Below are positions 1 to 64,000 of a DNA stretch of 64,000 nt, one piece after another (position 1 is the first letter of the stretch; each line of letters begins with the position of its first letter). The stretch is taken from positions 23,813-87,812 of the forward strand of contig PLHW01000072.1 in the NCBI GenBank assembly GCA_003139095.1, in the 5' to 3' direction. Under the pieces are notes generated by a model. The model saw only the letters and a list, made by a program, of their open reading frames with translations, was not told the DNA's origin and did not search any database. A program made the translations under genes and the position numbers. Origin of the DNA: Acidobacteriaceae bacterium. GTDB taxonomy: Bacteria; Acidobacteriota; Terriglobia; Terriglobales; Acidobacteriaceae.

Positions 1-1
1 C

Positions 2-715
2 AACGTTCAAGTCTATAACCGCACGGTAACGAATACGGTCATCGTCAACAACACCACCGTCAACATTACGAATAACCGTTCCAGCTACAACGGGCCGGGA
101 GGCATCACTCGCCGGCCTCTGCCGACGGAAGTGGCCGCGACACGTGAGCAGCGCATTCCTCCGATGACCACGCAGTTACAGCAGCGCCAGGCAGCAGCAC
201 AGAACCGTCAGCAGTTTGCCTCGGTCAATAAAGGGAGGCCCGCTGTTCTGGCAGCGACGAAGCCTATCCCTGAAGGCAAACCAATCGCTCCGGTGATTCC
301 TGCTCGCCCCGCTCCAGCCGCGCGTCCGGCGCAGCCGAATCGTTCCCAACCGCAGACGCCTGTGACACAGCCTAAACCACAGGTTCAGACACAGCCCGCT
401 CCACCGCAAAAGGAGACCAGGCCTGCTCCGCCGCAAAAGCAGGCCAGGCCTGCTCCACCGCAAAAGGAGACCAAGCCCGCTCCGCCGCAAAAGCAGGCCA
501 GGCCTGCTCCACCGCAAAAGGAGACCAAGCCCGCTCCGCCGCAAAAGCAGACCAGGCCTGCTCCGCGGCAACCGGCTCCGAAGGCGGAAGTCAAGCCGGC
601 TCCGCCGCAAACTCAAAGGCAGGCAGCGCGTCCGGCGGCGCCGGAGGCTAAGTCGAAGACTCCGCCACATCCGCCGAAGAAGCAACCGCCAAGCGAAAAG
701 GACAAACAGAAGTGA
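2..715 (+). CDS. C-terminal part of a proline-rich, probably exported protein (partial)
   Basis: The reading frame is open to the left window edge, so only the C-terminal ~237 residues are seen and the true start lies outside; an internal GTG at 131 is not a convincing start. The first ~45 residues are rich in Asn, Thr and Val (VYNRTVTNTVIVNN). The rest is Pro/Ala/Gln/Lys-rich and low complexity, with a tandem array of PAPPQK(E/Q)-type nonapeptides. I do not recognise a catalytic domain. Similar Asn/Thr-rich segments followed by charged Pro-rich tails occur in acidobacterial surface proteins, but that placement is a recollection, not proof. A hairpin terminator follows the stop. Confidence 0.6.
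   Translation, partial: NVQVYNRTVTNTVIVNNTTVNITNNRSSYNGPGGITRRPLPTEVAATREQRIPPMTTQLQQRQAAAQNRQQFASVNKGRPAVLAATKPIPEGKPIAPVIPARPAPAARPAQPNRSQPQTPVTQPKPQVQTQPAPPQKETRPAPPQKQARPAPPQKETKPAPPQKQARPAPPQKETKPAPPQKQTRPAPRQPAPKAEVKPAPPQTQRQAARPAAPEAKSKTPPHPPKKQPPSEKDKQK
394..555 (+). repeat. Six tandem 27-bp units inside the Pro-rich gene
   Basis: Six consecutive 27-bp units, each encoding a nonapeptide of the form PAPPQKxxx. They alternate between KE(T) and KQ(A/T) versions, giving a 54-bp higher-order period. The period is a multiple of three, so copy-number change would keep the frame. Two or three degenerate PAP/PQ units continue to about 640. Confidence 0.85.
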
Positions 716-721
716 CCATGG

Positions 722-757
722 ACGCCACTACCTTTCGGCGGTGGCGTTCGCTTTTTT
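722..757 (+). terminator. Rho-independent terminator
   Basis: Arms acgccac (722-728) and gtggcgt (741-747) form a perfect 7-bp stem with a 12-nt loop, followed within 4 nt by a run of six T. It lies directly downstream of the Pro-rich gene. Confidence 0.7.
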
Positions 758-801
758 GCAAGTCGCGGATTCGATGGACGCTTCCGATGAATGAAAAATA
801 G

Positions 802-878
802 TGGTGGGCAGTGCAGGACTCGAACCTGCGACCTCCTGCTTGTAAGGCAGGCGCTCTAACCAGCTGAGCTAACCGCCC
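802..878 (-). tRNA. tRNA-Val (anticodon UAC)
   Basis: Read on the minus strand it starts GGGCGGTTAGCTCAGCTGG and ends ACTGCCC-A-CCA, with the CCA encoded. The acceptor stem pairs over 7 bp with one G-U. The D-arm is canonical. The anticodon stem is CCTGC/GCAGG with loop CTTACAA, placing UAC at 34-36. The T-arm GCAGG-TTCGAGT-CCTGC is intact. Confidence 0.95.
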
Positions 879-1000
879 GATGCGGGCGCGGGGATGGCTC
901 GCGAGGACTGAGTTGAGAATACTGGAGGCGTGGGGCGGGGTCAAATATGGCTCGCGGCATCTACCGAGAAAGTTATAACGGTGTCCGGAGAAAAGCCTTT

Positions 1001-1052
1001 AACCGCGGAGGACGCAGAGGAAACCCGCAGAGGACACGGAGAAAGCCCGCAG
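1001..1052. repeat. Dispersed 'accgcggag/cacggag' repeat
   Basis: A run of the type aaccgcggaggacgcagagg followed by cgcagaggacacggagaaag. The same word family recurs at 11120-11152 and, as a full inverted repeat, at 58689-58763. Intergenic; no coding signal. Confidence 0.5.
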
Positions 1053-1114
1053 AGTCCGGAGATCCAAACGCTCTATTTTAAGGTCCATCGCTCGACGGTC
1101 CATCACTCGACGAA

Positions 1115-2836
1115 TCACTCGACGACGGCGGCGATGGGGAATCTTCTACCGTAGCCGAAGGCTTTGGGGGTGATTTTGATTCCGGGAGCGGCTTGCTGGC
1201 GCTTGTACTCGCTGCGGACGATCATGCGGATTACGCGCTTAACCAGATCGAGATCGAAATTGCTGGAGCGGGCGATGGCTTCGGCGGAACGGGCATCTTC
1301 GACGTAGTCTTCGAGAATGGCGTCGAGGACATCGTAGGGCGGGAGCGAATCGGAATCTTTCTGGTCGGGGCGGAGTTCGGCGGAGGGCGGCTTGTCGATG
1401 GTGGGCTGGGGAATGACGGCGCGGCCGGCGCGCGAGTTGACGTAGGCGGCGAGGCGGTAGACGAGCGTTTTGGGAACGTCTGAGATGACGGCGAGGCCGC
1501 CGACCATGTCTCCGTAGAGGGTGCAGTAGCCGACGGCGAGTTCGCTTTTGTTGCCGGTGGAGAGGACGAGCGCGCCGAACTTGTTGGAGAGCGACATGAG
1601 GAGAAGACCGCGGGAGCGCGACTGAATATTTTCTTCAGTGACGTCCTCGGCTCGGCCGGCAAAGACCGGGGCGAGGGTGTGACGGGCGGCGGCGTCGATT
1701 TCGGCGATGGAGAGAAGCTCGAAACGGATGCCGAGATTGGCGGCAAGGTCGCGGGCGTCGGAGATGGAGCCGGGCGAGGAATAGGGGCCGGGCATGCCGA
1801 TGCCGATGACATTTTGCGCGCCGAGGGCATCGACGGCGATGGAGGCGGTGAGAGCGGAATCGATGCCGCCGCTGAGGCCGATGATGGCGCGCTGGAAGCC
1901 GCATTTGTGGACGTAATCGCGGGTGCCGAGGACGAGGGCGTGATAGGCGCTGGCTTCGTCGCCGGGAATTTGCGGGTGGATGTCGCCGGTGAGGACGAGG
2001 GCGTCATCTCTCCCATGTCTCGAAACCCGCAAGACATGGGGCACCCTCGTATCTTCACTGGTGTCTGGGGCGCTGTCGAGCGTGAAAAAGATCAGGTCTT
2101 CCTCGAAGGACTTGGCCTGAGCGACGGTCTGGCCGTCGGGGCCGAGGACGAGACTGGAACCGTCGAAGACGAGGCTGTCATTTCCGCCCACCTGATTGAC
2201 CATGGCAACGGGGACATTTTTATTTTTGGCGATGGAGGCGAGCATGTCGCGGCGGAACTCGCGCTTGCCGATCCAAAATGGTGAAGCGGAGATATTGAGG
2301 ACAATGGTGCCGCCGGCACGGACTAACTCTTCGACGGGATCGACGCGATAGAGGGGGCGGGTCCAAAACTGCTTGTCGTTCCAGGCATCCTCGCAGATGG
2401 TGAGGGCGAGTTGCTGGCCGCTGAAGCTGAAGAGCTGCTGGGCGCGGGCGGGAGCAAAGTTGCGCATTTCGTCGAAGACGTCGTAGGTGGGTAGGAGCAT
2501 TTTTGACTGGATGAATTCGACGCGGCCGTTGCGGAGGAGGGCGGCGGAGTTCATGACGCTTTTGCCGGAGTCGGCGTGGGCGGGGGTGACGAGGCCGCAG
2601 ATGACGGCGATGCCGGCGGTTTCGGCGGCGATGCGCTCGACGGTGGTGCGATTGCGATCGAGGAACCAGGAGCGCTCGACGAGGTCGCGGGGCGGGTAGC
2701 CGCAGACGGCGAGTTCGGGGAAGAGGATGAGGTCGGCGCCGGCGGTGCGGGCCTGGTGGGCAAATTGGATGATCTTTGTCGAATTACCGGAAAAATCCCC
2801 GACAGTGGGGTTGATCTGGCCGAGGGCGATCTTCAC
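1115..2836 (-). CDS. nadE: Glutamine-dependent NAD+ synthase
   Basis: Catalyses the last step of NAD+ biosynthesis, amidating deamido-NAD+ with ATP and ammonia from glutamine, in the cytosol. 573 aa, two domains. The N-terminal nitrilase-fold glutaminase (about 1-260) has the Glu region FPELAVCGYPP, the Lys region SKMLLPTYDVFDE and the Cys nucleophile in ICEDAWND. The C-terminal synthetase (about 290-573) has the ATP-pyrophosphatase loop LSGGIDSALTA and the conserved NKSELAVGYCTLYGDM. Starts with GTG at 2836 (VKIALGQINPTVGDF, the typical family N-terminus). It lies 64 nt downstream of the 63-aa gene on the same strand, so co-transcription is likely. Confidence 0.96.
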   Translation of the reverse strand: MKIALGQINPTVGDFSGNSTKIIQFAHQARTAGADLILFPELAVCGYPPRDLVERSWFLDRNRTTVERIAAETAGIAVICGLVTPAHADSGKSVMNSAALLRNGRVEFIQSKMLLPTYDVFDEMRNFAPARAQQLFSFSGQQLALTICEDAWNDKQFWTRPLYRVDPVEELVRAGGTIVLNISASPFWIGKREFRRDMLASIAKNKNVPVAMVNQVGGNDSLVFDGSSLVLGPDGQTVAQAKSFEEDLIFFTLDSAPDTSEDTRVPHVLRVSRHGRDDALVLTGDIHPQIPGDEASAYHALVLGTRDYVHKCGFQRAIIGLSGGIDSALTASIAVDALGAQNVIGIGMPGPYSSPGSISDARDLAANLGIRFELLSIAEIDAAARHTLAPVFAGRAEDVTEENIQSRSRGLLLMSLSNKFGALVLSTGNKSELAVGYCTLYGDMVGGLAVISDVPKTLVYRLAAYVNSRAGRAVIPQPTIDKPPSAELRPDQKDSDSLPPYDVLDAILEDYVEDARSAEAIARSSNFDLDLVKRVIRMIVRSEYKRQQAAPGIKITPKAFGYGRRFPIAAVVE

Positions 2837-2900
2837 AGCTTTAGTTTAGAGGGTTGGATGGAAGAGGTCGAGACGGGAGTGCGAGTTGCGCGCTGGATGT

Positions 2901-3092
2901 TCACGATTTCGACTTCTCGCCCTTGCCTGGAGCGCGGCGGCGCGACGCGACGTTAGTTTTTTTCTTGCCGTAGTGGCGAGCGTAAACCCGCTCGCGAGCT
3001 TCCGGTAGAGTTGCCAAAAGGTCCTCTAACGTAACACCGGCAGACGCAAGGACCTTCCTGATTTGACGGCGAAGCTGCTCAAATTTTTTCAT
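2901..3092 (-). CDS. Small basic protein of unknown function (63 aa)
   Basis: 63 aa. The N-terminal half is probably helical (KKFEQLRRQIRKVLASAG), followed by LEDLLATLPEARERVYARHYG and a Lys/Arg-rich tail. Its ATG overlaps the TGA of the upstream gene in an ATGA arrangement, a hallmark of translational coupling, so I take it as real. No family recognised. The basic tail could bind nucleic acid, which is only a guess. Confidence 0.6.
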   Translation of the reverse strand: MKKFEQLRRQIRKVLASAGVTLEDLLATLPEARERVYARHYGKKKTNVASRRRAPGKGEKSKS

Positions 3093-4126
3093 TGCCCAGC
3101 CTCGGCTGGCAACCAGTTCGGGCCGGGGTCGCTGCCGGGGGGGCCAGTCGGGGTGGGCGCATAAACGGGCGGGACGGTGGAGGGATTTTGCGGGGAGCCC
3201 TCGGGCATTTCTTCACCGGGGCGGCGGAGGGTTGGAGCGGTGGAGGGGTGCGAGTCGGCGTTCTTTTTGGCGACGGTCGATTCGCCGAGATCCACTTCCC
3301 TTTCGACGCGAACGAGCTTCTGGCCGTCGACTTTCATGGTTTCGACGCGAATGACTTCGTCGCCGACGAAGCGCACAAAATCGACATCCTGCGGAGGCTC
3401 GCCGTAGATCCATTCCTCGTAATCGGTGTCGCCATCGCGCTCGCGGACACGACGGGGTGGACGGCCTTTGGCGTAGATGACCATCTGCTGGTTCATGCCG
3501 ACCAGCACCTGATGTTTTGTGATGGCCTCTTTGACTTTGGGAGGGACGCTCTCGAGATAGGCTTCGAGGGCGGACTTGGAATCGAAGTCAAAGACGGGGC
3601 GGAGCAACTGCTTGAGTTCGGGGCCGGTGAGTTCTGGCACGTACTTGTCGAAGTAAAGGTCAACGTAGGAACCGCGGGGGTTGGCGGTGGGAGTGCCTCC
3701 TCCGGGAGTCACTGTGGTCGAGCCGGCGCCTTGAATCTGGATGTGGCGATACCATTTCTCGCGATGGAGCGGGCCACCGTTGATCTCGAAATGAATGTGG
3801 TCATCCTTAATAATGACGTCACTGATGCGGGCCTGATCGCCGGGCTTCACGGCCGGTCCCCACATATCCATTAAAGTCTGGAGCTCCGGACCGGAGGGAG
3901 TGATGACGCCGTCCTTCAGCTTGAGCCCGGTTTTTCCCATGGGGAAATTGGTGCGGATGTAGACGAGTTCGGCGGTGAAGGCGTGAAGAATTTCCTGGCG
4001 CGTTTCGGGGGACATTCTGCGAGGAGCAGTGGCGCCGGCGAAGGCGAACGAGGAGGAAACTAGAACGGCGGCGAGGAATGCCGCGAAAGAGCGGTGCGCG
4101 TTGGAGCGGAAACGGAAGGACTGCAT
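3089..4126 (-). CDS. Secreted protein of unknown function (345 aa)
   Basis: 345 aa with a likely signal peptide (basic N-terminus, then FAAFLAAVLVSSSFAFAGA). The mature part begins with a helical stretch (SPETRQEILHAFTAELVYIR), has a His/Trp segment (DDHIHFEINGG, REKWYRHIQI) and an acidic-basic segment (RRVRERDGDTDYEEW). It ends in a Pro-rich low-complexity tail. No enzyme motif is visible. It overlaps the following 63-aa gene by 4 nt (ATGA), and the GHMP kinase stop lies 73 nt upstream on the same strand. Function unknown; export is inferred from the N-terminus only. Confidence 0.7.
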   Translation of the reverse strand: MQSFRFRSNAHRSFAAFLAAVLVSSSFAFAGATAPRRMSPETRQEILHAFTAELVYIRTNFPMGKTGLKLKDGVITPSGPELQTLMDMWGPAVKPGDQARISDVIIKDDHIHFEINGGPLHREKWYRHIQIQGAGSTTVTPGGGTPTANPRGSYVDLYFDKYVPELTGPELKQLLRPVFDFDSKSALEAYLESVPPKVKEAITKHQVLVGMNQQMVIYAKGRPPRRVRERDGDTDYEEWIYGEPPQDVDFVRFVGDEVIRVETMKVDGQKLVRVEREVDLGESTVAKKNADSHPSTAPTLRRPGEEMPEGSPQNPSTVPPVYAPTPTGPPGSDPGPNWLPAEAGQ

Positions 4127-4199
4127 AAAGCACCCCGGCCCACGCAGACATTATAGACGCGGCGAGGGCCGACTGGCGCACGCTTTGAAGCGGGCGAGG

Positions 4200-5228
4200 T
4201 CAGGAGGAGATGTCGAGGCCGCGGCGGGCGACGCGGAGTGGGAGCATGCGGGCTCCGGCCTTGGCGAGGGCTTGGGCGACGGAATCGTTGGCGCCTTCTT
4301 CGACCATAAAAAGGACGCAACCGCCGCCGCCGGCGCCACAGACTTTGGCGGCACGGCCACCGCTTTTTTGGGCGACGGCAATGAGCTTTTCGATGAGCGG
4401 GGTGGTGATGCCGGGAACGTTGGTGCGGCGGAGCTTCCACTCTTCGCGGAGGAGGCGGGCGACATCTTCCCAGTCGTGGCGAAGGAAGGCCTGATGCATA
4501 TCGCGGGCGAGGGAGACGATTTTGTCGAAGTTACGGAAGACGTGGCGGTCGCCGTTGATATGGGCTTTGAAAACTTCCCAGTTGTTGATGCCGGACTGGC
4601 GGGGCGCGCCGGTGTAGGCGAGGAGGAAGCGCATCTCGATGTCTTCGGGGGCGACGGGGACGGGAGCGCGGCGAATGCCATCGGCATCGAGATGGATGGC
4701 ACTGACGCCGCCGTAGAGAGCGGGATAATAATCCTGGCAGCCGGTGGGGACGCGGATGATCTGAGCCTCGATATTCTGGGCGAGAGCACGGAGGGTTTCG
4801 AGGTCGAAGTCGCGGCCCGTGAAGCGAGCGAGGGCGGCGCAAGTGGCGATCATGAGAGCGGAAGAACCGGAGATGCCAGCGCCGGCGGGGGATTCGGAGT
4901 TGGTTTCGAGACGAAAACCGGTTTCTGGGGCGAAGAAGCGGGCGGCGAAGGCGGCGATGGGATGACGGGGCCTGGAGCAGAGATTGAGTTCGGCAAGATC
5001 GGCGAAGGACTCGTGGCGGCGGGTGTCGAGGGAATGGAACTCGAGGCGCGTGCCGGGCAGCGGCGTGATGCGGCAGGTGGTGAGAATTTGCAGCGCGAAG
5101 TTGAGCGTGAGGGCGCCGGGATGAAACAGGTAGAGAGGCCAAAGATCGATGGTGCCGCCTGCGAGATCGGCGCGGCAGGGAGCGTGGGCGGTGATGACGG
5201 GTCCCGCCGGTTGGGGAGTAGTCGGCAT
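4200..5228 (-). CDS. GHMP-family sugar kinase
   Basis: 342 aa, the size of galactokinase/heptose-kinase-type GHMP enzymes, which phosphorylate small sugars with ATP. Visible motifs are the N-terminal substrate segment APCRADLAGGTIDLWP, the phosphate-binding loop SPAGAGISGSSALM (about 115-128) and the C-terminal glycine-rich motif KVCGAGGGGCVLF. It resembles the HddA-type kinase at 37183-38244 in overall layout but is clearly a different protein. The substrate cannot be deduced: a heptose, fucose or other hexose kinase are all possible. It heads a same-strand run of four genes ending in nadE. Confidence 0.85.
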   Translation of the reverse strand: MPTTPQPAGPVITAHAPCRADLAGGTIDLWPLYLFHPGALTLNFALQILTTCRITPLPGTRLEFHSLDTRRHESFADLAELNLCSRPRHPIAAFAARFFAPETGFRLETNSESPAGAGISGSSALMIATCAALARFTGRDFDLETLRALAQNIEAQIIRVPTGCQDYYPALYGGVSAIHLDADGIRRAPVPVAPEDIEMRFLLAYTGAPRQSGINNWEVFKAHINGDRHVFRNFDKIVSLARDMHQAFLRHDWEDVARLLREEWKLRRTNVPGITTPLIEKLIAVAQKSGGRAAKVCGAGGGGCVLFMVEEGANDSVAQALAKAGARMLPLRVARRGLDISS

Positions 5229-5318
5229 GCAATGTTTTTATCACGGCGGCGGATCGAGCGAAGTGACGGAGGGCACGTAGAGGACGTGCAGCGCGAAGCG
5301 AAAGAAAAATCGGCGGAC

Positions 5319-5339
5319 GGCACGACTGGAAGTCGTGCC
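5319..5339. terminator. Perfect hairpin, probable terminator / repeat element
   Basis: ggcacgact-gga-agtcgtgcc forms a 9-bp perfect stem with a 3-nt loop, preceded by an A-tract and followed by ccttcccaaaacc. A closely similar hairpin (ggcacggc-cgga-gccgtgcc followed by ttccc) lies at 24957-24976, so this is a dispersed element that may also terminate transcription. Confidence 0.5.
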
Positions 5340-5367
5340 CTTCCCAAAACCATTTACGAGATAGCAA

Positions 5368-5571
5368 TCAGGTGGTTTGTTTTACGAAAGGTAACGAGTT
5401 CATCCAGTAGTGGTTCGAAACGGACCTGCCTCCATGCCCAACCCGAACTTCCCGAACCGGTGCGATATTGAAGACATTGACTGTGATGTACAGAACGCCG
5501 CTCTCGTCCCCGATGTTTGGATTATCGGCTTTCCCAAGTACCTCTCCATGCGCTTCCATCGCCCCTGCCAT
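5368..5571 (-). CDS. Possible small protein (67 aa), doubtful
   Basis: An ATG at 5571 is preceded by a good Shine-Dalgarno (ggaggtg, about 7 nt spacing) and opens 67 codons (starts MAGAMEAHGEV). No family recognised and no membrane segment. Overlapping short frames on the other strand look equally undistinguished, so the ribosome-binding site is the only support. The rest of 5229-5774 holds only the hairpin at 5319-5339. Confidence 0.3.
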   Translation of the reverse strand: MAGAMEAHGEVLGKADNPNIGDESGVLYITVNVFNIAPVREVRVGHGGRSVSNHYWMNSLPFVKQTT

Positions 5572-5774
5572 CGGTCCCACCTCCGCCTTTTGTTGTACTG
5601 GGCGCGCGAGTGCCGGGAAAGTTACCGTAGTACGGGTGAGTGAGTACCGCAAGGTCAATGCGGCAAAGAACGCGCGTAAGGGATGAAGCGAATTGCACTC
5701 GAAGGCAAGGCGGGAGTGCTTTAATGGCGACGCGGACAGGCGCGTATGCCATAATGGCAGCCTTGTTTGGGGGT

Positions 5775-7661
5775 ATGGCCATCACTTCACGCTCACTGCA
5801 TTACTTTTTCGCCGTCTGCTTTTTGGCGGCGACGTCGGCCCTGCATGCACAGGACGCTGAGGAAATTGCTGTCAACCAAAACCGCGTGGCGGCGGGAAAG
5901 CTGGAGAACGGCGTTCTGACGGTGCAACTCGAAATTCGCAAAGGTGCGTGGCGGCCGGAGGCGGAAGACGGGCCGCAGCTGAACGTGCAGGCATTTGGCG
6001 AGGCGGGGAAGACGGCGCAGATTCCGGGACCGCTGATGCGAATGCGGGAAGGGACGACTGTGCATGTGACGGTGGCGAACAAGCTCAAGCAGAAGGCCAC
6101 GGTATATGGATTGAATACGCGGCCGGGGGATGCGAAGGCGGGAATCGAGCTTGGGCCGGAGGAGAGCCGCGAGTTGAGCTTTGTGGCGGGCGCGCCGGGG
6201 ACTTATTACTACTGGGCGCGGACAGCGACTCCGGGGGATAAGCAGTCGTACCGGGAAGACGCGTATTTGACCGGGGCGTACATCGTGGATCCGGCGGGCG
6301 AGGTTGTGGCGGACCGCATACTAATGATCAACGTGATGTTTGTGCCTGCGGACCCGCTGCATGGCAGCGAGGAAATTGTGAGCATCAACGGGAAATCCTA
6401 TCCGTATACGGAGCCGCTGGAATACACGGAGGGCGAGACGATTCGCTGGCGCGTGATCAACGCGAGCGCCACGGAACATCCGATGCATTTGCATGGATCT
6501 TTTTACAAGCTGCTCAGCGTGGGGGATTTCGAGTCAGAGACGGCGTTCGCGGAGGGGGAGCGGCAATCGGTGGTGACCGAGGACATGATGGGCGGGCAGA
6601 CGATGATGATGGAATGGAAGCCGGAACACGTTGGGCGCTGGCTATTCCATTGCCACTTCCAGGGGCATATTTCCATTGAGGAGCGAGTGCCTGTGCTGCA
6701 CGAAACGGCGGGGCCGCGGTACCAGCCCGCGGCGGCGGAGGCGGCGCACGAGCACCACGACGCGATGGACGCAATGAACGACATGGCGGGGCTGGTGCTG
6801 GCGATCAACGTGAAGCCGGCGCCGGGAAAGGCGGCGGCGGCGCCCATGGCGACGTCACCGCATAGGTTCGATCTGGTGATTGAGCCGACGGCGGCGAGCG
6901 GGAAATCGCCGACATTTTCGTGCTCGGTGCGAGAAGGAAAGAAGATTGTTGCGTCGGCGGAGAAATCGATGGGACCGACGATGGTGGTGACGCGCGGGGA
7001 GCCGACGGAAATCACGGTCACGAATCATCTGGCGGAGCCGACGACGATCCATTGGCATGGACTGGAGCTGGAGAGTTATTACGACGGAGTGATTGGAGGC
7101 GGAACGCCGAGCCAGGTGACGCCGGCGATCCCGCCGGGCGGAAACTTTACGGCGCGATTTACGCCGAACCGGGCGGGAACGTTCATCTATCACACGCATT
7201 CGGCGGACCCCGACCAGTTGACGGGAGGCGTGTATGGCGCGCTGCTGGTGCTGGAACCGGGGGAGCAGTACGACCGGGAACATGACCGAGTGCTGGTGGT
7301 GGGGACGCGCGAGGCGGATTTTTTTGCGAAGCAGATCACGATGAATGGCGAGGACGCGCCGGGACCGATGATGCTGAAGCACGGCGAGCGATACCGGCTG
7401 AGGGTGATCAACATGGCGCCCGACCTGGGGGCGGATTTTCAACTCGGGACGAAAGAGCATCCGGCAACGTGGCGGGCGATTGCGAAGGATGGGGCGGACC
7501 TTCCGGCGAGGCTGGTGACGACGAAGGAGGCGAGCCTGCACATTGCGTCAGGGGAAACTTACGATTTCGAATTTAAGCCGGACGGGCCGGGGGAGATTCC
7601 GCTGCAAGTGGAAAATCCGCTGAATAAAGCGACGCTGGTGGCGAAGATTGTAGTGCAGTGA
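5775..7661 (+). CDS. Multicopper oxidase with unusual domain order
   Basis: Copper-dependent oxidase of the cupredoxin superfamily, exported (signal peptide FFAVCFLAATSALHAQ after the chosen ATG; the frame is open to 5640 and ATG 5754 is an alternative). About 628 aa, with at least three cupredoxin-like parts. The first lacks copper ligands (VYGLNTRPGD and YYYWARTA stand where HWHG and HxH are expected). The second carries HPMHLHG and HCHFQGH, normally the C-terminal type-1/type-3 motifs. The last carries HWHGLELESYYDG and YHTHSADPDQ, normally N-terminal motifs. A trinuclear site could still form between the second and last domains. A linker rich in His and Met (EHHDAMDAMNDMAG) sits between them. 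Substrate unknown; copper or phenol oxidation are possibilities. Confidence 0.9.
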   Translation: MAITSRSLHYFFAVCFLAATSALHAQDAEEIAVNQNRVAAGKLENGVLTVQLEIRKGAWRPEAEDGPQLNVQAFGEAGKTAQIPGPLMRMREGTTVHVTVANKLKQKATVYGLNTRPGDAKAGIELGPEESRELSFVAGAPGTYYYWARTATPGDKQSYREDAYLTGAYIVDPAGEVVADRILMINVMFVPADPLHGSEEIVSINGKSYPYTEPLEYTEGETIRWRVINASATEHPMHLHGSFYKLLSVGDFESETAFAEGERQSVVTEDMMGGQTMMMEWKPEHVGRWLFHCHFQGHISIEERVPVLHETAGPRYQPAAAEAAHEHHDAMDAMNDMAGLVLAINVKPAPGKAAAAPMATSPHRFDLVIEPTAASGKSPTFSCSVREGKKIVASAEKSMGPTMVVTRGEPTEITVTNHLAEPTTIHWHGLELESYYDGVIGGGTPSQVTPAIPPGGNFTARFTPNRAGTFIYHTHSADPDQLTGGVYGALLVLEPGEQYDREHDRVLVVGTREADFFAKQITMNGEDAPGPMMLKHGERYRLRVINMAPDLGADFQLGTKEHPATWRAIAKDGADLPARLVTTKEASLHIASGETYDFEFKPDGPGEIPLQVENPLNKATLVAKIVVQ

Positions 7662-7824
7662 ACGATTGAGCTGCGGATGCCTTAGGGTGTAACAACGCGC
7701 GTATTTCTACTCGCCGCCTGGCATTTTCATGGAGCCCGTCTGAACGCGTCTGAATTGATCTGAAGAAATTCGCCGGGATGACCTTTTTCGAGGCCATTTT
7801 TCACTATTACTAGTGAGGTGATTT

Positions 7825-7947
7825 ATGGCAAAGATCATTGAGTTCTACATCCCGAGCAGCTTCAAGAAAAAAGCGACGAAGTGGGTGCCCCCGGAACAGG
7901 CGGGAAAAGTGATCCCATTCGAAGTGGCGCAGAAGAAGTCGGCCTGA
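7825..7947 (+). CDS. Small conserved-looking basic protein (40 aa)
   Basis: 40 codons from ATG 7825, with a strong Shine-Dalgarno (gaggtga, 4 nt spacing). The product starts MAKIIEFYIPSSFKKKATKW and ends KVIPFEVAQKKSA. Lys-rich, with aromatic residues at regular spacing and no membrane segment. I believe very similar 40-aa proteins occur in other Acidobacteriota, but this is from memory. It stands alone between the oxidase and the HD-GYP gene. Confidence 0.6.
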   Translation: MAKIIEFYIPSSFKKKATKWVPPEQAGKVIPFEVAQKKSA

Positions 7948-8162
7948 CGGTGCATAGACGTTACCCCAAGAGATGCAGGAAGGGGAGCGGCAGCGCATTG
8001 TGGCAGTTGGAGTTATGCCCCGCGGAGCTGCGGTGCAGCCGGCCTCGGAGGTTAACGAGGCAAGTCTTCCCTTCCCGCGGTTATTCTCGGCTGAGTACTT
8101 CAGTAACGGTCGGCTGTACTTTAAGCACATAAGGTGCGTAGTGCAATCCCACTTAAAATGAA

Positions 8163-8213
8163 GACAATCACACCCGGGTAACCCCGCACTCGGGCGACTG
8201 GACTCCGATTGTC
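8163..8213 (+). promoter_or_regulatory. Inverted repeat spanning the HD-GYP start codon
   Basis: gacaatc (8163-8169) pairs with gattgtc (8207-8213), and an inner ccgggt/actcgg pairing is also possible. The TTG start codon of the next gene lies inside the right arm, so the structure could hide the translation start. There is no good Shine-Dalgarno in front of the TTG. Confidence 0.35.
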
Positions 8214-10038
8214 ATTTAAGCTGCCCATTCCGGCGCGCATTCCGCTGTTGTACGTCATCCTTGGCGTGTTGCTGGCGATCAGCGTGCTGCCCATGTATTT
8301 CTACTCGGCGCAGATCGAGACGATGAACCGGGAGCGCCTGAAGACGAACGAAATGCTGCTGCAAAATACGGTGACGCGGTCGCTGGCGGACGATATTTCG
8401 CAGCACCAGGAAACGCTGCGGATGATGCTGGCGAATTTGTCGTCGTCGGTGCAGGTGGAGAGCGGGAACGACATTGGCGGGCAGAATATTCAGACGCCAG
8501 AATTGCGGGCGTTGCTGGAAAATTTTGTTTCGTCATCGAACGACATTGCGTATGCGACGTTGCTGAATGCGGATGCCAAGGGAGTTTCGGCGGGAAGAAT
8601 TGAGCCGGATGCATTTTTGCAACGGGAGTTGGAGCGGGCGTACCAGGCGGCGCTGGAGGGGCGAATTTACAGCGGGCAACCTCTGGTGGTGGGGGCGGGG
8701 AAATCGGCGAAGACGGTGATGCTGGTGGGCTCGCCGATTATGTATGGCGGGCGATTTCTGGGAATGATCGCGTCGGTGGTGGATCTGGATTACCTGATCC
8801 GGCGATTGCAGCAACTGAGCATGAGCGGGCTGATGCCCTACGTGGTAGACAGCCAGGGCCGACTGGTGGCAGCGGCGACGCCGCAGTATGCAACCGGGCA
8901 GGATATGACGCAGTTCGACATTGTGCGCAGCTTTGTGGACGTGGGCGCGAAGGCGCAACTGGCGGCGACGCGGGAATTCACGATTCGCGGGGAGAAGCCA
9001 ACGGAGATGCTGGGCACGTACAGCCCGGTGACGGCGCTGGATTGGGCGGTGGTGGTGCAGAAGCCGCGGGACGAGGCGTATCGCGGGATTTACGAGATGC
9101 AGCGCACGGGGCGGCTGCTGGCGTGGCTGGCGGTGTTCGTGAGCGTGGGCTTGAGTATTTTTTCGGCGCGGCGCATCACCAATCCGCTACAGGTGCTGGC
9201 GCAGTCAAGCCGGGCGATTGCGCGGGGCGACTTCTCGCGACGCGTGCATTTGAAGACGCGCACGGAGATCGGCGAACTGGCGACCACGTTTAATACGATG
9301 TCGGACGATCTGGAGCAGTTTGTCGAGGACCTGAAACGCGCCGCCGACGCGAATAAGGCGCTGTTCATGGGGTCGATCCAGATGCTGGCGGGCGCGGTCG
9401 ACGAAAAGGATCCGTACACGCGCGGCCACTCCGATCGCGTGACGCGCTACTCGCTGCAAATTGCGACGGAGATGGGGCTCGATCCGGGATTTCTGGAGGT
9501 ATTGCGAATTTCGGCGCAGCTGCATGACGTGGGGAAGATCGGCATTGAAGACCGGATATTGAAGAAGCCGGGGGCGCTGACGCCGGAAGAATTCGAGATC
9601 ATGAAGACGCACACGACCAAGGGCGCGAACATTCTGCGCCCGGTGCCGCATTTGCGCGAGATGCTGCCGGGAATCGAATTGCACCACGAGTCACTGAATG
9701 GGCGCGGCTATCCGTATGGGCTGAAGGGCGATGAGATACCGCTGCTGCCGCGAGTGATTGCGGTGGCGGACACGTTTGACGCGTTGACGACGAACCGGCC
9801 GTATCAGAGGGCGCACGATGCGGTGGAGGCGCTGCGAATCATTAAAAACCTGGCGGGACAGCGGCTGGATCCGAAGGCCGTGAATGCGCTGCTGGCCGTG
9901 TTTCAGCGAGGAGAGATTTGCCTGCAAAAGCCGGCGACCGAGGCGATGGTGATTGACGCGATCGTCGAGACTGCAATGCCCGCGCTGACACAGGGAATGC
10001 CACCCGATCCTGTGATCGCGGAAATCACGCGAACCTAA
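8209..10038 (+). CDS. Membrane sensor with HAMP and HD-GYP phosphodiesterase domains
   Basis: 609 aa, TTG start. Layout: N-terminal membrane helix (IPLLYVILGVLLAISVLPMYF), extracytoplasmic dCache-like sensor (about 40-295), second helix (LLAWLAVFVSVGLSIF), HAMP (about 325-380, TEIGELATTFNTMSDDLEQF) and HD-GYP (about 390-590). HD-GYP proteins hydrolyse c-di-GMP. HDVGKIG and HHESLNGRGYP are present; the second is usually HHExxDGxGYP, so the Asp is replaced by Asn. ADTFDALTTNRPY is intact. It probably links an external signal to c-di-GMP levels. The start codon is not certain. Confidence 0.9.
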   Translation: MSFKLPIPARIPLLYVILGVLLAISVLPMYFYSAQIETMNRERLKTNEMLLQNTVTRSLADDISQHQETLRMMLANLSSSVQVESGNDIGGQNIQTPELRALLENFVSSSNDIAYATLLNADAKGVSAGRIEPDAFLQRELERAYQAALEGRIYSGQPLVVGAGKSAKTVMLVGSPIMYGGRFLGMIASVVDLDYLIRRLQQLSMSGLMPYVVDSQGRLVAAATPQYATGQDMTQFDIVRSFVDVGAKAQLAATREFTIRGEKPTEMLGTYSPVTALDWAVVVQKPRDEAYRGIYEMQRTGRLLAWLAVFVSVGLSIFSARRITNPLQVLAQSSRAIARGDFSRRVHLKTRTEIGELATTFNTMSDDLEQFVEDLKRAADANKALFMGSIQMLAGAVDEKDPYTRGHSDRVTRYSLQIATEMGLDPGFLEVLRISAQLHDVGKIGIEDRILKKPGALTPEEFEIMKTHTTKGANILRPVPHLREMLPGIELHHESLNGRGYPYGLKGDEIPLLPRVIAVADTFDALTTNRPYQRAHDAVEALRIIKNLAGQRLDPKAVNALLAVFQRGEICLQKPATEAMVIDAIVETAMPALTQGMPPDPVIAEITRT

Positions 10039-10040
10039 GA

Positions 10041-10142
10041 CAATTTGTAATTTGCAATTGCATGCGCCGCTGGCAGGTGCAGGCATTCCGTTTCACGTCT
10101 GCGGGTACAAATCACCAATTACAAATCACGAATTACAAATCC
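10041..10142. repeat. Inverted and tandem 'aattacaaat' repeats upstream of ftsY
   Basis: caatttgtaatttgcaattg at 10041-10060 faces three near-copies of caaatcac(c/g)aatta at 10108-10140. The two sides are largely complementary, so a long imperfect hairpin can form between the HD-GYP gene and ftsY. It may serve as terminator of the former. Confidence 0.55.
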
Positions 10143-10159
10143 CATATAATCGTTAGCGA

Positions 10160-11116
10160 ATGATTCAAACCTTATTTGGCAGCCTGGATGAAGAGAAGAA
10201 GCCTAGTTTCATCGACCGGATGAAGCAGGCGGTCACGCGGACGCGAGAGAACCTGACCGAACGCATCGAGCAAGTGGTATCGATTGGCAAGGACATCGAC
10301 CGGTCGACGCTGGACGATCTGGAAGCGACGCTGATCGGCGCGGACCTGGGGACGACGACGACGCATGAGGTGCTGGAAAAGCTACGCGACAAGGCCGATC
10401 GCAAACAGATTAAAGATGTGGAGGAGTTGAAGCGGCTGCTGAAAGAGGAGCTGCTGGCGATTCTGACGTCGACGCCGGCGCGGCCGGTGACGCGGGTGGA
10501 TGGCGCACCGGAAGTGATCCTGGTGGTGGGCGTGAACGGGACTGGAAAAACGACGACGATTGGGAAACTGGCGCAGGTGTTTCGCAGCCAGGGGAAGACG
10601 GTGCTGATGTGCGCGGCGGACACGTTTCGCGCGGCGGCGATTGAGCAGTTGGAGATTTGGGGACAGCGCACGGGGACGGAAGTGGTGAAGACGAAGGCGG
10701 GCGGCGATCCTTCGGCGGTGCTGTTTGACGCGCTGCAAAAGGCGAATGCGCGCAAGACCGATTACGTGATTGTGGACACGGCGGGCCGCCTGCACACAAA
10801 GCAGAACCTGATGCAGGAACTGGAAAAGATGAAGCGGACGGCGCAGCGGATTATTCCGGGCTCGCCGCACGAGACGTTGCTGGTGATGGATGCGACCACC
10901 GGGCAGAATGGATTGCAGCAGGCGCGGCAGTTTACGCAATCGGCAGGAGTGACGGGGATTGTGCTGACGAAACTGGATGGCACGGCGAAGGGCGGAGTGG
11001 TGGTGGCGATTTCGCGCGAGTTGGGGCTGCCAGTGCGGTTTGTGGGCGTGGGGGAGAAGGCTGGAGATTTGCTGCCGTTTGATGCGAAGGAGTTTGTGGA
11101 TTCGCTGTTTGCGTGA
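10160..11116 (+). CDS. ftsY: Signal recognition particle receptor FtsY
   Basis: SRP receptor GTPase that docks the Ffh/4.5S RNA-ribosome complex at the inner membrane. 318 aa, essentially the NG domain with only a short N-terminal lead instead of a long acidic A domain. The four-helix N domain covers about 1-95. The G domain has GVNGTGKTTTIGKLA (P-loop), DTFRAAAIEQL, DTAGRLHTKQNLMQELEKM and TKLDGTAKGG. It ends with the usual GVGEKAGDLLPFDAKEFVD. ATG start with the typical family N-terminus (FGSLDEEKKPSFIDRMKQAV). Confidence 0.97.
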   Translation: MIQTLFGSLDEEKKPSFIDRMKQAVTRTRENLTERIEQVVSIGKDIDRSTLDDLEATLIGADLGTTTTHEVLEKLRDKADRKQIKDVEELKRLLKEELLAILTSTPARPVTRVDGAPEVILVVGVNGTGKTTTIGKLAQVFRSQGKTVLMCAADTFRAAAIEQLEIWGQRTGTEVVKTKAGGDPSAVLFDALQKANARKTDYVIVDTAGRLHTKQNLMQELEKMKRTAQRIIPGSPHETLLVMDATTGQNGLQQARQFTQSAGVTGIVLTKLDGTAKGGVVVAISRELGLPVRFVGVGEKAGDLLPFDAKEFVDSLFA

Positions 11117-11119
11117 CGT

Positions 11120-11152
11120 CCACCACGGAGACACAGAGGCACGGAGAAGAAG
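11120..11152. repeat. Dispersed 'ccacggagacacagaggcacgg' repeat
   Basis: Same word family as at 1001-1052 (cacggag/cagagg). It lies immediately after the ftsY stop. Confidence 0.45.
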
Positions 11153-11197
11153 ATCGTGAAAAATAAAGACCGTTCCGCTTCTTTGTTGCATAGACTG

Positions 11198-11329
11198 ATG
11201 AACCGGCTAAGGCAATTGTTTCAGCGCAAGCCGGAACCCGAAGATCCTTATGCGTACCGAACGGCGCCAGTGAAACGTCCGCCGCGCGGCCGAAGTGGGG
11301 CGGCAGTGGCGGAGTTGGACGAAGAGTAG
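11198..11329 (+). CDS. Small protein of unknown function (43 aa)
   Basis: ATG 11198, 43 codons. The product starts MNRLRQLFQRKPEPEDPYAY and ends RSGAAVAELDEE: basic N-terminus, Pro/Arg centre, acidic end. I recall similar 'PEPxDPYAY...RSGAAVAE' proteins next to ftsY-type genes in Acidobacteriota, which makes it likely real. No function known. No strong ribosome-binding site is visible, which lowers confidence. Confidence 0.5.
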   Translation: MNRLRQLFQRKPEPEDPYAYRTAPVKRPPRGRSGAAVAELDEE

Positions 11330-11466
11330 AACCGAGCGTCAACCCTCTTCAACGCGGAATCTGTGTCCGCTGCTGGGATTCGCTTTCTTACTTCTGCAAC
11401 CCGCACGTGTGACCTCTGCCCTCCTCTGGATTTGTTGGTGTGGGCTGCGATAGTCTTTATGTTCCG

Positions 11467-12615
11467 ATGACAAGCGACGAACAATTCATGCGGCGAGCGC
11501 TGGAGTTGGCGCGCGCTGGAGTTGGGCTAGTGTCGCCGAATCCGGCGGTGGGCGCGGTGGTGGTGGATTCGGCGGGAAACGAAGCGGGCGCGGGCACGCA
11601 TACGTACGACGGCATCAAGCATGCGGAGGTGCTGGCGCTGGAGCGGGCGGGTGGGCGCGCGAGGGGCGGAACGCTCTACCTGAATCTGGAGCCGTGTTCG
11701 CATCAGGGACGGACGGGTCCGTGCGCGGATGCGGTGATTGCCGCGGGAATTGCGCGGGTGGTGTGCTCGATGCAGGATCCAAATCCGCAGGTTGCGGGCG
11801 AGGGATTCGCGCGATTGCGGGCGGCGGGAATTCGCGTAGACGTGGGAATGATGGAGGCGGAGGCGCGGCGATTGAATGAGGCATTCGCTAAGTTCATTCG
11901 GCATCGTGTTCCGCTGGTGACGCTGAAGGCGGCGATGACGCTGGATGGAAAGATTGCGCCGCCGCCCGCGGGATTGGCCGTTGCGAAGGAGGTTGCGGCG
12001 GGAGGCTCGACTGGAGGATGGATTACGGGCGAGATCGCGCGCAAGTATGTTCACGAGCTGCGCCACGAACATGACGCGATTATGGCGGGAGTTGGAACGG
12101 TGATCGCGGACGATCCGCTGCTGACGGACCGCAGCGGGCGGGCGCGGCGCAGACCGCTGCTGCGGGTAATTCTGGATTCGTGGCTGCGACTTCCGGAAGC
12201 ATCGCGGCTGGTGAAGTCGGCGCAGGGCGATGTGCTGGTGATTTACTCCAAGGCTGACGAGAGCCGCAAACGGGAGTTGGAGAATCTTGGGCTGCGCGTG
12301 GAAAGAGTCGCGCCCTGCCGCGACGACGAACGTCCCGATCTTGCCGATGTGATGCGGCATCTGGCGAAGTACGATGTTACGAGCGTGCTGATCGAAGGCG
12401 GCGCGACGGTGAACTGGACGGCGCTGTCATCGGGCGTAGTGGATAAGTTGTTCTTGTTTTACGCGCCGAAGATACTGGGCGAAGGCGCGGTGCCATTTGT
12501 GGCAAGCGGAGGACCCGGGCATGCTCACGTCGTCCTGTCTCCGCGGCACGTCAGGCTGCATCAGTTTGGCGAGGATTTTGCGGTGGAAGGATATTTGCGG
12601 GACTTGTGGGACTGA
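11467..12615 (+). CDS. ribD: Bifunctional riboflavin biosynthesis deaminase/reductase
   Basis: Performs the second and third steps of riboflavin synthesis: deamination of the pyrimidine product of GTP cyclohydrolase II, then NADPH reduction of the ribose. 382 aa from the chosen ATG; the frame extends to a GTG at 11440 without better signals. The deaminase domain (about 1-145) has the zinc site HAEVLAL and EPCSHQGRTGPCADA. The reductase domain (about 150-380) has LKAAMTLDGKIA, ITGEIARKYVHELRHEHDAI and VLIEGGATVNW. It is followed 99 nt later by ribE on the same strand. Confidence 0.95.
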   Translation: MTSDEQFMRRALELARAGVGLVSPNPAVGAVVVDSAGNEAGAGTHTYDGIKHAEVLALERAGGRARGGTLYLNLEPCSHQGRTGPCADAVIAAGIARVVCSMQDPNPQVAGEGFARLRAAGIRVDVGMMEAEARRLNEAFAKFIRHRVPLVTLKAAMTLDGKIAPPPAGLAVAKEVAAGGSTGGWITGEIARKYVHELRHEHDAIMAGVGTVIADDPLLTDRSGRARRRPLLRVILDSWLRLPEASRLVKSAQGDVLVIYSKADESRKRELENLGLRVERVAPCRDDERPDLADVMRHLAKYDVTSVLIEGGATVNWTALSSGVVDKLFLFYAPKILGEGAVPFVASGGPGHAHVVLSPRHVRLHQFGEDFAVEGYLRDLWD

Positions 12616-12652
12616 GCAGCGGCGATGATCGCCCGAAACGCGGTGGGAGTAG

Positions 12653-12680
12653 AGATCCTTCGCTGCGCTCAGGATGACAC
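12653..12680. repeat. Dispersed 'gatccttcgct-cgctcaggatgaca' repeat
   Basis: The 28-nt word agatccttcgctgcgctcag plus gatgacac recurs nearly unchanged at 27571-27597. Its ends (atcct...aggat) are complementary. It sits in the ribD-ribE spacer. Confidence 0.6.
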
Positions 12681-12714
12681 GCCTTATAAAGTTATTTAAT
12701 CGATTGGAGGACTT

Positions 12715-13374
12715 ATGTTTACCGGGATTGTTGAGGAGGTTGGGAAAGTTTCTAAGATCGAGGTGCGCGGGGAGAATCGGCGGATCACGATTACCGCTAA
12801 GAATACGCCGAAGGAACTGGGGACTGGACAGAGCGTTTCGGTTAGCGGCGTATGCCTTACTGCGCTGGACATTCAGCCCCATTCTTTTTGCGCGGACCTG
12901 GCGCCGGAGACTTGGGCGCGGACTTCGTTATCGCGAATTCATGAGGGCGCGCTGGTGAATCTTGAGTTGCCGATGAAGGCCGATGGACGCTTTGGCGGAC
13001 ATATTGTGCAGGGGCACGTGGACGGCGTGGGAAGGTTGATCGAGTTCGAGCGCATTGTGGATGCGGAGGGGCGCGATTCGGAGAACTGGTGGCTGCACAT
13101 CGAGATTCCGCCGGACGTTGAGAAGTACACCGTGTTCAAGGGATCGATTTCGATTGAAGGGATCAGCTTGACGGTGGCGAAGCTGGAGAAGAATCGATGC
13201 ACGATTGCGATTATTCCGCATACGGTTGAACTTACTAACCTGGGATCGCTGAAGCCGGGGGACCCGGTGAACCTTGAGGCCGATGTTATTGCCAAGTATG
13301 TGGAGAAGATGATGACGCGGGAGACGGGGCAGAGTTCACTTACGGTTGAGGAGTTAGTGCGGCAGGGGTTTTAG
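12715..13374 (+). CDS. ribE: Riboflavin synthase, alpha-type
   Basis: Dismutates two molecules of 6,7-dimethyl-8-ribityllumazine to riboflavin. 219 aa, the normal size. The two lumazine-binding barrels are visible: MFTGIVEEVGKV at the N-terminus, FGGHIVQGHVDGVG at the first/second domain boundary (about 100) and the second repeat YTVFKGSISIEGISLTV. A good Shine-Dalgarno (ggagg) precedes the ATG. Pairs with ribD just upstream. Confidence 0.96.
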   Translation: MFTGIVEEVGKVSKIEVRGENRRITITAKNTPKELGTGQSVSVSGVCLTALDIQPHSFCADLAPETWARTSLSRIHEGALVNLELPMKADGRFGGHIVQGHVDGVGRLIEFERIVDAEGRDSENWWLHIEIPPDVEKYTVFKGSISIEGISLTVAKLEKNRCTIAIIPHTVELTNLGSLKPGDPVNLEADVIAKYVEKMMTRETGQSSLTVEELVRQGF

Positions 13375-13782
13375 GGGCAGTTCTCAGTTCTCGGTTCTCG
13401 GCCTTCCCGGTTTGCGTTTCACAACGAGTTTTTTTGCGGCTTGTAAAATCGTGCCCTTTCCGCTCCCGGCTGTCGCTATACAGTAATTTGAGAACTGCTC
13501 TGGCCCCCTCTCGTGTGCGGGGTTTCCATGTAGGGCATAAATTGTCAAAGATCGAGCGGTGCCGGCGCTGCGCTCTGCTAGCTGCGGTAATGTTCTTGCG
13601 GTCGCGATACGAGTAAGTGGGTTGTTGGGGAGTATGTTGGCTTGTCTAGTTGGTTTGTCTAAGAGGACACAAATTGTCCTGATTGCGTTGTTGGTTGTGT
13701 TGAAGGTCCTTCTCTGGGGGCGTGCCCCGGCGTATAGTGGCCTCGGGTCGAGATCGGCGGTTGGCTCGACCGGGAGGAATTT
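13375..13782. other. Intergenic region, repeat-bearing
   Basis: No convincing gene. It contains a ttctcagttctcggttctcgg stutter at about 13381-13401. At 13578-13610 it holds a 33-nt segment (ctagctgcggtaatgttctt onward) that matches 57924-57956 with three substitutions. A minus-strand frame of 137 codons here lacks family resemblance and normal composition. Confidence 0.5.
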
Positions 13783-15039
13783 ATGCCGGATGCGCACTTT
13801 CTATTCAAACGAAATGGTTCGACGCTACTGTTGCTGGCCGCTGTTGTGGGACTGCTTGTCGCTGCGATTCAGACGACGCAGGCGCAGACTTTCACCGTGC
13901 TTTACAGTTTCTGCTCGCAGGCGAACTGCGCGGACGGGGCCTCACCCACGGACGCGCTGGTAGAGGACGGGAGCGGCAATCTTTACGGCACGGCCGAGTA
14001 TGGCGGCGGAGGCAAGGTCGGTACAGTTTTTGAGTTCACCACCACGGGCACGTTTAAAGTGCTGCACACATTCACGGGCGGCGCGGATGGGCAATATCCT
14101 TCGGGCCTGGTATTTGACACGAAGGGAAATCTTTACGGCACAACCTTGCAGGGCGGCACGACCAACAACGGAGTGGTGTACGAGATCACTTCGTCGGGGA
14201 CGGAAAAGGTGCTCTACAGCTTTACGGGTTTGAACGACGGCGGTTACCCGGCGGGACCGCTGGTGCTGGACGGGGCGGGCAATCTCTATGGCGTGACGTC
14301 GGACGGGGGCCCGTACGAGTGCTTTGAAGAGTATGGCTGCGGAACGGTATTTGAGCTGTCGCCGTCTGGCGTTGAGACGACGCTCTGGGCTTTTACCGGC
14401 GGCGCGGATGATGGGAATCCGTACGCCGGAGTGGTGCGGGACGCGCAAGGCAATCTCTACGGCACGACGGGACAGTCGGGGGATTTCGGGCCATTTCCGG
14501 GAACAGTGTTTAAGCTGACGCCGGCGGGAGTGGAGACGCAACTTTACTCCTTTACGGGAGAAAAGGATGGATCGGGCCCGGAGGCCGCATTGCTGCGGGA
14601 TGCCGCGGGAAATATTTATGGCACGACTTACTATGGCGGAGTGGAATCGTGCTATGACGAGATGCAAAACGGCTGCGGCGTGGTGTTTGAGATCACGTCG
14701 AAGGGGAAGGAAAAAACAGTACACCGATTTACCGGCAAAAAGCCTGGAGGATACCCGACGACCGGCGTTGTCGAGGACGCAGCGGGAAATCTCTATGGAA
14801 CAACGCCGTATGGTGGCAACAACAAGGCGTGCTCCAACTACACGGCCAATGGTTGCGGCGTGATCTACGAGATACAGAAAGTGGGTGGCAAGGAAGTTGT
14901 ACTCTACACGTTTACCGGAGGAGCGGACGGGAAATATCCGGCGGGGGCTTTGCTGCCGGATGGCAAGGGCAATTTCTACGGCACAAACACGCAAGGAGGA
15001 GCGGGGCTGAACGGGGTGTTGTTTAAGCTGGTGCCGTAA
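13783..15039 (+). CDS. Secreted GloVer-repeat beta-propeller-like protein
   Basis: 418 aa with a signal peptide (LLLLAAVVGLLVAAIQTTQAQ) and a good ribosome-binding site (gggaggaattt-ATG). The mature protein is built of seven repeats of about 55 residues. Each has a GN(L/I/F)YGTT..GG turn, followed by GTVFE(I/L)...GxEk.LYsFtGg.DG.yP, the Gloeo-Verruco (GloVer, TIGR03803-type) repeat common in Acidobacteriota and Verrucomicrobia. Seven copies would suit a seven-bladed propeller. No catalytic residues or C-terminal anchor are visible; a carbohydrate- or protein-binding role is only a guess. Confidence 0.88.
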   Translation: MPDAHFLFKRNGSTLLLLAAVVGLLVAAIQTTQAQTFTVLYSFCSQANCADGASPTDALVEDGSGNLYGTAEYGGGGKVGTVFEFTTTGTFKVLHTFTGGADGQYPSGLVFDTKGNLYGTTLQGGTTNNGVVYEITSSGTEKVLYSFTGLNDGGYPAGPLVLDGAGNLYGVTSDGGPYECFEEYGCGTVFELSPSGVETTLWAFTGGADDGNPYAGVVRDAQGNLYGTTGQSGDFGPFPGTVFKLTPAGVETQLYSFTGEKDGSGPEAALLRDAAGNIYGTTYYGGVESCYDEMQNGCGVVFEITSKGKEKTVHRFTGKKPGGYPTTGVVEDAAGNLYGTTPYGGNNKACSNYTANGCGVIYEIQKVGGKEVVLYTFTGGADGKYPAGALLPDGKGNFYGTNTQGGAGLNGVLFKLVP

Positions 15040-15202
15040 GGACGGGTTTCGGTCGGCAAGGGCTAAAACGGGCGTCAATCAAGGCGCTGAAGGGCTCGGG
15101 TAGGTCGTGCCCTTCCCTGTTTTTGCGGGGCGGATCGTGTGCCACATAGGTCGTCGGTCATTGCGGCGGGAATATGCATTGACTCTCCGGCTTGGGGCGG
15201 TT

Positions 15203-15979
15203 CTACGCTTCGAGCTTTAGTTCGTCTAACTCCAAAAATTCCTGGATGATGGGGTGGTGGGAGTTTTCCATCTCTTTATATGTGCCGAAGAAGATGGCTT
15301 GGGCTTCGTGGAGGAAGACTACGCGGTCGGCTAACTTTTTGGCGAGGCGCATGTCGTGCGTGACCACGACCGATGTTAGGTGGAGTTGGAGTTTGAGGCG
15401 GGCGATGAGATCGCCGAGGAGGTTGCCCATGAGCGGATCGACCATGGTGGTGGGCTCGTCGTAGAGGACGCACTCGGGTTGGGCGGCGAGGGCGCGGGCG
15501 ATGGCGACGGAGCGCTTCATGCCGGTGGAGAGGTCGGAGGGGAGCTGGTCGCGCATTTCCTGGACGCCGACCATTTCGAGGAGGCCGTCGACGACCTGGA
15601 GGATCTGATCTTCGGAGAGCTCGCGTTTTTCGCGGAGGGGGAAGGCGACGTTTTCGCCGACGGAGAGCGAGTCGAAGAGGGCGCCGTTCTGGAAGACCAT
15701 GGTGACTTTCTTGCGGATGTCTTCGAGCTGGGGCTCGGTGTAGTCGGTGATGTCCTGGGAGGCGACGATGACGCGGCCGGCGTCGGGCTTGAGGAAGCCC
15801 ATGATGCTGTGGAGGGAGACGGATTTGCCGACGCCGCTGCGACCGAGGATGCAGACCATTTCGCCGGGGAGGACTTCGAAGCTGACGTCTTTGAGAATTT
15901 CGCGCGAGCCGAAGGCCTTGAAGACATGCTTGAACTCGATGTAGGGGGCGTCGGGCGGCGCGACTGGGTTGGCGGCCAT
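15203..15979 (-). CDS. ABC transporter ATP-binding protein, MlaF-like
   Basis: 258 aa ATPase of the Mla/Mkl type that drives phospholipid (or related lipid) transport across the envelope with an MlaE permease and an MCE-domain protein. It has Walker A GRSGVGKS, Q-loop FQNGALFDSLSVGENVAFPL (the MlaF-like variant), signature LSTGMKRSV, Walker B CVLYDEPTTMVDP and the switch His in VVVTHD. I start it at ATG 15979 (MAANPVAPP); the frame is open to 16039 but the extra residues look non-coding. No permease or MCE gene is adjacent, so its partners must be elsewhere. Confidence 0.88.
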   Translation of the reverse strand: MAANPVAPPDAPYIEFKHVFKAFGSREILKDVSFEVLPGEMVCILGRSGVGKSVSLHSIMGFLKPDAGRVIVASQDITDYTEPQLEDIRKKVTMVFQNGALFDSLSVGENVAFPLREKRELSEDQILQVVDGLLEMVGVQEMRDQLPSDLSTGMKRSVAIARALAAQPECVLYDEPTTMVDPLMGNLLGDLIARLKLQLHLTSVVVTHDMRLAKKLADRVVFLHEAQAIFFGTYKEMENSHHPIIQEFLELDELKLEA

Positions 15980-16070
15980 GGGGAACAGGATGGCATGCTG
16001 GCCTGCGGTGTGACAAGTCAGGCACGGGATGCGCTGCACGAGCGCGGGTTATGGCGGAAGAGGGGTCGTG

Positions 16071-16102
16071 ATCGGGTCATCGGGTGATCGGGTGATCGGG
16101 CC
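16071..16102. repeat. Four tandem 8-bp units (atcgggtg)
   Basis: atcgggtc, atcgggtg, atcgggtg, atcgggcc in a row. The array overlaps the 3' end of mobA, so the stop codon and last residues of MobA are encoded by it. This makes the C-terminus of MobA prone to slippage. Confidence 0.7.
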
Positions 16103-16694
16103 ATCGAAAAGCGGCGGCGGCGAGGCGGTCGGCGGGGGTGTTCAGGTTGAAGAAATTGTCTTCGGAGAAACCGGCGGCGGTTAGTTCGGGTTGGTCGAGG
16201 ATGCGGAGCGGGATGTGGGCGAAGGCGGCGTCGATTTTGTAGTTCCCTGCCCTGATGGCTTCGTCGGCGTTGGGAGCGAAGGCGGGGCGATAGACGGCGC
16301 ATAGGGGCTGAAGGCCGCGCGCGGTGCGGGGGACGGTGATTATGGCAGTGGTTGAGGCGGCCGCGTCGAAAAGGAATTGCAGAAGATTGGCGGTGACGAA
16401 GGGCATGTCGACGGCGAGGATCAGGTTGAGTTCGGCTGGGGAATGCGCAAGCGCGGAGTGGATGCCGGCGAGCGGACCGCAGTTGGGAAAAATGTCGGAG
16501 ATGACGGGGGCGTGGGGCGCGAAGATTGCGGGATCGCCGACGATGGTGACTTCGTGGCAGGCGGCGCGTAGCGTGGCGAGGGCGCGCGCCAGCAGAGTTT
16601 CACCCTGAAAGTTGATGAAGGCTTTGTTCTCGCCCATGCGGGAGCTTTTGCCTCCGGCTTGGAGGAAGGCGGCGCGGGAGGGTTGATCGTTCAT
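16077..16694 (-). CDS. mobA: Molybdenum cofactor guanylyltransferase
   Basis: Attaches GMP to molybdopterin to make the bis-MGD cofactor of enzymes such as formate dehydrogenase and nitrate reductase. 205 aa from ATG 16694; the frame runs to 16721 but the nine extra residues do not fit the family. It shows the N-terminal nucleotide-binding motif AAFLQAGGKSSRMGENKAF, then PNCGPLAGIHSAL and the metal-binding LAVDMPFV. Its last residues are encoded by an 8-bp tandem repeat. No other molybdopterin genes are near. Confidence 0.9.
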   Translation of the reverse strand: MNDQPSRAAFLQAGGKSSRMGENKAFINFQGETLLARALATLRAACHEVTIVGDPAIFAPHAPVISDIFPNCGPLAGIHSALAHSPAELNLILAVDMPFVTANLLQFLFDAAASTTAIITVPRTARGLQPLCAVYRPAFAPNADEAIRAGNYKIDAAFAHIPLRILDQPELTAAGFSEDNFFNLNTPADRLAAAAFRWPDHPITR

Positions 16695-16834
16695 GAGCGA
16701 AGTTCGTCGCAGAGCCCACACATCGCAACGTGCGCGATGTGTGGAGCACCCAAGATAAAGAGCATAGCAGGATGAGAGTGTCGAATGGCGGCGACGGATG
16801 ACCGCAGGATCGCAAGGCTATCCTCGCGGCTTCT

Positions 16835-18421
16835 TTAGAACATCTTGCGGAAGGCGGCGAAGAGGAAGCCGGCTAAGACCATGGAGGCGGGGAGGGTGAG
16901 GACCCAGGCCATGGCTAAGTTGCGGACGGTGCTCCATTGCAAGCCGGAATGATTTGCGGCCATGGTGCCGGCTACACCGGATGAAAGCACATGGGTGGTA
17001 CTGACGGGCAGGCCGAACCAGTCGGCGGCACCGATGGTGAACATGGCGGTGATTTCGGCAGCGGCGCCCTGGCCGTAGGTGAGATGCTCTTTACCGATTT
17101 TTTCGCCGACGGTGACGACAATGCGCTTCCATCCGACCATGGTGCCGAGACCGAGGGCGAGAGCGACCGCGACTTTGACCCAACTGGGAATGAAGCGGGT
17201 GGCGCCATCGACGTGCTTTTTGTAATTGTCGAGCGCGGACCAGTCGGCGGTACCGATCAGCGTGGGCTGATTCTTCTTCATGAGGCGCAGCGCTTCGCTG
17301 ACCACGTACATATCGTTGCGGAAGTTGCGGACGCGGTCGTTGGGAACTTTGGCGAGCTCGCCGAAGAGAACGGTTTCATTGCCGATATCGCTGACTAACT
17401 GGCGGAGACCGAGCATGGTATTGGGGGTGAATTCTTTGGTGCGGATGTAGTCGGTGACCTCTTCGCGATCGTCGGCGACGACGGCATTGGGGCTGACGTA
17501 TTTGGAGAGGACGGTGGCGGCCTGCTGAGAGACGGCGATGAAGTCGTCAGAATCCTTGCGGGTGATGGCGTGATTGAGGGCGTAGGCGGTGGGCACGGTG
17601 CCGACGAGGATGAGCATGATGAGGCCCATGCCTTTTTGGCCATCGTTGGAGCCGTGAGCGAAGCTGACGCCGGTGCAGGTGAGGACGAGAAGAGAGCGAA
17701 TCCAGAAGGGCGGCGGAGTGTTGCCGACAGGCGCTTCGTAAAGGGCGCGGTTCTTAACGACGGCCTTCATGAGCCAGAGGAGGAGGAAGGCGCCGAAGAA
17801 GCCGACGATGGGCGAGAGGAGAAGGGACTTGCCTATATTGGTGGCCTGGCCCCAGTCGACGCCGCTGGTGCCGGTGCGCGGGGAGAGGATCTGGTTGGCG
17901 ATGCCGACGCCGATGATGGAGCCGATGAGCGTGTGGGAACTGGAGGCGGGCAGGCCGAAGTACCAGGTGCCGAGGTTCCAGATGATGGCGGCGACGAGCA
18001 AGGCGAAAACCATGGCGAAACCCGCTTTGCTGCCGACCTGGAGAATGAGTTCGACGGGCAGGAGGGAGATGATGCCGAAGGCGACGAGGCCGCTGGAGGT
18101 GAGGACGCCAAGGAAATTCCAGAAGCCGGACCAGACGACGGCGATGTGGGGCTCCATGGAGTGGGTGTAAATGACGGTGGCGACGGCGTTGGCGGTGTCA
18201 TGGAAGCCGTTGACGAATTCGAAGCCGAGGGCGACGAGCAGGGCAACGCCGAGCAACACGTAGGGCAGGAACGAACCGGAGTGGACCGTGGAGAGATCGG
18301 TGAGCAGGTGGAAGCCGGCATAAACAACGCCGACGATGAGCACGATGCCGAAGCCGATCATACCGATCTTGCCGGGATTTTTGTTAAGTTTTGCGTCCAA
18401 AGCAGTTGCTGTCGTCGCCAT
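16835..18421 (-). CDS. Inorganic phosphate transporter, PiT family
   Basis: Cation-coupled low-affinity phosphate permease of the inner membrane. 528 aa from ATG 18421, chosen because ggggaactcct stands right in front; the frame is open to 18577. It has the two PiT signature halves: GFEFVNGFHDTANAVAT near the N-terminus and GLPVSTTHVLSSGVAG near the C-terminus. About ten hydrophobic helices are split by a hydrophilic central loop (about 280-400, e.g. RKDSDDFIAVSQQAATVL). No PhoU-like gene follows. Confidence 0.93.
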   Translation of the reverse strand: MATTATALDAKLNKNPGKIGMIGFGIVLIVGVVYAGFHLLTDLSTVHSGSFLPYVLLGVALLVALGFEFVNGFHDTANAVATVIYTHSMEPHIAVVWSGFWNFLGVLTSSGLVAFGIISLLPVELILQVGSKAGFAMVFALLVAAIIWNLGTWYFGLPASSSHTLIGSIIGVGIANQILSPRTGTSGVDWGQATNIGKSLLLSPIVGFFGAFLLLWLMKAVVKNRALYEAPVGNTPPPFWIRSLLVLTCTGVSFAHGSNDGQKGMGLIMLILVGTVPTAYALNHAITRKDSDDFIAVSQQAATVLSKYVSPNAVVADDREEVTDYIRTKEFTPNTMLGLRQLVSDIGNETVLFGELAKVPNDRVRNFRNDMYVVSEALRLMKKNQPTLIGTADWSALDNYKKHVDGATRFIPSWVKVAVALALGLGTMVGWKRIVVTVGEKIGKEHLTYGQGAAAEITAMFTIGAADWFGLPVSTTHVLSSGVAGTMAANHSGLQWSTVRNLAMAWVLTLPASMVLAGFLFAAFRKMF

Positions 18422-18678
18422 AGGAGTTCCCCGATGCAGATGAAAATTGGTTGAGCCGTAGAGCGCCCCACACCCTGCGAAGGAGGGAATATACGGAAAA
18501 ATTGTTAACGCAATGTGAAACGGCGTGAGGGATGGGTAAAGACGTTGTTGCAGTCGGAAGGGCGACGGATTCGGCACGAGGCAGGGAGTGGGCGACGGGT
18601 ACGGGGGACGTAGGGGTGAGGCGACACGAAGGTAACCTATTCAGATGAGGGCGACGGGGGGAAGATGGAGATGTCCGA

Positions 18679-19251
18679 TTGGACGTGGGCACTCTTATGC
18701 AGCAAAAGTTGATGGAAGTGCTGATGCTAGGGCGATGTTCGCACGAGTTCTCGTGGCCGCGCCGGTCTGCGGATGGAGAGTATTACCAGGTTTGCCTGCA
18801 ATGCGCGTCGGCGTACCAGTATGACTGGAAGACGATGCGGCGCGGGAAGCGGGTGGAGGAGCCGGTGGTGGCGGAGACGGCGGTGGTGCGGCGGCGGTCG
18901 GGTCAAAAGCGACCGACGTGGATGCCACGGGCACGGCGGCTGAAGGTCAGTTTGCCGGTTCGATATCGGGGGAAGAACCTGACGACCTGGTATGAGGGCA
19001 CGATTGAAAATATCAGCCAGTCGGGGCTGATGTTCCAGGGTCCGCAGCAATTACCGGCGAATGCGCTGCTGGAGATGATCTTCGAGATGCCGGAGGAGAT
19101 CAGCGGGCAAAGGAACAGCAACGTGCTTTGCCAGGGTCGGCTGGTGAGGACGAAGAATGGCGTAAGGGCGGTGGCGGCGAAGAGCGAAGCGGCGGAAGAA
19201 GAGACGTTCACGCTGGCGGCGTCAGTGCTGGACTATAAATTTCTGCATTAA
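18679..19251 (+). CDS. PilZ-domain protein with Cys/His N-terminal motif
   Basis: 190 aa. The C-terminal two thirds is a PilZ domain, which binds c-di-GMP: the arginine motif RARRLKVSLPVRYRG (about 85-100) and ENISQSGLMF (the (D/N)xSxxG motif). The N-terminus has GRCSHEFSWPRR...YYQVCLQCASAYQYDW, a C-H...C-x2-C pattern that could bind zinc. TTG 18679 is used as start, with gaagatggag upstream; ATG 18697 is a possible alternative. Its partner is unknown. The HD-GYP protein at 8209 is another c-di-GMP gene in this window. Confidence 0.82.
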   Translation: MDVGTLMQQKLMEVLMLGRCSHEFSWPRRSADGEYYQVCLQCASAYQYDWKTMRRGKRVEEPVVAETAVVRRRSGQKRPTWMPRARRLKVSLPVRYRGKNLTTWYEGTIENISQSGLMFQGPQQLPANALLEMIFEMPEEISGQRNSNVLCQGRLVRTKNGVRAVAAKSEAAEEETFTLAASVLDYKFLH

Positions 19252-19410
19252 GATGGCTGGTCTGGAATCGGGGCAGCGATCCCCGGAGTAATCATCTTCG
19301 TCACCGGCTGGTGTGACGAATCTCACCCTAGGAAGTACGGGACGGAACTACACTAAGCCGTTGTCTTAGTCCGAGTCTGCGGGAAATCAATCGGTCCCTA
19401 GGAGGAAGTT

Positions 19411-19848
19411 ATGCGCAAAGCAAGCAGCATTTGGGTGATTGTGGCGGTGGTGTTGGCGGCGGCGATGGCGTGGGCGCAGGATGAACCGAAGAAGGAAATC
19501 AAGCATGTACCGATCAAACAGACATCGGCGGCGTCGGGCGAGCAGATGTACAAGTCGTATTGCGCGGCTTGCCATGGAACGGATGGGCGGGGCAACGGGC
19601 CGGCAGCCGAGGCGTTGAAAGTGCCGCCGACGAACTTGACCAAGATCGCGGCGCGCAATGGCGGCAAGTATCCGTCGCTGAGAGTTTCCGCCATTATTCG
19701 TGGAGAAGAAACGCTGCCAGCACACGGAAGCAAGGACATGCCGATCTGGGGCAACTTGTTCTGGAGCATGAGCGGAGGGCACGAGGCCGAGGTGCAGCAG
19801 CGGGTAACGAATCTGAACAAGTACATCGAATCGCTGCAAGCGAATTGA
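19411..19848 (+). CDS. Periplasmic class I cytochrome c
   Basis: 145 aa, strong Shine-Dalgarno (aggagg), signal peptide (IWVIVAVVLAAAMAWAQ). A single haem site CAACHG lies at about 51-56, with a plausible Met ligand in KDMPIWG (about 110). Small soluble electron carrier of the periplasm. The fold is consistent with cytochrome c5/cbb3-type carriers. No oxidase genes are adjacent. Confidence 0.9.
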   Translation: MRKASSIWVIVAVVLAAAMAWAQDEPKKEIKHVPIKQTSAASGEQMYKSYCAACHGTDGRGNGPAAEALKVPPTNLTKIAARNGGKYPSLRVSAIIRGEETLPAHGSKDMPIWGNLFWSMSGGHEAEVQQRVTNLNKYIESLQAN

Positions 19849-20111
19849 TGCGGGGCGGGTGAGGGCGGCTTCGCGATTCGCCAGGCGGCGCGTGGAGACG
19901 CGGCGATTTGCGATGCAGTGCTTTGCGAGTGCGTAGAAACTTGCAGACTTGTTGAGAAAAATTGCGCGTGGCGGCAGCCCCATGTTTATTTCGCGGTGTA
20001 AACATTTGCTGCGAGTTCGGGATGCTGCTAAAGTTCTCCGAGCACATTTGTGTTCGACCCTCATCGGAAGCGGGATGATGCCCGCACTCCCATACAGAGC
20101 CTGAACCGGCG

Positions 20112-21587
20112 ATGTCGAGAAAAATACCGAATTTTAAGGCCAAACAGAAAAGCTGGATTGCGCGGCACGGTGATTCGGTGCTGTTGAGATATGGCGGTTC
20201 CGCCATCGCGGTATGGGTGGCGTTGAGCCTGTGGACGTTTTCACCTCTGCTGCACCGGCATGCTTCCTATCTTTTCCTAGCGGCGGTGCTATTCACGGCG
20301 CGGTATCTTGGCTTTGGACCGGCGGTGTTCGGGGCGCTGTTGTCGGTGGGATGCCAGGAGGTTTTTGCTCTCCACCGGGCGCCGATTCTGAATGCGATTC
20401 AGGGATCGGAATTCGAGCGGCTGGTGGTGTTTTTCGCGATCGCGATTTTTGCCGGAAGCATGGCACGGAAAACGACGATTGCGGAATCGCGGCTGGACCG
20501 GACGACGCGGGAGATGGCGGCGATCGTGGAGTATTCCGGGGACGCGATCTTCAGCACGAGCACCGAGGGCATCATCACGAGTTGGAACCGGGCGGCGGAG
20601 GAGTTGTTTGGGTATAGCGCAGAGGAGGCGGTAGGGATGGAGGCGGCGCAGCTTGCGCCACCGGATCGGAGCGAGGAAGTCGAACAGCATCGCAGTATTT
20701 TTGCGGCTGGGGGACATGTCGGTTCGTATCAGACGGAGCGGCTGCGGAAGGATGGCAAGCGCGTGCCAGTGCTGATGACGGTTTCGACGCTGCGGGACGG
20801 GCGCGGGCGGATTGTGGGAGCGTCGGCGATTGCGCGGGACATCTCGGCGGCAAAGCAGTCGGAGGAAGCGGTTCGACGGAGCGAGAAGCTGGCGACGGCG
20901 GGACGTCTGGCGGCGTCGATTGCGCACGAGATCAATAATCCGCTGGAAGCGGTGGTGAATCTGCTTTACCTGGCGCGGCACGATCCGGCGAACGCGGCAC
21001 AATATCTGACGATGGCCGAGCAGCAGGTGGGACAGGTGGCGCGACTGGCGCAGCAGACTTTGGGATTTGTGCGCGACACGAGCGCGCCGGGGCGGTTCAG
21101 TCCCGCAGACCTGATGGACGAGATTTTGCAGCTGTATGCGCGCAAACTGGAAGGGCGGGCGATTCGCGTGACGAAGCGGTATGACGAGGTGGAACCGCTT
21201 TTTGGCTATGCCGGGGAGTTGCGGCAGTTGTTCGCCAACCTGGTGTTGAATGCGGTAGAGGCGATGCCGAGCGAAGGCACACTGCAGGTGCGCGTGGCGC
21301 CGGGGCGCGATTGGGGCGCAGGGCGCGACGGCGTGCGAATCACCGTGGCCGATAATGGCAGCGGCATAGCGGCGGCGGACCTGGAGCACATTTTTGAGGC
21401 GTTTTATACGACAAAGAAAGACACGGGCACAGGGCTGGGGCTGTGGGTGTCAAGCGGGATTGTGCGGAAACATGGAGGGGAGATTCGAGTGCGCAGCCGG
21501 GCTAGGGGCGCGAGCGACGGGCGCGCGTGCGGGACCGTGTTCTCGATTTTTCTTCCCTATCAGAGAGAGATGAGCCGGGTGGCGTGA
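20112..21587 (+). CDS. PAS-domain sensor histidine kinase
   Basis: 491 aa. The N-terminal membrane part has about four helices (SAIAVWVALSLWTF, SYLFLAAVLFTARYL, FGALLSVGC, LVVFFAIAIFAGS), similar to a DUF4118-type sensor. A PAS domain follows (about 135-255; AIVEYSGDAIFSTSTEGIITSW). The HisKA H-box is SIAHEINNPLEAV (about 280), and the HATPase has N box NLVLNAVEAM, G1 DNGSGI and G2 GTGLGLW. No response regulator is adjacent, so it is an orphan kinase. Signal unknown. Confidence 0.92.
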   Translation: MSRKIPNFKAKQKSWIARHGDSVLLRYGGSAIAVWVALSLWTFSPLLHRHASYLFLAAVLFTARYLGFGPAVFGALLSVGCQEVFALHRAPILNAIQGSEFERLVVFFAIAIFAGSMARKTTIAESRLDRTTREMAAIVEYSGDAIFSTSTEGIITSWNRAAEELFGYSAEEAVGMEAAQLAPPDRSEEVEQHRSIFAAGGHVGSYQTERLRKDGKRVPVLMTVSTLRDGRGRIVGASAIARDISAAKQSEEAVRRSEKLATAGRLAASIAHEINNPLEAVVNLLYLARHDPANAAQYLTMAEQQVGQVARLAQQTLGFVRDTSAPGRFSPADLMDEILQLYARKLEGRAIRVTKRYDEVEPLFGYAGELRQLFANLVLNAVEAMPSEGTLQVRVAPGRDWGAGRDGVRITVADNGSGIAAADLEHIFEAFYTTKKDTGTGLGLWVSSGIVRKHGGEIRVRSRARGASDGRACGTVFSIFLPYQREMSRVA

Positions 21588-21959
21588 GGGGTGCTAGAAG
21601 TCAGAAGTTCGAAGTCAGATTGCAGAAGTAAAACCTTGCTTGCAGCTTTCTGGTAATTCACAGAGATACCTGCACAGATAAAAAGCGGAATCCCCATCGA
21701 GATCACGGCGCGTCTGGCTTGCCGTCGTTTCTGGAGATCCTCTTCTGGAATGCTTTCAGCGAACATTTTCGTAGCTAATGGGCGTATTGACTTCGTGTCC
21801 GACTTTTGGGCGAGGGAGACGGGCGGCGGAGGACTGTTGGCTTGGCCCGGCGGATGGCTGGCAGTACAGTGGGGACCAGTGACCTTCGTGCTTGGGGGGA
21901 GCGATGCGATCCGACCTATAATCATAGAAACCGCAGAAGAAATGAGCATTTAAGCCAAG
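21588..21959. other. Intergenic region before the prepilin peptidase gene
   Basis: Begins with an agtcagaagttcgaagtcag stutter. A 67-codon plus frame at 21750-21953 and a minus frame overlap here. Neither has a recognisable domain or a clear ribosome-binding site, so I do not call a gene. Confidence 0.4.
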
Positions 21960-22880
21960 GTGGAGTTCATCTTCATTGCCGCGACGTTCGCGCTCGGGCT
22001 GTGCTGGGGCAGCTTTCTGAACGTGTGTATTTACCGGCTGCCGCGAGGGCGGTCGGTGGTGACGCCGCGTTCGGCGTGCCCGCAATGCGGCAAGATGATT
22101 CCGCTGTACCACAATATTCCGGTGGTGAGTTGGCTGCTGTTGCGGGGAAAATGCCGGGAGTGCGGGCAGCCGATCACGCCGCGTTACATGATCGTGGAGT
22201 TGCTGACGGGCGCGGTTTTCATGGGTTGCTATCTGCACTTTGGGTCGAGCCTGGCGACGGTGAAGTGCGCGGTGCTGGGATTTTTGCTGCTGGGATTGAT
22301 TTTTACGGATGCGGAGACGAAGTTGCTGCCGGACGCGATGACGCTGCCGGGGCTGGCGATCGGGATTGGGTTTAGCCTGCTGGTGCCAGTAAACGATCTG
22401 GTGTCTCGGATTATGCCGGGGATGGTGTCGGCGGCGATGCGGGGCGCGATTTCGTGGCGGATATGGTCGCTGGCGGATGCGCTGCTGGGAGCGGCGGTGG
22501 GCGCGTCGTTCCTGTATGGAGCGGCGGCGATTTACCTGCGCGCGCGCGGCGTGGAAGGCATGGGATTTGGCGACGTGAAGCTGATGGCGATGATTGGGGC
22601 GTTTTTGGGAACGCGGCTCACGGTGCTGACGATATTTGCGGGATCGCTGGCGGGCTCGTTATTTGGAGTGACGTCGGTGCTGGTGGTGTGGATGAAGCGG
22701 CGACGGCGGATCGCGGCGCGCGGGAGACCGGAGGTAGATGCGAGGCGGCGGGCGTGGCATTCGGCGCGCATCATGCTGCGCTATTACCAGATGCCGTTTG
22801 GGGTATTTCTGGGGGCGATGGGGTTGCTGTCGTTTTTATTTGGCAATGTGCTGCTGCACTGGTACTGGAGAGCGCTGTGA
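21960..22880 (+). CDS. pilD: Prepilin peptidase / N-methyltransferase (A24)
   Basis: Inner-membrane aspartic protease that trims and N-methylates type IV pilins or type II secretion pseudopilins. 306 aa, polytopic. The N-terminal methylase part has two CxxC pairs, SACPQCGKM and GKCRECGQP. The catalytic Asp sites are FTDAETKLLPD (first) and GFGDVKLMAMIG (second, GxGD). GTG 21960 is used as start with GSFLNVCIYRLPRG near the N-terminus, normal for the family. The C-terminal ~45 residues after the last GxGD helix are longer than usual. No pilin genes are adjacent. Confidence 0.93.
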   Translation: MEFIFIAATFALGLCWGSFLNVCIYRLPRGRSVVTPRSACPQCGKMIPLYHNIPVVSWLLLRGKCRECGQPITPRYMIVELLTGAVFMGCYLHFGSSLATVKCAVLGFLLLGLIFTDAETKLLPDAMTLPGLAIGIGFSLLVPVNDLVSRIMPGMVSAAMRGAISWRIWSLADALLGAAVGASFLYGAAAIYLRARGVEGMGFGDVKLMAMIGAFLGTRLTVLTIFAGSLAGSLFGVTSVLVVWMKRRRRIAARGRPEVDARRRAWHSARIMLRYYQMPFGVFLGAMGLLSFLFGNVLLHWYWRAL

Positions 22881-22905
22881 GATTCCGCGGGAAGAGGGTG
22901 GTGTG

Positions 22906-23535
22906 ATGAAAAATATGATGAGTCGAACGGTGTGGATCGCGATGGCCGCGTTGATGTTGAGCGCTGGGGCGGGGTGGGCGCAGTCTTTGGGAGACGTGGC
23001 GCGGCAGGTGCGCAAGAATAAACCACCAACGGATACGTCGCGCCACTATGACAACGACAACATTCCGAACGAGGGGCAGGTGAGCGTAGTGGGTCCGGAA
23101 CCGGCGGCTGCGGCGGCGGACGAGAAGAAAGAAGCGAGCGCAAGCACGAGCGCCGACCCGAAGGCGGCCGAGGCCGATCGCAAGCAGAATGCGGAGAACC
23201 TGCAAAAGCAGATCGACGGCGAGAAGGACAAGATTGCGGCGATAGCGCACGAACTGGAACTGGACCAGCGCGAATATCGGTTGCGGGCGGCGGAGTTTTA
23301 CAGCGACGCGGGAAACCGGCTGCGGAATTCAGCCGACTGGGACAAGCAGGACGCGCAGTTTAAGACGACGATCGAAGCGAAGCAGAAGGAGTTGGACGCG
23401 GCCCAGCAGCAACTGACGGATCTGGTGGAACAGGGGCGCAAGGCGGGCGTGAAAGAGAAAGACAGCGACAGCGCGGACACGAAGAAAGACAGCGACAAGC
23501 AAGGCGGCGACGGCGGGGACAAAGGGAAACCGTAG
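22906..23535 (+). CDS. Secreted coiled-coil protein of unknown function
   Basis: 209 aa, ATG 22906 with gaagagggtgg upstream, 25 nt after the prepilin peptidase stop. Signal peptide (VWIAMAALMLSAGAGWAQ), then SLGDVARQVRKNKPP, a mature N-terminus I recall as common in acidobacterial exported proteins. An Ala-rich acidic stretch follows, then a long coiled coil (about 95-180, e.g. NLQKQIDGEKDKIAAIAHEL) and a Lys/Asp/Gly tail. Function unknown; it may be co-transcribed with pilD. Confidence 0.75.
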   Translation: MKNMMSRTVWIAMAALMLSAGAGWAQSLGDVARQVRKNKPPTDTSRHYDNDNIPNEGQVSVVGPEPAAAAADEKKEASASTSADPKAAEADRKQNAENLQKQIDGEKDKIAAIAHELELDQREYRLRAAEFYSDAGNRLRNSADWDKQDAQFKTTIEAKQKELDAAQQQLTDLVEQGRKAGVKEKDSDSADTKKDSDKQGGDGGDKGKP

Positions 23536-23621
23536 CCGCGCGGGCGCGATCGTCTACCCGGTTGCGCCGCACGAGTTTACACATTTGCCCCGGGCGGGCC
23601 AGGCCAGCTATCATCCGGGCG

Positions 23622-24929
23622 ATGACAAAAACAACTTTTCTGATTCTCGCGCTGCTGGCGGCGAGCGTGGCTTTTGCGCAGCGCCCTGGCGATTCGACCT
23701 CCAAAGAAATTGATGCTGCCTACCCTGCCGCGCATGACCTTTATCTCGATCTGCATCAGCATCCGGAACTCTCAGCGCAGGAAGTGCAAACCGCGGCGAA
23801 GCTGGCGGAGCGTTTGCGCGGGCTGGGCTACGAGGTGACCGAGCATGTGGGCGGAACGGGCGTGGTCGCGCTGCTGAAAAATGGGGCGGGGCCGACGGTG
23901 ATGCTGCGCACCGAACTCGACGCGCTGCCGGTGGAAGAGAAAACCGGTTTGCCATATGCGAGCAAGGTGCAGGCGAAAGATGACGCGGGGCGCGAAGTTC
24001 CGGTGATGCATGCCTGCGGCCACGACCTGCACATGGCAACACTGTACGCGACGGCTGCGGTGATGGCGCGCAGCAAAGACACGTGGCACGGAACGCTGAT
24101 GCTGATTGGCCAGCCGGCGGAAGAGACGATCGGCGGCGCGCGGGCGATGATCAAGGATGGACTGGTGACGCGATTTCCGAAGCCGGATTTCGGAGTGGCG
24201 CTGCATGTGGGCAACACGCTTCCCGCGGGGACGGTGGGGATTACGCCGGGAATTTACGATTCGAATGCGGACTCGGAGCGAATTACGATTTACGGCAAAG
24301 GCGGACACGGGTCGGCGCCACACACTGCGGTCGATCCGATCGTGATCGCGGCGAAGACGATTGTGGCGCTGCAAACAATCACGTCGCGCGAGGTTCGGCC
24401 GGGAGAGTTCGCGGTGATCACGGTGGGCTACATTCGCGCGGGCACGAAGAACAACATCATTCCCGACGAAGCGGAGATGGGATTGACAATTCGTACGTAC
24501 AAGGCGGAGGTGCGGAAGCAGGTGCTGGCGGCAATCGATCGCGTGGTGAGAGGAGAGTCGATGGCCGGCGGCGCGACGCGAGAGCCGCTGATCGAGCATT
24601 TCGAGTCGACGAATTCTGTCTTCAACGATCCGGCGCTGGCGGAGCGGCTGCGGGGAGTTCTGGAGGCGGCGCTTGGGAAACAGAACGTGATCACGACGGG
24701 GCCGATCACGGCGTCGGAGGATTATTCGGCGTTTGTCGAGCTGGGAATTCCGTCGCTCTATTTCAGCCTGGGGGGAGCGGACCCGGCGAAGCTGGCGGAA
24801 GCGGAGCGGGCCGGGAAGATGTTGCCGTCGAACCACTCACCGCTGTTTGCGCCGGATGTGGAGCCGGCGCTGAAGACTGGGGTGGCGGCGGAGGTAGCGG
24901 TGCTGAGGAATTTGCTGAGTCAACGGTAG
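23622..24929 (+). CDS. Exported M20-family amidohydrolase
   Basis: 435 aa from ATG 23622 (signal peptide LILALLAASVAFAQ); the frame extends upstream to 23562 without support. Zn-dependent amidase/carboxypeptidase of the amidohydrolase (N-acyl-L-amino-acid or hippurate hydrolase) type. Metal and catalytic motifs are HACGHDLHMA (about 130), GQPAEETIGGARAMI and HVGNTLPAG, with ASEDYSAF near the C-terminus. The dimerisation insert contains GKGGHGSAPHTAVDP. It probably acts on acylated amino acids or peptides in the periplasm. Confidence 0.92.
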   Translation: MTKTTFLILALLAASVAFAQRPGDSTSKEIDAAYPAAHDLYLDLHQHPELSAQEVQTAAKLAERLRGLGYEVTEHVGGTGVVALLKNGAGPTVMLRTELDALPVEEKTGLPYASKVQAKDDAGREVPVMHACGHDLHMATLYATAAVMARSKDTWHGTLMLIGQPAEETIGGARAMIKDGLVTRFPKPDFGVALHVGNTLPAGTVGITPGIYDSNADSERITIYGKGGHGSAPHTAVDPIVIAAKTIVALQTITSREVRPGEFAVITVGYIRAGTKNNIIPDEAEMGLTIRTYKAEVRKQVLAAIDRVVRGESMAGGATREPLIEHFESTNSVFNDPALAERLRGVLEAALGKQNVITTGPITASEDYSAFVELGIPSLYFSLGGADPAKLAEAERAGKMLPSNHSPLFAPDVEPALKTGVAAEVAVLRNLLSQR

Positions 24930-24956
24930 AGCAACATCCACACCAAAGTTAGAAAA

Positions 24957-24976
24957 GGCACGGCCGGAGCCGTGCC
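24957..24976. terminator. Hairpin between convergent genes
   Basis: ggcacggc-cgga-gccgtgcc, an 8-bp perfect stem with a 4-nt loop, preceded by gaaaa and followed by ttcccttccc. It sits between the convergent amidohydrolase and malic enzyme genes and resembles the element at 5319-5339. Confidence 0.55.
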
Positions 24977-25000
24977 TTCCCTTCCCTAATTTTCAATCTG

Positions 25001-27304
<2,304 letters not shown>

Positions 27305-27631
27305 AGCGAATCCTCCGTGGAATGGGGCAAAACGACGTTACTACAGAATTCTTTCGCAAAGGGCCCGAAGACGATGTGACGGAAGACAGGTGGAGATGTG
27401 ATGGGTGATACGTTGGGGGCGCATCTGGGGCGAGGAGATTTAAGGGCGTAAGCAGATGGTGATGTGGCGCGGGCGCAAAAGGGAGTGCTGGAAGAGTACA
27501 CGTTTTAGTGCGGGCGCTAGTGTGGTGTCCCGGAAATAAAAGAGGATTGGTAGTGCAAGCAAAGTACATAGGTCCTTCGCTTCGCTCAGGATGACAGCGA
27601 GATTATTGCCGGGAATTTACGGGACACCAAG
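27305..27631. other. Intergenic region with dispersed repeat
   Basis: Holds the promoter side of maeB. At 27571-27597 it has a copy of the ccttcgct(t)cgctcaggatgaca repeat also seen at 12653-12680. Nothing coding. Confidence 0.55.
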
Positions 27632-28351
27632 CTAGGGCATGCGGCGATTTTTGCCGGCCAGACCTTTGCATTCCAGAATTTTTTCGGCGTCCTCCAGCAT
27701 TTTTTGAATGCGGCCGGCGCGGCCTTCGGGATTGCGGTAGTAGTAAATGCCGAGCAGATGCGCGCGCCGCTTGGCGGCGGACATTTGTTCCCAACCATCG
27801 CGGGCTCGCGGATTGCGGGCAAAGGCGAGTTGGAGGATGGGCGGGAGCTCGCGCTCGGCTTCCATCACGGCGAGGAGGCGTTCGGCGATCTGCTCGGCGC
27901 GGCGCGTCTGAGCGGCTTCGCTCTGGGGGTCGTTGACCCATTTGGCGATTTCGTTGCGTGTGGACTGGTTGAGTTGGTCGTACCAGCGGCGAAAGGGTTT
28001 GTCTTCGCTGAGGATGCGGTGGAGCGCATGGGGAGTTGCGTAAACGCGCTTTTCCGTGTCGGGCTCGATTTCGAAATTGGCGATGGCGCCGGGGCGGACT
28101 TTGGCGGCCCTTTGCATGCGCTTGTTAACCAGTAAGATATGACCTCCCTGAGTACGGGGAAAAAGGCAGGAACGAAACGGGAACCCGTTGATCTGGCCTT
28201 TTATCTTGATCTGGCCGAGCACGCCAAACAGCTTGCCGGCATCAAACGGCACGTAAATGACCGTCCAATTGAGGCGTGACGGCAGGCGCTCCAGCGTGGC
28301 CTGAAAGCGCATGGGGCCGCGGGCGCGACGAGATGGAGCGGGCTTGGGCAT
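27632..28351 (-). CDS. DUF1905 / YdeI-OmpD-like protein
   Basis: 239 aa from ATG 28351; ATG 28312 is possible and the frame is open to 28648, but the added residues are shadow-like. The N-terminal ~100 residues fit the DUF1905 barrel (LNWTVIYVPFDAGKLFGVLG, KGQINGFPFRSCLFP, GGHILLVNKRMQRAA). The C-terminal part fits the YdeI/OmpD-associated helical domain (FRRWYDQLNQSTRNEIAKWV, then AAQTRRAEQIAERLLAVM). An additional C-terminal ~60 residues are basic. The biochemical role of this family is not established. Confidence 0.72.
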   Translation of the reverse strand: MPKPAPSRRARGPMRFQATLERLPSRLNWTVIYVPFDAGKLFGVLGQIKIKGQINGFPFRSCLFPRTQGGHILLVNKRMQRAAKVRPGAIANFEIEPDTEKRVYATPHALHRILSEDKPFRRWYDQLNQSTRNEIAKWVNDPQSEAAQTRRAEQIAERLLAVMEAERELPPILQLAFARNPRARDGWEQMSAAKRRAHLLGIYYYRNPEGRAGRIQKMLEDAEKILECKGLAGKNRRMP

Positions 28352-28449
28352 GGGCGGCAAGCCGGACGCGGGAATTCTAATACGAATCGCTCGCGCACGA
28401 ATGAGTTGCGAGCAGTTTAAACTGTTGGTGAGGGCTGGAGCGCGAAGAC

Positions 28450-29631
28450 GTGATTTGTCCCAACTGCGGGGAAAACAATTCGGCGAATTTTCGCTTTTGC
28501 GGAATGTGCGGAACGGCGCTGGAGGTGCGGCGTCCGGTGGGCGCGCCGAGAACGACGCCGCCGCCGGAAGCGGCGCGCGCGGAGCAGAATGCGGCAGCGC
28601 CACGAACTCCAACCGGAGTTCCGGCGGGAGCGGGTCATGGTGTTCCACCTAATAGCGGCGCGGCAAACAGAGTTCCGCCAACCGGAGTTCCGGCAACCGG
28701 CGGGCCGTCGGCCGCGGGGCCGTCGTTTTTGGGATTGAACCAGCCTTGGACAGCCCAGCCTTTGGACAATGAAGAGAAAGGGACGCGTCCGAGGGGCCAG
28801 ACGGCAGAGCCGACGTTTTCGGGTTTCGACACATTTCTTGAGCCGGATGACACGGGAATCAGCGTGCGCGGAATCGTGCTGCTGTTGATGTTGCTGGTGG
28901 CCTTGGGCGCGGGCGGATGGTGGGCATACGCGCATTACAGCAAGGGGGGCACAGCGGCGGGGGAGAACGCGGAGAGCACGCAGGCACCGGCGGAAACGCC
29001 GCAGCAGAGCGCGAATGGCGCGAACCCATCGAGAACTGCGCCGGAGCAATCGCCGGAAAACTCTGCCGGGGCGCAGAGCGCGGGTTCATCCGAGAATTCG
29101 AACGCAGCGGCGAATGCGAATTCATCGGCAGCGGCGCCTGCGGCTACAGCACCGAGCCAGACGGGGATAGGAAGTTCAGGTACGGGTGAGCAAACGGCCG
29201 AGCGGGAACGAGCGGCACGAGCGAAAGCGGATGCGAGCGAACGGTCTCGGCGCTCGCGGGAAGTGGCACGAGCGGATGTTAAGCCGGCGCGCCCTGCGCA
29301 GAAGGCAGCGACCACGAGCGATAAGGGCGAGGCGGAATTCCGGCGGGGCGAGGCCTACTTGTACGGACACGGCGTACCGAAAAATTGCGACGCGGCGGTG
29401 AAGAATCTGAAAGCGGCGTCGGCGAAGCAGAGCGCGAAGGCGCGCAGCGCGTTCGGCACAATGTACGCAACCGGCCACTGCGTGCCGCGCGATCTTCCCA
29501 TGTCGTACTCGTGGTTTGCGCAGGCTTTGCGCGTGGATCCGAACAATCAGATTCTGGAAAAGGATTTGACGGCGGTGTGGAACCAGATGACGCTTCCCGA
29601 GCGCCAGATGGCGACGAAGGCGAAACAATAG
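28450..29631 (+). CDS. Zinc-ribbon membrane protein with Sel1-like repeats
   Basis: 393 aa, GTG start. Order: zinc ribbon ICPNCGENNSANFRFCGMCG (1-22), Pro/Ala/Gly-rich disordered linker with repeated PTGVPA-type words (about 30-110), one membrane helix (GIVLLLMLLVALGAGGWWAY, about 140-160), a long Ala/Ser/Asn-rich low-complexity region, and C-terminal Sel1/TPR-like repeats (AEFRRGEAYLYGHGVPKNCD, ARSAFGTMYATGHCVPRDLP). A cytoplasmic zinc ribbon with an extracytoplasmic Sel1 module suggests an adaptor or scaffold. Partner unknown. Confidence 0.75.
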   Translation: MICPNCGENNSANFRFCGMCGTALEVRRPVGAPRTTPPPEAARAEQNAAAPRTPTGVPAGAGHGVPPNSGAANRVPPTGVPATGGPSAAGPSFLGLNQPWTAQPLDNEEKGTRPRGQTAEPTFSGFDTFLEPDDTGISVRGIVLLLMLLVALGAGGWWAYAHYSKGGTAAGENAESTQAPAETPQQSANGANPSRTAPEQSPENSAGAQSAGSSENSNAAANANSSAAAPAATAPSQTGIGSSGTGEQTAERERAARAKADASERSRRSREVARADVKPARPAQKAATTSDKGEAEFRRGEAYLYGHGVPKNCDAAVKNLKAASAKQSAKARSAFGTMYATGHCVPRDLPMSYSWFAQALRVDPNNQILEKDLTAVWNQMTLPERQMATKAKQ

Positions 29632-29716
29632 GAAGACTATTCGAAATTCAGAATCGCGCGTGCGATTACGATTTCGCCCTCATCAAGTTGAACTGCCGAG
29701 AACCACTCTCGCGGAG

Positions 29717-30289
29717 CTATTCTCCCGCAGGCACCAGATTCAACGCCTTCTTCAGCGAGCCGCGCTCGGTCATGATCTTGTCCTGCAAGAGTGTGATGGC
29801 GTAGATCAACTGCTCGGGGCGCGGGGGGCAGCCGGGGACGTAGATGTCGACGGGGATGACCTGGTTGACGCTTTGGACGAGGGCGTAGTTATTGAAGACG
29901 CCGCCGGAGGTAGCGCAGGCGCCCATGGAGATGACCCACTTGGGCTCGGGCATCTGTTCGTAGAGCTGGCGGATGACGGGGGCCATCTTTTGCGAGACGC
30001 GCCCGGCGATGATCATGAGATCGGATTGGCGCGGCGAGGGACGAAAGACTTCGGCGCCGAAGCGGGCGATATCGAAGCGAGACGCGCCCATGGACATCAT
30101 CTCGATGGCGCAGCAGGCGAGACCGAAGGTCATGGGCCAGATGGAATTCTTCCGCGTCCAGTTGATGGTGGAGTCGAGGGTGGTCATGACGATGCCCTCG
30201 GGGACGGCGTCTCCGAAAACCAGTTCTTTGACGACGCGTTTGCCGTTCTCGACGTCGATGTAGGGACCAAAGCTTTGTTCTTGCGCCAT
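29717..30289 (-). CDS. nuoB: NADH-quinone oxidoreductase subunit B
   Basis: 190 aa, complex I subunit that carries the N2 [4Fe-4S] cluster next to the quinone site. Cluster ligands are visible in [11 protein letters not shown] (CC pair), GACATSGG and VPGCPPRPE. Conserved NSIWPMTFG is present. Flanking genes are unrelated on both sides (no nuoA, nuoC or nuoD), so this is a detached copy. Whether it is the only one in the genome cannot be seen here. Confidence 0.95.
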
Positions 30290-30381
30290 ACGGTTTCTAT
30301 TCTAAATCAATCGCGCGGCGATAGGTCCGAAACATCCGCGTGGGGCCGAGACGGCTCTTTATCAGTGCTCAATATCGGTCG

Positions 30382-31005
30382 TCAATGCTTTGCGGCAGGC
30401 GAGGAGTTGTACTCGTCGGGGAAGATCGTCTGCTCGACCAGTTCGGTGATGACGTGGCCGATCAGGATATGACATTCCTGGATGCGGGGCGTTTCGGTAG
30501 AGGGGACAGAGATGCGGTAGTCCGCAACGTTCAGGGCATTGGGCTCGGCGCCAGTGAGGGCGACGGTGTGCAGCCCCATGGCTTTTGCGGCGGAGATGGC
30601 ATGGACTACATTGGGCGAGCGGGCGCTGGTGGAGATGGCGATGGCGACATCGCCGCGGCATGCGAGGGCGGCAAGCTGGCGCGCGAAGACGTGGTCAAAG
30701 CCGGAGTCGTTGGCGATGGCGGTGACCGAGGATGAATTGGCATTGAGCGCGAGGGCGGGCAATGGCGAGCGGTTGAAGGCAAAGCGCCCGACGAACTCGG
30801 CGGCAATGTGCTGGGCGTCGGCGGCGCTGCCTCCGTTGCCGAATAAGAAGAGCTTGTTGCCGCGGCGGAACGCGTCGATGAGCAACTGGCAGACTTCGGC
30901 GATCTGGGCCAGGACCTGGGGCTGGTGGAGGAGAAGCGTTTTGACCTCGACTGAGGAGTGGATGGAGCGGGTTATGGAGCTCTCAAAATCGGCGGGATGG
31001 GACAT
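30382..31005 (-). CDS. gmhA: Sedoheptulose 7-phosphate isomerase
   Basis: First step of nucleotide-activated heptose synthesis: sedoheptulose 7-phosphate to D-glycero-D-manno-heptose 7-phosphate. 207 aa SIS-domain protein. Motifs: LFGNGGSAADAQHIAAEFVGRF, the GmhA hallmark, then VAIAISTSARSPNVVHAI and the C-terminal QECHILIGHVITELVEQ. In E. coli-type enzymes the catalytic Glu lies in the AEFVGR segment, present here. It works with hddA, gmhB and hddC found in the next 8 kb. Confidence 0.95.
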   Translation of the reverse strand: MSHPADFESSITRSIHSSVEVKTLLLHQPQVLAQIAEVCQLLIDAFRRGNKLFLFGNGGSAADAQHIAAEFVGRFAFNRSPLPALALNANSSSVTAIANDSGFDHVFARQLAALACRGDVAIAISTSARSPNVVHAISAAKAMGLHTVALTGAEPNALNVADYRISVPSTETPRIQECHILIGHVITELVEQTIFPDEYNSSPAAKH

Positions 31006-31372
31006 CTCTTCCTCTTTTCTCCTCTTTATCTCTCCGCTTTATCGTCGGGGACAGTTTGAGGGTAGTTGTGGAATCTGTCCATTGGGAAAGCGAAGGGGCT
31101 GGGCGATTTTGGGAGTGGTTGGCGGGATATCGCGATGATGCGGCATTTGTTTACCTTTTAGTAACAGATTGCACCTGAGTCGATCTTTTGGAATCAGATG
31201 GTTAGCGGGGCATTTCCGCTAGATCTTTGAGAAATAAGGAGTTAGTTTCTATTTTTAGAATCAATATCTTAGGTTGAGTTCGAGTGATGGTTCTTGGAAG
31301 AAAAAGATGTGTACGTAAAGTATTTATTTGTTCAGTAAGATAGACATTATTTAATGAAGTAATAGGTGATGG
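31006..31372. other. AT-rich intergenic region upstream of gmhA
   Basis: The stretch from about 31140 to 31372 is strikingly A+T-rich compared with everything around it (e.g. aagtatttatttgttcagta) and has no open frame of note. A small hairpin tagcgg-ggcattt-ccgcta lies at about 31203-31221. It probably holds the gmhA promoter and could hold regulatory or horizontally acquired sequence. No specific site can be assigned. Confidence 0.45.
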
Positions 31373-32092
31373 TTAAGGGGCGCGGAGTATTTGTTGAGCG
31401 CGGGCGAAGTCGGCGGGGGTGCCTATGTCGATAAAGACTCCGCGCTGCTGGTGAGCGAACATTCCCTGGGGGAGTAATTGGGGGAATACGTCGTGTTCAA
31501 GGCTGGCGGGACCTTCGGGGATATGTTTCCAGATGGACGGGCTGAAAACGTAGACTCCTCCATTAATCATGCCCGGGGCATGGGCGCTGGTTTTTTCGGT
31601 GAATGCGGTGATGCGGCTGTCGGCATCGACTTGGACAGTTCCGTAGCGGGCAGCGTCGTCGACATGGACGACCGCGAGGGTGGCCACGGCGTTTTGGTGG
31701 TGGCGATGGAAGGAAAGCAAATCGCGGAAGTCAACTTCGAGGAACGAGTCGCCGTTCAGGACGAGGAAGTCGGGAGCGTCTTGCAGATGAGATTGAGCGA
31801 GTCGTAAGGCGCCGGCGGTTCCCTGCGGCGAGTCTTCCCTGGAGTACTTGATCGAGACGTGCCAGTCGCGGCCATCTTTGAATTTGCTTTCGATTTGGTC
31901 TCCGAGGTAGCCGGTACACATTACAAGATTGTGGATGCCTTGCGATTGCAATTGGCGGACTAGCAGTTCAACGAAAGGTTTCTCTCCGATGGAGGCGAGC
32001 ACTTTTGGTTGCGAGGAGACGACAGAGCGGAGGCGCGTGCCGAGGCCGCCGACCAGCAGGATGGCTTTTATGTCGCGCATTGCTTCTCTCAT
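31373..32092 (-). CDS. hddC: Heptose-1-phosphate guanylyltransferase-like nucleotidyltransferase
   Basis: 239 aa, a sugar-1-phosphate nucleotidylyltransferase: AILLVGGLGTRLRSVVSSQPK (signature loop), VLNGDSFLEVDF (metal Asp) and a C-terminal IDIGTPADFARAQ. Size and motifs fit HddC, which makes GDP-D-glycero-alpha-D-manno-heptose from heptose 1-phosphate and GTP. The neighbouring gmhA, hddA and gmhB support this over other nucleotide sugars. A second ATG at 32080 (MRDIKAILL) is an equally good start. Confidence 0.85.
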   Translation of the reverse strand: MREAMRDIKAILLVGGLGTRLRSVVSSQPKVLASIGEKPFVELLVRQLQSQGIHNLVMCTGYLGDQIESKFKDGRDWHVSIKYSREDSPQGTAGALRLAQSHLQDAPDFLVLNGDSFLEVDFRDLLSFHRHHQNAVATLAVVHVDDAARYGTVQVDADSRITAFTEKTSAHAPGMINGGVYVFSPSIWKHIPEGPASLEHDVFPQLLPQGMFAHQQRGVFIDIGTPADFARAQQILRAP

Positions 32093-32129
32093 CCCTTCGG
32101 CGTTACAGGCCAGCGGGCGCGGTTGGCGT

Positions 32130-33083
32130 TCACGCGTGATTATTCCAATAATCGAGCATCGATAAAAGCGTTTGCTGGATGGAGCGTTGCGGCTTCCAAC
32201 CGGTTTGATTGCGGAATTTTCTGGTGCTGCCGAAGATGATTTTTTCGTCGGAGGGGCGCATGAGACGGGCGGCGCCGCGGACTTCCACTTTTAGACCTGA
32301 GAGTTTGATGAGCATGCGCAAGAGCGTGCCGACTTCGTGGGTGCGAGCGGCGCAGAGGTTATAAGACTCGCCGGGCTGGCCTTTTTGCGCGGCGAGGTAG
32401 AAGCCGCGAACGGTGTCGTTTACATCGAGGAACGCGCGGCGGGGTTTGAGGTTGCCGACCTCGATGACGGGCGGCTGCAAACCTTTTTTTATGCGGGCGA
32501 GTTGGCGGACGAAGTCGGAGGGGGCGTCGTTGGTTTTTCCCGGGCCAGTTGTATTAAAGAGGCGGAGGTTTACGGCGGGAATTTTGTAGTCGAGGAAATA
32601 CTCGCGCGCGAGCAGATCGAGACAGACTTTGCTGATGCCATAAGGGTGCAGGGGATGCAGGGGATAGTCTTCGGTGACGGGAATGGCAGAGGGCGGGACG
32701 TGGCCGTACTCGGCGCTGGAACAGGCGGAGACAACAACGGGCGGACGCGGCATGTAGCGAACCGCTTGGAAGAGATGGAGCGAGCCCATGATGTTGGACT
32801 GGAAGGTGGAAACGGGATCGGCCCAGGAGACGGTGGGGAGGCTTTGTGCGCCGAGATGGAAAACGTTGGTGGGCTCGTATTTCTTGAAGACTTGTTGCAC
32901 GCGCTTGGGATCGGTGAGGTCGAGGTGGAGGAACTCGACGCCGGGCAAAGTTGGAAAGGGATTGTCGGCGGGGAAACGGTAGCCGGCGATGACTTGCCAA
33001 TTTTTTTCGGCGAGAAAGCGGACGAGGTGAGAACCGATAAAACCTTCGGCGCCGGTTACGATGGCGATTTTGTTTTTTGGCAT
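32130..33083 (-). CDS. NAD(P)-dependent epimerase/dehydratase, GDP-mannose 4,6-dehydratase-like
   Basis: 317 aa extended SDR: VTGAEGFIGSHLVRFL (cofactor), SACSSAEYG and catalytic YGISK (Tyr/Lys). The segments FHLGAQSLPTVSWADPV and LRLFNTTGPGK resemble GDP-mannose dehydratase/RMD-type enzymes. Because the locus makes GDP-heptose, a GDP-heptose dehydratase or reductase (as in 6-deoxy-heptose routes) is an attractive alternative to GDP-mannose. It lies 37 nt upstream of hddC on the same strand. Confidence 0.82.
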   Translation of the reverse strand: MPKNKIAIVTGAEGFIGSHLVRFLAEKNWQVIAGYRFPADNPFPTLPGVEFLHLDLTDPKRVQQVFKKYEPTNVFHLGAQSLPTVSWADPVSTFQSNIMGSLHLFQAVRYMPRPPVVVSACSSAEYGHVPPSAIPVTEDYPLHPLHPYGISKVCLDLLAREYFLDYKIPAVNLRLFNTTGPGKTNDAPSDFVRQLARIKKGLQPPVIEVGNLKPRRAFLDVNDTVRGFYLAAQKGQPGESYNLCAARTHEVGTLLRMLIKLSGLKVEVRGAARLMRPSDEKIIFGSTRKFRNQTGWKPQRSIQQTLLSMLDYWNNHA

Positions 33084-33202
33084 AGGACCCGGGCGCGAGC
33101 GTCGATCGGCTTGACGGCGGGACCATTGTAACGAAGAATGGCGGCGCGGAGCCTGGAGTTCACGAGGCGAGAGTTCACGCGGCGGGAGTTAACGCGAACG
33201 AG

Positions 33203-34219
33203 ATGCAACGGAAGATGAAGCGGGTGCTGGTGACGGGCGCGGCTGGATTTTTGGGACGGGCCGTAACGGCGGAGCTGCTGGCGCGCGGCTGCGGAGTGCG
33301 AGCGCTGGTGCGAGCGGCGGAGAAAGCGGGGCCGTTGCGGCTTTTGGGCGCGGAGATCATGGTGGGGGACATTCGAGATGCGGCGATGGGCGCGGCTTTG
33401 GATGGAGTGGATACGGTTATTCATTGCGCGGCGGCGATTGGGACGACACCGCTGGGGCGCGAGGAATTTTATTCCGTGAATGTGGAAGGGACGCGGAATT
33501 TGGTGGAGGCGGCGAAGGGGAGCGCGGATTTGGAGCGGTTTGTACATATTTCGACGGTGGCGGTGATCGGGGCGATTGACCCGCGGAACCCGGCCGATGA
33601 AGAGAGCCCGTGCCGGCCGACGGATGCGTATGGCGAGACGAAGCTGCTGGGGGAGCGGGTGGTGCGAGATGCGGCGGGCGCGGGATTTCCGGCGGTGATT
33701 GCGAGGCCGATGTGGATTTATGGCGCGGGCTCGACGGTAACGACGAATTTATTTCGCAAGATTGCGCGGCGAAAGCTGCCGATGATTGGGGCAGCGCAGA
33801 ATACGATGCAGCCGGTAGAGATTGGGGACGCCGTTAGGGGGATTGTGAGGTGCGCGGAGGCGGGCGGGATTGAGGGACGGATTTATAACATTGCGGGGGC
33901 GGAGATTCTGACGATTCGCGTGATGTGCGAGACGATTGCGAGATTGATGGGGACGACGCTGCCGGGGCCGAGCGTGCCGATGTGGTTCGCGACGGCGGCG
34001 GCGACGGGGTGCGAGATGATTTTTCCGCTGCTGGGCATCGCGGCGCCGATTACGCATGAGAAGCTGGAATTCTTTCGAGTATGCAATTCGTATTCGATTG
34101 AGCGAGCGCGGCGGGAACTGGATTGGAGTCCGAAGATTTTGTTTGAGGACGGAGCGCGGAAGGTGGCGGAGTTGGTGAAGGCGGAGATGCGAGAGTCCGA
34201 AGCGGGAGTGCGCACATAG
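33203..34219 (+). CDS. NAD-dependent epimerase/dehydratase (3-beta-HSD-like extended SDR)
   Basis: 338 aa, extended SDR: VLVTGAAGFLGRAV (cofactor), HISTVAVIG and catalytic YGETK. It resembles nucleotide-sugar epimerases and 3-beta-hydroxysteroid-dehydrogenase-like proteins. It is the only plus-strand gene in this stretch, divergent from the gene at 32130, so it has its own promoter. The second ATG at 33215 (MKRVLVTG) may be the true start. Substrate unknown; a glycan precursor is likely from context. Confidence 0.85.
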   Translation: MQRKMKRVLVTGAAGFLGRAVTAELLARGCGVRALVRAAEKAGPLRLLGAEIMVGDIRDAAMGAALDGVDTVIHCAAAIGTTPLGREEFYSVNVEGTRNLVEAAKGSADLERFVHISTVAVIGAIDPRNPADEESPCRPTDAYGETKLLGERVVRDAAGAGFPAVIARPMWIYGAGSTVTTNLFRKIARRKLPMIGAAQNTMQPVEIGDAVRGIVRCAEAGGIEGRIYNIAGAEILTIRVMCETIARLMGTTLPGPSVPMWFATAAATGCEMIFPLLGIAAPITHEKLEFFRVCNSYSIERARRELDWSPKILFEDGARKVAELVKAEMRESEAGVRT

Positions 34220-34264
34220 CCCGCCAGGTGCGAGTGCGCCCGAAAGGGCTGCTACGAGAGGGGT

Positions 34265-35887
34265 TCAGAGAGATTGCTTTAGGCGGTCGGCGAGGCGCAG
34301 GGCGAGAGCTAGGATGGTGAGCGAGGGCGGCGCCCATCCTGTGGTGGGAAAAACGGAACATCCTGTGATGTAGAGGTTGTGGATGCCGTGGACGCGGCAG
34401 GATTCATCGACGACGCCGAGCTTGGGATCGCGATGCATGCGGGTTGTGCCCATGTGGTGAGAGGCGGCGACGATCTCAAGCGGGGCGGCGGCTTGCGGCG
34501 CGGGTTTGGCAGCGGGGACGGGGAAGTTCAAGTCGCGCTCGAGCATCTGGCGGGCGCGGCGAAGGCTGTCGCGATCCTGTTCGGTCAGTTGCCAATCGAG
34601 GCGGACTTTGTTCATACCGAAGGCATCGCGTTCGGAGTCAAGCAGGACGCGGCTGTTGGGGTTGGGGACCTGCTCGGCGCGAACCCCGATGGAAAATGAG
34701 CGCCAGGGCGTTTTGATGAGACGGCGATAGGAGAGAGCGAAGGCGTTGATGGGATGTTGCAGGATGAGGCGGAAATGATATCCGAGCAGGTCGGGCACTT
34801 CGCCATGGGCGAGGGGGCGAAGGAGCGCCTGCAAGGAAGAGTAGCCGAGGTTGGAATAGGTGGGATGAACGACGTCGTGGGGATCGTCGGGATTGTGGAT
34901 GGTGATGGCGAGGCCGAGGAGATGGTCGCGGCGGCGGGCGGCTTCGGTTAGGGCCATGCCACCGCGGATGGAGCCGTCGTCGTCAGGATGAGGGGCGTGG
35001 TGAGCGCCAGAACGCGCGGCGAGGTTGGCGGCGGGCTTGGGGAAAAAGAAAGCGGGAGGCTGGCGGCCGTTGAGCGGGACGCGAGGGAGCATGATGTGGA
35101 GATGGTCGGCGAAGAAACGGCCGACGAGGTCGTTTTGGTTGCCGACGCCGGACTCGCGCGAGGCGCGGGAGGCGAGAAGAAGGCGGGGGTTTTCGAGTCC
35201 GCCGGCGGCGAGAACGAAATTCTTCGCGGAGACCGTAAAGCGATTGCCGGCAAGGGTTGCGACCTTCACAGAGAGCGCCGATTTGTGGTCGCGGTCCATT
35301 TCGATTTCGACGGCGTTGGCGTGGAGCATGAGGCGGAGGTTGGGAGCCTTTTCCATCTCGTCGAGAAAGGTCTTGCCGAATCGGGTGGGATTGACCTTGA
35401 AGAGGACGTCGGCAAAATTATTCTGGGCCGGGTTGAGGAAGTTGGCAGAAGTTTCCGGGCCTCTTTCTAATCCGGGCTGGGGATCGTAATCGTAGGCGCC
35501 GAGCTTCCAGAGAGCGTGAGCGCGAGCGTACTCATTTTTTAATTGATCGCGGGTGAAGGGCCAGCCGCTGTAGGGCACCCATGGGCGCTCTTCGAAATCG
35601 ATGTCGTCGAGGGGACGGCTCCAGCCTCCCCAGTAACTAGATGAACCGCCGAGGACGCGGCGGCGACAGAGATGAAGCGGGGGATAGGATTGGCCGGAGG
35701 TGGCGCCGCGGCATAGGAACTGATTTTCCGGGCGCACGGTTGTGGCGCCGCTTTCGAGAAGAACGATGCGGGCGGGGTGGTTGAGAAACTCGCGGGCAAT
35801 GGCAATGCCGGCGGGACCGGCGCCGACGATACAAAGATCGGCTTCGATGTTAGTTCCGGGAGTCAGGGTGCGGCTGTCGATAATCAT
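34265..35887 (-). CDS. GMC-family FAD oxidoreductase
   Basis: 540 aa flavoprotein of the glucose-methanol-choline type: N-terminal FAD motif DLCIVGAGPAGIAIAREF, LGGSSSYWGGWSRPLD (FAD contact), AAGGLENPRLLLAS and the C-terminal active-site region ASHHMGTTRM plus YITGCSVFPTTGWAPPSLT. These enzymes oxidise alcohols or sugars. Such members are often found in polysaccharide loci, where they may oxidise a glycan residue. Substrate not deducible. It is convergent with the epimerase at 33203 (45 nt apart). Confidence 0.9.
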   Translation of the reverse strand: MIIDSRTLTPGTNIEADLCIVGAGPAGIAIAREFLNHPARIVLLESGATTVRPENQFLCRGATSGQSYPPLHLCRRRVLGGSSSYWGGWSRPLDDIDFEERPWVPYSGWPFTRDQLKNEYARAHALWKLGAYDYDPQPGLERGPETSANFLNPAQNNFADVLFKVNPTRFGKTFLDEMEKAPNLRLMLHANAVEIEMDRDHKSALSVKVATLAGNRFTVSAKNFVLAAGGLENPRLLLASRASRESGVGNQNDLVGRFFADHLHIMLPRVPLNGRQPPAFFFPKPAANLAARSGAHHAPHPDDDGSIRGGMALTEAARRRDHLLGLAITIHNPDDPHDVVHPTYSNLGYSSLQALLRPLAHGEVPDLLGYHFRLILQHPINAFALSYRRLIKTPWRSFSIGVRAEQVPNPNSRVLLDSERDAFGMNKVRLDWQLTEQDRDSLRRARQMLERDLNFPVPAAKPAPQAAAPLEIVAASHHMGTTRMHRDPKLGVVDESCRVHGIHNLYITGCSVFPTTGWAPPSLTILALALRLADRLKQSL

Positions 35888-35962
35888 TTATGAGACCATG
35901 CGGTTGAAGGTGTGCGCGACGCGAGGCCAAGAGAATTGCATCGCGCGTTACTGGCGAACGAT

Positions 35963-37186
35963 TTAGACGGCGACGGCAACGTCACGCGAATCCAGCCCAA
36001 TTCTTTCTCGAAGCGTGGCCTCGAGATGTTCTCCGATGCGATTCCAGTCATAGAAGCGGGCGACGTGGCGGCGGCCATTCGCGCCCATCTCCGCGGCGAA
36101 GTCCGAGTCGGTGAGCAGACGCGATACTTGTGCGGCAAAGGATGCGGGTTGGTCGGCGAGCAAGATGGTGTGACCGTCGCGGCCGTCGATGCCTTCGGCG
36201 CCGAGGGTGGTGCTGACGACGGGGCGGGACATGGCCTGAGCTTCGAGGATTTTGACACGAGTGCCGCCGCCAATCATCAGGGGGGCAATGACAACGCGGG
36301 CGCGTTCGAAATAGGGGCGCATATCTGGAACGGCGTCGGTGACCTCGACCACGGCGCTGCGCTTGTGCAAGAGCCAGGCGGGCGGGCGGGCGCCGGCAAC
36401 GATCAGTTTTGCATCCGGCACCTTCTTCAGGATCAAGGGAAAAACTTCGCTCAAGAACCAGCGAATGGCCTGCTGGTTGGGGTAATAACTCATGAGGCCG
36501 GTGAAGAGAATAGTTCCGGGTTCGCCGGGCGATTTTGGTGGAGAGAACTCGGCGATGTCAACGCCGTTGGGAACGACGGCGATGTTCTGCACATCGAACT
36601 CGATTTCGAACACCTGGCGGTCGCGGTCGGAGTTGGCGAGGAGTAGATCGACGCCAAGGCTGCATCGGCGTTCCTCGCGAAAGGTGCAGCGCGCCTGGCG
36701 CAGTGCGTAGCGGCGGCGCATATAAGTTTCGGCTAAGACGGAGGTGCGCTTGAGGACATCGGATTCGACGTTGTGGCTGTCGCCGACGATGGGAACGCCA
36801 TGGGGAAGAGGCAAGCCGAAGAGCAGCGGAATAGAGAGGATAATGGCGTCGAACGGGTGACGCGATGTGACGTCGGCGAGAAGGCGGCGGAGATTGGGCT
36901 CGAGGACGGGCATGAAATCGCAGCGCCCGGTCAAGGTGCGCCAGAGCTTGCGCGTGAGCCGGATTTCGCGGCGATGCTGAACCGCGGCGTAATGGAAATT
37001 GGGGACTCGATCCGCGAAAGTCTCGCGGAACATTTGCTCCTCCGACGGCATTCCGAGAGAGAGGAGGTGTACGTCATAGAAGCGAGCGAGTTGATCGAGG
37101 ATGTGGTAATGGCGGCGGGACGGACCGATTTTGGCGGGCACGGGAGAGGTATGCGAAATGTAAAGAATGCGACTTGGGCGCGTCAT
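35963..37186 (-). CDS. Glycosyltransferase, GT4-like
   Basis: 407 aa with two Rossmann-like halves. The N-terminal acceptor half starts ILYISHTSPVPAKIGPSRRH, and the C-terminal donor half has VVPNGVDIAEFSPP, ILFTGLMSYYPNQQAI and the nucleotide-sugar site RVVIAPLMIGGGTRVKILEA. GT-B fold; it transfers a sugar from an NDP donor during surface glycan assembly. Its start overlaps the stop of hddA by 4 nt (ATGA), so the two are translationally coupled and the donor could well be GDP-heptose. Confidence 0.9.
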   Translation of the reverse strand: MTRPSRILYISHTSPVPAKIGPSRRHYHILDQLARFYDVHLLSLGMPSEEQMFRETFADRVPNFHYAAVQHRREIRLTRKLWRTLTGRCDFMPVLEPNLRRLLADVTSRHPFDAIILSIPLLFGLPLPHGVPIVGDSHNVESDVLKRTSVLAETYMRRRYALRQARCTFREERRCSLGVDLLLANSDRDRQVFEIEFDVQNIAVVPNGVDIAEFSPPKSPGEPGTILFTGLMSYYPNQQAIRWFLSEVFPLILKKVPDAKLIVAGARPPAWLLHKRSAVVEVTDAVPDMRPYFERARVVIAPLMIGGGTRVKILEAQAMSRPVVSTTLGAEGIDGRDGHTILLADQPASFAAQVSRLLTDSDFAAEMGANGRRHVARFYDWNRIGEHLEATLRERIGLDSRDVAVAV

Positions 37187-38244
37187 CTAGCCCTCTCCTC
37201 TTTCATGGTCAAAATTCCATCGTCAGCATCGGCCCGCATGGATTCAGGGTGAACCGCTCCGTCGGCCTCAAAGACTACAGCACTGCCTTTATTGGAAAAA
37301 GAAAACGGAATACGCAAGAGCTTGCATAAACGGGATCGCAATGCGTTTTGTTTTTCCGGGGGGGCGAAGAACAGCATGCAACCGCCGCCGCCCGCTCCGA
37401 GCAACTTACCGCCCAGTGCGCCGGCGTCGCGGCCGGCCTGATAAATTTCGTCGAGGTTGGGGTTGGAGATTTTTCCCGTCAGAGTGCGTTTGATCTGCCA
37501 GCTTTCGTGAAGGAGGCGGCCAAAGTCACTCAAGGGACGACTCGCGTTTGCAAGAACGGCTTCCGCCTCATCCACCAACTGAAGCATGTTGCCCAGTTCA
37601 TGCGTTTTGTGAGGCGTCATCCGCACCTGTTCCTCGGCGATCTCAGAGGCGGTGCGGGAAAATCCGGTGAAATAGAGAACCAAGTGTTGCTCGAGTTCCG
37701 CCAACCTGCCGGGGGCGGGCGTCATCGGCATTACGTCGATGGAGCCGTCCGTATGAAAGGAGATGCGATTAAAACCGCCGTGCGCCGCGCTGACCTGATC
37801 CTGCGAGCCCACGGCTTCTTTGAGCAGATCCTGCTCCACATAGATGGCTTCCCTGGCGAGAGCATGATGGTCGCGCTCCTCACGCTTCAGGGCGTGAAGG
37901 CCGCGCAAAAGGCCCACCGTAAAAGCGGAACTTGTGCCCAGGCCGATTTGTGCGGGTAAGTCGGCCACATGGTGAATCTCGACACCATCTTCAATGCCAA
38001 GAAACTGGAGGCAGGCGCGAACCGACGAATGCTGAATCATGTCATTGCGGGCAACGTTCTCGACTTTTGAATAAGAGATGCGGCTGTGATACTCGAAAAA
38101 GGGGGGCAGCCACCGGCAGGAGATATAGCAATACTTATCGATGGTGGTGGAGAGGACCGAGCCTCCGTGCTCGCGAAACCAAACGGGATAGTCCGTGCCA
38201 CCTCCGAAGAAGGAAACGCGAAGCGGAGTGCTGCTAATGATCAC
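37183..38244 (-). CDS. hddA: D-glycero-alpha-D-manno-heptose 7-phosphate kinase
   Basis: 353 aa GHMP kinase. N-terminal ISSTPLRVSFFGGGTDYPVW and LPAQIGLGTSSAFTVGLLRG (phosphate loop), EAVGSQDQVSAAHGGFN and C-terminal KLLGAGGGGCMLFF all match HddA, which phosphorylates the anomeric position of heptose 7-phosphate. Coupled by ATGA to the following glycosyltransferase. gmhB lies 63 nt upstream, and gmhA and hddC nearby complete the GDP-heptose route. Confidence 0.93.
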   Translation of the reverse strand: MIISSTPLRVSFFGGGTDYPVWFREHGGSVLSTTIDKYCYISCRWLPPFFEYHSRISYSKVENVARNDMIQHSSVRACLQFLGIEDGVEIHHVADLPAQIGLGTSSAFTVGLLRGLHALKREERDHHALAREAIYVEQDLLKEAVGSQDQVSAAHGGFNRISFHTDGSIDVMPMTPAPGRLAELEQHLVLYFTGFSRTASEIAEEQVRMTPHKTHELGNMLQLVDEAEAVLANASRPLSDFGRLLHESWQIKRTLTGKISNPNLDEIYQAGRDAGALGGKLLGAGGGGCMLFFAPPEKQNALRSRLCKLLRIPFSFSNKGSAVVFEADGAVHPESMRADADDGILTMKEERAR

Positions 38245-38307
38245 AATTCAAACCTTTCCACGAATTTGTTCAGCACTTCCCGCAACCTGACGGCACTGGC
38301 ACGACCG

Positions 38308-38865
38308 TCAATGGACTCTCGCCGCCGGCACAGCCTCCTCGGCGCGCAGGATCTGATAGGCCGCACCCAAGAGCGAAGGAGCAACCAAGTCGGCCACGGT
38401 CGCGGCAAGGCGATCGTCGTCGATGACGCGGGCCGTGTGGCATCCGGCGGTGCGGCCGGCCTCTACGTCGCTATCGGAATCACCGACCATCCATGACACG
38501 GACAAGTCGACATCATAGGTTTGGGCCGCCTGCAACAGCATTCCGGGCTGCGGCTTGCGGCACGAGCAAGGCGGCTGTTTGTCATGCGGACAGTAGTAGA
38601 CGGCTTCCAGCCGGGCGCCGGAGGTCTCGAACTCATGAAGCAGGCGCGCATGAATCGCTTCCAATTCGCCAGACGTTAGGAGACCGCGGGCAACGCAGCG
38701 CTGGTTGGTGACGACGACGACCAGGAATCCGGCATGGTTTAACAAGTAGACGGCCTCACGGGCTCCGGGCAGAAGGTCGATCTCTTCCCAGCGCGTGACG
38801 TAGTGGCCTTCAGGAGCTTTTCGGTTGAGAACTCCATCGCGATCCAGAAACACGGCTTTGGTCAT
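38308..38865 (-). CDS. gmhB: Heptose 1,7-bisphosphate phosphatase
   Basis: 185 aa from ATG 38865 (the frame is open to 38967). Its ATG overlaps the stop of the upstream glycosyltransferase (ATGA), which fixes the start. HAD-family phosphatase: KAVFLDRDGVLN (nucleophile and acid Asp), VVTNQ, the zinc-binding loop YYCPHDKQPPCSCRKPQPGM and WMVGDSDSDVEAG. Removes the 7-phosphate from heptose 1,7-bisphosphate. The zinc loop is characteristic of GmhB-type enzymes. Confidence 0.94.
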   Translation of the reverse strand: MTKAVFLDRDGVLNRKAPEGHYVTRWEEIDLLPGAREAVYLLNHAGFLVVVVTNQRCVARGLLTSGELEAIHARLLHEFETSGARLEAVYYCPHDKQPPCSCRKPQPGMLLQAAQTYDVDLSVSWMVGDSDSDVEAGRTAGCHTARVIDDDRLAATVADLVAPSLLGAAYQILRAEEAVPAARVH

Positions 38866-40004
38866 GGGAGGCTCCCTGCGCTCGCTCCTTCTGGAACGGG
38901 CCTCGATGCCAGTGACTCGAGCATCCTTTGATAGACGCCGAGCCACTGCTCGCGAACAACACTCCACTCGAACTTACGGGATTCCCGATAGGCATTTTCA
39001 GCAAGGCTGATCGCCAAAGCGTGATCGCGGAGCAGCCGAATTACGCTGGCGGCCAGCGCTTTGTCATCGCCGACCGGAGAGAGCAGGCCGGTACGCTCGT
39101 GCTCAACGAGGTAAGGCATAGCCTCAGGCGAGGTGGTTACAACGGGGGTGCCGGCGCGGAATGCCTCAATGACTGAGACGGGCATGGCGTCGACCGAGGA
39201 GGCGTTGATAAAAATATCGGCCTGGTCGTAATAATTTCCGATCTCCTGTCGCGAGGCGGGGCCGGTGAACCTTATGTCAGCGAGATTCAGGGTGGCGACG
39301 AGATGTCGAATCTCTGCCTCAAGCGGACCTTCCCCAACCAGGTCGAGGAGGGCGTCGGGATAGGCGCGCTTGACCTCGGCAAAAGCGCGAACCACAACAT
39401 CGACCTGGTAGTAAGTGGAGAAGCCTCGCGTGCAAATTAAATGGGGCTGCAACTGAGGACGTGGACGATAGCGGAACTGGGATAGATCGACGAGATTCGG
39501 AACCGTCACCGGGCGTAGCCCAAACTCGCCGAGAACGCCGATGAGGTACGGAGTGGGAACCACGAGTTCGTCGACGCGCGACATTACAAATACAGTGGAG
39601 GGAAAACGCTGGAGGTGATCGCGCGCATCTCCGCTGCGATAGTTGAGCAGCGTTTTGGTACCGCGGAGCTTGGCGACAGCCCAGGCGGGAGCAGCCGCGA
39701 TCAGAAATGACCAGTAGGAAGATGCAAAAATGTGCGCTATGTCAACGTCCGCGAGCGCGCGCAGGAGACTGGCAATGTAGATGGGCTGGCGAAGGAGAGT
39801 GCGCAGGCCGGGGATGCGCGCGGCCCATGCGCACCAGCGCGGCAAGCGGGGATCGATGGGAAGGAAGATTGTTTCAACGTCCGCATCCTGTTGCCAGAGG
39901 CGCAGAAGCAAATCCGCCTGGACCGCCTGTCCCCCGATGTAGCGCAAGCTGGGGGCGACGATGGCAACCCTTACCTTCCCGCTCGTTATGTGCGGCCGTA
40001 TCAT
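38862..40004 (-). CDS. Glycosyltransferase, GT4-like
   Basis: 380 aa GT-B glycosyltransferase. The N-terminal glycine-rich start is VAIVAPSLRYIGGQAVQAD. The donor half has VPNLVDLSQFRYRP, LLDLVGEGPLEAEIRHLV and the conserved ADIFINASSVDAMPVSVIEA with E-x7-E geometry typical of GT4. First gene of the transcript GT-gmhB-hddA-GT (overlap with gmhB by 4 nt). Divergent from the deacetylase at 40429. Confidence 0.9.
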   Translation of the reverse strand: MIRPHITSGKVRVAIVAPSLRYIGGQAVQADLLLRLWQQDADVETIFLPIDPRLPRWCAWAARIPGLRTLLRQPIYIASLLRALADVDIAHIFASSYWSFLIAAAPAWAVAKLRGTKTLLNYRSGDARDHLQRFPSTVFVMSRVDELVVPTPYLIGVLGEFGLRPVTVPNLVDLSQFRYRPRPQLQPHLICTRGFSTYYQVDVVVRAFAEVKRAYPDALLDLVGEGPLEAEIRHLVATLNLADIRFTGPASRQEIGNYYDQADIFINASSVDAMPVSVIEAFRAGTPVVTTSPEAMPYLVEHERTGLLSPVGDDKALAASVIRLLRDHALAISLAENAYRESRKFEWSVVREQWLGVYQRMLESLASRPVPEGASAGSLP

Positions 40005-40428
40005 GAGGGTATCGCGCCTTCAAAGAGCTTGCCGACACCAACCTACGTTCGTTGTAGCTCGCTACGGGGGAGCAGGATGTTCGCCCGGCAGCGCGACCGA
40101 CTTTCTTAGTTTTGCAATCGCGGTTGTGCAAATCGCGCGGACCGGGTTCTGCGCCATACAGCGCGCAGACACACCTAGTTTGTTGGTTTCGCCACTGTAT
40201 TAGAGGGACGGAACCAAGGCCGGACCGACGGGCAGAGAGGGGAATGCATTTTGCCCGAGAAGGCCGGCAGCCGGATTGTCCTCCTTCGGTGCGTGCCGGT
40301 CAAGGCGAAAAACTTTGCGCTAATCGCTCACTTAATTGCACAACGAATAGCGCGAGAGAGAGAAGGAAATTTTGCGGAGGTGCGTGACGAATGGGCCCTA
40401 TAATTCGGGACGCGCGAACCGCGGCTTC
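40005..40428. other. Divergent promoter region of the glycan locus
   Basis: Non-coding stretch between the minus-strand glycosyltransferase operon and the plus-strand deacetylase. I see no repeat or clear promoter hexamers. If TTG 40372 or GTG 40384 were used, the deacetylase would start inside it; a ggagg stands at 40376-40380. Confidence 0.4.
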
Positions 40429-41235
40429 ATGGCAGAGTCCGCGCACTTCATGGCAGACACGCACATTGTTTTCCTGATGTATCACGCGCTGGAATTGGCG
40501 GGGCGAAAGCTGCGCCGGACCGAGCCGGGATATTTACGCTATGTCCTGAGCGAGCAGACGTTCCAGAGCCAGATGCGATGGCTGAAGGACGCGGGCTTCC
40601 GGGGGCTGAGCGTGAGCGAGGCGCTGCGCTACCCGCAGGAGCCGAGCGTGTGCATTACCTTTGACGATGGTTGCGAGACCGACCTGATTGCGGCGGCTCC
40701 AATTTTGCGCGAGGCCGGGTTCAACGCCACGTTCTACATTACGACCGGCTATCTGGGAACTCCCGCGCACCTGAGTCGAGATCAAATGCGCGAACTGGAG
40801 GCGCAGGGGTTCGAGTTGGGCTGCCATTCGAAGAGTCATCCTTATCTTCCGGATATTTCGGACTCGGAGTTAAGGCGCGAGACGGTGGATGCCAAGATTG
40901 AGCTGGAGCAGATGCTGGGGCACGCGGTCGAGCATTTCTCTTGTCCGGGCGGGCGCTACGATGAGCGCACGCTGGAGATGGCGCGCAGAGCGGGCTTCCG
41001 CAGCGTAGCGAATAGCAGCTTCTATTCCAATTCCGCAGCCACCAACCCATATAAACTGGGCCGCGTGGCAATGTTGCGCGATATGCCGCAGGAAGAATTT
41101 GCGGCCCTGTGCAACAATCGCGGGCTTTGGAAAAAGCGGTGGCAAGACGACGCCCGACGCACAACGCGACGGTTTCTCGGCAATCGAGCGTACGACCGAG
41201 TGCGCAGCGTACTGTTGCGGCTACACGAGGGGTGA
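40429..41235 (+). CDS. Polysaccharide deacetylase (NodB homology)
   Basis: About 268 aa from ATG 40429; ATG 40450 or GTG 40384 are alternatives. NodB-type metal-dependent de-N-acetylase: CITFDDGCETDL (catalytic Asp motif), the metal His pair in GCHSKSHPYL, and CPGGRYD. No signal peptide is visible, suggesting action on lipid-linked precursors at the cytoplasmic side. It lies at the edge of the heptose/glycan locus and 66 nt before the tRNA-like fragment at 41302. Confidence 0.88.
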   Translation: MAESAHFMADTHIVFLMYHALELAGRKLRRTEPGYLRYVLSEQTFQSQMRWLKDAGFRGLSVSEALRYPQEPSVCITFDDGCETDLIAAAPILREAGFNATFYITTGYLGTPAHLSRDQMRELEAQGFELGCHSKSHPYLPDISDSELRRETVDAKIELEQMLGHAVEHFSCPGGRYDERTLEMARRAGFRSVANSSFYSNSAATNPYKLGRVAMLRDMPQEEFAALCNNRGLWKKRWQDDARRTTRRFLGNRAYDRVRSVLLRLHEG

Positions 41236-41748
41236 CCGACGCGCGTTTGAAGCAAGGCCAAGCACCGACGAAAATGAAGTGTGCAGCGAGCGTTTTATTT
41301 GTTGGCGTCCCCCGCGGATTTGGACCCGCTGGGCGCAAGGAACGAATCTGTTCACAATTGCTCATTTCCCAAAATGAAAAAAACGTTTGGACCTACGGTC
41401 TTATGACCCTTTCCCGAAACGCGTAAGTTATCCGAAAATAACGATCCGCTACCCGCTGGATGGGCATTCGCGGGATGGATTCACATCCGAGAAAACCCGG
41501 TGACGGGAGGTTGTTTGGGGGCTTGCGACATGAGCCATTCTGCACAGTATTGCTGGAGTAAGTGAGCGAATCTATCGGAGTGTCAAAAGGGGCAGTTTGC
41601 GCGCTTAGCCAGCCGCCCGACCTGTCCTTTCGGAACCGGACCGACAGAGACTGATTTGCGGGCGCTCCGGTTGTATTCCCAGGTCTGCAAATCCGCAACC
41701 GGTTGTGTTCGGACAAGCGGCCGTCCACGGGGCGGGCAAGGAGAAGTT
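41236..41748. other. Intergenic region with the possible left island end
   Basis: No gene. Contains the tRNA-Glu-like fragment at 41302-41329. From here to about 57.4 kb the sequence is visibly less G+C-rich and the gene content changes. Confidence 0.5.
41302..41329 (-). repeat. Degenerate copy of the tRNA-Glu 3' end, possible att site
   Basis: ttggcgtcccccgcggattt continuing ggacccgc aligns with 57435-57463, the acceptor and T-arm end of tRNA-Glu, at 26 of 29 positions (two substitutions, one gap). Same orientation. This is what an element inserted at the tRNA 3' end would leave at its far side. Confidence 0.5.
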
Positions 41749-42291
41749 ATGTTTCTCGCGAGCAAGATCATGAGGGGTGGAATCGCCCTCACACTTCTGA
41801 CGACTGCGATGTTGGGGCAGGCCTTTCCGCGTAGCTCCGCAGAATCCGATTCCAACAAAGACGGAGTTACAGTGTTTGTGATCAAGAGCGAGATCAAGAA
41901 GGTGCAGCAAACTCTCCAGGACAAAGGGGATTACCGAGGGAAGATCGATGGCGTCTTCGGCCTCGGGACGCGATCTGGCATTCGCGCCTATCAGAAGGCT
42001 GAGAATTTGCCAATCACCGGGCAGGTTGATGTTAGGACCGCGGCCGGACTCGGGGTCAGGCCGGAGTCGACGTGGGACGATTCCGAGCGCGCCGGGCGAT
42101 ACGTTGGGTACGACGGCGACATCGTTATCGGCGCATTTAGGCGAGATAAACCTTCAGCAGGCATCCGGTGGGCTGCGGGGAAAGGAAGGAAGACTTCGCA
42201 GAAGGAAGTTGCGAGGGCTGGGGCCACGGAAGACAACCGCGAAGGCGGCGCTAACAAACAACAAGGTGCAAACGAAGAACACGACCAGTAA
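41749..42291 (+). CDS. Exported peptidoglycan-binding-domain protein
   Basis: 180 aa, ATG 41749 with ggagaagtt upstream. Signal peptide (GIALTLLTTAMLGQAFP), then one PG_binding_1 domain (about 45-105: IKKVQQTLQDKGDYRGKIDG, FGLGTRSGIRAYQKAENLPI, TGQVDVRTAAGLG). The C-terminal tail is Lys/Gln/Asn-rich and disordered (about 115-180). It probably sits in the periplasm on the cell wall. No enzymatic domain is attached. Confidence 0.82.
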   Translation: MFLASKIMRGGIALTLLTTAMLGQAFPRSSAESDSNKDGVTVFVIKSEIKKVQQTLQDKGDYRGKIDGVFGLGTRSGIRAYQKAENLPITGQVDVRTAAGLGVRPESTWDDSERAGRYVGYDGDIVIGAFRRDKPSAGIRWAAGKGRKTSQKEVARAGATEDNREGGANKQQGANEEHDQ

Positions 42292-42367
42292 TGGTTGAGG
42301 TTCGATAGCGCCGCAACGTTCCTACCTTCGCCGCGTTTTCAAGTTGCCGATTCATTTCCGAATAGGC

Positions 42368-42583
42368 TTATATAGTTTTCTTTAAGTCTGAGAGCTGCGC
42401 TTTCAAGTTTGAGACGACTTCTTTGGCGTTGCCGATGCGCTGTTGAACTTTGCCCGCTTTCTTCTCAGCTTTGCCTGCGGCTTTCAGATTGGGGTCACTG
42501 GTAACTTTCCCGACCGCCTCCTTGATTGTTCCCTTCGCTTCGTGGAAGCTGCCTTTGATCTGATCTTTCGTGCTGGTTTTCAT
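42368..42583 (-). CDS. CsbD-family stress protein
   Basis: 71 aa, highly charged and helical: MKTSTKDQIKGSFHEAKGTI, KEAVGKVTSDPNLKAAGKAE, KKAGKVQQRIG, the standard CsbD pattern. The family is induced by general stress in many bacteria; the molecular role is unknown. The C-terminal ~20 residues form an extra helix (VVSNLKAQLSDLKKTI). Neighbouring SYLF and Lmo0937 genes are also typical of stress-type clusters. Confidence 0.9.
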   Translation of the reverse strand: MKTSTKDQIKGSFHEAKGTIKEAVGKVTSDPNLKAAGKAEKKAGKVQQRIGNAKEVVSNLKAQLSDLKKTI

Positions 42584-42825
42584 ATTCCGCTTCCTCCTTC
42601 ACCCTCGCAGAGCGCAGATTGGTGGCTCTTGGAAACCATTTTTGAGGGCTGCGACTTTTTTAATCTCCCGGCGTTCCGAGGTCTGAGCAGAATTGACCAC
42701 TACCGGAGCGAGCCTCGGTTTCATCGGAAAACAATAGGAGTGAATTTCGTCGGGTCAATTTGAGGGGAATTTCCGCGCGCCAAGTGTGAGCATTTTTGCT
42801 CAGACCGTCATAATCCCGATTTGTT

Positions 42826-42842
42826 AAGGTCAATTTGACCTT
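42826..42842. promoter_or_regulatory. Operator-like inverted repeat upstream of the SYLF gene
   Basis: aaggtca-att-tgacctt, a perfect 7-bp inverted repeat, 89 nt before the SYLF start. A half copy, ggtcaatttga, lies at 42752-42762. The size fits a dimeric repressor site. The rest of 42584-42931 is non-coding, with a small tgagca/tgctca hairpin at about 42787. Confidence 0.4.
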
Positions 42843-42931
42843 GATGTGCCCGAATTTCCACCCGGATTTGTGCGCAAGACACGGTAGGAAGCTGGAGAAG
42901 CGGCGCAGAGGTACAGAAATGAGGGGTTTGC

Positions 42932-43624
42932 ATGAAAAAAGTAATGTTCGTACTCGCGATGTTGAGTCTCGGCACACTGTGCTGGGCGGGGTCGGCGAAG
43001 GAAGATGCCATCGACCGACTGGACAGTGCCACCAGCGTGATGCACGAAATTATGGGGATGCCGGACAAGGGTATCCCGGAAGAAGTGTTGGAGCACGCGA
43101 AGTGCGTAGCCGTTATACCGCACATGGTTAAAGGTGGCTTTGTGTTCGGAGCTGAAGGCGGCAAGGGCGTCGCCACGTGCCGCACCGCGGATGGCTGGAG
43201 TGCACCGGCATTCATCACGATTTCTGGTGGAAGCTGGGGATTGCAGATCGGTGTAGAAGCGGTGGACGTGGTAATGATTTTTCAGAATGACAAAGCAATG
43301 CAAAGGCTGCTCTCCAGTAATTTCCAAGTTGGAGGGGATGCTTCGGCGGCCGCGGGTCCAGTGGGACGCCATGCCGAGGCGGGCACGGACTGGAAGTTGG
43401 ATACAGAGATCCTGACCTACTCGCGGGCCAAAGGCGCGTTCGCGGGGCTGACGCTGACGGGGGCATCGCTCCGGCAAGACAACGATTCCCGGCGTGCGAT
43501 CTATGGCCACAGCGTCACAACACGGGCTTTGCTACTGGGCAGAGTGCCGGTTCCAGCCGCGGCCAAGCCGTTCCTGGCGGAAGTTCGCGGAGCGAAAGCG
43601 GAAGCCAGAGAGAACAAAGAGTAA
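42932..43624 (+). CDS. SYLF (YSC84-like) lipid-binding-domain protein
   Basis: 230 aa, exported (KVMFVLAMLSLGTLCWAG). The SYLF domain spans most of the protein: DRLDSATSVMHEIM, IPEEVLEHAKCVAVIPHMVK, GGFVFGAEGGKGVATCR, SAPAFITISGGSWGLQIGVE, DVVMIFQNDKAM, EILTYSRAKGAFAGLTLTG. The family binds phosphoinositide-type lipids in eukaryotes; in bacteria the role is open. Preceded by an operator-like palindrome at 42826. Confidence 0.9.
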   Translation: MKKVMFVLAMLSLGTLCWAGSAKEDAIDRLDSATSVMHEIMGMPDKGIPEEVLEHAKCVAVIPHMVKGGFVFGAEGGKGVATCRTADGWSAPAFITISGGSWGLQIGVEAVDVVMIFQNDKAMQRLLSSNFQVGGDASAAAGPVGRHAEAGTDWKLDTEILTYSRAKGAFAGLTLTGASLRQDNDSRRAIYGHSVTTRALLLGRVPVPAAAKPFLAEVRGAKAEARENKE

Positions 43625-43795
43625 GGCATATGGACTCGGCGTCGGCTGTTGTTTAGCAATAGCCGACGCCTGCGCATTCGAGCGCGCACACAATCCATCA
43701 TTTGTTGTTGTGTCCGTTTGCGCCAAGCGATCTTCCTGCGAGCGTGAGGAAAGGACTGACATTCAGGTGCCCGCGAATGGGCACAGGAGGCTAAC

Positions 43796-43945
43796 ATGCT
43801 TTGGACGATTTTCGTTGTTCTTCTGATTCTGTGGCTTTTGGGTTTCAGCCTGCATTTCGGCGGAGCCCTGATCCACCTGCTGCTGGTTGTGGCGGTGGTG
43901 GTTCTGATCATTAACCTGTTGAGTGGACGGCGAACTGTGGTTTGA
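43796..43945 (+). CDS. Small Lmo0937-family membrane protein
   Basis: 49 aa, with aggagg 6 nt before the ATG. Two membrane helices: TIFVVLLILWLLGFSLHF, then HLLLVVAVVVLIINLL and a short basic tail. The pattern LWTIFVVLLILWLLG...GG.LIHLLLVVAVVVLI is the Lmo0937 family, a small conserved inner-membrane protein with no known function. Too short for routine ORF calling. Confidence 0.88.
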   Translation: MLWTIFVVLLILWLLGFSLHFGGALIHLLLVVAVVVLIINLLSGRRTVV

Positions 43946-44080
43946 GAACTGCGGTTTGAAAAGACACGTACGAGTCCCGGAACCAGGAGGCTCAGGTAGT
44001 GGCCTCCTGGCGCTCACATCTTGTCTCCTCCCATCCAACTGGACCACATCTTCAACCGGACCATACTTAAGGAGCCTACA

Positions 44081-45415
44081 ATGTCCGAGCGTAACCGCTC
44101 CGTGAATCTAAGACCGGAGACGCTGATGCGCTGCCAAGCGAGACCTCTGGCGTTCGAAACGAAATCGGCCTCGTTCCTGCAAATGAGTCCAACTCCGCCG
44201 CTAACACTGCGGATTGCAATTATCGGGAATCACCTCCCTCGACAGTGTGGAATTGCGACCTTCACGACAGACTTGTGCGATGCGATTGCCGGTGAATACG
44301 GAGTCGGTGGAGTGTTCGTAGTCGCCATCAACGACCAGCAATCAGACTACCGATACCCTGGGCGGGTGCGATTCGAGATAACCGAAAGCGATCCTTCATC
44401 CTATAAGGCCGCCGCCGACTTTCTTAATTGCAGCAACGTCGATCTGGTGTGCCTGCAGCACGAGTATGGGATTTTTGGAGGGAAGAGCGGCAGCCACATT
44501 TTGCGGCTGCTGGAGCGCCTGAAAATGCCAGTGGTGACGACTCTGCATACGGTTCTTCGTGAACCAGACGTCGACCAGCTCGTGGTGATGCAAGAAATCG
44601 CGGGGCGCTCCGATCGTCTTATCGTTATGAGCGAGCATTCTTCTCAGTTTCTGCAAGATATATTTAGAGTTCCAAGCCGAAAGATTGAGCTGATTCCTCA
44701 CGGCATTCCCGACTTACCTTTTGCGGAACCGGCTTCTTACAAAGATTCGTTTTCAACGGGAAAGACTGTTTTACTCACGTTCGGCCTATTGTCTCCAAAT
44801 AAGGGATTCGAGAGCATGATTCAAGCCCTGCCGCGCATTTTGTCGGGGCACAGCAACGTGGTTTACATCATCGCAGGCACTACCCACCCGCACGTCAGAC
44901 GCCGCGAGGGGGATCGATATCGGCTGCAACTGGAGGCGTTAGCCAAGGAGCTGGGAGTTGAGGAGAACGTGGTCTTCTACAACCGCTTCGTAAGTCCACA
45001 AGAAATGGCTGGGCTGGTGGGTTCGGCCGACATTTACGTCACGCCTTACCGTTACGAAACACAGGCCGTATCCGGGACGCTCGCGTATGCCTTGGGCGCG
45101 GGGAAGGCGATCATCTCGACGCCGTACTGGCACGCTACCGAACTCCTGGCCCATGGGCGAGGAGCGCTGGTTCCCTTCGAGGACCCAGCGGCCATTGCAA
45201 ATGCGGCGATCGAACTTCTGGACAACGATGCGCGCCGCCAAGAAATGCGTGAACGTGCATACGTCTATGCTCGCAGCATGGTCTGGAACCAGGTAGCGCA
45301 GTCTTATATGCGGGCCTTCGTTCAGACATGCGGTAATCGCATGCAAACCGGTCGCGCGGCGCCGCCCATCCAGGCTGCCGGGGAGAACGCTGCAAGAGAA
45401 CTGATGAGCGCATGA
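44081..45415 (+). CDS. Glycosyltransferase, GT4-like
   Basis: 444 aa from ATG 44081 (ggag 6 nt upstream; the frame is open to 44021). GT-B fold: IAIIGNHLPRQCGIATFTTD at the N-terminus, then HGIPDLPF, LTFGLLSPNKGFESMIQALP, VVYIIAGTTHPHVRRREGD and ADIYVTPYRYETQAVSGTLA. It resembles the family that occurs with mannosyl-glucosyl storage or trehalose-like systems, but the substrate is not deducible. It lies inside the probable island, away from the heptose locus. Confidence 0.87.
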   Translation: MSERNRSVNLRPETLMRCQARPLAFETKSASFLQMSPTPPLTLRIAIIGNHLPRQCGIATFTTDLCDAIAGEYGVGGVFVVAINDQQSDYRYPGRVRFEITESDPSSYKAAADFLNCSNVDLVCLQHEYGIFGGKSGSHILRLLERLKMPVVTTLHTVLREPDVDQLVVMQEIAGRSDRLIVMSEHSSQFLQDIFRVPSRKIELIPHGIPDLPFAEPASYKDSFSTGKTVLLTFGLLSPNKGFESMIQALPRILSGHSNVVYIIAGTTHPHVRRREGDRYRLQLEALAKELGVEENVVFYNRFVSPQEMAGLVGSADIYVTPYRYETQAVSGTLAYALGAGKAIISTPYWHATELLAHGRGALVPFEDPAAIANAAIELLDNDARRQEMRERAYVYARSMVWNQVAQSYMRAFVQTCGNRMQTGRAAPPIQAAGENAARELMSA

Positions 45416-45511
45416 ACTGCCACCAGAGCTGAAATGCCGGCGATCCGTACGCAAAGCCGCAGAGAGCGCGAGCGAAGGCTCCAGGGCTGGAGATAAGTGA
45501 CGGAGGGCAAC

Positions 45512-45793
45512 ATGGCAAAAACCGCAACTGACCTGCCTGAGGATCCGGGTTCCGCCGATGAGCTAGTTCGTGTTCTTGAAGAAAGCGGTTACCCAGTGGA
45601 TGGCGCAAGGGGGCAATTTATCCCGCAACCAGGTGGCTTGGCAGCCGCGACAGGTGAAGGCGGAGCGGCTCCGGTTCAACCTGACAAGGGCGGGGCGAAG
45701 AGCATTCGCGCCACTCCGAGCGAAGACGAAGGCAGAAGCGCTGGCGACGCGGCGAGTCAAGGCAATGCTGCAAACAGTACGAGAGCGAGTTAA
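45512..45793 (+). CDS. Possible small protein of unknown function, doubtful frame
   Basis: ATG 45512 has a good Shine-Dalgarno (ggagggcaac) and 93 codons starting MAKTATDLPEDPGSADELVR, with a low-complexity Gly/Ala/Ser tail. From about 45570 the +1 frame (KTKAEALATRRVKAMLQTVR) looks more protein-like than this one, so a frameshifted gene is possible. No family recognised. Confidence 0.35.
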   Translation: MAKTATDLPEDPGSADELVRVLEESGYPVDGARGQFIPQPGGLAAATGEGGAAPVQPDKGGAKSIRATPSEDEGRSAGDAASQGNAANSTRAS

Positions 45794-45930
45794 TGGCTTC
45801 AGCAGTGCGGATTGAATGAGTGGAGGACAAACGGAGATGGCACGGAGATTTTCGTCCATAACCCTGGTATCCCGACCTGCGCTTCATCGCCCCAATCTCT
45901 CCCACGCAATCTATCGCACCTCGCTTTTGT

Positions 45931-46512
45931 TTAGCGAGTTTCCCGATCCAGCCATTTCTCTACCCGCGCTGGACACCACTCTTCCAGCGCTCGCAGCAAT
46001 TCCTCAACAGAATCTCGCGCCAGCACCAACTCTCGGTTCTCCGTCTTCAGAAATCGCTCCTCCACTGCATGGTCGAACATCGCCAGCAGTGGCGAGTAAT
46101 ATCCCAGCACGTTCAGGATGCCGCAAGGCTTCGCGTGCAAGCCGAGTTGTGCCCACGTGACCATTTCGCAAAACTCTTCAAGCGTTCCGAATCCACCTGG
46201 CAAGGCGATGAAGGCATCGGACAGGTCCGCCATAAGTGCCTTGCGTTCGTGCATCGAGCGCACAACGTGAAGTTTGGTGAGCCCGTTGTGACCGACCTCT
46301 CGTGCCATGAGGTTCTTCGGGATGACTCCCACCGCCTCGCCGCCTGCTTGCAGCACGGCGTCCGCGAGCACGCCCATCAAGCCCACATTACCGCCACCAT
46401 AAACCAGCCCAATCTTCCGGCGCACGAGTTCCGCACCCAAGTCCTCGGCGACAGCGCGGTACTCGGGGTGGCTGCCCGGACTGGAACCGCAGAAAACACA
46501 GATTCGTTTCAT
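45931..46512 (-). CDS. LOG-family nucleotide phosphoribohydrolase
   Basis: 193 aa, TIGR00730/LOG type: RICVFCGSSPGSHPEY, LVYGGGNVGLMGVLADAVL and PGGFGTLEEFCEMVTWAQLG, the signature motif with catalytic Arg/Glu. Members hydrolyse nucleoside 5'-monophosphates to base and ribose 5-phosphate, and can release cytokinins in plants and plant-associated microbes. In bacteria a housekeeping role is likely. Full length and intact. Confidence 0.93.
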   Translation of the reverse strand: MKRICVFCGSSPGSHPEYRAVAEDLGAELVRRKIGLVYGGGNVGLMGVLADAVLQAGGEAVGVIPKNLMAREVGHNGLTKLHVVRSMHERKALMADLSDAFIALPGGFGTLEEFCEMVTWAQLGLHAKPCGILNVLGYYSPLLAMFDHAVEERFLKTENRELVLARDSVEELLRALEEWCPARVEKWLDRETR

Positions 46513-46593
46513 GCAGCTATTCTAAGTGTCGCTTCCACAACGAAAGCCCTCGACGGCGGTCACGAGTCGGGGCATGTGGTTGCGGTGATCCGG

Positions 46594-47244
46594 CTACTTT
46601 TTCGGATACCCTACCGATTGCGCCAAGATGATCCTCTGCTGCGGCTGCAACTTCAGGGTCTTGGCAAGCGCGGGCTTATCGACGCTTGCCCGCACCACCG
46701 TGGCCAGCCCCTCCGAGGCGCAATACAGGTAGACGTTCTGTGCGATGAATCCCACATCAGCGGCGGTATACATCTCAGCGTCCGAGGAAGCCGCACCGTC
46801 AGTCTTCGAAAGATCGGAAACATAAACCAGGTTTACAGCCGCATCTTTGACGAAGGACTGCGTGCCAGTAGCCGCCCGGAAGTCGCCCTCCACGACGGGC
46901 TCTAAAGCGGTCGCCTTGGCATTGTAGACGTACACTCCTACCGGAGTGGCCACGTAGATGCTCACTTCCTGCCAGTTCATGGCGGAAGGCGCGGTGCGAC
47001 GCCCATCGGGTCGGTTGATTCCGAAAGCCGCCCAGAGCAAGTTCGAAAGCGTCTGCTGCGAGAGCGTACCGGAACCGAACTCGCGAGTCGATTTACGATC
47101 CTTGAGAACCTCCATCAGAGGGCGTCCCCATGTCGTCAGCGGCGGCGGAAGCTGGAAAGGCTTGAGCGCCTGCGCTGCTGAGACAACAGACAGACAGATA
47201 GTCGCCAGCGCCAGCGTAAGCACGAACGGTGCTTTGTGTTTCAT
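46594..47244 (-). CDS. Exported SagB-like nitroreductase-family protein
   Basis: 216 aa. An N-terminal signal peptide (FVLTLALATICLSVVSAAQA) is unusual for a flavoprotein. The nitroreductase core is LKDRKSTREFGSGTLSQQTL, LLWAAFGINRPDGRRTAPSA, DVGFIAQNVYLYCASEGLAT and a C-terminal VGYPKK. The layout resembles SagB-type FMN oxidoreductases. Substrate unknown. It lies 81 nt upstream of the LOG gene on the same strand. Confidence 0.85.
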   Translation of the reverse strand: MKHKAPFVLTLALATICLSVVSAAQALKPFQLPPPLTTWGRPLMEVLKDRKSTREFGSGTLSQQTLSNLLWAAFGINRPDGRRTAPSAMNWQEVSIYVATPVGVYVYNAKATALEPVVEGDFRAATGTQSFVKDAAVNLVYVSDLSKTDGAASSDAEMYTAADVGFIAQNVYLYCASEGLATVVRASVDKPALAKTLKLQPQQRIILAQSVGYPKK

Positions 47245-47541
47245 CAGAGAGTTCCTTCCGAATGTTTTCAGCCAACAGTCCCGGCTTCTTTGCTATTCCT
47301 ACTGTAGACCTGTCTGTTGCCGAAGGTTGTGACTCGCTCGATCACACCGGAGATGTCCTCGGTCGCGTACCTGCGTTCGGGGATTGCGGCATTCATCTGG
47401 TGGCGAGTTATTTTTCCACGGATCGCGTCCATTGCTTCGATACCCGGGATCTGCGGCCCCCTTGACCAACTCTTTGCGAAGGGCTTCGTCAAGGTACGAG
47501 CCAGAGTTGCGGCCGACACTGGCAGCGTTCATACTCCGACC

Positions 47542-47745
47542 ATGACACTCAAAAATGCGGCGTTGCTGGCTTTGGTCGGGACGATATTGATGACGGTTCT
47601 TTTGGTGTGGAATTTCATCTCCAAAGTCCTTAATGTTCTCCGTGGCGTGGAGGCTCCGATAGTGCTCTTCGCGTCTTTCATCTATGCGTTCGGCTGCTTA
47701 ACCGTAATGGTGTTCTTTTTCGTGTCCCATAGAGCGCAGTCGTGA
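47542..47745 (+). CDS. Small two-helix membrane protein (67 aa)
   Basis: 67 codons from ATG 47542: AALLALVGTILMTVLLVWNF, a loop (ISKVLNVLRGVEAP), then IVLFASFIYAFGCLTVMVFF and VSHRAQS. Two clear membrane helices. I recall very similar 65-70-aa proteins (…VFF.V.HRAQS) in Acidobacteriota. The frame continues upstream to 47317 but with non-coding composition. No function known. Confidence 0.6.
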   Translation: MTLKNAALLALVGTILMTVLLVWNFISKVLNVLRGVEAPIVLFASFIYAFGCLTVMVFFFVSHRAQS

Positions 47746-48112
47746 TTGCCGCGTGCCCGCCTCTCAGTCTGCCAAGCAGCCCGAAGATCGCCTTGCGGAC
47801 GGCCGTTGCGGACCGCGGTGCCCAGCGCCTTCTTCTGCCCGGTCAGCACGAGCAGCCGCTTGGCGGCGTTATGCCCGTGTAGATAAGGTTGCGTTGCAGC
47901 AGCATGTAGTGCCACGTGGCGAGCGTGAAGAAACCTGCGTTGCGAGTCACAATGTGGCTGGGCGACATTCCCGTTGAAGCCCGCTGCACGCTGTGTCGCG
48001 ACAGTCGTTTCCGAGCGGAATCAACTCATCATCGTCCGCAGGAGGCTGAATACGTTGCAGCGCGCATTTGACCGTCAGGGCGCGAATTGTCAAAGCGAGG
48101 AGGTGGCGCACA
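47746..48112. other. Intergenic region, nothing certain
   Basis: Short frames of about 75 codons on both strands, none with a domain, ribosome-binding site or normal composition. It may contain decayed sequence at the edge of the HTH/recombinase module. Confidence 0.4.
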
Positions 48113-48508
48113 TCAGCGACCAGGCTTGCGGGAAGCTCTCTTCTTAAGCGTTCTTAGCGGAATACCGCGCTTCCGTTCATCCGTGGAATGAGGTTGAGCA
48201 TCCTCGTTACCTTGGGCCGCGAGAGATGCCTTCAGGTCTTTCAAGAGGTCGGCGTCCGCGATAGCGACATGCACACCCGCAGCTTCGCCAGAGGTTCGCT
48301 GTAGCCACTGATTTAATTCGTCCGGGCTCGCAACCACGTTCCTTCCGTCCCGCCTAGTCGGCATTCCTTCTTTCGCCCAGCGGTGAGCTGTGGAATTGGG
48401 CATTCCGAGGAATCCGGCAATCGCTGGCCAACCGCGAAGCTCGGCCGACTTTCGCGCTGCGGCTCCCGCCTGAGTGTTCGGGCGACTTTTGCCTCGTTCG
48501 GCTGGCAT
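48113..48508 (-). CDS. Excisionase-like helix-turn-helix protein
   Basis: 131 aa. Residues about 25-72 form a MerR/excisionase-type winged HTH: GWPAIAGFLGMPNSTAHRWA, then KEGMPTRRDGRNVVASPDEL and NQWLQR. This pattern is shared by phage excisionases, AlpA-like regulators and terminase small subunits. The N- and C-terminal tails are basic. Placed between the accessory genes and the defence-like operon, it could be the recombination directionality factor of the island or a regulator. No ribosome-binding site is evident. Confidence 0.7.
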   Translation of the reverse strand: MPAERGKSRPNTQAGAAARKSAELRGWPAIAGFLGMPNSTAHRWAKEGMPTRRDGRNVVASPDELNQWLQRTSGEAAGVHVAIADADLLKDLKASLAAQGNEDAQPHSTDERKRGIPLRTLKKRASRKPGR

Positions 48509-48542
48509 GTCACGACCAAACCAACGTCCCGGATGTTATCAG

Positions 48543-48776
48543 ATGAGCGCCGACTATCGCGACAGTTCGCAAATCCAATTGACCTCCCAAGTCTTGCCAC
48601 CGTCCGGCGAGAATGACTGCTCCATGCGCGCGGAGTTGGGGGAGATGTTGAGCCTGCTGGCGCGCTATGCCCACGTGGTGCCACAGGACCAGAGAGCGGC
48701 GGTAGATCGCACCGTGGACGTGTTTTTGCGGCGTTCTGCGGCGAAAGTGGAAGTTAACCCATTGAGAATAAATTAG
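48543..48776 (+). CDS. Possible small protein (77 aa), doubtful
   Basis: ATG 48543 opens 77 codons. The second half (RAELGEMLSLLARYAHVVPQ, DQRAAVDRTVDVFLRR) reads like a small helical protein, and the gene would be divergent from the HTH gene. No Shine-Dalgarno and no known family. Confidence 0.35.
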   Translation: MSADYRDSSQIQLTSQVLPPSGENDCSMRAELGEMLSLLARYAHVVPQDQRAAVDRTVDVFLRRSAAKVEVNPLRIN

Positions 48777-48813
48777 GTGTTTGGCGTACCCCTCGGAACC
48801 ATTTTGAACCAGA

Positions 48814-48826
48814 TAGCTAGGGCTAG
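48814..48826. repeat. 13-nt repeat, left copy (candidate inner att)
   Basis: tagctagggctag occurs here and at 55856-55868, bracketing the defence-like operon and resolvase. A downstream ctagtg is also shared. A 13-nt match alone is expected by chance several times in 64 kb, so only its position makes it notable. The rest of 48777-49331 shows no credible gene. Confidence 0.3.
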
Positions 48827-49331
48827 GGCCGTCCTCTTGGGCTAGTGTCATAGCGGGGCCGACCGAGATTCATCGGAGGGGGCAATAGGGAGCTAGTCGT
48901 GTGTATAGTGTGCACCCGCATTTTCTGCCATAAGGGGAGTCGAAACCCTCATTTTGCTCCCGAGCAACCACGCCTCGTACCCGACGCCCACTAGGGGGTC
49001 CGAGGGATGAGAGCATCGGAGGTCAGACATCCTAGAATCGATCCACCCCCTCGTTGGACGACTCCTTGTATCCGCCGCATAACAAACTACTTAACATCCA
49101 TGCTTGCGTTCCGCCGAGCATTTGTCGGGGCCGCATCCGAAGGGCCAGGCTCCGATTTGAGGGGGTCCGAGTCTACAGTTCATGAGGGGTGCGCCAACGC
49201 CGTAAATTTGGGTTCTGCCCGCGAGGATTCTCCCGAAAATCATTGTCTACTATGTTCGGATTCTTTAAGGTTGGCGTCCCGGACCGGCTTACGTGATCCC
49301 GTGACCGTCGCTGGCAGGGCTGTTTCGGATT

Positions 49332-50537
49332 TCATTTTGAAGTGGCGGTCCAGCCGACTGTAAAAGGCTTTAACGGGAGCTTGGTCCCAATTCGAGAAAG
49401 GTTAATTGCTACTGATCCGTCTTCCAATGTGGTCAATGCGACGTGCCAATATGATCGGTCCCCGCGATCCGTCATGTTGAGGTTCTTCTTGTTCTCGTCT
49501 AAGAGCGAATAAGGCACAGCATAGCATTCATCTCTGTCCATGCAGGAGAGCACAAAATAACTCTCCTGGCCCTCGGCAAGAAAACGGTCCCAGTTCGGAT
49601 GGAAAGCGTACCAGTACGGTTGATAGTCCCCTTCATACCGCTTGGAAACGGCGCAGCACACGCGTAGGGTCTTATCCGAACTCCAAAACAAAGTGCGGCT
49701 GTACCGCACCAGTTCCTTGCCCTTTAGCCGCGCAAAAGCCTCGACGGCCTCTAATCGTTTGGCGGAAAGCAAGTCTGGATCCGTGCGTTCCTGCTTGTAC
49801 GAGTCACGGCCCTTTTGACCATCTTCGGTTGGGGTATGATCGACAATTTGCTCTTCGACATCAGCGGCAGTTGTGAATATTACGTCTATGATCCTGTCGA
49901 TTTTTGTGTACTCGAAGGGTTGGAGTAATTGGCGAATTTGCGTAAGGGTCGCTGGATCGTCAGATTTTTCCTTGATCTGGACCAGCTTTATTAGTCGCTC
50001 TACGCTGATTAGTCGCATATCCCAGGCGTACCGGGAACCGCGCACCTGAGCCTCAAGCGCACCTGTATCCTCTCGTCCGACAATGACAAGCATTGACGCG
50101 TTCGGTTTAATCCGCTGCTCGGCGCACAGCTTCACCTTATATTGAGCGATCTTGTCGAGTGAGATGGCCACATAATCCGTTGTTTTCACCTCAATCAAAA
50201 TGTCAGGGTCCGTTTGGGACCGCCATATCCCATCAAAGCCGACTGCCGTTTTCCGACCTTGATAAGGACCATTCTCGACATCGAAGTTTAACCTCCGGCC
50301 CAGTTCATTCACGATGTCTTGGAGAACAATTCCGCCCTTATCGAAAGCATTTTCTAGACAGTGCCGAGCGTAGTCGAAGAGCGATTCACTGGGACAGACT
50401 CGGAGGTATCCACAAAATTCTTGTGATGCCTCGTTTCCGTCCCGCAGATGACCGTCGCCTGCGTTGTTAACAACTTGCTCGACAGTCATCTTGAGCACTG
50501 CGTCACGATTGCTGTTCCAGATGCTCAGTAGTGGCAT
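49332..50537 (-). CDS. PD-(D/E)XK nuclease-like protein of the defence-like operon
   Basis: 401 aa. Residues about 60-185 fit a restriction-endonuclease-like fold: helix with Glu (DIVNELGRRL), then FDGIW (Asp102), DILIEVKTTD (Glu116, Lys118) and a following strand SMLVIVG, i.e. D-x13-ExK. A linker region follows (about 190-270). A separate C-terminal domain of about 120 residues has many aromatic residues (YWYAFHPNWDRFLAEGQESY, CMDRDECYAVPYSLLDE) and matches no family I can name. Last gene of the four-gene operon, 80 nt after the 462-aa gene. Probably the DNA-cutting effector. Confidence 0.75.
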   Translation of the reverse strand: MPLLSIWNSNRDAVLKMTVEQVVNNAGDGHLRDGNEASQEFCGYLRVCPSESLFDYARHCLENAFDKGGIVLQDIVNELGRRLNFDVENGPYQGRKTAVGFDGIWRSQTDPDILIEVKTTDYVAISLDKIAQYKVKLCAEQRIKPNASMLVIVGREDTGALEAQVRGSRYAWDMRLISVERLIKLVQIKEKSDDPATLTQIRQLLQPFEYTKIDRIIDVIFTTAADVEEQIVDHTPTEDGQKGRDSYKQERTDPDLLSAKRLEAVEAFARLKGKELVRYSRTLFWSSDKTLRVCCAVSKRYEGDYQPYWYAFHPNWDRFLAEGQESYFVLSCMDRDECYAVPYSLLDENKKNLNMTDRGDRSYWHVALTTLEDGSVAINLSRIGTKLPLKPFTVGWTATSK

Positions 50538-50617
50538 GCGGCAATAATAAAGCAGAACGCGAGTACCAATAGATGCTGTTTATCAGTTTTCTGCTGGCCC
50601 TCAATATAGTCCCAATT

Positions 50618-52006
50618 TCACCTGCGACGTGGCTTACGTTCTGTACGTCCCCGTGTAGCGTCGGCTCTAGCCGTGAGCCTTGAAAGTCTCAGTGAGATTT
50701 CTTGGAGCCTTTCACTAGTGTCGTCCAAATCGAACTGGATGGAGTCGAGAGCATCCACGTCCAATCGGGGCGGAAATAGTTGCTCTGGCGATTCGGTTCG
50801 CGGTGGCCAGCGCAGAGTAGCCGTGATGCAGGGTGCTATTTCAACCTCAAGCTGTGTGTTGCTACCGGTTCGAAAATCGAAAATTGCTTTTTGTTTGGCA
50901 TTGATGACCCGGAGCTCAGCCAGGCTCAGGTCGCAAGTTGGTCTATCTAGCAACGCCTCCCTCCTCAGCACCTCTCGAATCGCTCGTCTTCCCAGGCCAC
51001 CCGCATAAGACGCCACATTTGAACGCCGATGAAGGCCAGCACAAAACCCATACCACAGGAGTATCCCAGGAAAAATATGGACGTACGGAGAGACAAGTTG
51101 CAAATGATCTAATGTTCCCGGAGCGATCTGGCTCGCCAAGTACCCCAGCACGAAAGCAATCGAAAGGGATGCGGCCTCAGGTCGGCTCCTGAAGTGACGT
51201 ACGAGGTCCTCTAGCACGAGAACCCTGTCCTCTCGGGGGCCACGCATCACCTTTCCTAAATCGCCAACTCCCGGCACTTCGGATTCGAGAGAGCGCCACT
51301 GACGATTATCAATTTCCCCCTTGAGGTAAAGATCCAAGATTGCGTCAAGGACGGAAGAGGGTACCTGATCTCGGACATCGGATTTCCAAGCACCACTCTC
51401 CAAACCCAATAGTACGTACCAGGGGGAGTGCAGCGCGTCTTTGGTCAGCGGAACACTGGTCTGTCGAGTGAGTTCCCTAGCCTCGAACCAACCGTTGGAT
51501 ACTGTGTCACTCTCCATTGTCACCGCTCCGAGAGCAAGAGCCCGCGCCATAACGAACGAATAGGTCCCGGTACAGGCACGCGCCGGAACCTGATTAAGAT
51601 CGCGTTGGCCCTCAAGGTAAGTCGCCGTTTCTCCCAATATCAAACCTGCACAAGCGTTCTCCAGTCTGTGCAGATTCGGTGTGGGTTGAAACTTGAACGC
51701 TTGTTCCGCGTTTTCAAAATTACTGACCCGAATGTACGCGGTCAACGGAGTGAGCGTGTTTAGATACGTCAATGCCCAGGCCAGCAGATCCCGCTCATCT
51801 CCGTCAGCAACAATTAAGTTTGGGAGAGTTAGCATCTCCCTGGGGTCATCCTGCCAGACAAGGATCAGGTCCCCTGTTCTGTGAGGGGGTGAGAGTGAAC
51901 TAACAGCACTGAACTCATATCGGGAAAACAGTCCGCCCGAGTCTTCCAGTATCCGCGCCTGCAATATGTCGATCAATTCTCTGCGATTTGTCGTTTTGAC
52001 CCACAT
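50618..52006 (-). CDS. Unrecognised 462-aa component of the defence-like operon
   Basis: 462 aa with no motif I recognise. The N-terminal ~110 residues (LIDILQARILEDSGGLFSRY, LILVWQDDPREMLTLPN) look alpha/beta. The middle is helical. At about 285-335 there are two hydrophobic stretches (SLSIAFVLGYLASQI, HIFPGILLWYGFCAGLH) that might be membrane or buried helices. The C-terminal ~70 residues are predicted coiled coil (LQEISLRLSRLTARA) ending in a basic tail RGRTERKPRRR. Its ATG is 3 nt after the helicase stop, so translation is coupled. Possible roles: target sensing or scaffold. Confidence 0.7.
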   Translation of the reverse strand: MWVKTTNRRELIDILQARILEDSGGLFSRYEFSAVSSLSPPHRTGDLILVWQDDPREMLTLPNLIVADGDERDLLAWALTYLNTLTPLTAYIRVSNFENAEQAFKFQPTPNLHRLENACAGLILGETATYLEGQRDLNQVPARACTGTYSFVMARALALGAVTMESDTVSNGWFEARELTRQTSVPLTKDALHSPWYVLLGLESGAWKSDVRDQVPSSVLDAILDLYLKGEIDNRQWRSLESEVPGVGDLGKVMRGPREDRVLVLEDLVRHFRSRPEAASLSIAFVLGYLASQIAPGTLDHLQLVSPYVHIFPGILLWYGFCAGLHRRSNVASYAGGLGRRAIREVLRREALLDRPTCDLSLAELRVINAKQKAIFDFRTGSNTQLEVEIAPCITATLRWPPRTESPEQLFPPRLDVDALDSIQFDLDDTSERLQEISLRLSRLTARADATRGRTERKPRRR

Positions 52007-52009
52007 GTT

Positions 52010-53176
52010 CTATTTGGTCTTTCCGCCAAAAACGTCTTTGATCTTTGGCAAGTCCTTTGTTGGTTCGAGTTGCATGAGCGCCCGCTCAAAATATCCAGGC
52101 AGATCATCTGAATAATGTATGGACAGAGTCGTCTTGCACCGAGTTACCGCAACGTATGCGATGTTCCTCTGCAGCCGGAAGCGTTTCAAAGACTCGCATG
52201 CAGCAAGGTGCAGGCCTCTGAACTCAATTCCTTTTGCGGAGTGAAATGTGCCAACAATGATCGGCTTCCCTTTTACGAAAGCAGAATGCTCTCCCCCTTT
52301 TTGAAGAACGCACAGACCACAAAGAGGAGATTCTGACATCAATTGCCAGACTTCGTTCACATCCTCATTGCGAGGGCACAAAACGCCAAACAATGCATCA
52401 GGATATGCCTTGAGTTGGAGCACGAGTTTCTCGATGATTTTCTGCGTTTCCTTACGCAAGCTACCAGAGCGAACATGTTCGACGGACGAGGGTTTAGCCG
52501 TTTCATCGTAATGCGATGTAGGCAGCAGTGGGACGTAGCCAATGGAGTCCCGTCCTAAAGCATCGGCCAGTTTGCAAATCTGTCGTCCACATCGATATTG
52601 ATACTTCAAAACGTGCTCTTTCCCCTGCACAAGCCCTCGCAGTGTATCCAAGGGATCTGGAGTTGCATAGATTTTTTGCCGTGAGTCGGCAACTGCAAAG
52701 AGCGTGCGAGCAAGCCTGCTAAACAATTCGATCTCTTCAGGCAAGTAGTCTTGTGCCTCATCCAACAGAATGGCGTCGTAAATATGAAACAGTTTTCGTT
52801 TTTCGACTAGATTCGTGACCTCATCCAGAAAGTACTCCCGCTGTTCCTCGAAACCGTCGGGAGGATTGGTGAACACCCCATACTGAAAAAGCAACTGCTG
52901 GGCCCATTTCCTTGATGTTTGCACCTTATCGGGAGGAAAAGCATAACGCTTCGCCCCAGACGCAATGAACTCTTGTAGTGTGCGGGAAAAAACAATTACC
53001 TCAATATCGGGCTTGCCCGCCAGGGTCATATAGTTTCCGCGCAACAGCAAAAGATTTGTCTTACCGCTCCCTGGCGGCCCGGTAATTAGGTGATTCCCGG
53101 AAAGGGGAAGAGCGATGACGTCTTTCTGATCTTCGTCGAGTTCATCTTCCCCTACCCACCACGTTTCACTCATCAC
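52010..53176 (-). CDS. Compact UvrD-like SF1 helicase of the defence-like operon
   Basis: 388 aa, about half the length of UvrD/PcrA. Motifs: I HLITGPPGSGKTNLLLL, II YDAILLDEAQDYL, III-like FAVADSRQKIYA, IV-like KYQYRCGRQI, V VGTFHSAKGIEFRG and VI AYVAVTRCKTTLSIHYS. All ATPase/translocase motifs are present, but there is little room for the 1B/2B insertions of true UvrD, resembling stand-alone UvrD_C_2/DUF2075-like enzymes. It lies 33 nt after the ATPase stop and 3 nt before the 462-aa gene. Probably translocates or senses DNA for the system. Confidence 0.85.
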   Translation of the reverse strand: MMSETWWVGEDELDEDQKDVIALPLSGNHLITGPPGSGKTNLLLLRGNYMTLAGKPDIEVIVFSRTLQEFIASGAKRYAFPPDKVQTSRKWAQQLLFQYGVFTNPPDGFEEQREYFLDEVTNLVEKRKLFHIYDAILLDEAQDYLPEEIELFSRLARTLFAVADSRQKIYATPDPLDTLRGLVQGKEHVLKYQYRCGRQICKLADALGRDSIGYVPLLPTSHYDETAKPSSVEHVRSGSLRKETQKIIEKLVLQLKAYPDALFGVLCPRNEDVNEVWQLMSESPLCGLCVLQKGGEHSAFVKGKPIIVGTFHSAKGIEFRGLHLAACESLKRFRLQRNIAYVAVTRCKTTLSIHYSDDLPGYFERALMQLEPTKDLPKIKDVFGGKTK

Positions 53177-53209
53177 CCAACTCCACTCGCTCCGATCGGG
53201 GACACATTG

Positions 53210-54685
53210 TCATTTTGCTTGCCCCTGAATCATCTTTAGCGCATCTCTATAAACAAACGGTACCCAGAAGACGGTCTTTTCCTTGACAGTTCGTTTCTCG
53301 AAAAAACCAATTTCCGTTAGGCGCTCGGCGTTTCTGAGGGCGTCCGCGTCAGTCGTGTTCCAAATCTTCGCTAGTGTTTTGGCAGTTTGATGAGTCTTCT
53401 TTCCCTCTAGCAAATTGAGTAAGGACTTCAAACTTGCGTGCTCTGCGCACAGGGTCTGATGGAAACGTTCGCTGGAAACTTCTGGCAGCCCGGCTTTCAA
53501 TGCCGAACGGTCTATAAGAATTTCTCCGGGAGGGTCGGACCCGCCGACTTCGAGGGACCTGAGTTGCTGTTCCCTGGCGGAGGAAATGAGGTGTATCAAT
53601 TCTCGCGGGGCTGTTTGCTTCGTACCGTCCTTTGTACGCGACAAGACCCATTCCAGGGTAGAGGTCTTGCCGGAACCGCTGTCCACCTGCTTGGGAAATA
53701 TGCGATAGAAAAGTTCCTGCTGCAATTCTGCGCTCTTCAGTACCTCCCTATCATCCACATGGTAGTAGGCTTTGAGCGAGTCGTTGTGAAGCGCACGTCT
53801 CACGACCAGGTTCAGCAGAGTTTGGGGGTTCCACGTAATCTTGGTGTAGCGCGTGATATGGCTTGCTTCCCTGAATCCACCCTCCGTAATGCGTCGCCAG
53901 ATGTCATCTCTCAAAAACACTTTCAGTGAGATGTTCCGAAGACCAGTTATGTCGAGGTAGACTCGGAACAATGCCCGCAAAGCGCGCGCTTCCAGTTCGT
54001 CAGAATCGAGAAACGCGACATCCAGACGATCAAGAACAATCCATATCTTCAAAGGCACCAGTGCAAGCGCCTCGTCAGCGGCTTGAAGCAAATCGTCCGC
54101 AGATACAAAACCCTTCTTACGCTCCTCTCCGCTCGGCTCCCCGAGGGTTATCTTCCCGCCGAGCTCAGGCATGCCAGTGTTGGGGTCAATCTTGACCTCG
54201 CCCGAGAGTTGGAGCCGTCTAACGTACTCAAGTACTGAGTTCAGAATACGCTTTAGCGTCCAGTCCGCCGCTACTAGTCCTGCAGCCTCAAGGGCTTCAA
54301 CTACTCGGCTCGCTGGGTCGTTCTTGAGATTTCGAGCACGGAAGGTTTGCGCAACCAAAGAAAGACAATACAATTTCCAAATCCCCCGCAGTTGCTCTTC
54401 CGATGATTGTTGGGTAACCAGATCTCTGAAGACTGGCGTTCCCATTACATTCTCGCCAGGCAAAACCAAGATTTCCCGTTGCGCCAGTTCATTGGCTTTC
54501 TTGATAAGAAGGGAGTAGATCGCACTCTTACCTGAGCCCTTGGGCCCATAGACCACGTCGATCTCGCCCGCGAACACTTTTCTCCATTGTTCGGTTTCGA
54601 CGAAATATGACTCAAGAGCGTCAGTTTCCTCTTCAGCGATGCGCTTACCAAAATGGGTTTCAGTCAAAACTACACGCTTCGACAT
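53210..54685 (-). CDS. P-loop ATPase, Sll1717-like, first gene of the defence-like operon
   Basis: 491 aa. Walker A VYGPKGSGKSAIYSLLIKK (about 42-50) and Walker B ALVPLKIWIVLDRLDVAF (about 215-225), then the arginine-containing LKVFLRDDIWRRIT. These, with the N-terminal FGKRIAEEETDALESYFVET, place it near the Sll1717 family of STAND/KAP-like ATPases often met in defence islands. The C-terminus is a winged-helix-like segment (LTEIGFFEKRTVKEKTVFWV). I choose ATG 54685 because ctgaggagc stands 8 nt upstream and a -10-like tatact lies behind it. The frame also opens with a TTG at 54778 overlapping the resolvase stop. Confidence 0.82.
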   Translation of the reverse strand: MSKRVVLTETHFGKRIAEEETDALESYFVETEQWRKVFAGEIDVVYGPKGSGKSAIYSLLIKKANELAQREILVLPGENVMGTPVFRDLVTQQSSEEQLRGIWKLYCLSLVAQTFRARNLKNDPASRVVEALEAAGLVAADWTLKRILNSVLEYVRRLQLSGEVKIDPNTGMPELGGKITLGEPSGEERKKGFVSADDLLQAADEALALVPLKIWIVLDRLDVAFLDSDELEARALRALFRVYLDITGLRNISLKVFLRDDIWRRITEGGFREASHITRYTKITWNPQTLLNLVVRRALHNDSLKAYYHVDDREVLKSAELQQELFYRIFPKQVDSGSGKTSTLEWVLSRTKDGTKQTAPRELIHLISSAREQQLRSLEVGGSDPPGEILIDRSALKAGLPEVSSERFHQTLCAEHASLKSLLNLLEGKKTHQTAKTLAKIWNTTDADALRNAERLTEIGFFEKRTVKEKTVFWVPFVYRDALKMIQGQAK

Positions 54686-54727
54686 GGCCAAGCTCCTCAG
54701 CGCAGCCGAGATTACCGAAAGAGGTAA

Positions 54728-54733
54728 AGTATA
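54728..54733 (-). promoter_or_regulatory. Possible -10 element of the defence-like operon
   Basis: tatact on the minus strand, 42 nt before the ATG at 54685, in the 89-nt gap between the resolvase and the ATPase. No good -35 hexamer stands 16-18 nt upstream, so this is tentative. Confidence 0.3.
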
Positions 54734-54774
54734 CGCGGTTAGAACGCAGCGGGGCTGCCAGGTCAGCGTCTTCG

Positions 54775-55470
54775 TCAAGCATTCGCTCCGGCCGCGTCAT
54801 TGTTACGTTGGAGCACACGAGCAATCTGCTTTTCGAACCACCTCTCGCCAGCTCTGGGTTTTCGGTTTTCAGCGTGTAAAATTTCCGTAATTTTGGCGAG
54901 AGTGTAGCCCTGAGAACGTAATTCTGTAATCCGTTCCACGGTTTCAGCTTCTCCCGGTCGGAAACCAAACGGCTTGCGACCTTCGCGGTACCCAGGTCGG
55001 GCAGCTTTTGCTCGTTGCCGCGCGCCACGTAGCTTCTGGACGATTACTTTCCTCTCATACTCTGCGAATGCACCCATCATTTGGCGCAGCAGAACGCGCG
55101 TGGGATCGTCGCTGCAGAGGTCAGGCTCAGCGACTGAGATGAGTTCGAAACCGTTACGCCGCATGTCCGCGAGTATCGATTCTTGGATCATCAGGTCACG
55201 GGCGAGTCGATCCAGCTTTTCAATTAGAACCAATTTCGTTCCGTTGCCATGCAACGCTGTTATGAGTTCCTGAAGTGCCGGTCGGTTTTCCAAATCTTTG
55301 GTGCCCGAAACAGAGTCACGAAACCACCGTGCAATGCGGACATTGTTAGCGGCGGCCCACTTGCGGATTGCTGTCTCCTGTCTTACAACTCCGTCCTTGT
55401 CCTCTGCCGACTGGCCGACTGAGGATACCCGGCAGTACCCAAATCCATTTCGCTTGCGATGGGTTTGCAT
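54775..55470 (-). CDS. Small serine recombinase (resolvase/invertase type)
   Basis: 231 aa. Catalytic domain about 1-145: FGYCRVSSVGQSAEDKDGVV (Ser nucleophile in RVSS), LIEKLDRLARDLMIQESIL and FAEYERKVIVQKLRGARQRA. A short C-terminal HTH (ITELRSQGYTLAKITEILHA) makes it a resolvase/invertase-size enzyme. It is complete, divergent from the large recombinase at 55937 and directly upstream of the ATPase gene on the same strand. It could resolve cointegrates or invert or excise the operon. Confidence 0.9.
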   Translation of the reverse strand: MQTHRKRNGFGYCRVSSVGQSAEDKDGVVRQETAIRKWAAANNVRIARWFRDSVSGTKDLENRPALQELITALHGNGTKLVLIEKLDRLARDLMIQESILADMRRNGFELISVAEPDLCSDDPTRVLLRQMMGAFAEYERKVIVQKLRGARQRAKAARPGYREGRKPFGFRPGEAETVERITELRSQGYTLAKITEILHAENRKPRAGERWFEKQIARVLQRNNDAAGANA

Positions 55471-55936
55471 GTGGCGAATAGTGCTCTCTTCAGGTTGTAT
55501 CTGTCAAGACAAATCGTAAGCGATTAGACAACTGCATGAAAACACGGAGTAATTGCTCGTGAACTATCGAAGTCAGATTCCTCGATTCGCAATGGGGATT
55601 GTGGCGGGGGTGTCGGCATCGGGCAAGCCATACCTATTCCACATGATGGTGGGGCGACACCGGGCGTACTGACTGAGCTCAGGTGGTCGCCAAGTTTTGT
55701 GTTCTGGGAACAGGGTCTACAGCGGATGCACACTACACGCAACGTCCATGACGCACACTGTACATTTGCTCTGGCCCGCCCTCGCTGGGCACTCCTCTAT
55801 ATCCCAGATAGCATTTAAACCACTAGAACCGTTTGCTAGCCGAATTTGGATTAGCTAGCTAGGGCTAGCCTCCTAGTGACCTCCCTTCTCGTCTAGGGAG
55901 CCATCTGAAGCGCCCCGGCAGCTACCCGCTGTTAAG
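55471..55936. other. Region between divergent recombinases, with repeat
   Basis: Non-coding divergent promoter region. At 55834-55880 it is rich in ctag words, including gctagcc...ggctagcc. The 13-nt tagctagggctag at 55856-55868 repeats 48814-48826. Serine integrases often have their att site just upstream of the gene, which fits the position. Confidence 0.4.
55856..55868. repeat. 13-nt repeat, right copy (candidate inner att)
   Basis: tagctagggctag, identical to 48814-48826, lies 69 nt before the large serine recombinase gene and inside a partly palindromic stretch (gctagcc ... ggctagcc). Confidence 0.3.
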
Positions 55937-57457
55937 ATGAGCACAGCCACGATGAAATCGGCTAAAGGGGACTCTATGGCAGGGGCCGTCTTTTACATTC
56001 GCGTTTCTACGGCAGAACAAGCATCAGGGAACAATAGCTTGCCCGTTCAGGAGAAGAAGCTTCGGGACTACTGTAGGCGCGAAGGTCTTGACGTGCTCAA
56101 GGTGTTCGTTGATCCAGGTGAGAGTGCCAGAACTACGGACAGGCCAAAGTTCCAGGCGATGCTGGCGTATTGTCGGGAGCACCGTCGGAAGGTGTCACAC
56201 GTGTTGGTTGCCGATCTGTCCCGTTTGTCGCGTAGTGTCATGGATCAGGGCTACACAATTGCTGCACTCCAACGACTTGGTGTAAAGGTCGAATCGGTTG
56301 ACGAGCCGATGACGGGTGACTCCGCAGTTGGGCAGCTTACGCGGAACATGATTGGAACGTTCAATCAGTTCTTCAGCGATTCCCTGTCAGAGCGGACCCG
56401 ATACCGAATGAAGGCAGCCGTCAACGCAGGGCGTTTCCCATGGCCCGCCCCTATTGGCTATTTGAATGTTGACAAGAAACTTTGCGCCGATCCTGAGCGG
56501 GCACCTTTCGTGCGTCAAGCGTTTGAGCTAATGGCATCTGGACGCTTTTCGACAGGCGACAGTGTTCTGAAGCTCCTCACGAGTCTGGGACTGACAACAA
56601 GAAAGGGCAGGCCGCTTACAAAACAGAGCTTCGCTCGGATGTTGTCCAACCCGCTTTATATGGGCTGGATTGTGTCTGGAGACGACCGGGTGCTGGGCAA
56701 TCACGATCCTCTTATTTCTGAGGCGCTATTCCAGAATGTGCAACAGCGAATCAATGGGAAGGCTTGCCCACACAAGAAGGTCAACGAAGATTTCCCTCTG
56801 CGGGGAGTGGTTCAGTGTGCCAAGTGTGGCAAGCCCCTAACGGCCGGATGGGTCAGGGGTAGAAAAAAGCTATATCCACGCTACTGGTGCTGGGAGGAAA
56901 AGTGCAAGGCCGTAGGCGTGAGTCGTGAAGACCTAGAAGGTCAGTTTGTGAACCTGCTATCCAGGATGCAGCCCACTGCGGAATTGCTAGCCGAACTGCC
57001 CGAACGTGCTGCCGCACATTGGCAGGCACGTAAAGCCCGAATCGCGGTTGATGCTCGGACCTTGAACAACAGTCTAGCGGTTGAAAGAACTTTGAACCAA
57101 AAAGCAATCATGGCGAAGCTCAACGGGACGCTATCCGATGCGGATTTCGATTCCGTTAAGGCATCTATTACAGAGAAGATTTCGGGCATCGAATCGCAGA
57201 TAAAGGCCTTAGATTGTGAGCGTTCCACAATGGACGACCTACTTCAACAGACTCAGAATGAGGCGGTCGATCTTGTCGGAGCCTGGCAAAAGGGAAACAT
57301 AAACCAGCGGCAGGAGCTAGCGACTGCGTTCTTTCCTGAAGGACTCGTGTTCAGCCACGAAAGGCAGTTCTTTGAACCGGCTAACGTGGTGATTCATCAG
57401 ATGGTTTGGCGCTTCGTGACCAACGAGATTGATATTGGCGTCCCCGGCGGGATTTGA
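55937..57457 (+). CDS. Large serine recombinase (site-specific integrase)
   Basis: 506 aa. Resolvase-type catalytic domain (about 10-160): AVFYIRVSTAEQASG with Ser nucleophile and SHVLVADLSRLSRSVMDQGY. Recombinase DNA-binding domain (about 180-290: APFVRQAFELMASGRFSTGD, FARMLSNPLYMGWIVSGDD). Zinc ribbon VVQCAKCGKPL...YWCWEEKCKAV (about 295-330). Long coiled coil (about 365-440). The last residues IGVPGGI and the TGA are read from the tRNA-Glu gene, so the natural C-terminus was probably fused on insertion. ATG 55937, 55952 or 55976 are possible starts. Confidence 0.92.
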   Translation: MSTATMKSAKGDSMAGAVFYIRVSTAEQASGNNSLPVQEKKLRDYCRREGLDVLKVFVDPGESARTTDRPKFQAMLAYCREHRRKVSHVLVADLSRLSRSVMDQGYTIAALQRLGVKVESVDEPMTGDSAVGQLTRNMIGTFNQFFSDSLSERTRYRMKAAVNAGRFPWPAPIGYLNVDKKLCADPERAPFVRQAFELMASGRFSTGDSVLKLLTSLGLTTRKGRPLTKQSFARMLSNPLYMGWIVSGDDRVLGNHDPLISEALFQNVQQRINGKACPHKKVNEDFPLRGVVQCAKCGKPLTAGWVRGRKKLYPRYWCWEEKCKAVGVSREDLEGQFVNLLSRMQPTAELLAELPERAAAHWQARKARIAVDARTLNNSLAVERTLNQKAIMAKLNGTLSDADFDSVKASITEKISGIESQIKALDCERSTMDDLLQQTQNEAVDLVGAWQKGNINQRQELATAFFPEGLVFSHERQFFEPANVVIHQMVWRFVTNEIDIGVPGGI

Positions 57458-57463
57458 ACCCGC
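57435..57463 (-). repeat. tRNA-Glu 3' end as right att copy
   Basis: ttggcgtccccggcgggatt continuing tgaacccgc; partner of the fragment at 41302-41329. It overlaps both the tRNA and the end of the integrase gene. Confidence 0.5.
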
Positions 57464-57513
57464 GTTACCGCCGTGAAAGGGCGATGTCCTAGGCCAGGCT
57501 AGACGACGGGGAC
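57436..57513 (-). tRNA. tRNA-Glu (anticodon UUC)
   Basis: On the minus strand: GTCCCCGTCGTCTAGCCTGG ... CGGGGAC-G-CCA, with the CCA encoded. Acceptor stem GTCCCCG/CGGGGAC is perfect. The anticodon stem TCGCC/GGCGG (one G-U) has loop CTTTCAC, giving UUC. T-arm GCGGG-TTCGAAT-CCCGC is perfect. Its 3' end overlaps the serine recombinase gene, marking the integration site. Confidence 0.95.
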
Positions 57514-58073
57514 GTTCCGGCTTTCATGACGGGTCGCGAGGGCGAGTATCCATTCTCGAGCCGGGAATTTACCGTAGATGCTCATACTAACAGCGCGCTT
57601 TTTGCGCTGTCAAAAAGGCGCCACCGGCGCTGATGGCTGATTGCGCCCTTACGCCATCGGCAGGACGGGCTCATCCGGGTCGTCGTTGGTTTTTCCGCCT
57701 TGTTTTGGCGGGCTCCGAAGCGGAGATAGGCTCTATTTGACGCGGATTTGACGCGGGATCTGGCGCGGGAAGAAATCATCAGTGCTGCACTTTTTAGAAT
57801 CGACCTTCGAACCACCCCATTCGCCACCCGGTCTAGTGCTGTGACCTCGAGATGCTTCCTACGAGTGGCGGGCCGAGGGCGGGACGCCCTGGGAACAGCC
57901 GGCAAGATGCTCGCGCTACTCGGCTAGCTGCAGTAGTGTTCTTGCGGTCACGATACCAGGGCCACGCCATTGAGCGACGAGTGCGCGCCCGAACGCGAGA
58001 AGGTCCCGCCCAGTTCGACGGCGCGCGGCGACTAAACCAGCGAACAAAGAGCACGACCAATTAGAATGCCGTT
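57514..58073. other. Intergenic region with hairpin and repeat
   Basis: Upstream side of tRNA-Glu. Holds a hairpin acagcgc...gcgctgt (57590-57610) and, at 57924-57956, the partner of the 33-nt repeat at 13578-13610. No gene seen. Confidence 0.5.
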
Positions 58074-58667
58074 ATGGCGGATTCACTTTACCTAAGCCTG
58101 TGGTTCCCAACTTTTGAGGTTCCTGAGATTCTTCCTCGCACGGTCAGCGTGCTGCAACAGCTTCCCTTTTCGGCGCAGCTGCCGGGCGTGACATACACGG
58201 CGGTGCATCCGGTCTCGTGGGCTGAACCGACGATTCTGGAGCGCCGATTTGTTCCGCCGCTGGCGCCCGAAGAAGCGGCGGGGACGCTCGCGGATTTTGT
58301 GCATGACGACTTCGCCTACGTCTTCGAAGCATACTGGGACTTGTGGAATCCCGCGCCCAGCGGGCCGCGATGGGAACTGCAACCGACGCTGGCGCGCATC
58401 ATTGCCTGCGGAACGGAGTTCGAAGAAAACCTGGCGGCCGAGTCCGGTCACATTCAGATTGACTTTGGTCTCGATACGCCGTTTCTTCACGAAGAACTCG
58501 CGTTAAGCCTGGAGTCGGAGAATCGCATCCGCAGCAACGTGCAGCGCCTGGTTGAGTTCACGGTGAATGTGGAAAAGAATGCTGGGGTGACGGCGCGGCT
58601 GTTGTGGTCGGAGTCGGAGGAAAACCTGGCGCAGAAGTTGATTGCGAGATTGCAAAAAGTAAACTGA
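58074..58667 (+). CDS. Conserved-looking protein of unknown function (197 aa)
   Basis: 197 aa, soluble, no signal peptide: SLYLSLWFPTFEVPEILPRT, HPVSWAEPTILERRFVPPLA, DDFAYVFEAYWDLWNP, IQIDFGLDTPFLHEELAL. Mixed alpha/beta with many conserved-type aromatic and acidic residues. I recall similar proteins in Acidobacteriota genomes but no function. It is convergent with ppdK, and a long inverted repeat at 58689-58763 separates them. Confidence 0.7.
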   Translation: MADSLYLSLWFPTFEVPEILPRTVSVLQQLPFSAQLPGVTYTAVHPVSWAEPTILERRFVPPLAPEEAAGTLADFVHDDFAYVFEAYWDLWNPAPSGPRWELQPTLARIIACGTEFEENLAAESGHIQIDFGLDTPFLHEELALSLESENRIRSNVQRLVEFTVNVEKNAGVTARLLWSESEENLAQKLIARLQKVN

Positions 58668-58688
58668 CCGCCGCGCAAAAACAAACAA

Positions 58689-58763
58689 CAACCGCGGAGC
58701 ACGCTGAGATCGTAGTGAGAATTGTTGAAAATTTCTCTGCGAACTCGGCGTACTCCGCGGTTG
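58689..58763. repeat. Long inverted repeat between convergent genes
   Basis: Arms 58689-58708 (caaccgcggagcacgctgag) and 58744-58763 (ctcggcgtactccgcggttg) pair at 18 of 20 positions around a 35-nt loop. Its arm matches the aaccgcggag repeat family at 1001. It may act as a bidirectional terminator. Confidence 0.65.
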
Positions 58764-58778
58764 AATGTTTGGCGGCTT

Positions 58779-61565
58779 CTACTTGGTGCGTCCGCCTTCG
58801 ATTTTTAGTGCGTCGCTGGCTGCCGCCTGAGCTGCCGCCAACCGCGCCGTTAAAACGCGGAATGGCGAGCACGACACATAGTTCAAGCCAGTCTTGTAGC
58901 AGAACTCCACCGACGAGGGCTCGCCGCCATGCTCGCCGCAGATGCCAACCTTCAGGTTCGGGCGCGTCTTGCGCCCGCGTTCGGTGGCCATCTGCACAAG
59001 CTGGCCCACACCTTCGCGATCGAGCACGGCAAACGGATCGTGCTTGATGATCCCGAGCTCGATGTAAGTCGGCAGGATTTTGTTGACATCGTCGCGCGAG
59101 AAGCCCCACGTGGTCTGGGTAAGGTCGTTAGTGCCGAAAGAGAAGAACTGCGCCTCCTTGGCAATTTCGTCGGCCACCAGCGCAGCGCGCGGGAGCTCGA
59201 TCATCGTGCCCACGAGATATTCGACGGTAGTTCCCTTGTCGTCGAACACCTCTTTCGCGACGCGCTTCACGATTGCTCCCTGGTTTGCCATTTCGTTGAG
59301 AGTTGCCGTGAGCGGAATCATGACCTCCGGAAATACCTTGACGCCTTCTTTGGCCACGGCAACAGCCGCCTCGAAAATCGCGCGCGCCTGCATCTCAGTA
59401 ATCTCGGGATACGTGATTCCAAGCCGGCAGCCGCGATGCCCGAGCATGGGATTGAACTCGTGCAACTGTTCGACGCGGCTGAGCAGGGCCGGCATCAGCT
59501 TCTTTAAATCGCCGGCCGCCTTCGCCCCGTAGTCTCTGTATTTCGCCACCAGCTCTTTCTTCTGCTTCGCGTCGGCCTGCGGCAAAGTGGCAATGTCGAC
59601 CATGAGCTCTTCGCGTCGCGGCAAAAATTCGTGAAGCGGCGGATCGAGCGTGCGGATCGTCACCGGGAAGCCATCCATCGCGCGGAACACGCCGATGAAA
59701 TCGTTGCGCTGCATGGGGAGCAACTTCTTCAGCGCCGCGCGCCGGTCCTTTTCCGTGTCGGCGAGAATCATGGCGCGCATGTGCGGAATTTTCTTCTCAC
59801 CGAAGAACATGTGCTCGGTGCGGCACAGTCCGATGCCCTCGGCGCCAAAGGTTCGCGCCTGGATTGCGTCGCGGGGAATGTCGGCATTGGCGCGGACTTT
59901 CATCGTGCGATAGGGATCGGCCCAGGCCATAAATTTCTGGAGCTCGGGATCGTCGGGCGACGGATCGAGCGTCTTCAGCTTGCCCTTGATGAGGCGGCCG
60001 GTCGTGCCGTCGAGCGAAATCCAATCGCCCGCTTTGAACACCTGGCCCTTCACGCGCATCTCGCCGGCTTTTTCGCTGACGTCAACATCGCCCGCGCCGG
60101 CCACGCAGCACTTGCCCATGCCGCGCGTGACGACCGCAGCGTGACTCGTCATTCCGCCCCGTGAGGTCAAAATCCCCTTTGCCACTTCCATGCCATGAAT
60201 ATCTTCGGGAGTGGTTTCGCCGCGCACCAGGATGACGGAAGCCTTGCTGTCCTTTTGCACCGCCGCCACCGCCGCATCCGCCGTGAAGACGATCTGCCCG
60301 ACGGCCGCGCCGGGCGAGGCCGGCAAGCCCTTCGCCAGCACTTCAATCTTTTGTCCCTTTTCGTCGAGCCGAGGAACGAGGAAGTCGTAAAGCTGGTTCG
60401 GCTCGACACGGAAGATCGCCTCTTCCTTCGTGATCAGGCCTTCGTCGACCATCTGGAGCGCCACGCGGACAGCCGCGAGTCCCGTGCGTTTGCCGTTGCG
60501 CGTTTGCAGCATGTACAGCTTTCCGTCCTGGATGGTGAACTCGAAATCCTGCATGTCTTTGTAGTGCGTTTCGAGCCGCGTGGTGATCGCGCGCAGCTGG
60601 TTGTAAACGGCCGGCATGATCTTCTCGAGTTCCAGAATGTGAACCGGAGTGCGCACGCCCGAGACCACGTCCTCACCCTGCGCGTTCAGCAGAAATTCGC
60701 CGTAGAATTCTTTCGTGCCCGTGGCCGGATTGCGCGTGAAGCCGACGCCGGTGCCCGATGTTTCGCCGAGGTTGCCGAAGACCATCGCCTGCACGTTGAC
60801 CGCAGTGCCGAGGTCGTCGGAAATACTGTTGATGCGGCGATAGTGCCTGGCGCGGTCGTTATTCCAGGAGCGGAACACGGCATCGCGCGACATGACGAGC
60901 TGGTCGTGCGCGTTCTGCGGGAAGTCGCGCTTGGCGTGCTTTTTGACGACCTTCTTATATTCTTCGATGACTTCCTTCAGCGCCTTGGCGTCGAGATCGG
61001 TGTCAAGCTTTACCTTGCGCTGCTTTTTCTTGCCGTCAAAGACTTCTTCGAACTCCGCTTTTTCGATCTCGAGCACGACGTTGCCGAACATCTGAATCAG
61101 GCGGCGGTAGGAGTCGTAGGCAAAGCGCGGATTGTTCGTGCGCTTCGCAAGCGCCTCGACGCTCTGATCGTTGAGACCAAGGTTGAGAATCGTATCCATC
61201 ATGCCGGGCATGGAAAACTTTGCGCCCGAGCGCACGCTCACCAGCAGCGGATTCTCTCCCTGACCTAGCTTCTGTCCCTGGAGTTTTTCGAGTTTGTCGA
61301 GCGCCGCATCGGTCTGGCTGTCGACTTCTTTCGAGACCGCGTTATGCCGCATGTACTCGCGGCAGGCCTCGGTTTGAATGGTGAATCCGGGAGGCACGGG
61401 CAGCCCGGCATTGGTCATTTCGGCGAGGCCGGCGCCTTTGCCGCCGAGCACATCTTTCATTTTTCCGTTGCCGTCGGCCTTGCCGCCGCCGAAGAAGTAA
61501 ACATACTTTGTGGAAGAGCTCTTGGTTTGCGCAATTTCTGTTTCGGGGAGAGTAAGCGTCGCCAT
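58779..61565 (-). CDS. ppdK: Pyruvate, phosphate dikinase
   Basis: Interconverts pyruvate + ATP + Pi and PEP + AMP + PPi. 928 aa, slightly longer than the usual ~875. N-terminal ATP-grasp (about 20-370: GKGAGLAEMTNAGLPVPPGF, RSGAKFSMPGMMDTILNLGL). Phosphohistidine domain (about 430-545: GGMTSHAAVVTRGMGKCCVA, catalytic His). C-terminal PEP/pyruvate TIM barrel (RTEHMFF, GHRGCRLGITYPEI, FFSFGTNDLTQTTWGFSRDD, ICGEHGGEP with the Cys). It starts 16 nt after the glyS stop, so it is co-transcribed. Confidence 0.96.
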   Translation of the reverse strand: MATLTLPETEIAQTKSSSTKYVYFFGGGKADGNGKMKDVLGGKGAGLAEMTNAGLPVPPGFTIQTEACREYMRHNAVSKEVDSQTDAALDKLEKLQGQKLGQGENPLLVSVRSGAKFSMPGMMDTILNLGLNDQSVEALAKRTNNPRFAYDSYRRLIQMFGNVVLEIEKAEFEEVFDGKKKQRKVKLDTDLDAKALKEVIEEYKKVVKKHAKRDFPQNAHDQLVMSRDAVFRSWNNDRARHYRRINSISDDLGTAVNVQAMVFGNLGETSGTGVGFTRNPATGTKEFYGEFLLNAQGEDVVSGVRTPVHILELEKIMPAVYNQLRAITTRLETHYKDMQDFEFTIQDGKLYMLQTRNGKRTGLAAVRVALQMVDEGLITKEEAIFRVEPNQLYDFLVPRLDEKGQKIEVLAKGLPASPGAAVGQIVFTADAAVAAVQKDSKASVILVRGETTPEDIHGMEVAKGILTSRGGMTSHAAVVTRGMGKCCVAGAGDVDVSEKAGEMRVKGQVFKAGDWISLDGTTGRLIKGKLKTLDPSPDDPELQKFMAWADPYRTMKVRANADIPRDAIQARTFGAEGIGLCRTEHMFFGEKKIPHMRAMILADTEKDRRAALKKLLPMQRNDFIGVFRAMDGFPVTIRTLDPPLHEFLPRREELMVDIATLPQADAKQKKELVAKYRDYGAKAAGDLKKLMPALLSRVEQLHEFNPMLGHRGCRLGITYPEITEMQARAIFEAAVAVAKEGVKVFPEVMIPLTATLNEMANQGAIVKRVAKEVFDDKGTTVEYLVGTMIELPRAALVADEIAKEAQFFSFGTNDLTQTTWGFSRDDVNKILPTYIELGIIKHDPFAVLDREGVGQLVQMATERGRKTRPNLKVGICGEHGGEPSSVEFCYKTGLNYVSCSPFRVLTARLAAAQAAASDALKIEGGRTK

Positions 61566-61581
61566 AAAATGAATGCCTTTC

Positions 61582-63732
61582 TTATTTCGTAGATTCCTTG
61601 CCCTCGGTCACGATCTCGGAAAAATCTGCAATGGTGGAAAACTCTTTGATCAGCGTCTGCAACAGAGCCAACCGATTGGCGCGGAGATTGTCATCGTCGA
61701 CCATCACCATCACTTTGTCGAAAAATTTGTCGACGGCCGGACGCAAGCGCGCGATCTCCAAGAGCGCCTGCTCGTAATTGCCTAGTTGTCGCAGCTTTTC
61801 GACAGCGGCCGCAGTTTTGGGAATGAGGGCGGCCAGTTCTCTTTCCGCATCCTCGGCCAACGCGGAAGAATCGAGCCGCTCCGCGACGCGCCGATCATTC
61901 TCCGCCGCCTGGCGCAGAATATTTTTCGTTCGCTTGAACGCGATCGAGATCGACTCGAAGTCGGCCGAGCCGCGCACCTTGCTCACCGCCTCGGCGCGAG
62001 CGGCCGCATCCACTACGTCATCCGGGTCGGCCGCCAGGACGGCGTTCACCACGTCGTAGGCGTGGCCGCGGCCGTCTTTCAGATAGAACTCCAAACGCTC
62101 GCGGAAAAAGCTGCGCGTGGAGCCGGCGTAATCGGCGTTCGCAAATTTCTTCTCCGCCTCCGCGCCGTCATATTGCGAGCGCGCATCGAGCATGATTTGC
62201 GATAACCGCAGGGGCAGCTTGTGCTCGGCAATGGTCTTCACAATTCCGTTGGCCTGGCGGCGCAGCGCGAACGGATCTTTCGAACCGCTGGGAACGAGGC
62301 CCAACGCGAACATGCCGGCAATGGAATCGGCTTTGTCGGCGATGGCGAGCACCGCGCCTTCCACCGTTCGCGGCACATCGTCTTCCATCGAGGCCGGCTT
62401 GTACTGGTCGTAAATGGCCTTCGCAATTTCTTCCTGCACTTCGGGGCGCAACTCTTCGTCGAGCGTCTGCACGCGCGCATACAGGCCGCCCACCATGCCT
62501 TGCAGTTCGGTGAACTCCTTTACGAGTTCGGTGGTGAGGTCGGTCTTCGCCAGCAGCGCGGCCTTGTGCACCACGCCCGGCCGGATCGCCATGCCGGCTT
62601 GCTTGATCGTCTCCGCCAGCCAACTCGCCAGGTGCTGCACGCGCAGCGTTTTTTCGTAGTAGCTGCCGAGGTCTTTTTGAAAGGTGACGTGCTTGAGGAG
62701 TTCGACGCGCTCGCGCAGCGATTGCTTTTGATCGGTCTGCCAGAAAAAACGCGCGTCGTTGAAGCGGGCCCGCAGCACGCGCTCGTTGCCATGCCGGATC
62801 AGGCCGTGGGCATCGCCGCCGGTGTTGAGCACGGCCAGAAAATGCGGCAGCAGCTTGCCACTCGAATCTTCGATGGCGAAATATTTCTGGTGGTCGCGCA
62901 TCACCGTTACCAGCACTTCTTCCGGCAAAACAAGAAACTCGGCGTCGAAGGCGCCCAGGATTACGGACGGAAATTCCGTGAGGTTTACGACGGTTGCGAG
63001 CAGGGGTTTGTCTTCGCGCCAGCGCGCGCCGGGGATGGTGCGCGTCGCCGCATCCAGCGCTTTGCGGATGACCTGCTCGCGCTCAGGCGCGCCCAGAACT
63101 CTTGCTGCGCGCAACTGCTCGACGTAATTGCCGGGCCGCGAGATTGTCGCGGTACCATGGGCCAGCAGACGGTGGCCGCGAGAGTGATTTCCCGCGGCGA
63201 TCCCGAAAACTTCCATCGGAATCACGTGCTCGTCGAGCATGGCCACCAGCCAGCGCACGGGGCGCACAAACAATTCGCCGCGCTTGCGCCAGTACATATT
63301 TTTTGGCCAGTACAGCGAGGCGATTTCCCTGGGGAGCATCTCGGCCAGAATTTCCGCCGCGGAACGACCCTTGCGGGTGACGGTTGCGCCGAGATATTCG
63401 CCCTTGGCAGTCGTAATCCTTTCAAGCGCGCTCACGTCGACGCCAACTTTCTTGGCGAAGGCGTGGGCGGCGGGAGTGGGCTGACCGTCCCTGAATGCAA
63501 CCTGCGCCGACGGGCCGGTAACCTGCTCGGTCAGATCGGGCTGTGCTGGCGGGATTCCCGGCGCCATGACGGCGAGACGGCGCGGCGTATCGAGCCATGT
63601 AATGGCTTCGCTCGGCGCGAGGCGCTCGCGCTGCAACAACGTGTTCACGCGCTCGCGCAATTCGCCGATCGCGCCTTCAATCATCCGCGCGGGAATTTCT
63701 TCGCAACCGATCTCAAGCAAAAAGTCTGGCAT
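61582..63732 (-). CDS. glyS: Glycine--tRNA ligase beta subunit
   Basis: 716 aa, the beta subunit of the bacterial alpha2-beta2 glycyl-tRNA synthetase. N-terminal PDFLLEIGCEEIPARMIEGA is diagnostic, followed by FGIAAGNHSRGHRLLAHG, FLVLPEEVLVTVMRDHQKYF and the HD-like and DALR anticodon regions (ALRRQANGIVKTIAEHKLPL). It carries tRNA-binding and editing-type modules while the alpha subunit holds the aminoacylation site. glyQ lies upstream (partial) and ppdK downstream on the same strand. Confidence 0.96.
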   Translation of the reverse strand: MPDFLLEIGCEEIPARMIEGAIGELRERVNTLLQRERLAPSEAITWLDTPRRLAVMAPGIPPAQPDLTEQVTGPSAQVAFRDGQPTPAAHAFAKKVGVDVSALERITTAKGEYLGATVTRKGRSAAEILAEMLPREIASLYWPKNMYWRKRGELFVRPVRWLVAMLDEHVIPMEVFGIAAGNHSRGHRLLAHGTATISRPGNYVEQLRAARVLGAPEREQVIRKALDAATRTIPGARWREDKPLLATVVNLTEFPSVILGAFDAEFLVLPEEVLVTVMRDHQKYFAIEDSSGKLLPHFLAVLNTGGDAHGLIRHGNERVLRARFNDARFFWQTDQKQSLRERVELLKHVTFQKDLGSYYEKTLRVQHLASWLAETIKQAGMAIRPGVVHKAALLAKTDLTTELVKEFTELQGMVGGLYARVQTLDEELRPEVQEEIAKAIYDQYKPASMEDDVPRTVEGAVLAIADKADSIAGMFALGLVPSGSKDPFALRRQANGIVKTIAEHKLPLRLSQIMLDARSQYDGAEAEKKFANADYAGSTRSFFRERLEFYLKDGRGHAYDVVNAVLAADPDDVVDAAARAEAVSKVRGSADFESISIAFKRTKNILRQAAENDRRVAERLDSSALAEDAERELAALIPKTAAAVEKLRQLGNYEQALLEIARLRPAVDKFFDKVMVMVDDDNLRANRLALLQTLIKEFSTIADFSEIVTEGKESTK

Positions 63733-63790
63733 TGGACAATATTTTATGTTCTCAGAATAAAAAACTGATGAATGTGAGCCGGATCACAGG

Positions 63791-63823
63791 TGAGCTACGA
63801 GCTTCGAGCCGTGAGCTTCGAGC
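63791..63823. repeat. Short tandem repeat in the glyQ-glyS spacer
   Basis: tgagctacgagcttcgagcc followed by gtgagcttcgagc: two imperfect copies of (t/g)gagct-cgagctt. Non-coding. Confidence 0.5.
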
Positions 63824-63861
63824 AAACCATTCAACAATCCGCGACTTAGGCAGCGATTTAT

Positions 63862-64000
63862 CTACGATCCCACCGGCGCCAGCTTGCCCTTCTTTTCTTT
63901 ATCCTTAGCGGCCGCCTTCGCGCCTTGCGGCTTCTCGTCACGCTTCGGCGACGGATACTGCTGGTCCATCCATGCCTTTGCAATTCCCACAGCCAGCGCG
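63862..64000 (-). CDS. glyQ: C-terminal end of glycine--tRNA ligase alpha subunit (partial)
   Basis: The last 46 codons of a minus-strand gene running off the right edge: ALAVGIAKAWMDQQYPSP, a Lys/Ala-rich tail and TAG. The helical start of the fragment and the position directly upstream of glyS fit GlyQ, whose C-terminal helix has the same character. The Lys-rich tail is longer than in E. coli. Identity rests mainly on synteny. Confidence 0.6.
   Translation of the reverse strand, partial: ALAVGIAKAWMDQQYPSPKRDEKPQGAKAAAKDKEKKGKLAPVGS

Follow-up and report, generated by a model that had tools for sequence, protein, structure and literature searches.

Several described systems approach the locus considered here. 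Gabija resembles it in that a UvrD-like helicase stands beside an ATPase gene, and we know of no third gene in Gabija like that for P3, the third protein of our locus. The MkoA protein of Mokosh is a fusion of a kinase and a helicase, PD-T4-6 is a single-gene system, and MADS is a larger one. By sequence, the best relatives of our helicase in PADLOC and the PDB are NERD-UvrD (PADLOC C3a187) and HelD, respectively. Sll1717-family ATPases include DS-41 of DefensePredictor, which PMC13092281 counts among validated systems; judging from its name, the NCBI model DS41_1 presumably represents that same DS-41.

The locus lies in a 64,000-nucleotide stretch of DNA from an Acidobacteriaceae bacterium (contig PLHW01000072.1), hereafter called the window. 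Its four genes on the minus strand encode a Sll1717-type P-loop ATPase (54685..53210; 491 aa from an ATG, the mechanical ORF start being the TTG at 54778), a minimal SF1 (UvrD/HelD-like) helicase (53176..52010; 388 aa), P3 (52006..50618; 462 aa, with a basic C-terminal tail) and a PD-(D/E)XK-type nuclease candidate (50537..49332; 401 aa, with D102, E116 and K118). As described in the original prediction, which took these genes for a single undescribed defence system, the four share a strand and are separated by gaps of 33, 3 and 80 nt; all four ORFs are intact. A purine-rich stretch precedes the helicase start at the 33-nt ATPase-helicase junction, and no promoter-like sites were found in 49000-56000, where shuffled sequence gives 3.7. 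The reported drop in G+C content was also confirmed, with values of 0.49-0.54 in the four genes and 0.53-0.54 in two neighbouring recombinase genes, versus 0.60 in a gene at 58779-61565, which lies to the right of a tRNA-Glu and was named by eye as pyruvate phosphate dikinase-like.

The first gene product had been called a Sll1717-type ATPase, and its score of 206.1 bits against the NCBIfam family NF047389, far over the curated cut-off of 75, makes it a member of that family. It also matched, over nearly its full length, the uncharacterised PHROG 14159 (E=1.8e-118), as well as the PADLOC candidate-defence model PDC-M28C (E=5.6e-19); a search of the PDB by sequence gave nothing usable. Membership of NF047389 is shared with DS-41, but the DS41_1 model scored 42.5 bits on the window ATPase, far under its cut-off of 370. 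In contrast to Gabija, the ATPase is of the Sll1717 type and matched no model of GajA, the ATPase-TOPRIM protein that stands beside GajB, up to E = 1. Relatives of the ATPase were found in 12 of 297 genomes of the phylum (the window included), in two viral contigs and in three plasmid records; a search of phages found none.

The second protein had been described as a compact UvrD-like helicase, and this held up: it matched Pfam UvrD-helicase at 34.3 bits (cut-off 23), and the nearest solved structures by sequence were HelD (E=8e-29), UvrD, PcrA and the Gabija helicase GajB. When aligned with UvrD, the helicase profile skips approximately 77 residues at one subdomain and 160 at another, which we take to be 1B and 2B; since most of both is missing in comparison with UvrD, the protein appears to consist essentially of two RecA-like domains. 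NERD-UvrD differs in another respect, as the match to C3a187 starts at position 195 of 559 of the model, so that the N-terminal part is missing from the window protein. The helicase motifs are nearly invariant across 52 aligned members of this minimal SF1 A6 family; the window helicase, which is 54% identical to its nearest relative among the matches listed (L010), is the only one of the 52 with a valine at position 342, beside motif VI, and retains the other scored motif residues.

The third protein had been said to lack a recognisable domain, and indeed searches of four libraries (Pfam, PADLOC, NCBIfam and PHROGs) gave window P3 no match up to E = 1; 51 family members compared with Pfam gave one chance-level match, and the PDB search by sequence yielded nothing usable. 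The C-terminal tail is the feature that stands out: the last 25 residues carry a net charge of at least +5 in 25 of 51 members, compared with 0.7% of 875 other 25-residue segments, which suggests nucleic-acid binding. Four matches to P3, including the window, were found in the 297 phylum genomes, and two of the other three had a kinase and a helicase upstream. The third, L004 in genome G273, was dropped, since on inspection by eye its ORF looked like a metallophosphatase. Five P3 queries together matched three plasmid records, and the two plasmid loci inspected (Rhizobium and Cupriavidus) had the same order of kinase, helicase and P3; no P3 relative was found in viral contigs, or in phages searched with one P3 query.

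The nuclease found nothing better than E = 0.029 in Pfam, PADLOC, NCBIfam and PHROGs, and its best PDB match by sequence (E 0.17) was no convincing relative. The predicted D102/E116/K118 geometry is nevertheless borne out in the sequence, in that a D...ExK site is conserved in position across eight aligned sequences, with D102 and E116 in all eight and K118 a lysine in seven and an arginine in one. No PADLOC family matched the nuclease up to E = 1, and thus neither Shedu nor any other named nuclease system was hit. Its relatives occur in 8 of the 297 phylum genomes, window included, and none was found in viral contigs or plasmids.

Genome contigs were scanned with the helicase alone, disregarding neighbours, which gave at least 207 relatives; the best 80 of these were kept and their gene context was then read. 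A cut of 180 bits on the profile score left 56 loci, namely the window, two plasmids, L007, L008, the viral contig L089 and 50 genome contigs; below this cut were mostly longer helicases lacking kinase or P3. P3 profile searches added three more loci (L175, L177 and L178), giving 58 loci other than the window; L063, where the locus ends in a helicase fragment preceded by a kinase, and the fragment L058 were excluded from the counts. The usual gene order is a Ser/Thr kinase, the minimal SF1 helicase and P3. A Ser/Thr kinase is the next same-strand ORF upstream of the helicase in 56 of the 58 listed non-window loci, though the kinase is split by an insertion in L177, is in two pieces in L089, and in L057 is a 342-aa ORF some 590 nt from the helicase. 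In 53 of the 58, the first same-strand ORF after the helicase is P3; in four of the five exceptions (L052, L054, L057 and L089) the contig ends there, and in the fifth, L016, just a 94-aa piece of P3 lies behind an unlabelled 414-aa ORF. The genes are tightly packed, with a kinase-helicase gap of 20 nt or less in 49 of 53 cases and a helicase-P3 gap of 20 nt or less in all 51 (window included, L016 left out).

The three proteins are also inherited together. Pairwise identities correlate between helicase and P3 (r 0.88, n 50), helicase and kinase (r 0.90, n 49) and kinase and P3 (r 0.85, n 48), each with a permutation p of 0.0005, and the kinase H, R, D, K, N and D residues are invariant in all 51 aligned sequences, the L057 and L089 fragments being left out. 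Record titles place the 56 loci in seven named phyla; 37 loci belong to Pseudomonadota, and for 7 no phylum is given. Many are metagenome bins and single phylum assignments may be wrong. The set is rare; profile searches found it in 2 of 398 and 1 of 247 genomes in two phylum samples, in 3 of 200 genomes of the window's order and in 2 of 149 of a family sample; the seed genome is part of each of these figures, and a broken copy is among the 3 of 200. On the helicase tree, the bootstrap of which is not settled, phyla are mixed, as horizontal transfer would give. The kinase-helicase-P3 set matched no named system in PADLOC, NCBIfam, PHROGs or Pfam. Among the literature matches listed, no such system was described; that search left most subscription papers and bioRxiv preprints outside its reach and is not proof of absence. 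We conclude that this is apparently an undescribed system, present in many bacteria.

The ATPase and nuclease do not share in this conservation. Across the 908 ORFs of the 58 other helicase loci, no relative of either was detected at E up to 0.01; in the converse direction, 29 re-examined loci around ATPase or nuclease relatives (some of them overlapping) contained neither P3 nor kinase, and the sole match to the helicase profile was marginal, at 16.5 bits. Many of these 29 loci are no longer than 3-4 kb, and the upstream side of the nuclease is out of sight in L120 and L123, where its gene starts at or near a contig end. The four genes were nonetheless rejected as a conserved unit, since none of the 58 listed loci repeats the ATPase or nuclease with the helicase. 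The original prediction therefore divides: the co-conservation that it called for is absent for the set of four and present for the helicase-P3 pair (53 of 58), and its undescribed defence candidate survives as a pair within a scattered, co-inherited set free of named-system matches rather than as one four-gene system. A single system in which, alongside the helicase, the ATPase would act as sensor, P3 as adaptor and the nuclease as an effector cutting phage DNA would account for the common strand, the gaps of at most 80 nt, the similar, lower G+C content and the placement of all four genes inside one proposed element; we regard it as improbable given the lack of co-conservation, the nuclease relatives that occur without the pair, and the nuclease gap, which is the widest of the three. 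From sequence comparison, the four genes are instead a mosaic, in which the helicase-P3 pair belongs to a wider three-gene cluster and the nuclease is probably an accessory gene.

The conserved partner of the pair, a Ser/Thr kinase, is absent from the window locus, and was hence invisible from the window sequence alone. Here, the helicase-family member is followed directly by P3 (3 nt) with no Ser/Thr kinase directly upstream; the ATPase occupies the position that the kinase holds in the relatives' loci, an arrangement seen once, in the window only. Nor was a cognate kinase found elsewhere in the window's genome, which is 98.13% complete: the best of 29 kinase-profile matches scored 87.7 bits, while the lowest full-size member of the kinase family scored 218.6 bits with a profile of the same alignment. 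Two other loci have no kinase. In L036, an unassigned 136-aa ORF and a Peptidase_M78 protein lie upstream, and in L017, near a contig end, there is an unassigned 289-aa protein; an early idea that this last gene was Abi_C-like had no Pfam support. The window sits amid kinase-bearing relatives on the helicase tree, with the forks around it not strongly supported, and the kinase state changes three times on that tree (window, L036 and L017).

As part of the explanation that we consider best, and hold with somewhat more confidence than doubt, the window locus would be a kinase-less derivative in which the ATPase stands in the place of the kinase and the nuclease has been appended. A competing account, which we rate as rather doubtful, is that the helicase and P3 of the window are a non-functional remnant, and that the ATPase and nuclease are independent single-gene loci which happen to share the element. 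It draws on the absence of P3 and kinase from the loci of ATPase and nuclease relatives, on a gene combination repeated in none of the 58 loci, on decay elsewhere (a broken P3 in G1113, the split kinase of L177) and on the valine unique to the window helicase. Against decay in the window itself, both the helicase and P3 are full length, with no stop or frameshift and with the other scored motif residues of the helicase kept, and the ATPase-helicase junction is tight, with its purine-rich stretch ahead of the helicase start.

The locus also shows signs of mobility. Two serine recombinases and a tRNA had been noted beside the genes, and are indeed present: a 231-aa serine recombinase (54775-55470, minus strand; Pfam Resolvase 3.1e-31), a 506-aa large serine recombinase (55937-57457, plus strand; Pfam Resolvase, Recombinase and Zn_ribbon_recom) and tRNA-Glu (ttc) (57436-57513, minus strand), the 3' end of which is overlapped by that of the large recombinase gene by 22 nt. 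Ten regions from the genus were chosen by a 197-aa gene to the right of the tRNA. A tRNA-like match, placed by nucleotide similarity, was present in nine of them (all but L164), and in those nine similarity to the window resumes at the tRNA; the dikinase-like gene was likewise found in nine of ten (all but L165). Just past the nuclease, at 49271..49323 on the plus strand, lies a degenerate repeat of the tRNA-Glu 3' end, with a score of 41, or 42 with a longer query; across 60 mononucleotide shuffles, made from a 13.3-kb region, the highest score was 34, although the scan itself covered the whole window. We propose that this repeat marks the left end of an 8.2-kb element, about 49271-57454, which would have been integrated at the 3' end of tRNA-Glu, the putative target, by the serine recombinases. 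A second degenerate copy of the tRNA 3' end is found at 41302-41329 (score 44); successive integrations may thus have occurred, of which the 8.2-kb element that holds the four genes would be the latest. In L162, genes that make up the left flank in the window are found a few kilobases away from the tRNA. On balance we favour a locus made up of this element carrying a helicase-P3 core, its kinase lost or replaced by the ATPase and the nuclease added.

The case for defence begins with the kinases of the relatives. These match the PD-T4-6 and MADS (mad6) models in 51 of 51 cases, with E values down to 3e-39, although any Ser/Thr kinase domain would score somewhat against the PD-T4-6 models; the window, in contrast to both systems, has no kinase. 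The same 51 of 51 match an MkoA model, PDLC03920, and the relatives share with Mokosh the logic of joining kinase and helicase. They differ from it in that the two are separate genes and the helicase is of the UvrD/HelD type, the window helicase matching an MkoA model only around the P-loop, and the window's gene set again has no kinase at all.

Gene company points in the same direction. At 49 loci of the system, two neighbours a side of 150 aa or more were taken, and the 147 of these 181 proteins that did not exceed 620 aa matched 331 PADLOC models at E 1e-10. As a control, three neighbours a side were taken at 28 helicase loci that do not belong to the system, and the 138 scanned, out of 156, matched 89. 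These figures count models, not proteins, and the Gabija pair of L030 accounts for 94 models at the stricter 1e-15; with heavily overlapping models and sets drawn in slightly different ways, the comparison is suggestive at most, and the control helicases too have some defence genes close by, HamA and PDC-S02 among them. When ten neighbours picked by hand were searched at 1e-15, seven matched PADLOC and three did not; neighbours matching defence models include GajA and GajB (L030), a dGTPase (L031), a type I methyltransferase (L034), a Pycsar cyclase (L044) and a PDC-M68B protein (L010), and the RtcR-like regulator matched in L015 is not specific to defence. Among ten large neighbours, one matched a defence model, a type I restriction subunit in L022. 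Hence, the expectation that relatives would lie near known defence genes holds for some loci, which adjoin such genes or sit on mobile DNA, and not for the four-gene order. In addition, a further small protein accompanies the set in six loci, and looks FRG-domain-like by eye; three members searched against Pfam gave no match.

The kinase-helicase-P3 set could also be a stress or DNA-repair/transcription module carried on mobile DNA, a reading that we consider unlikely, and in which a HelD-like activity would recycle stalled polymerase under kinase control. Of the solved structures, HelD is the nearest to the helicase in sequence, and L005 lies near SOS/translesion genes, both as such a module might predict. 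A rare and patchy distribution, copies on plasmids, defence genes beside some loci and, with the reservation given above, the resemblance of the kinases to PD-T4-6 all argue for defence instead. Judged from gene company and mobility, the set is probably an anti-phage system.

Under that interpretation, the two-RecA-domain helicase would be kept in place by the basic-tailed P3, either on DNA or at a transcription complex, and would use ATP in engaging phage nucleic acid or such a complex. The engaged state would then pass to the protein of the first gene, normally the kinase, whose phosphorylation activity may stop growth or phage development. In the window, the ATPase would serve as the output, as a nucleotide-driven switch, if the swap is functional, and the nuclease may be an additional effector, or else a separate defence gene that shares the element. 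More tentatively, the helicase and P3 may form a reusable nucleic-acid-sensing core, the signalling heads of which are exchanged by gene replacement; it is possible, though we would not lean on it, that these heads comprise the Ser/Thr kinase in most loci, the Sll1717 ATPase here, and perhaps the metallopeptidase-containing pair of L036 or the 289-aa protein of L017.

The valuable part of the locus is thus the helicase-P3 pair, the core of an apparently undescribed system. If its role in defence is true, that system extends over seven named phyla and includes a protein, P3, that falls outside the searched libraries. The kinase-less copy in the window would then amount to a gene swap made by nature, from which the contribution of the kinase might be learned, namely whether sensing falls to the helicase and P3, with the first gene as a replaceable output.

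Upstream of the intact tRNA, remnants of the 3' end of tRNA-Glu lie at two places, window positions 41302-41329 and 49271-49323, which suggests that integration at this site has been repeated. Just to the left of the end of the proposed element, a 131-aa helix-turn-helix-like protein with weak Pfam matches is encoded (window 48113-48508).

In six loci, the kinase-helicase-P3 system is adjoined by a homologous protein of 152-203 aa, which is located downstream of the system in L025, L032 and L040, and upstream of it in L034, L037 and L042; no Pfam match was obtained for the three of these six members that were scanned. On the Cupriavidus plasmid locus (L006, 11320-12708), P3 is followed by a gene for an AAA/nSTAND-like ATPase. 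Inspection by eye of L122 (6761-13388) showed a nuclease relative flanked on one side by a gene resembling serine recombinases and on the other by an ATPase-like protein of 1142 aa, with a Fic-like protein farther out.

Broken copies of the system were also observed; the kinase gene is interrupted in L177 (5295-7738) by an insertion with a 326-aa ORF that appears by eye to be transposase-like, and P3 has decayed into three pieces with stops in L170-L172, from a genome of the window's family (G1113).

In L008 (1428-17559), Tn7-type-like transposition genes (TnsA/B/C and TniQ, assigned by eye) flank the kinase-helicase-P3 genes on both sides. The helicase and pieces of the kinase are present on an IMG/VR contig (L089), on the strength of which DNA of phages, or DNA resembling it, may be a vehicle for the system.
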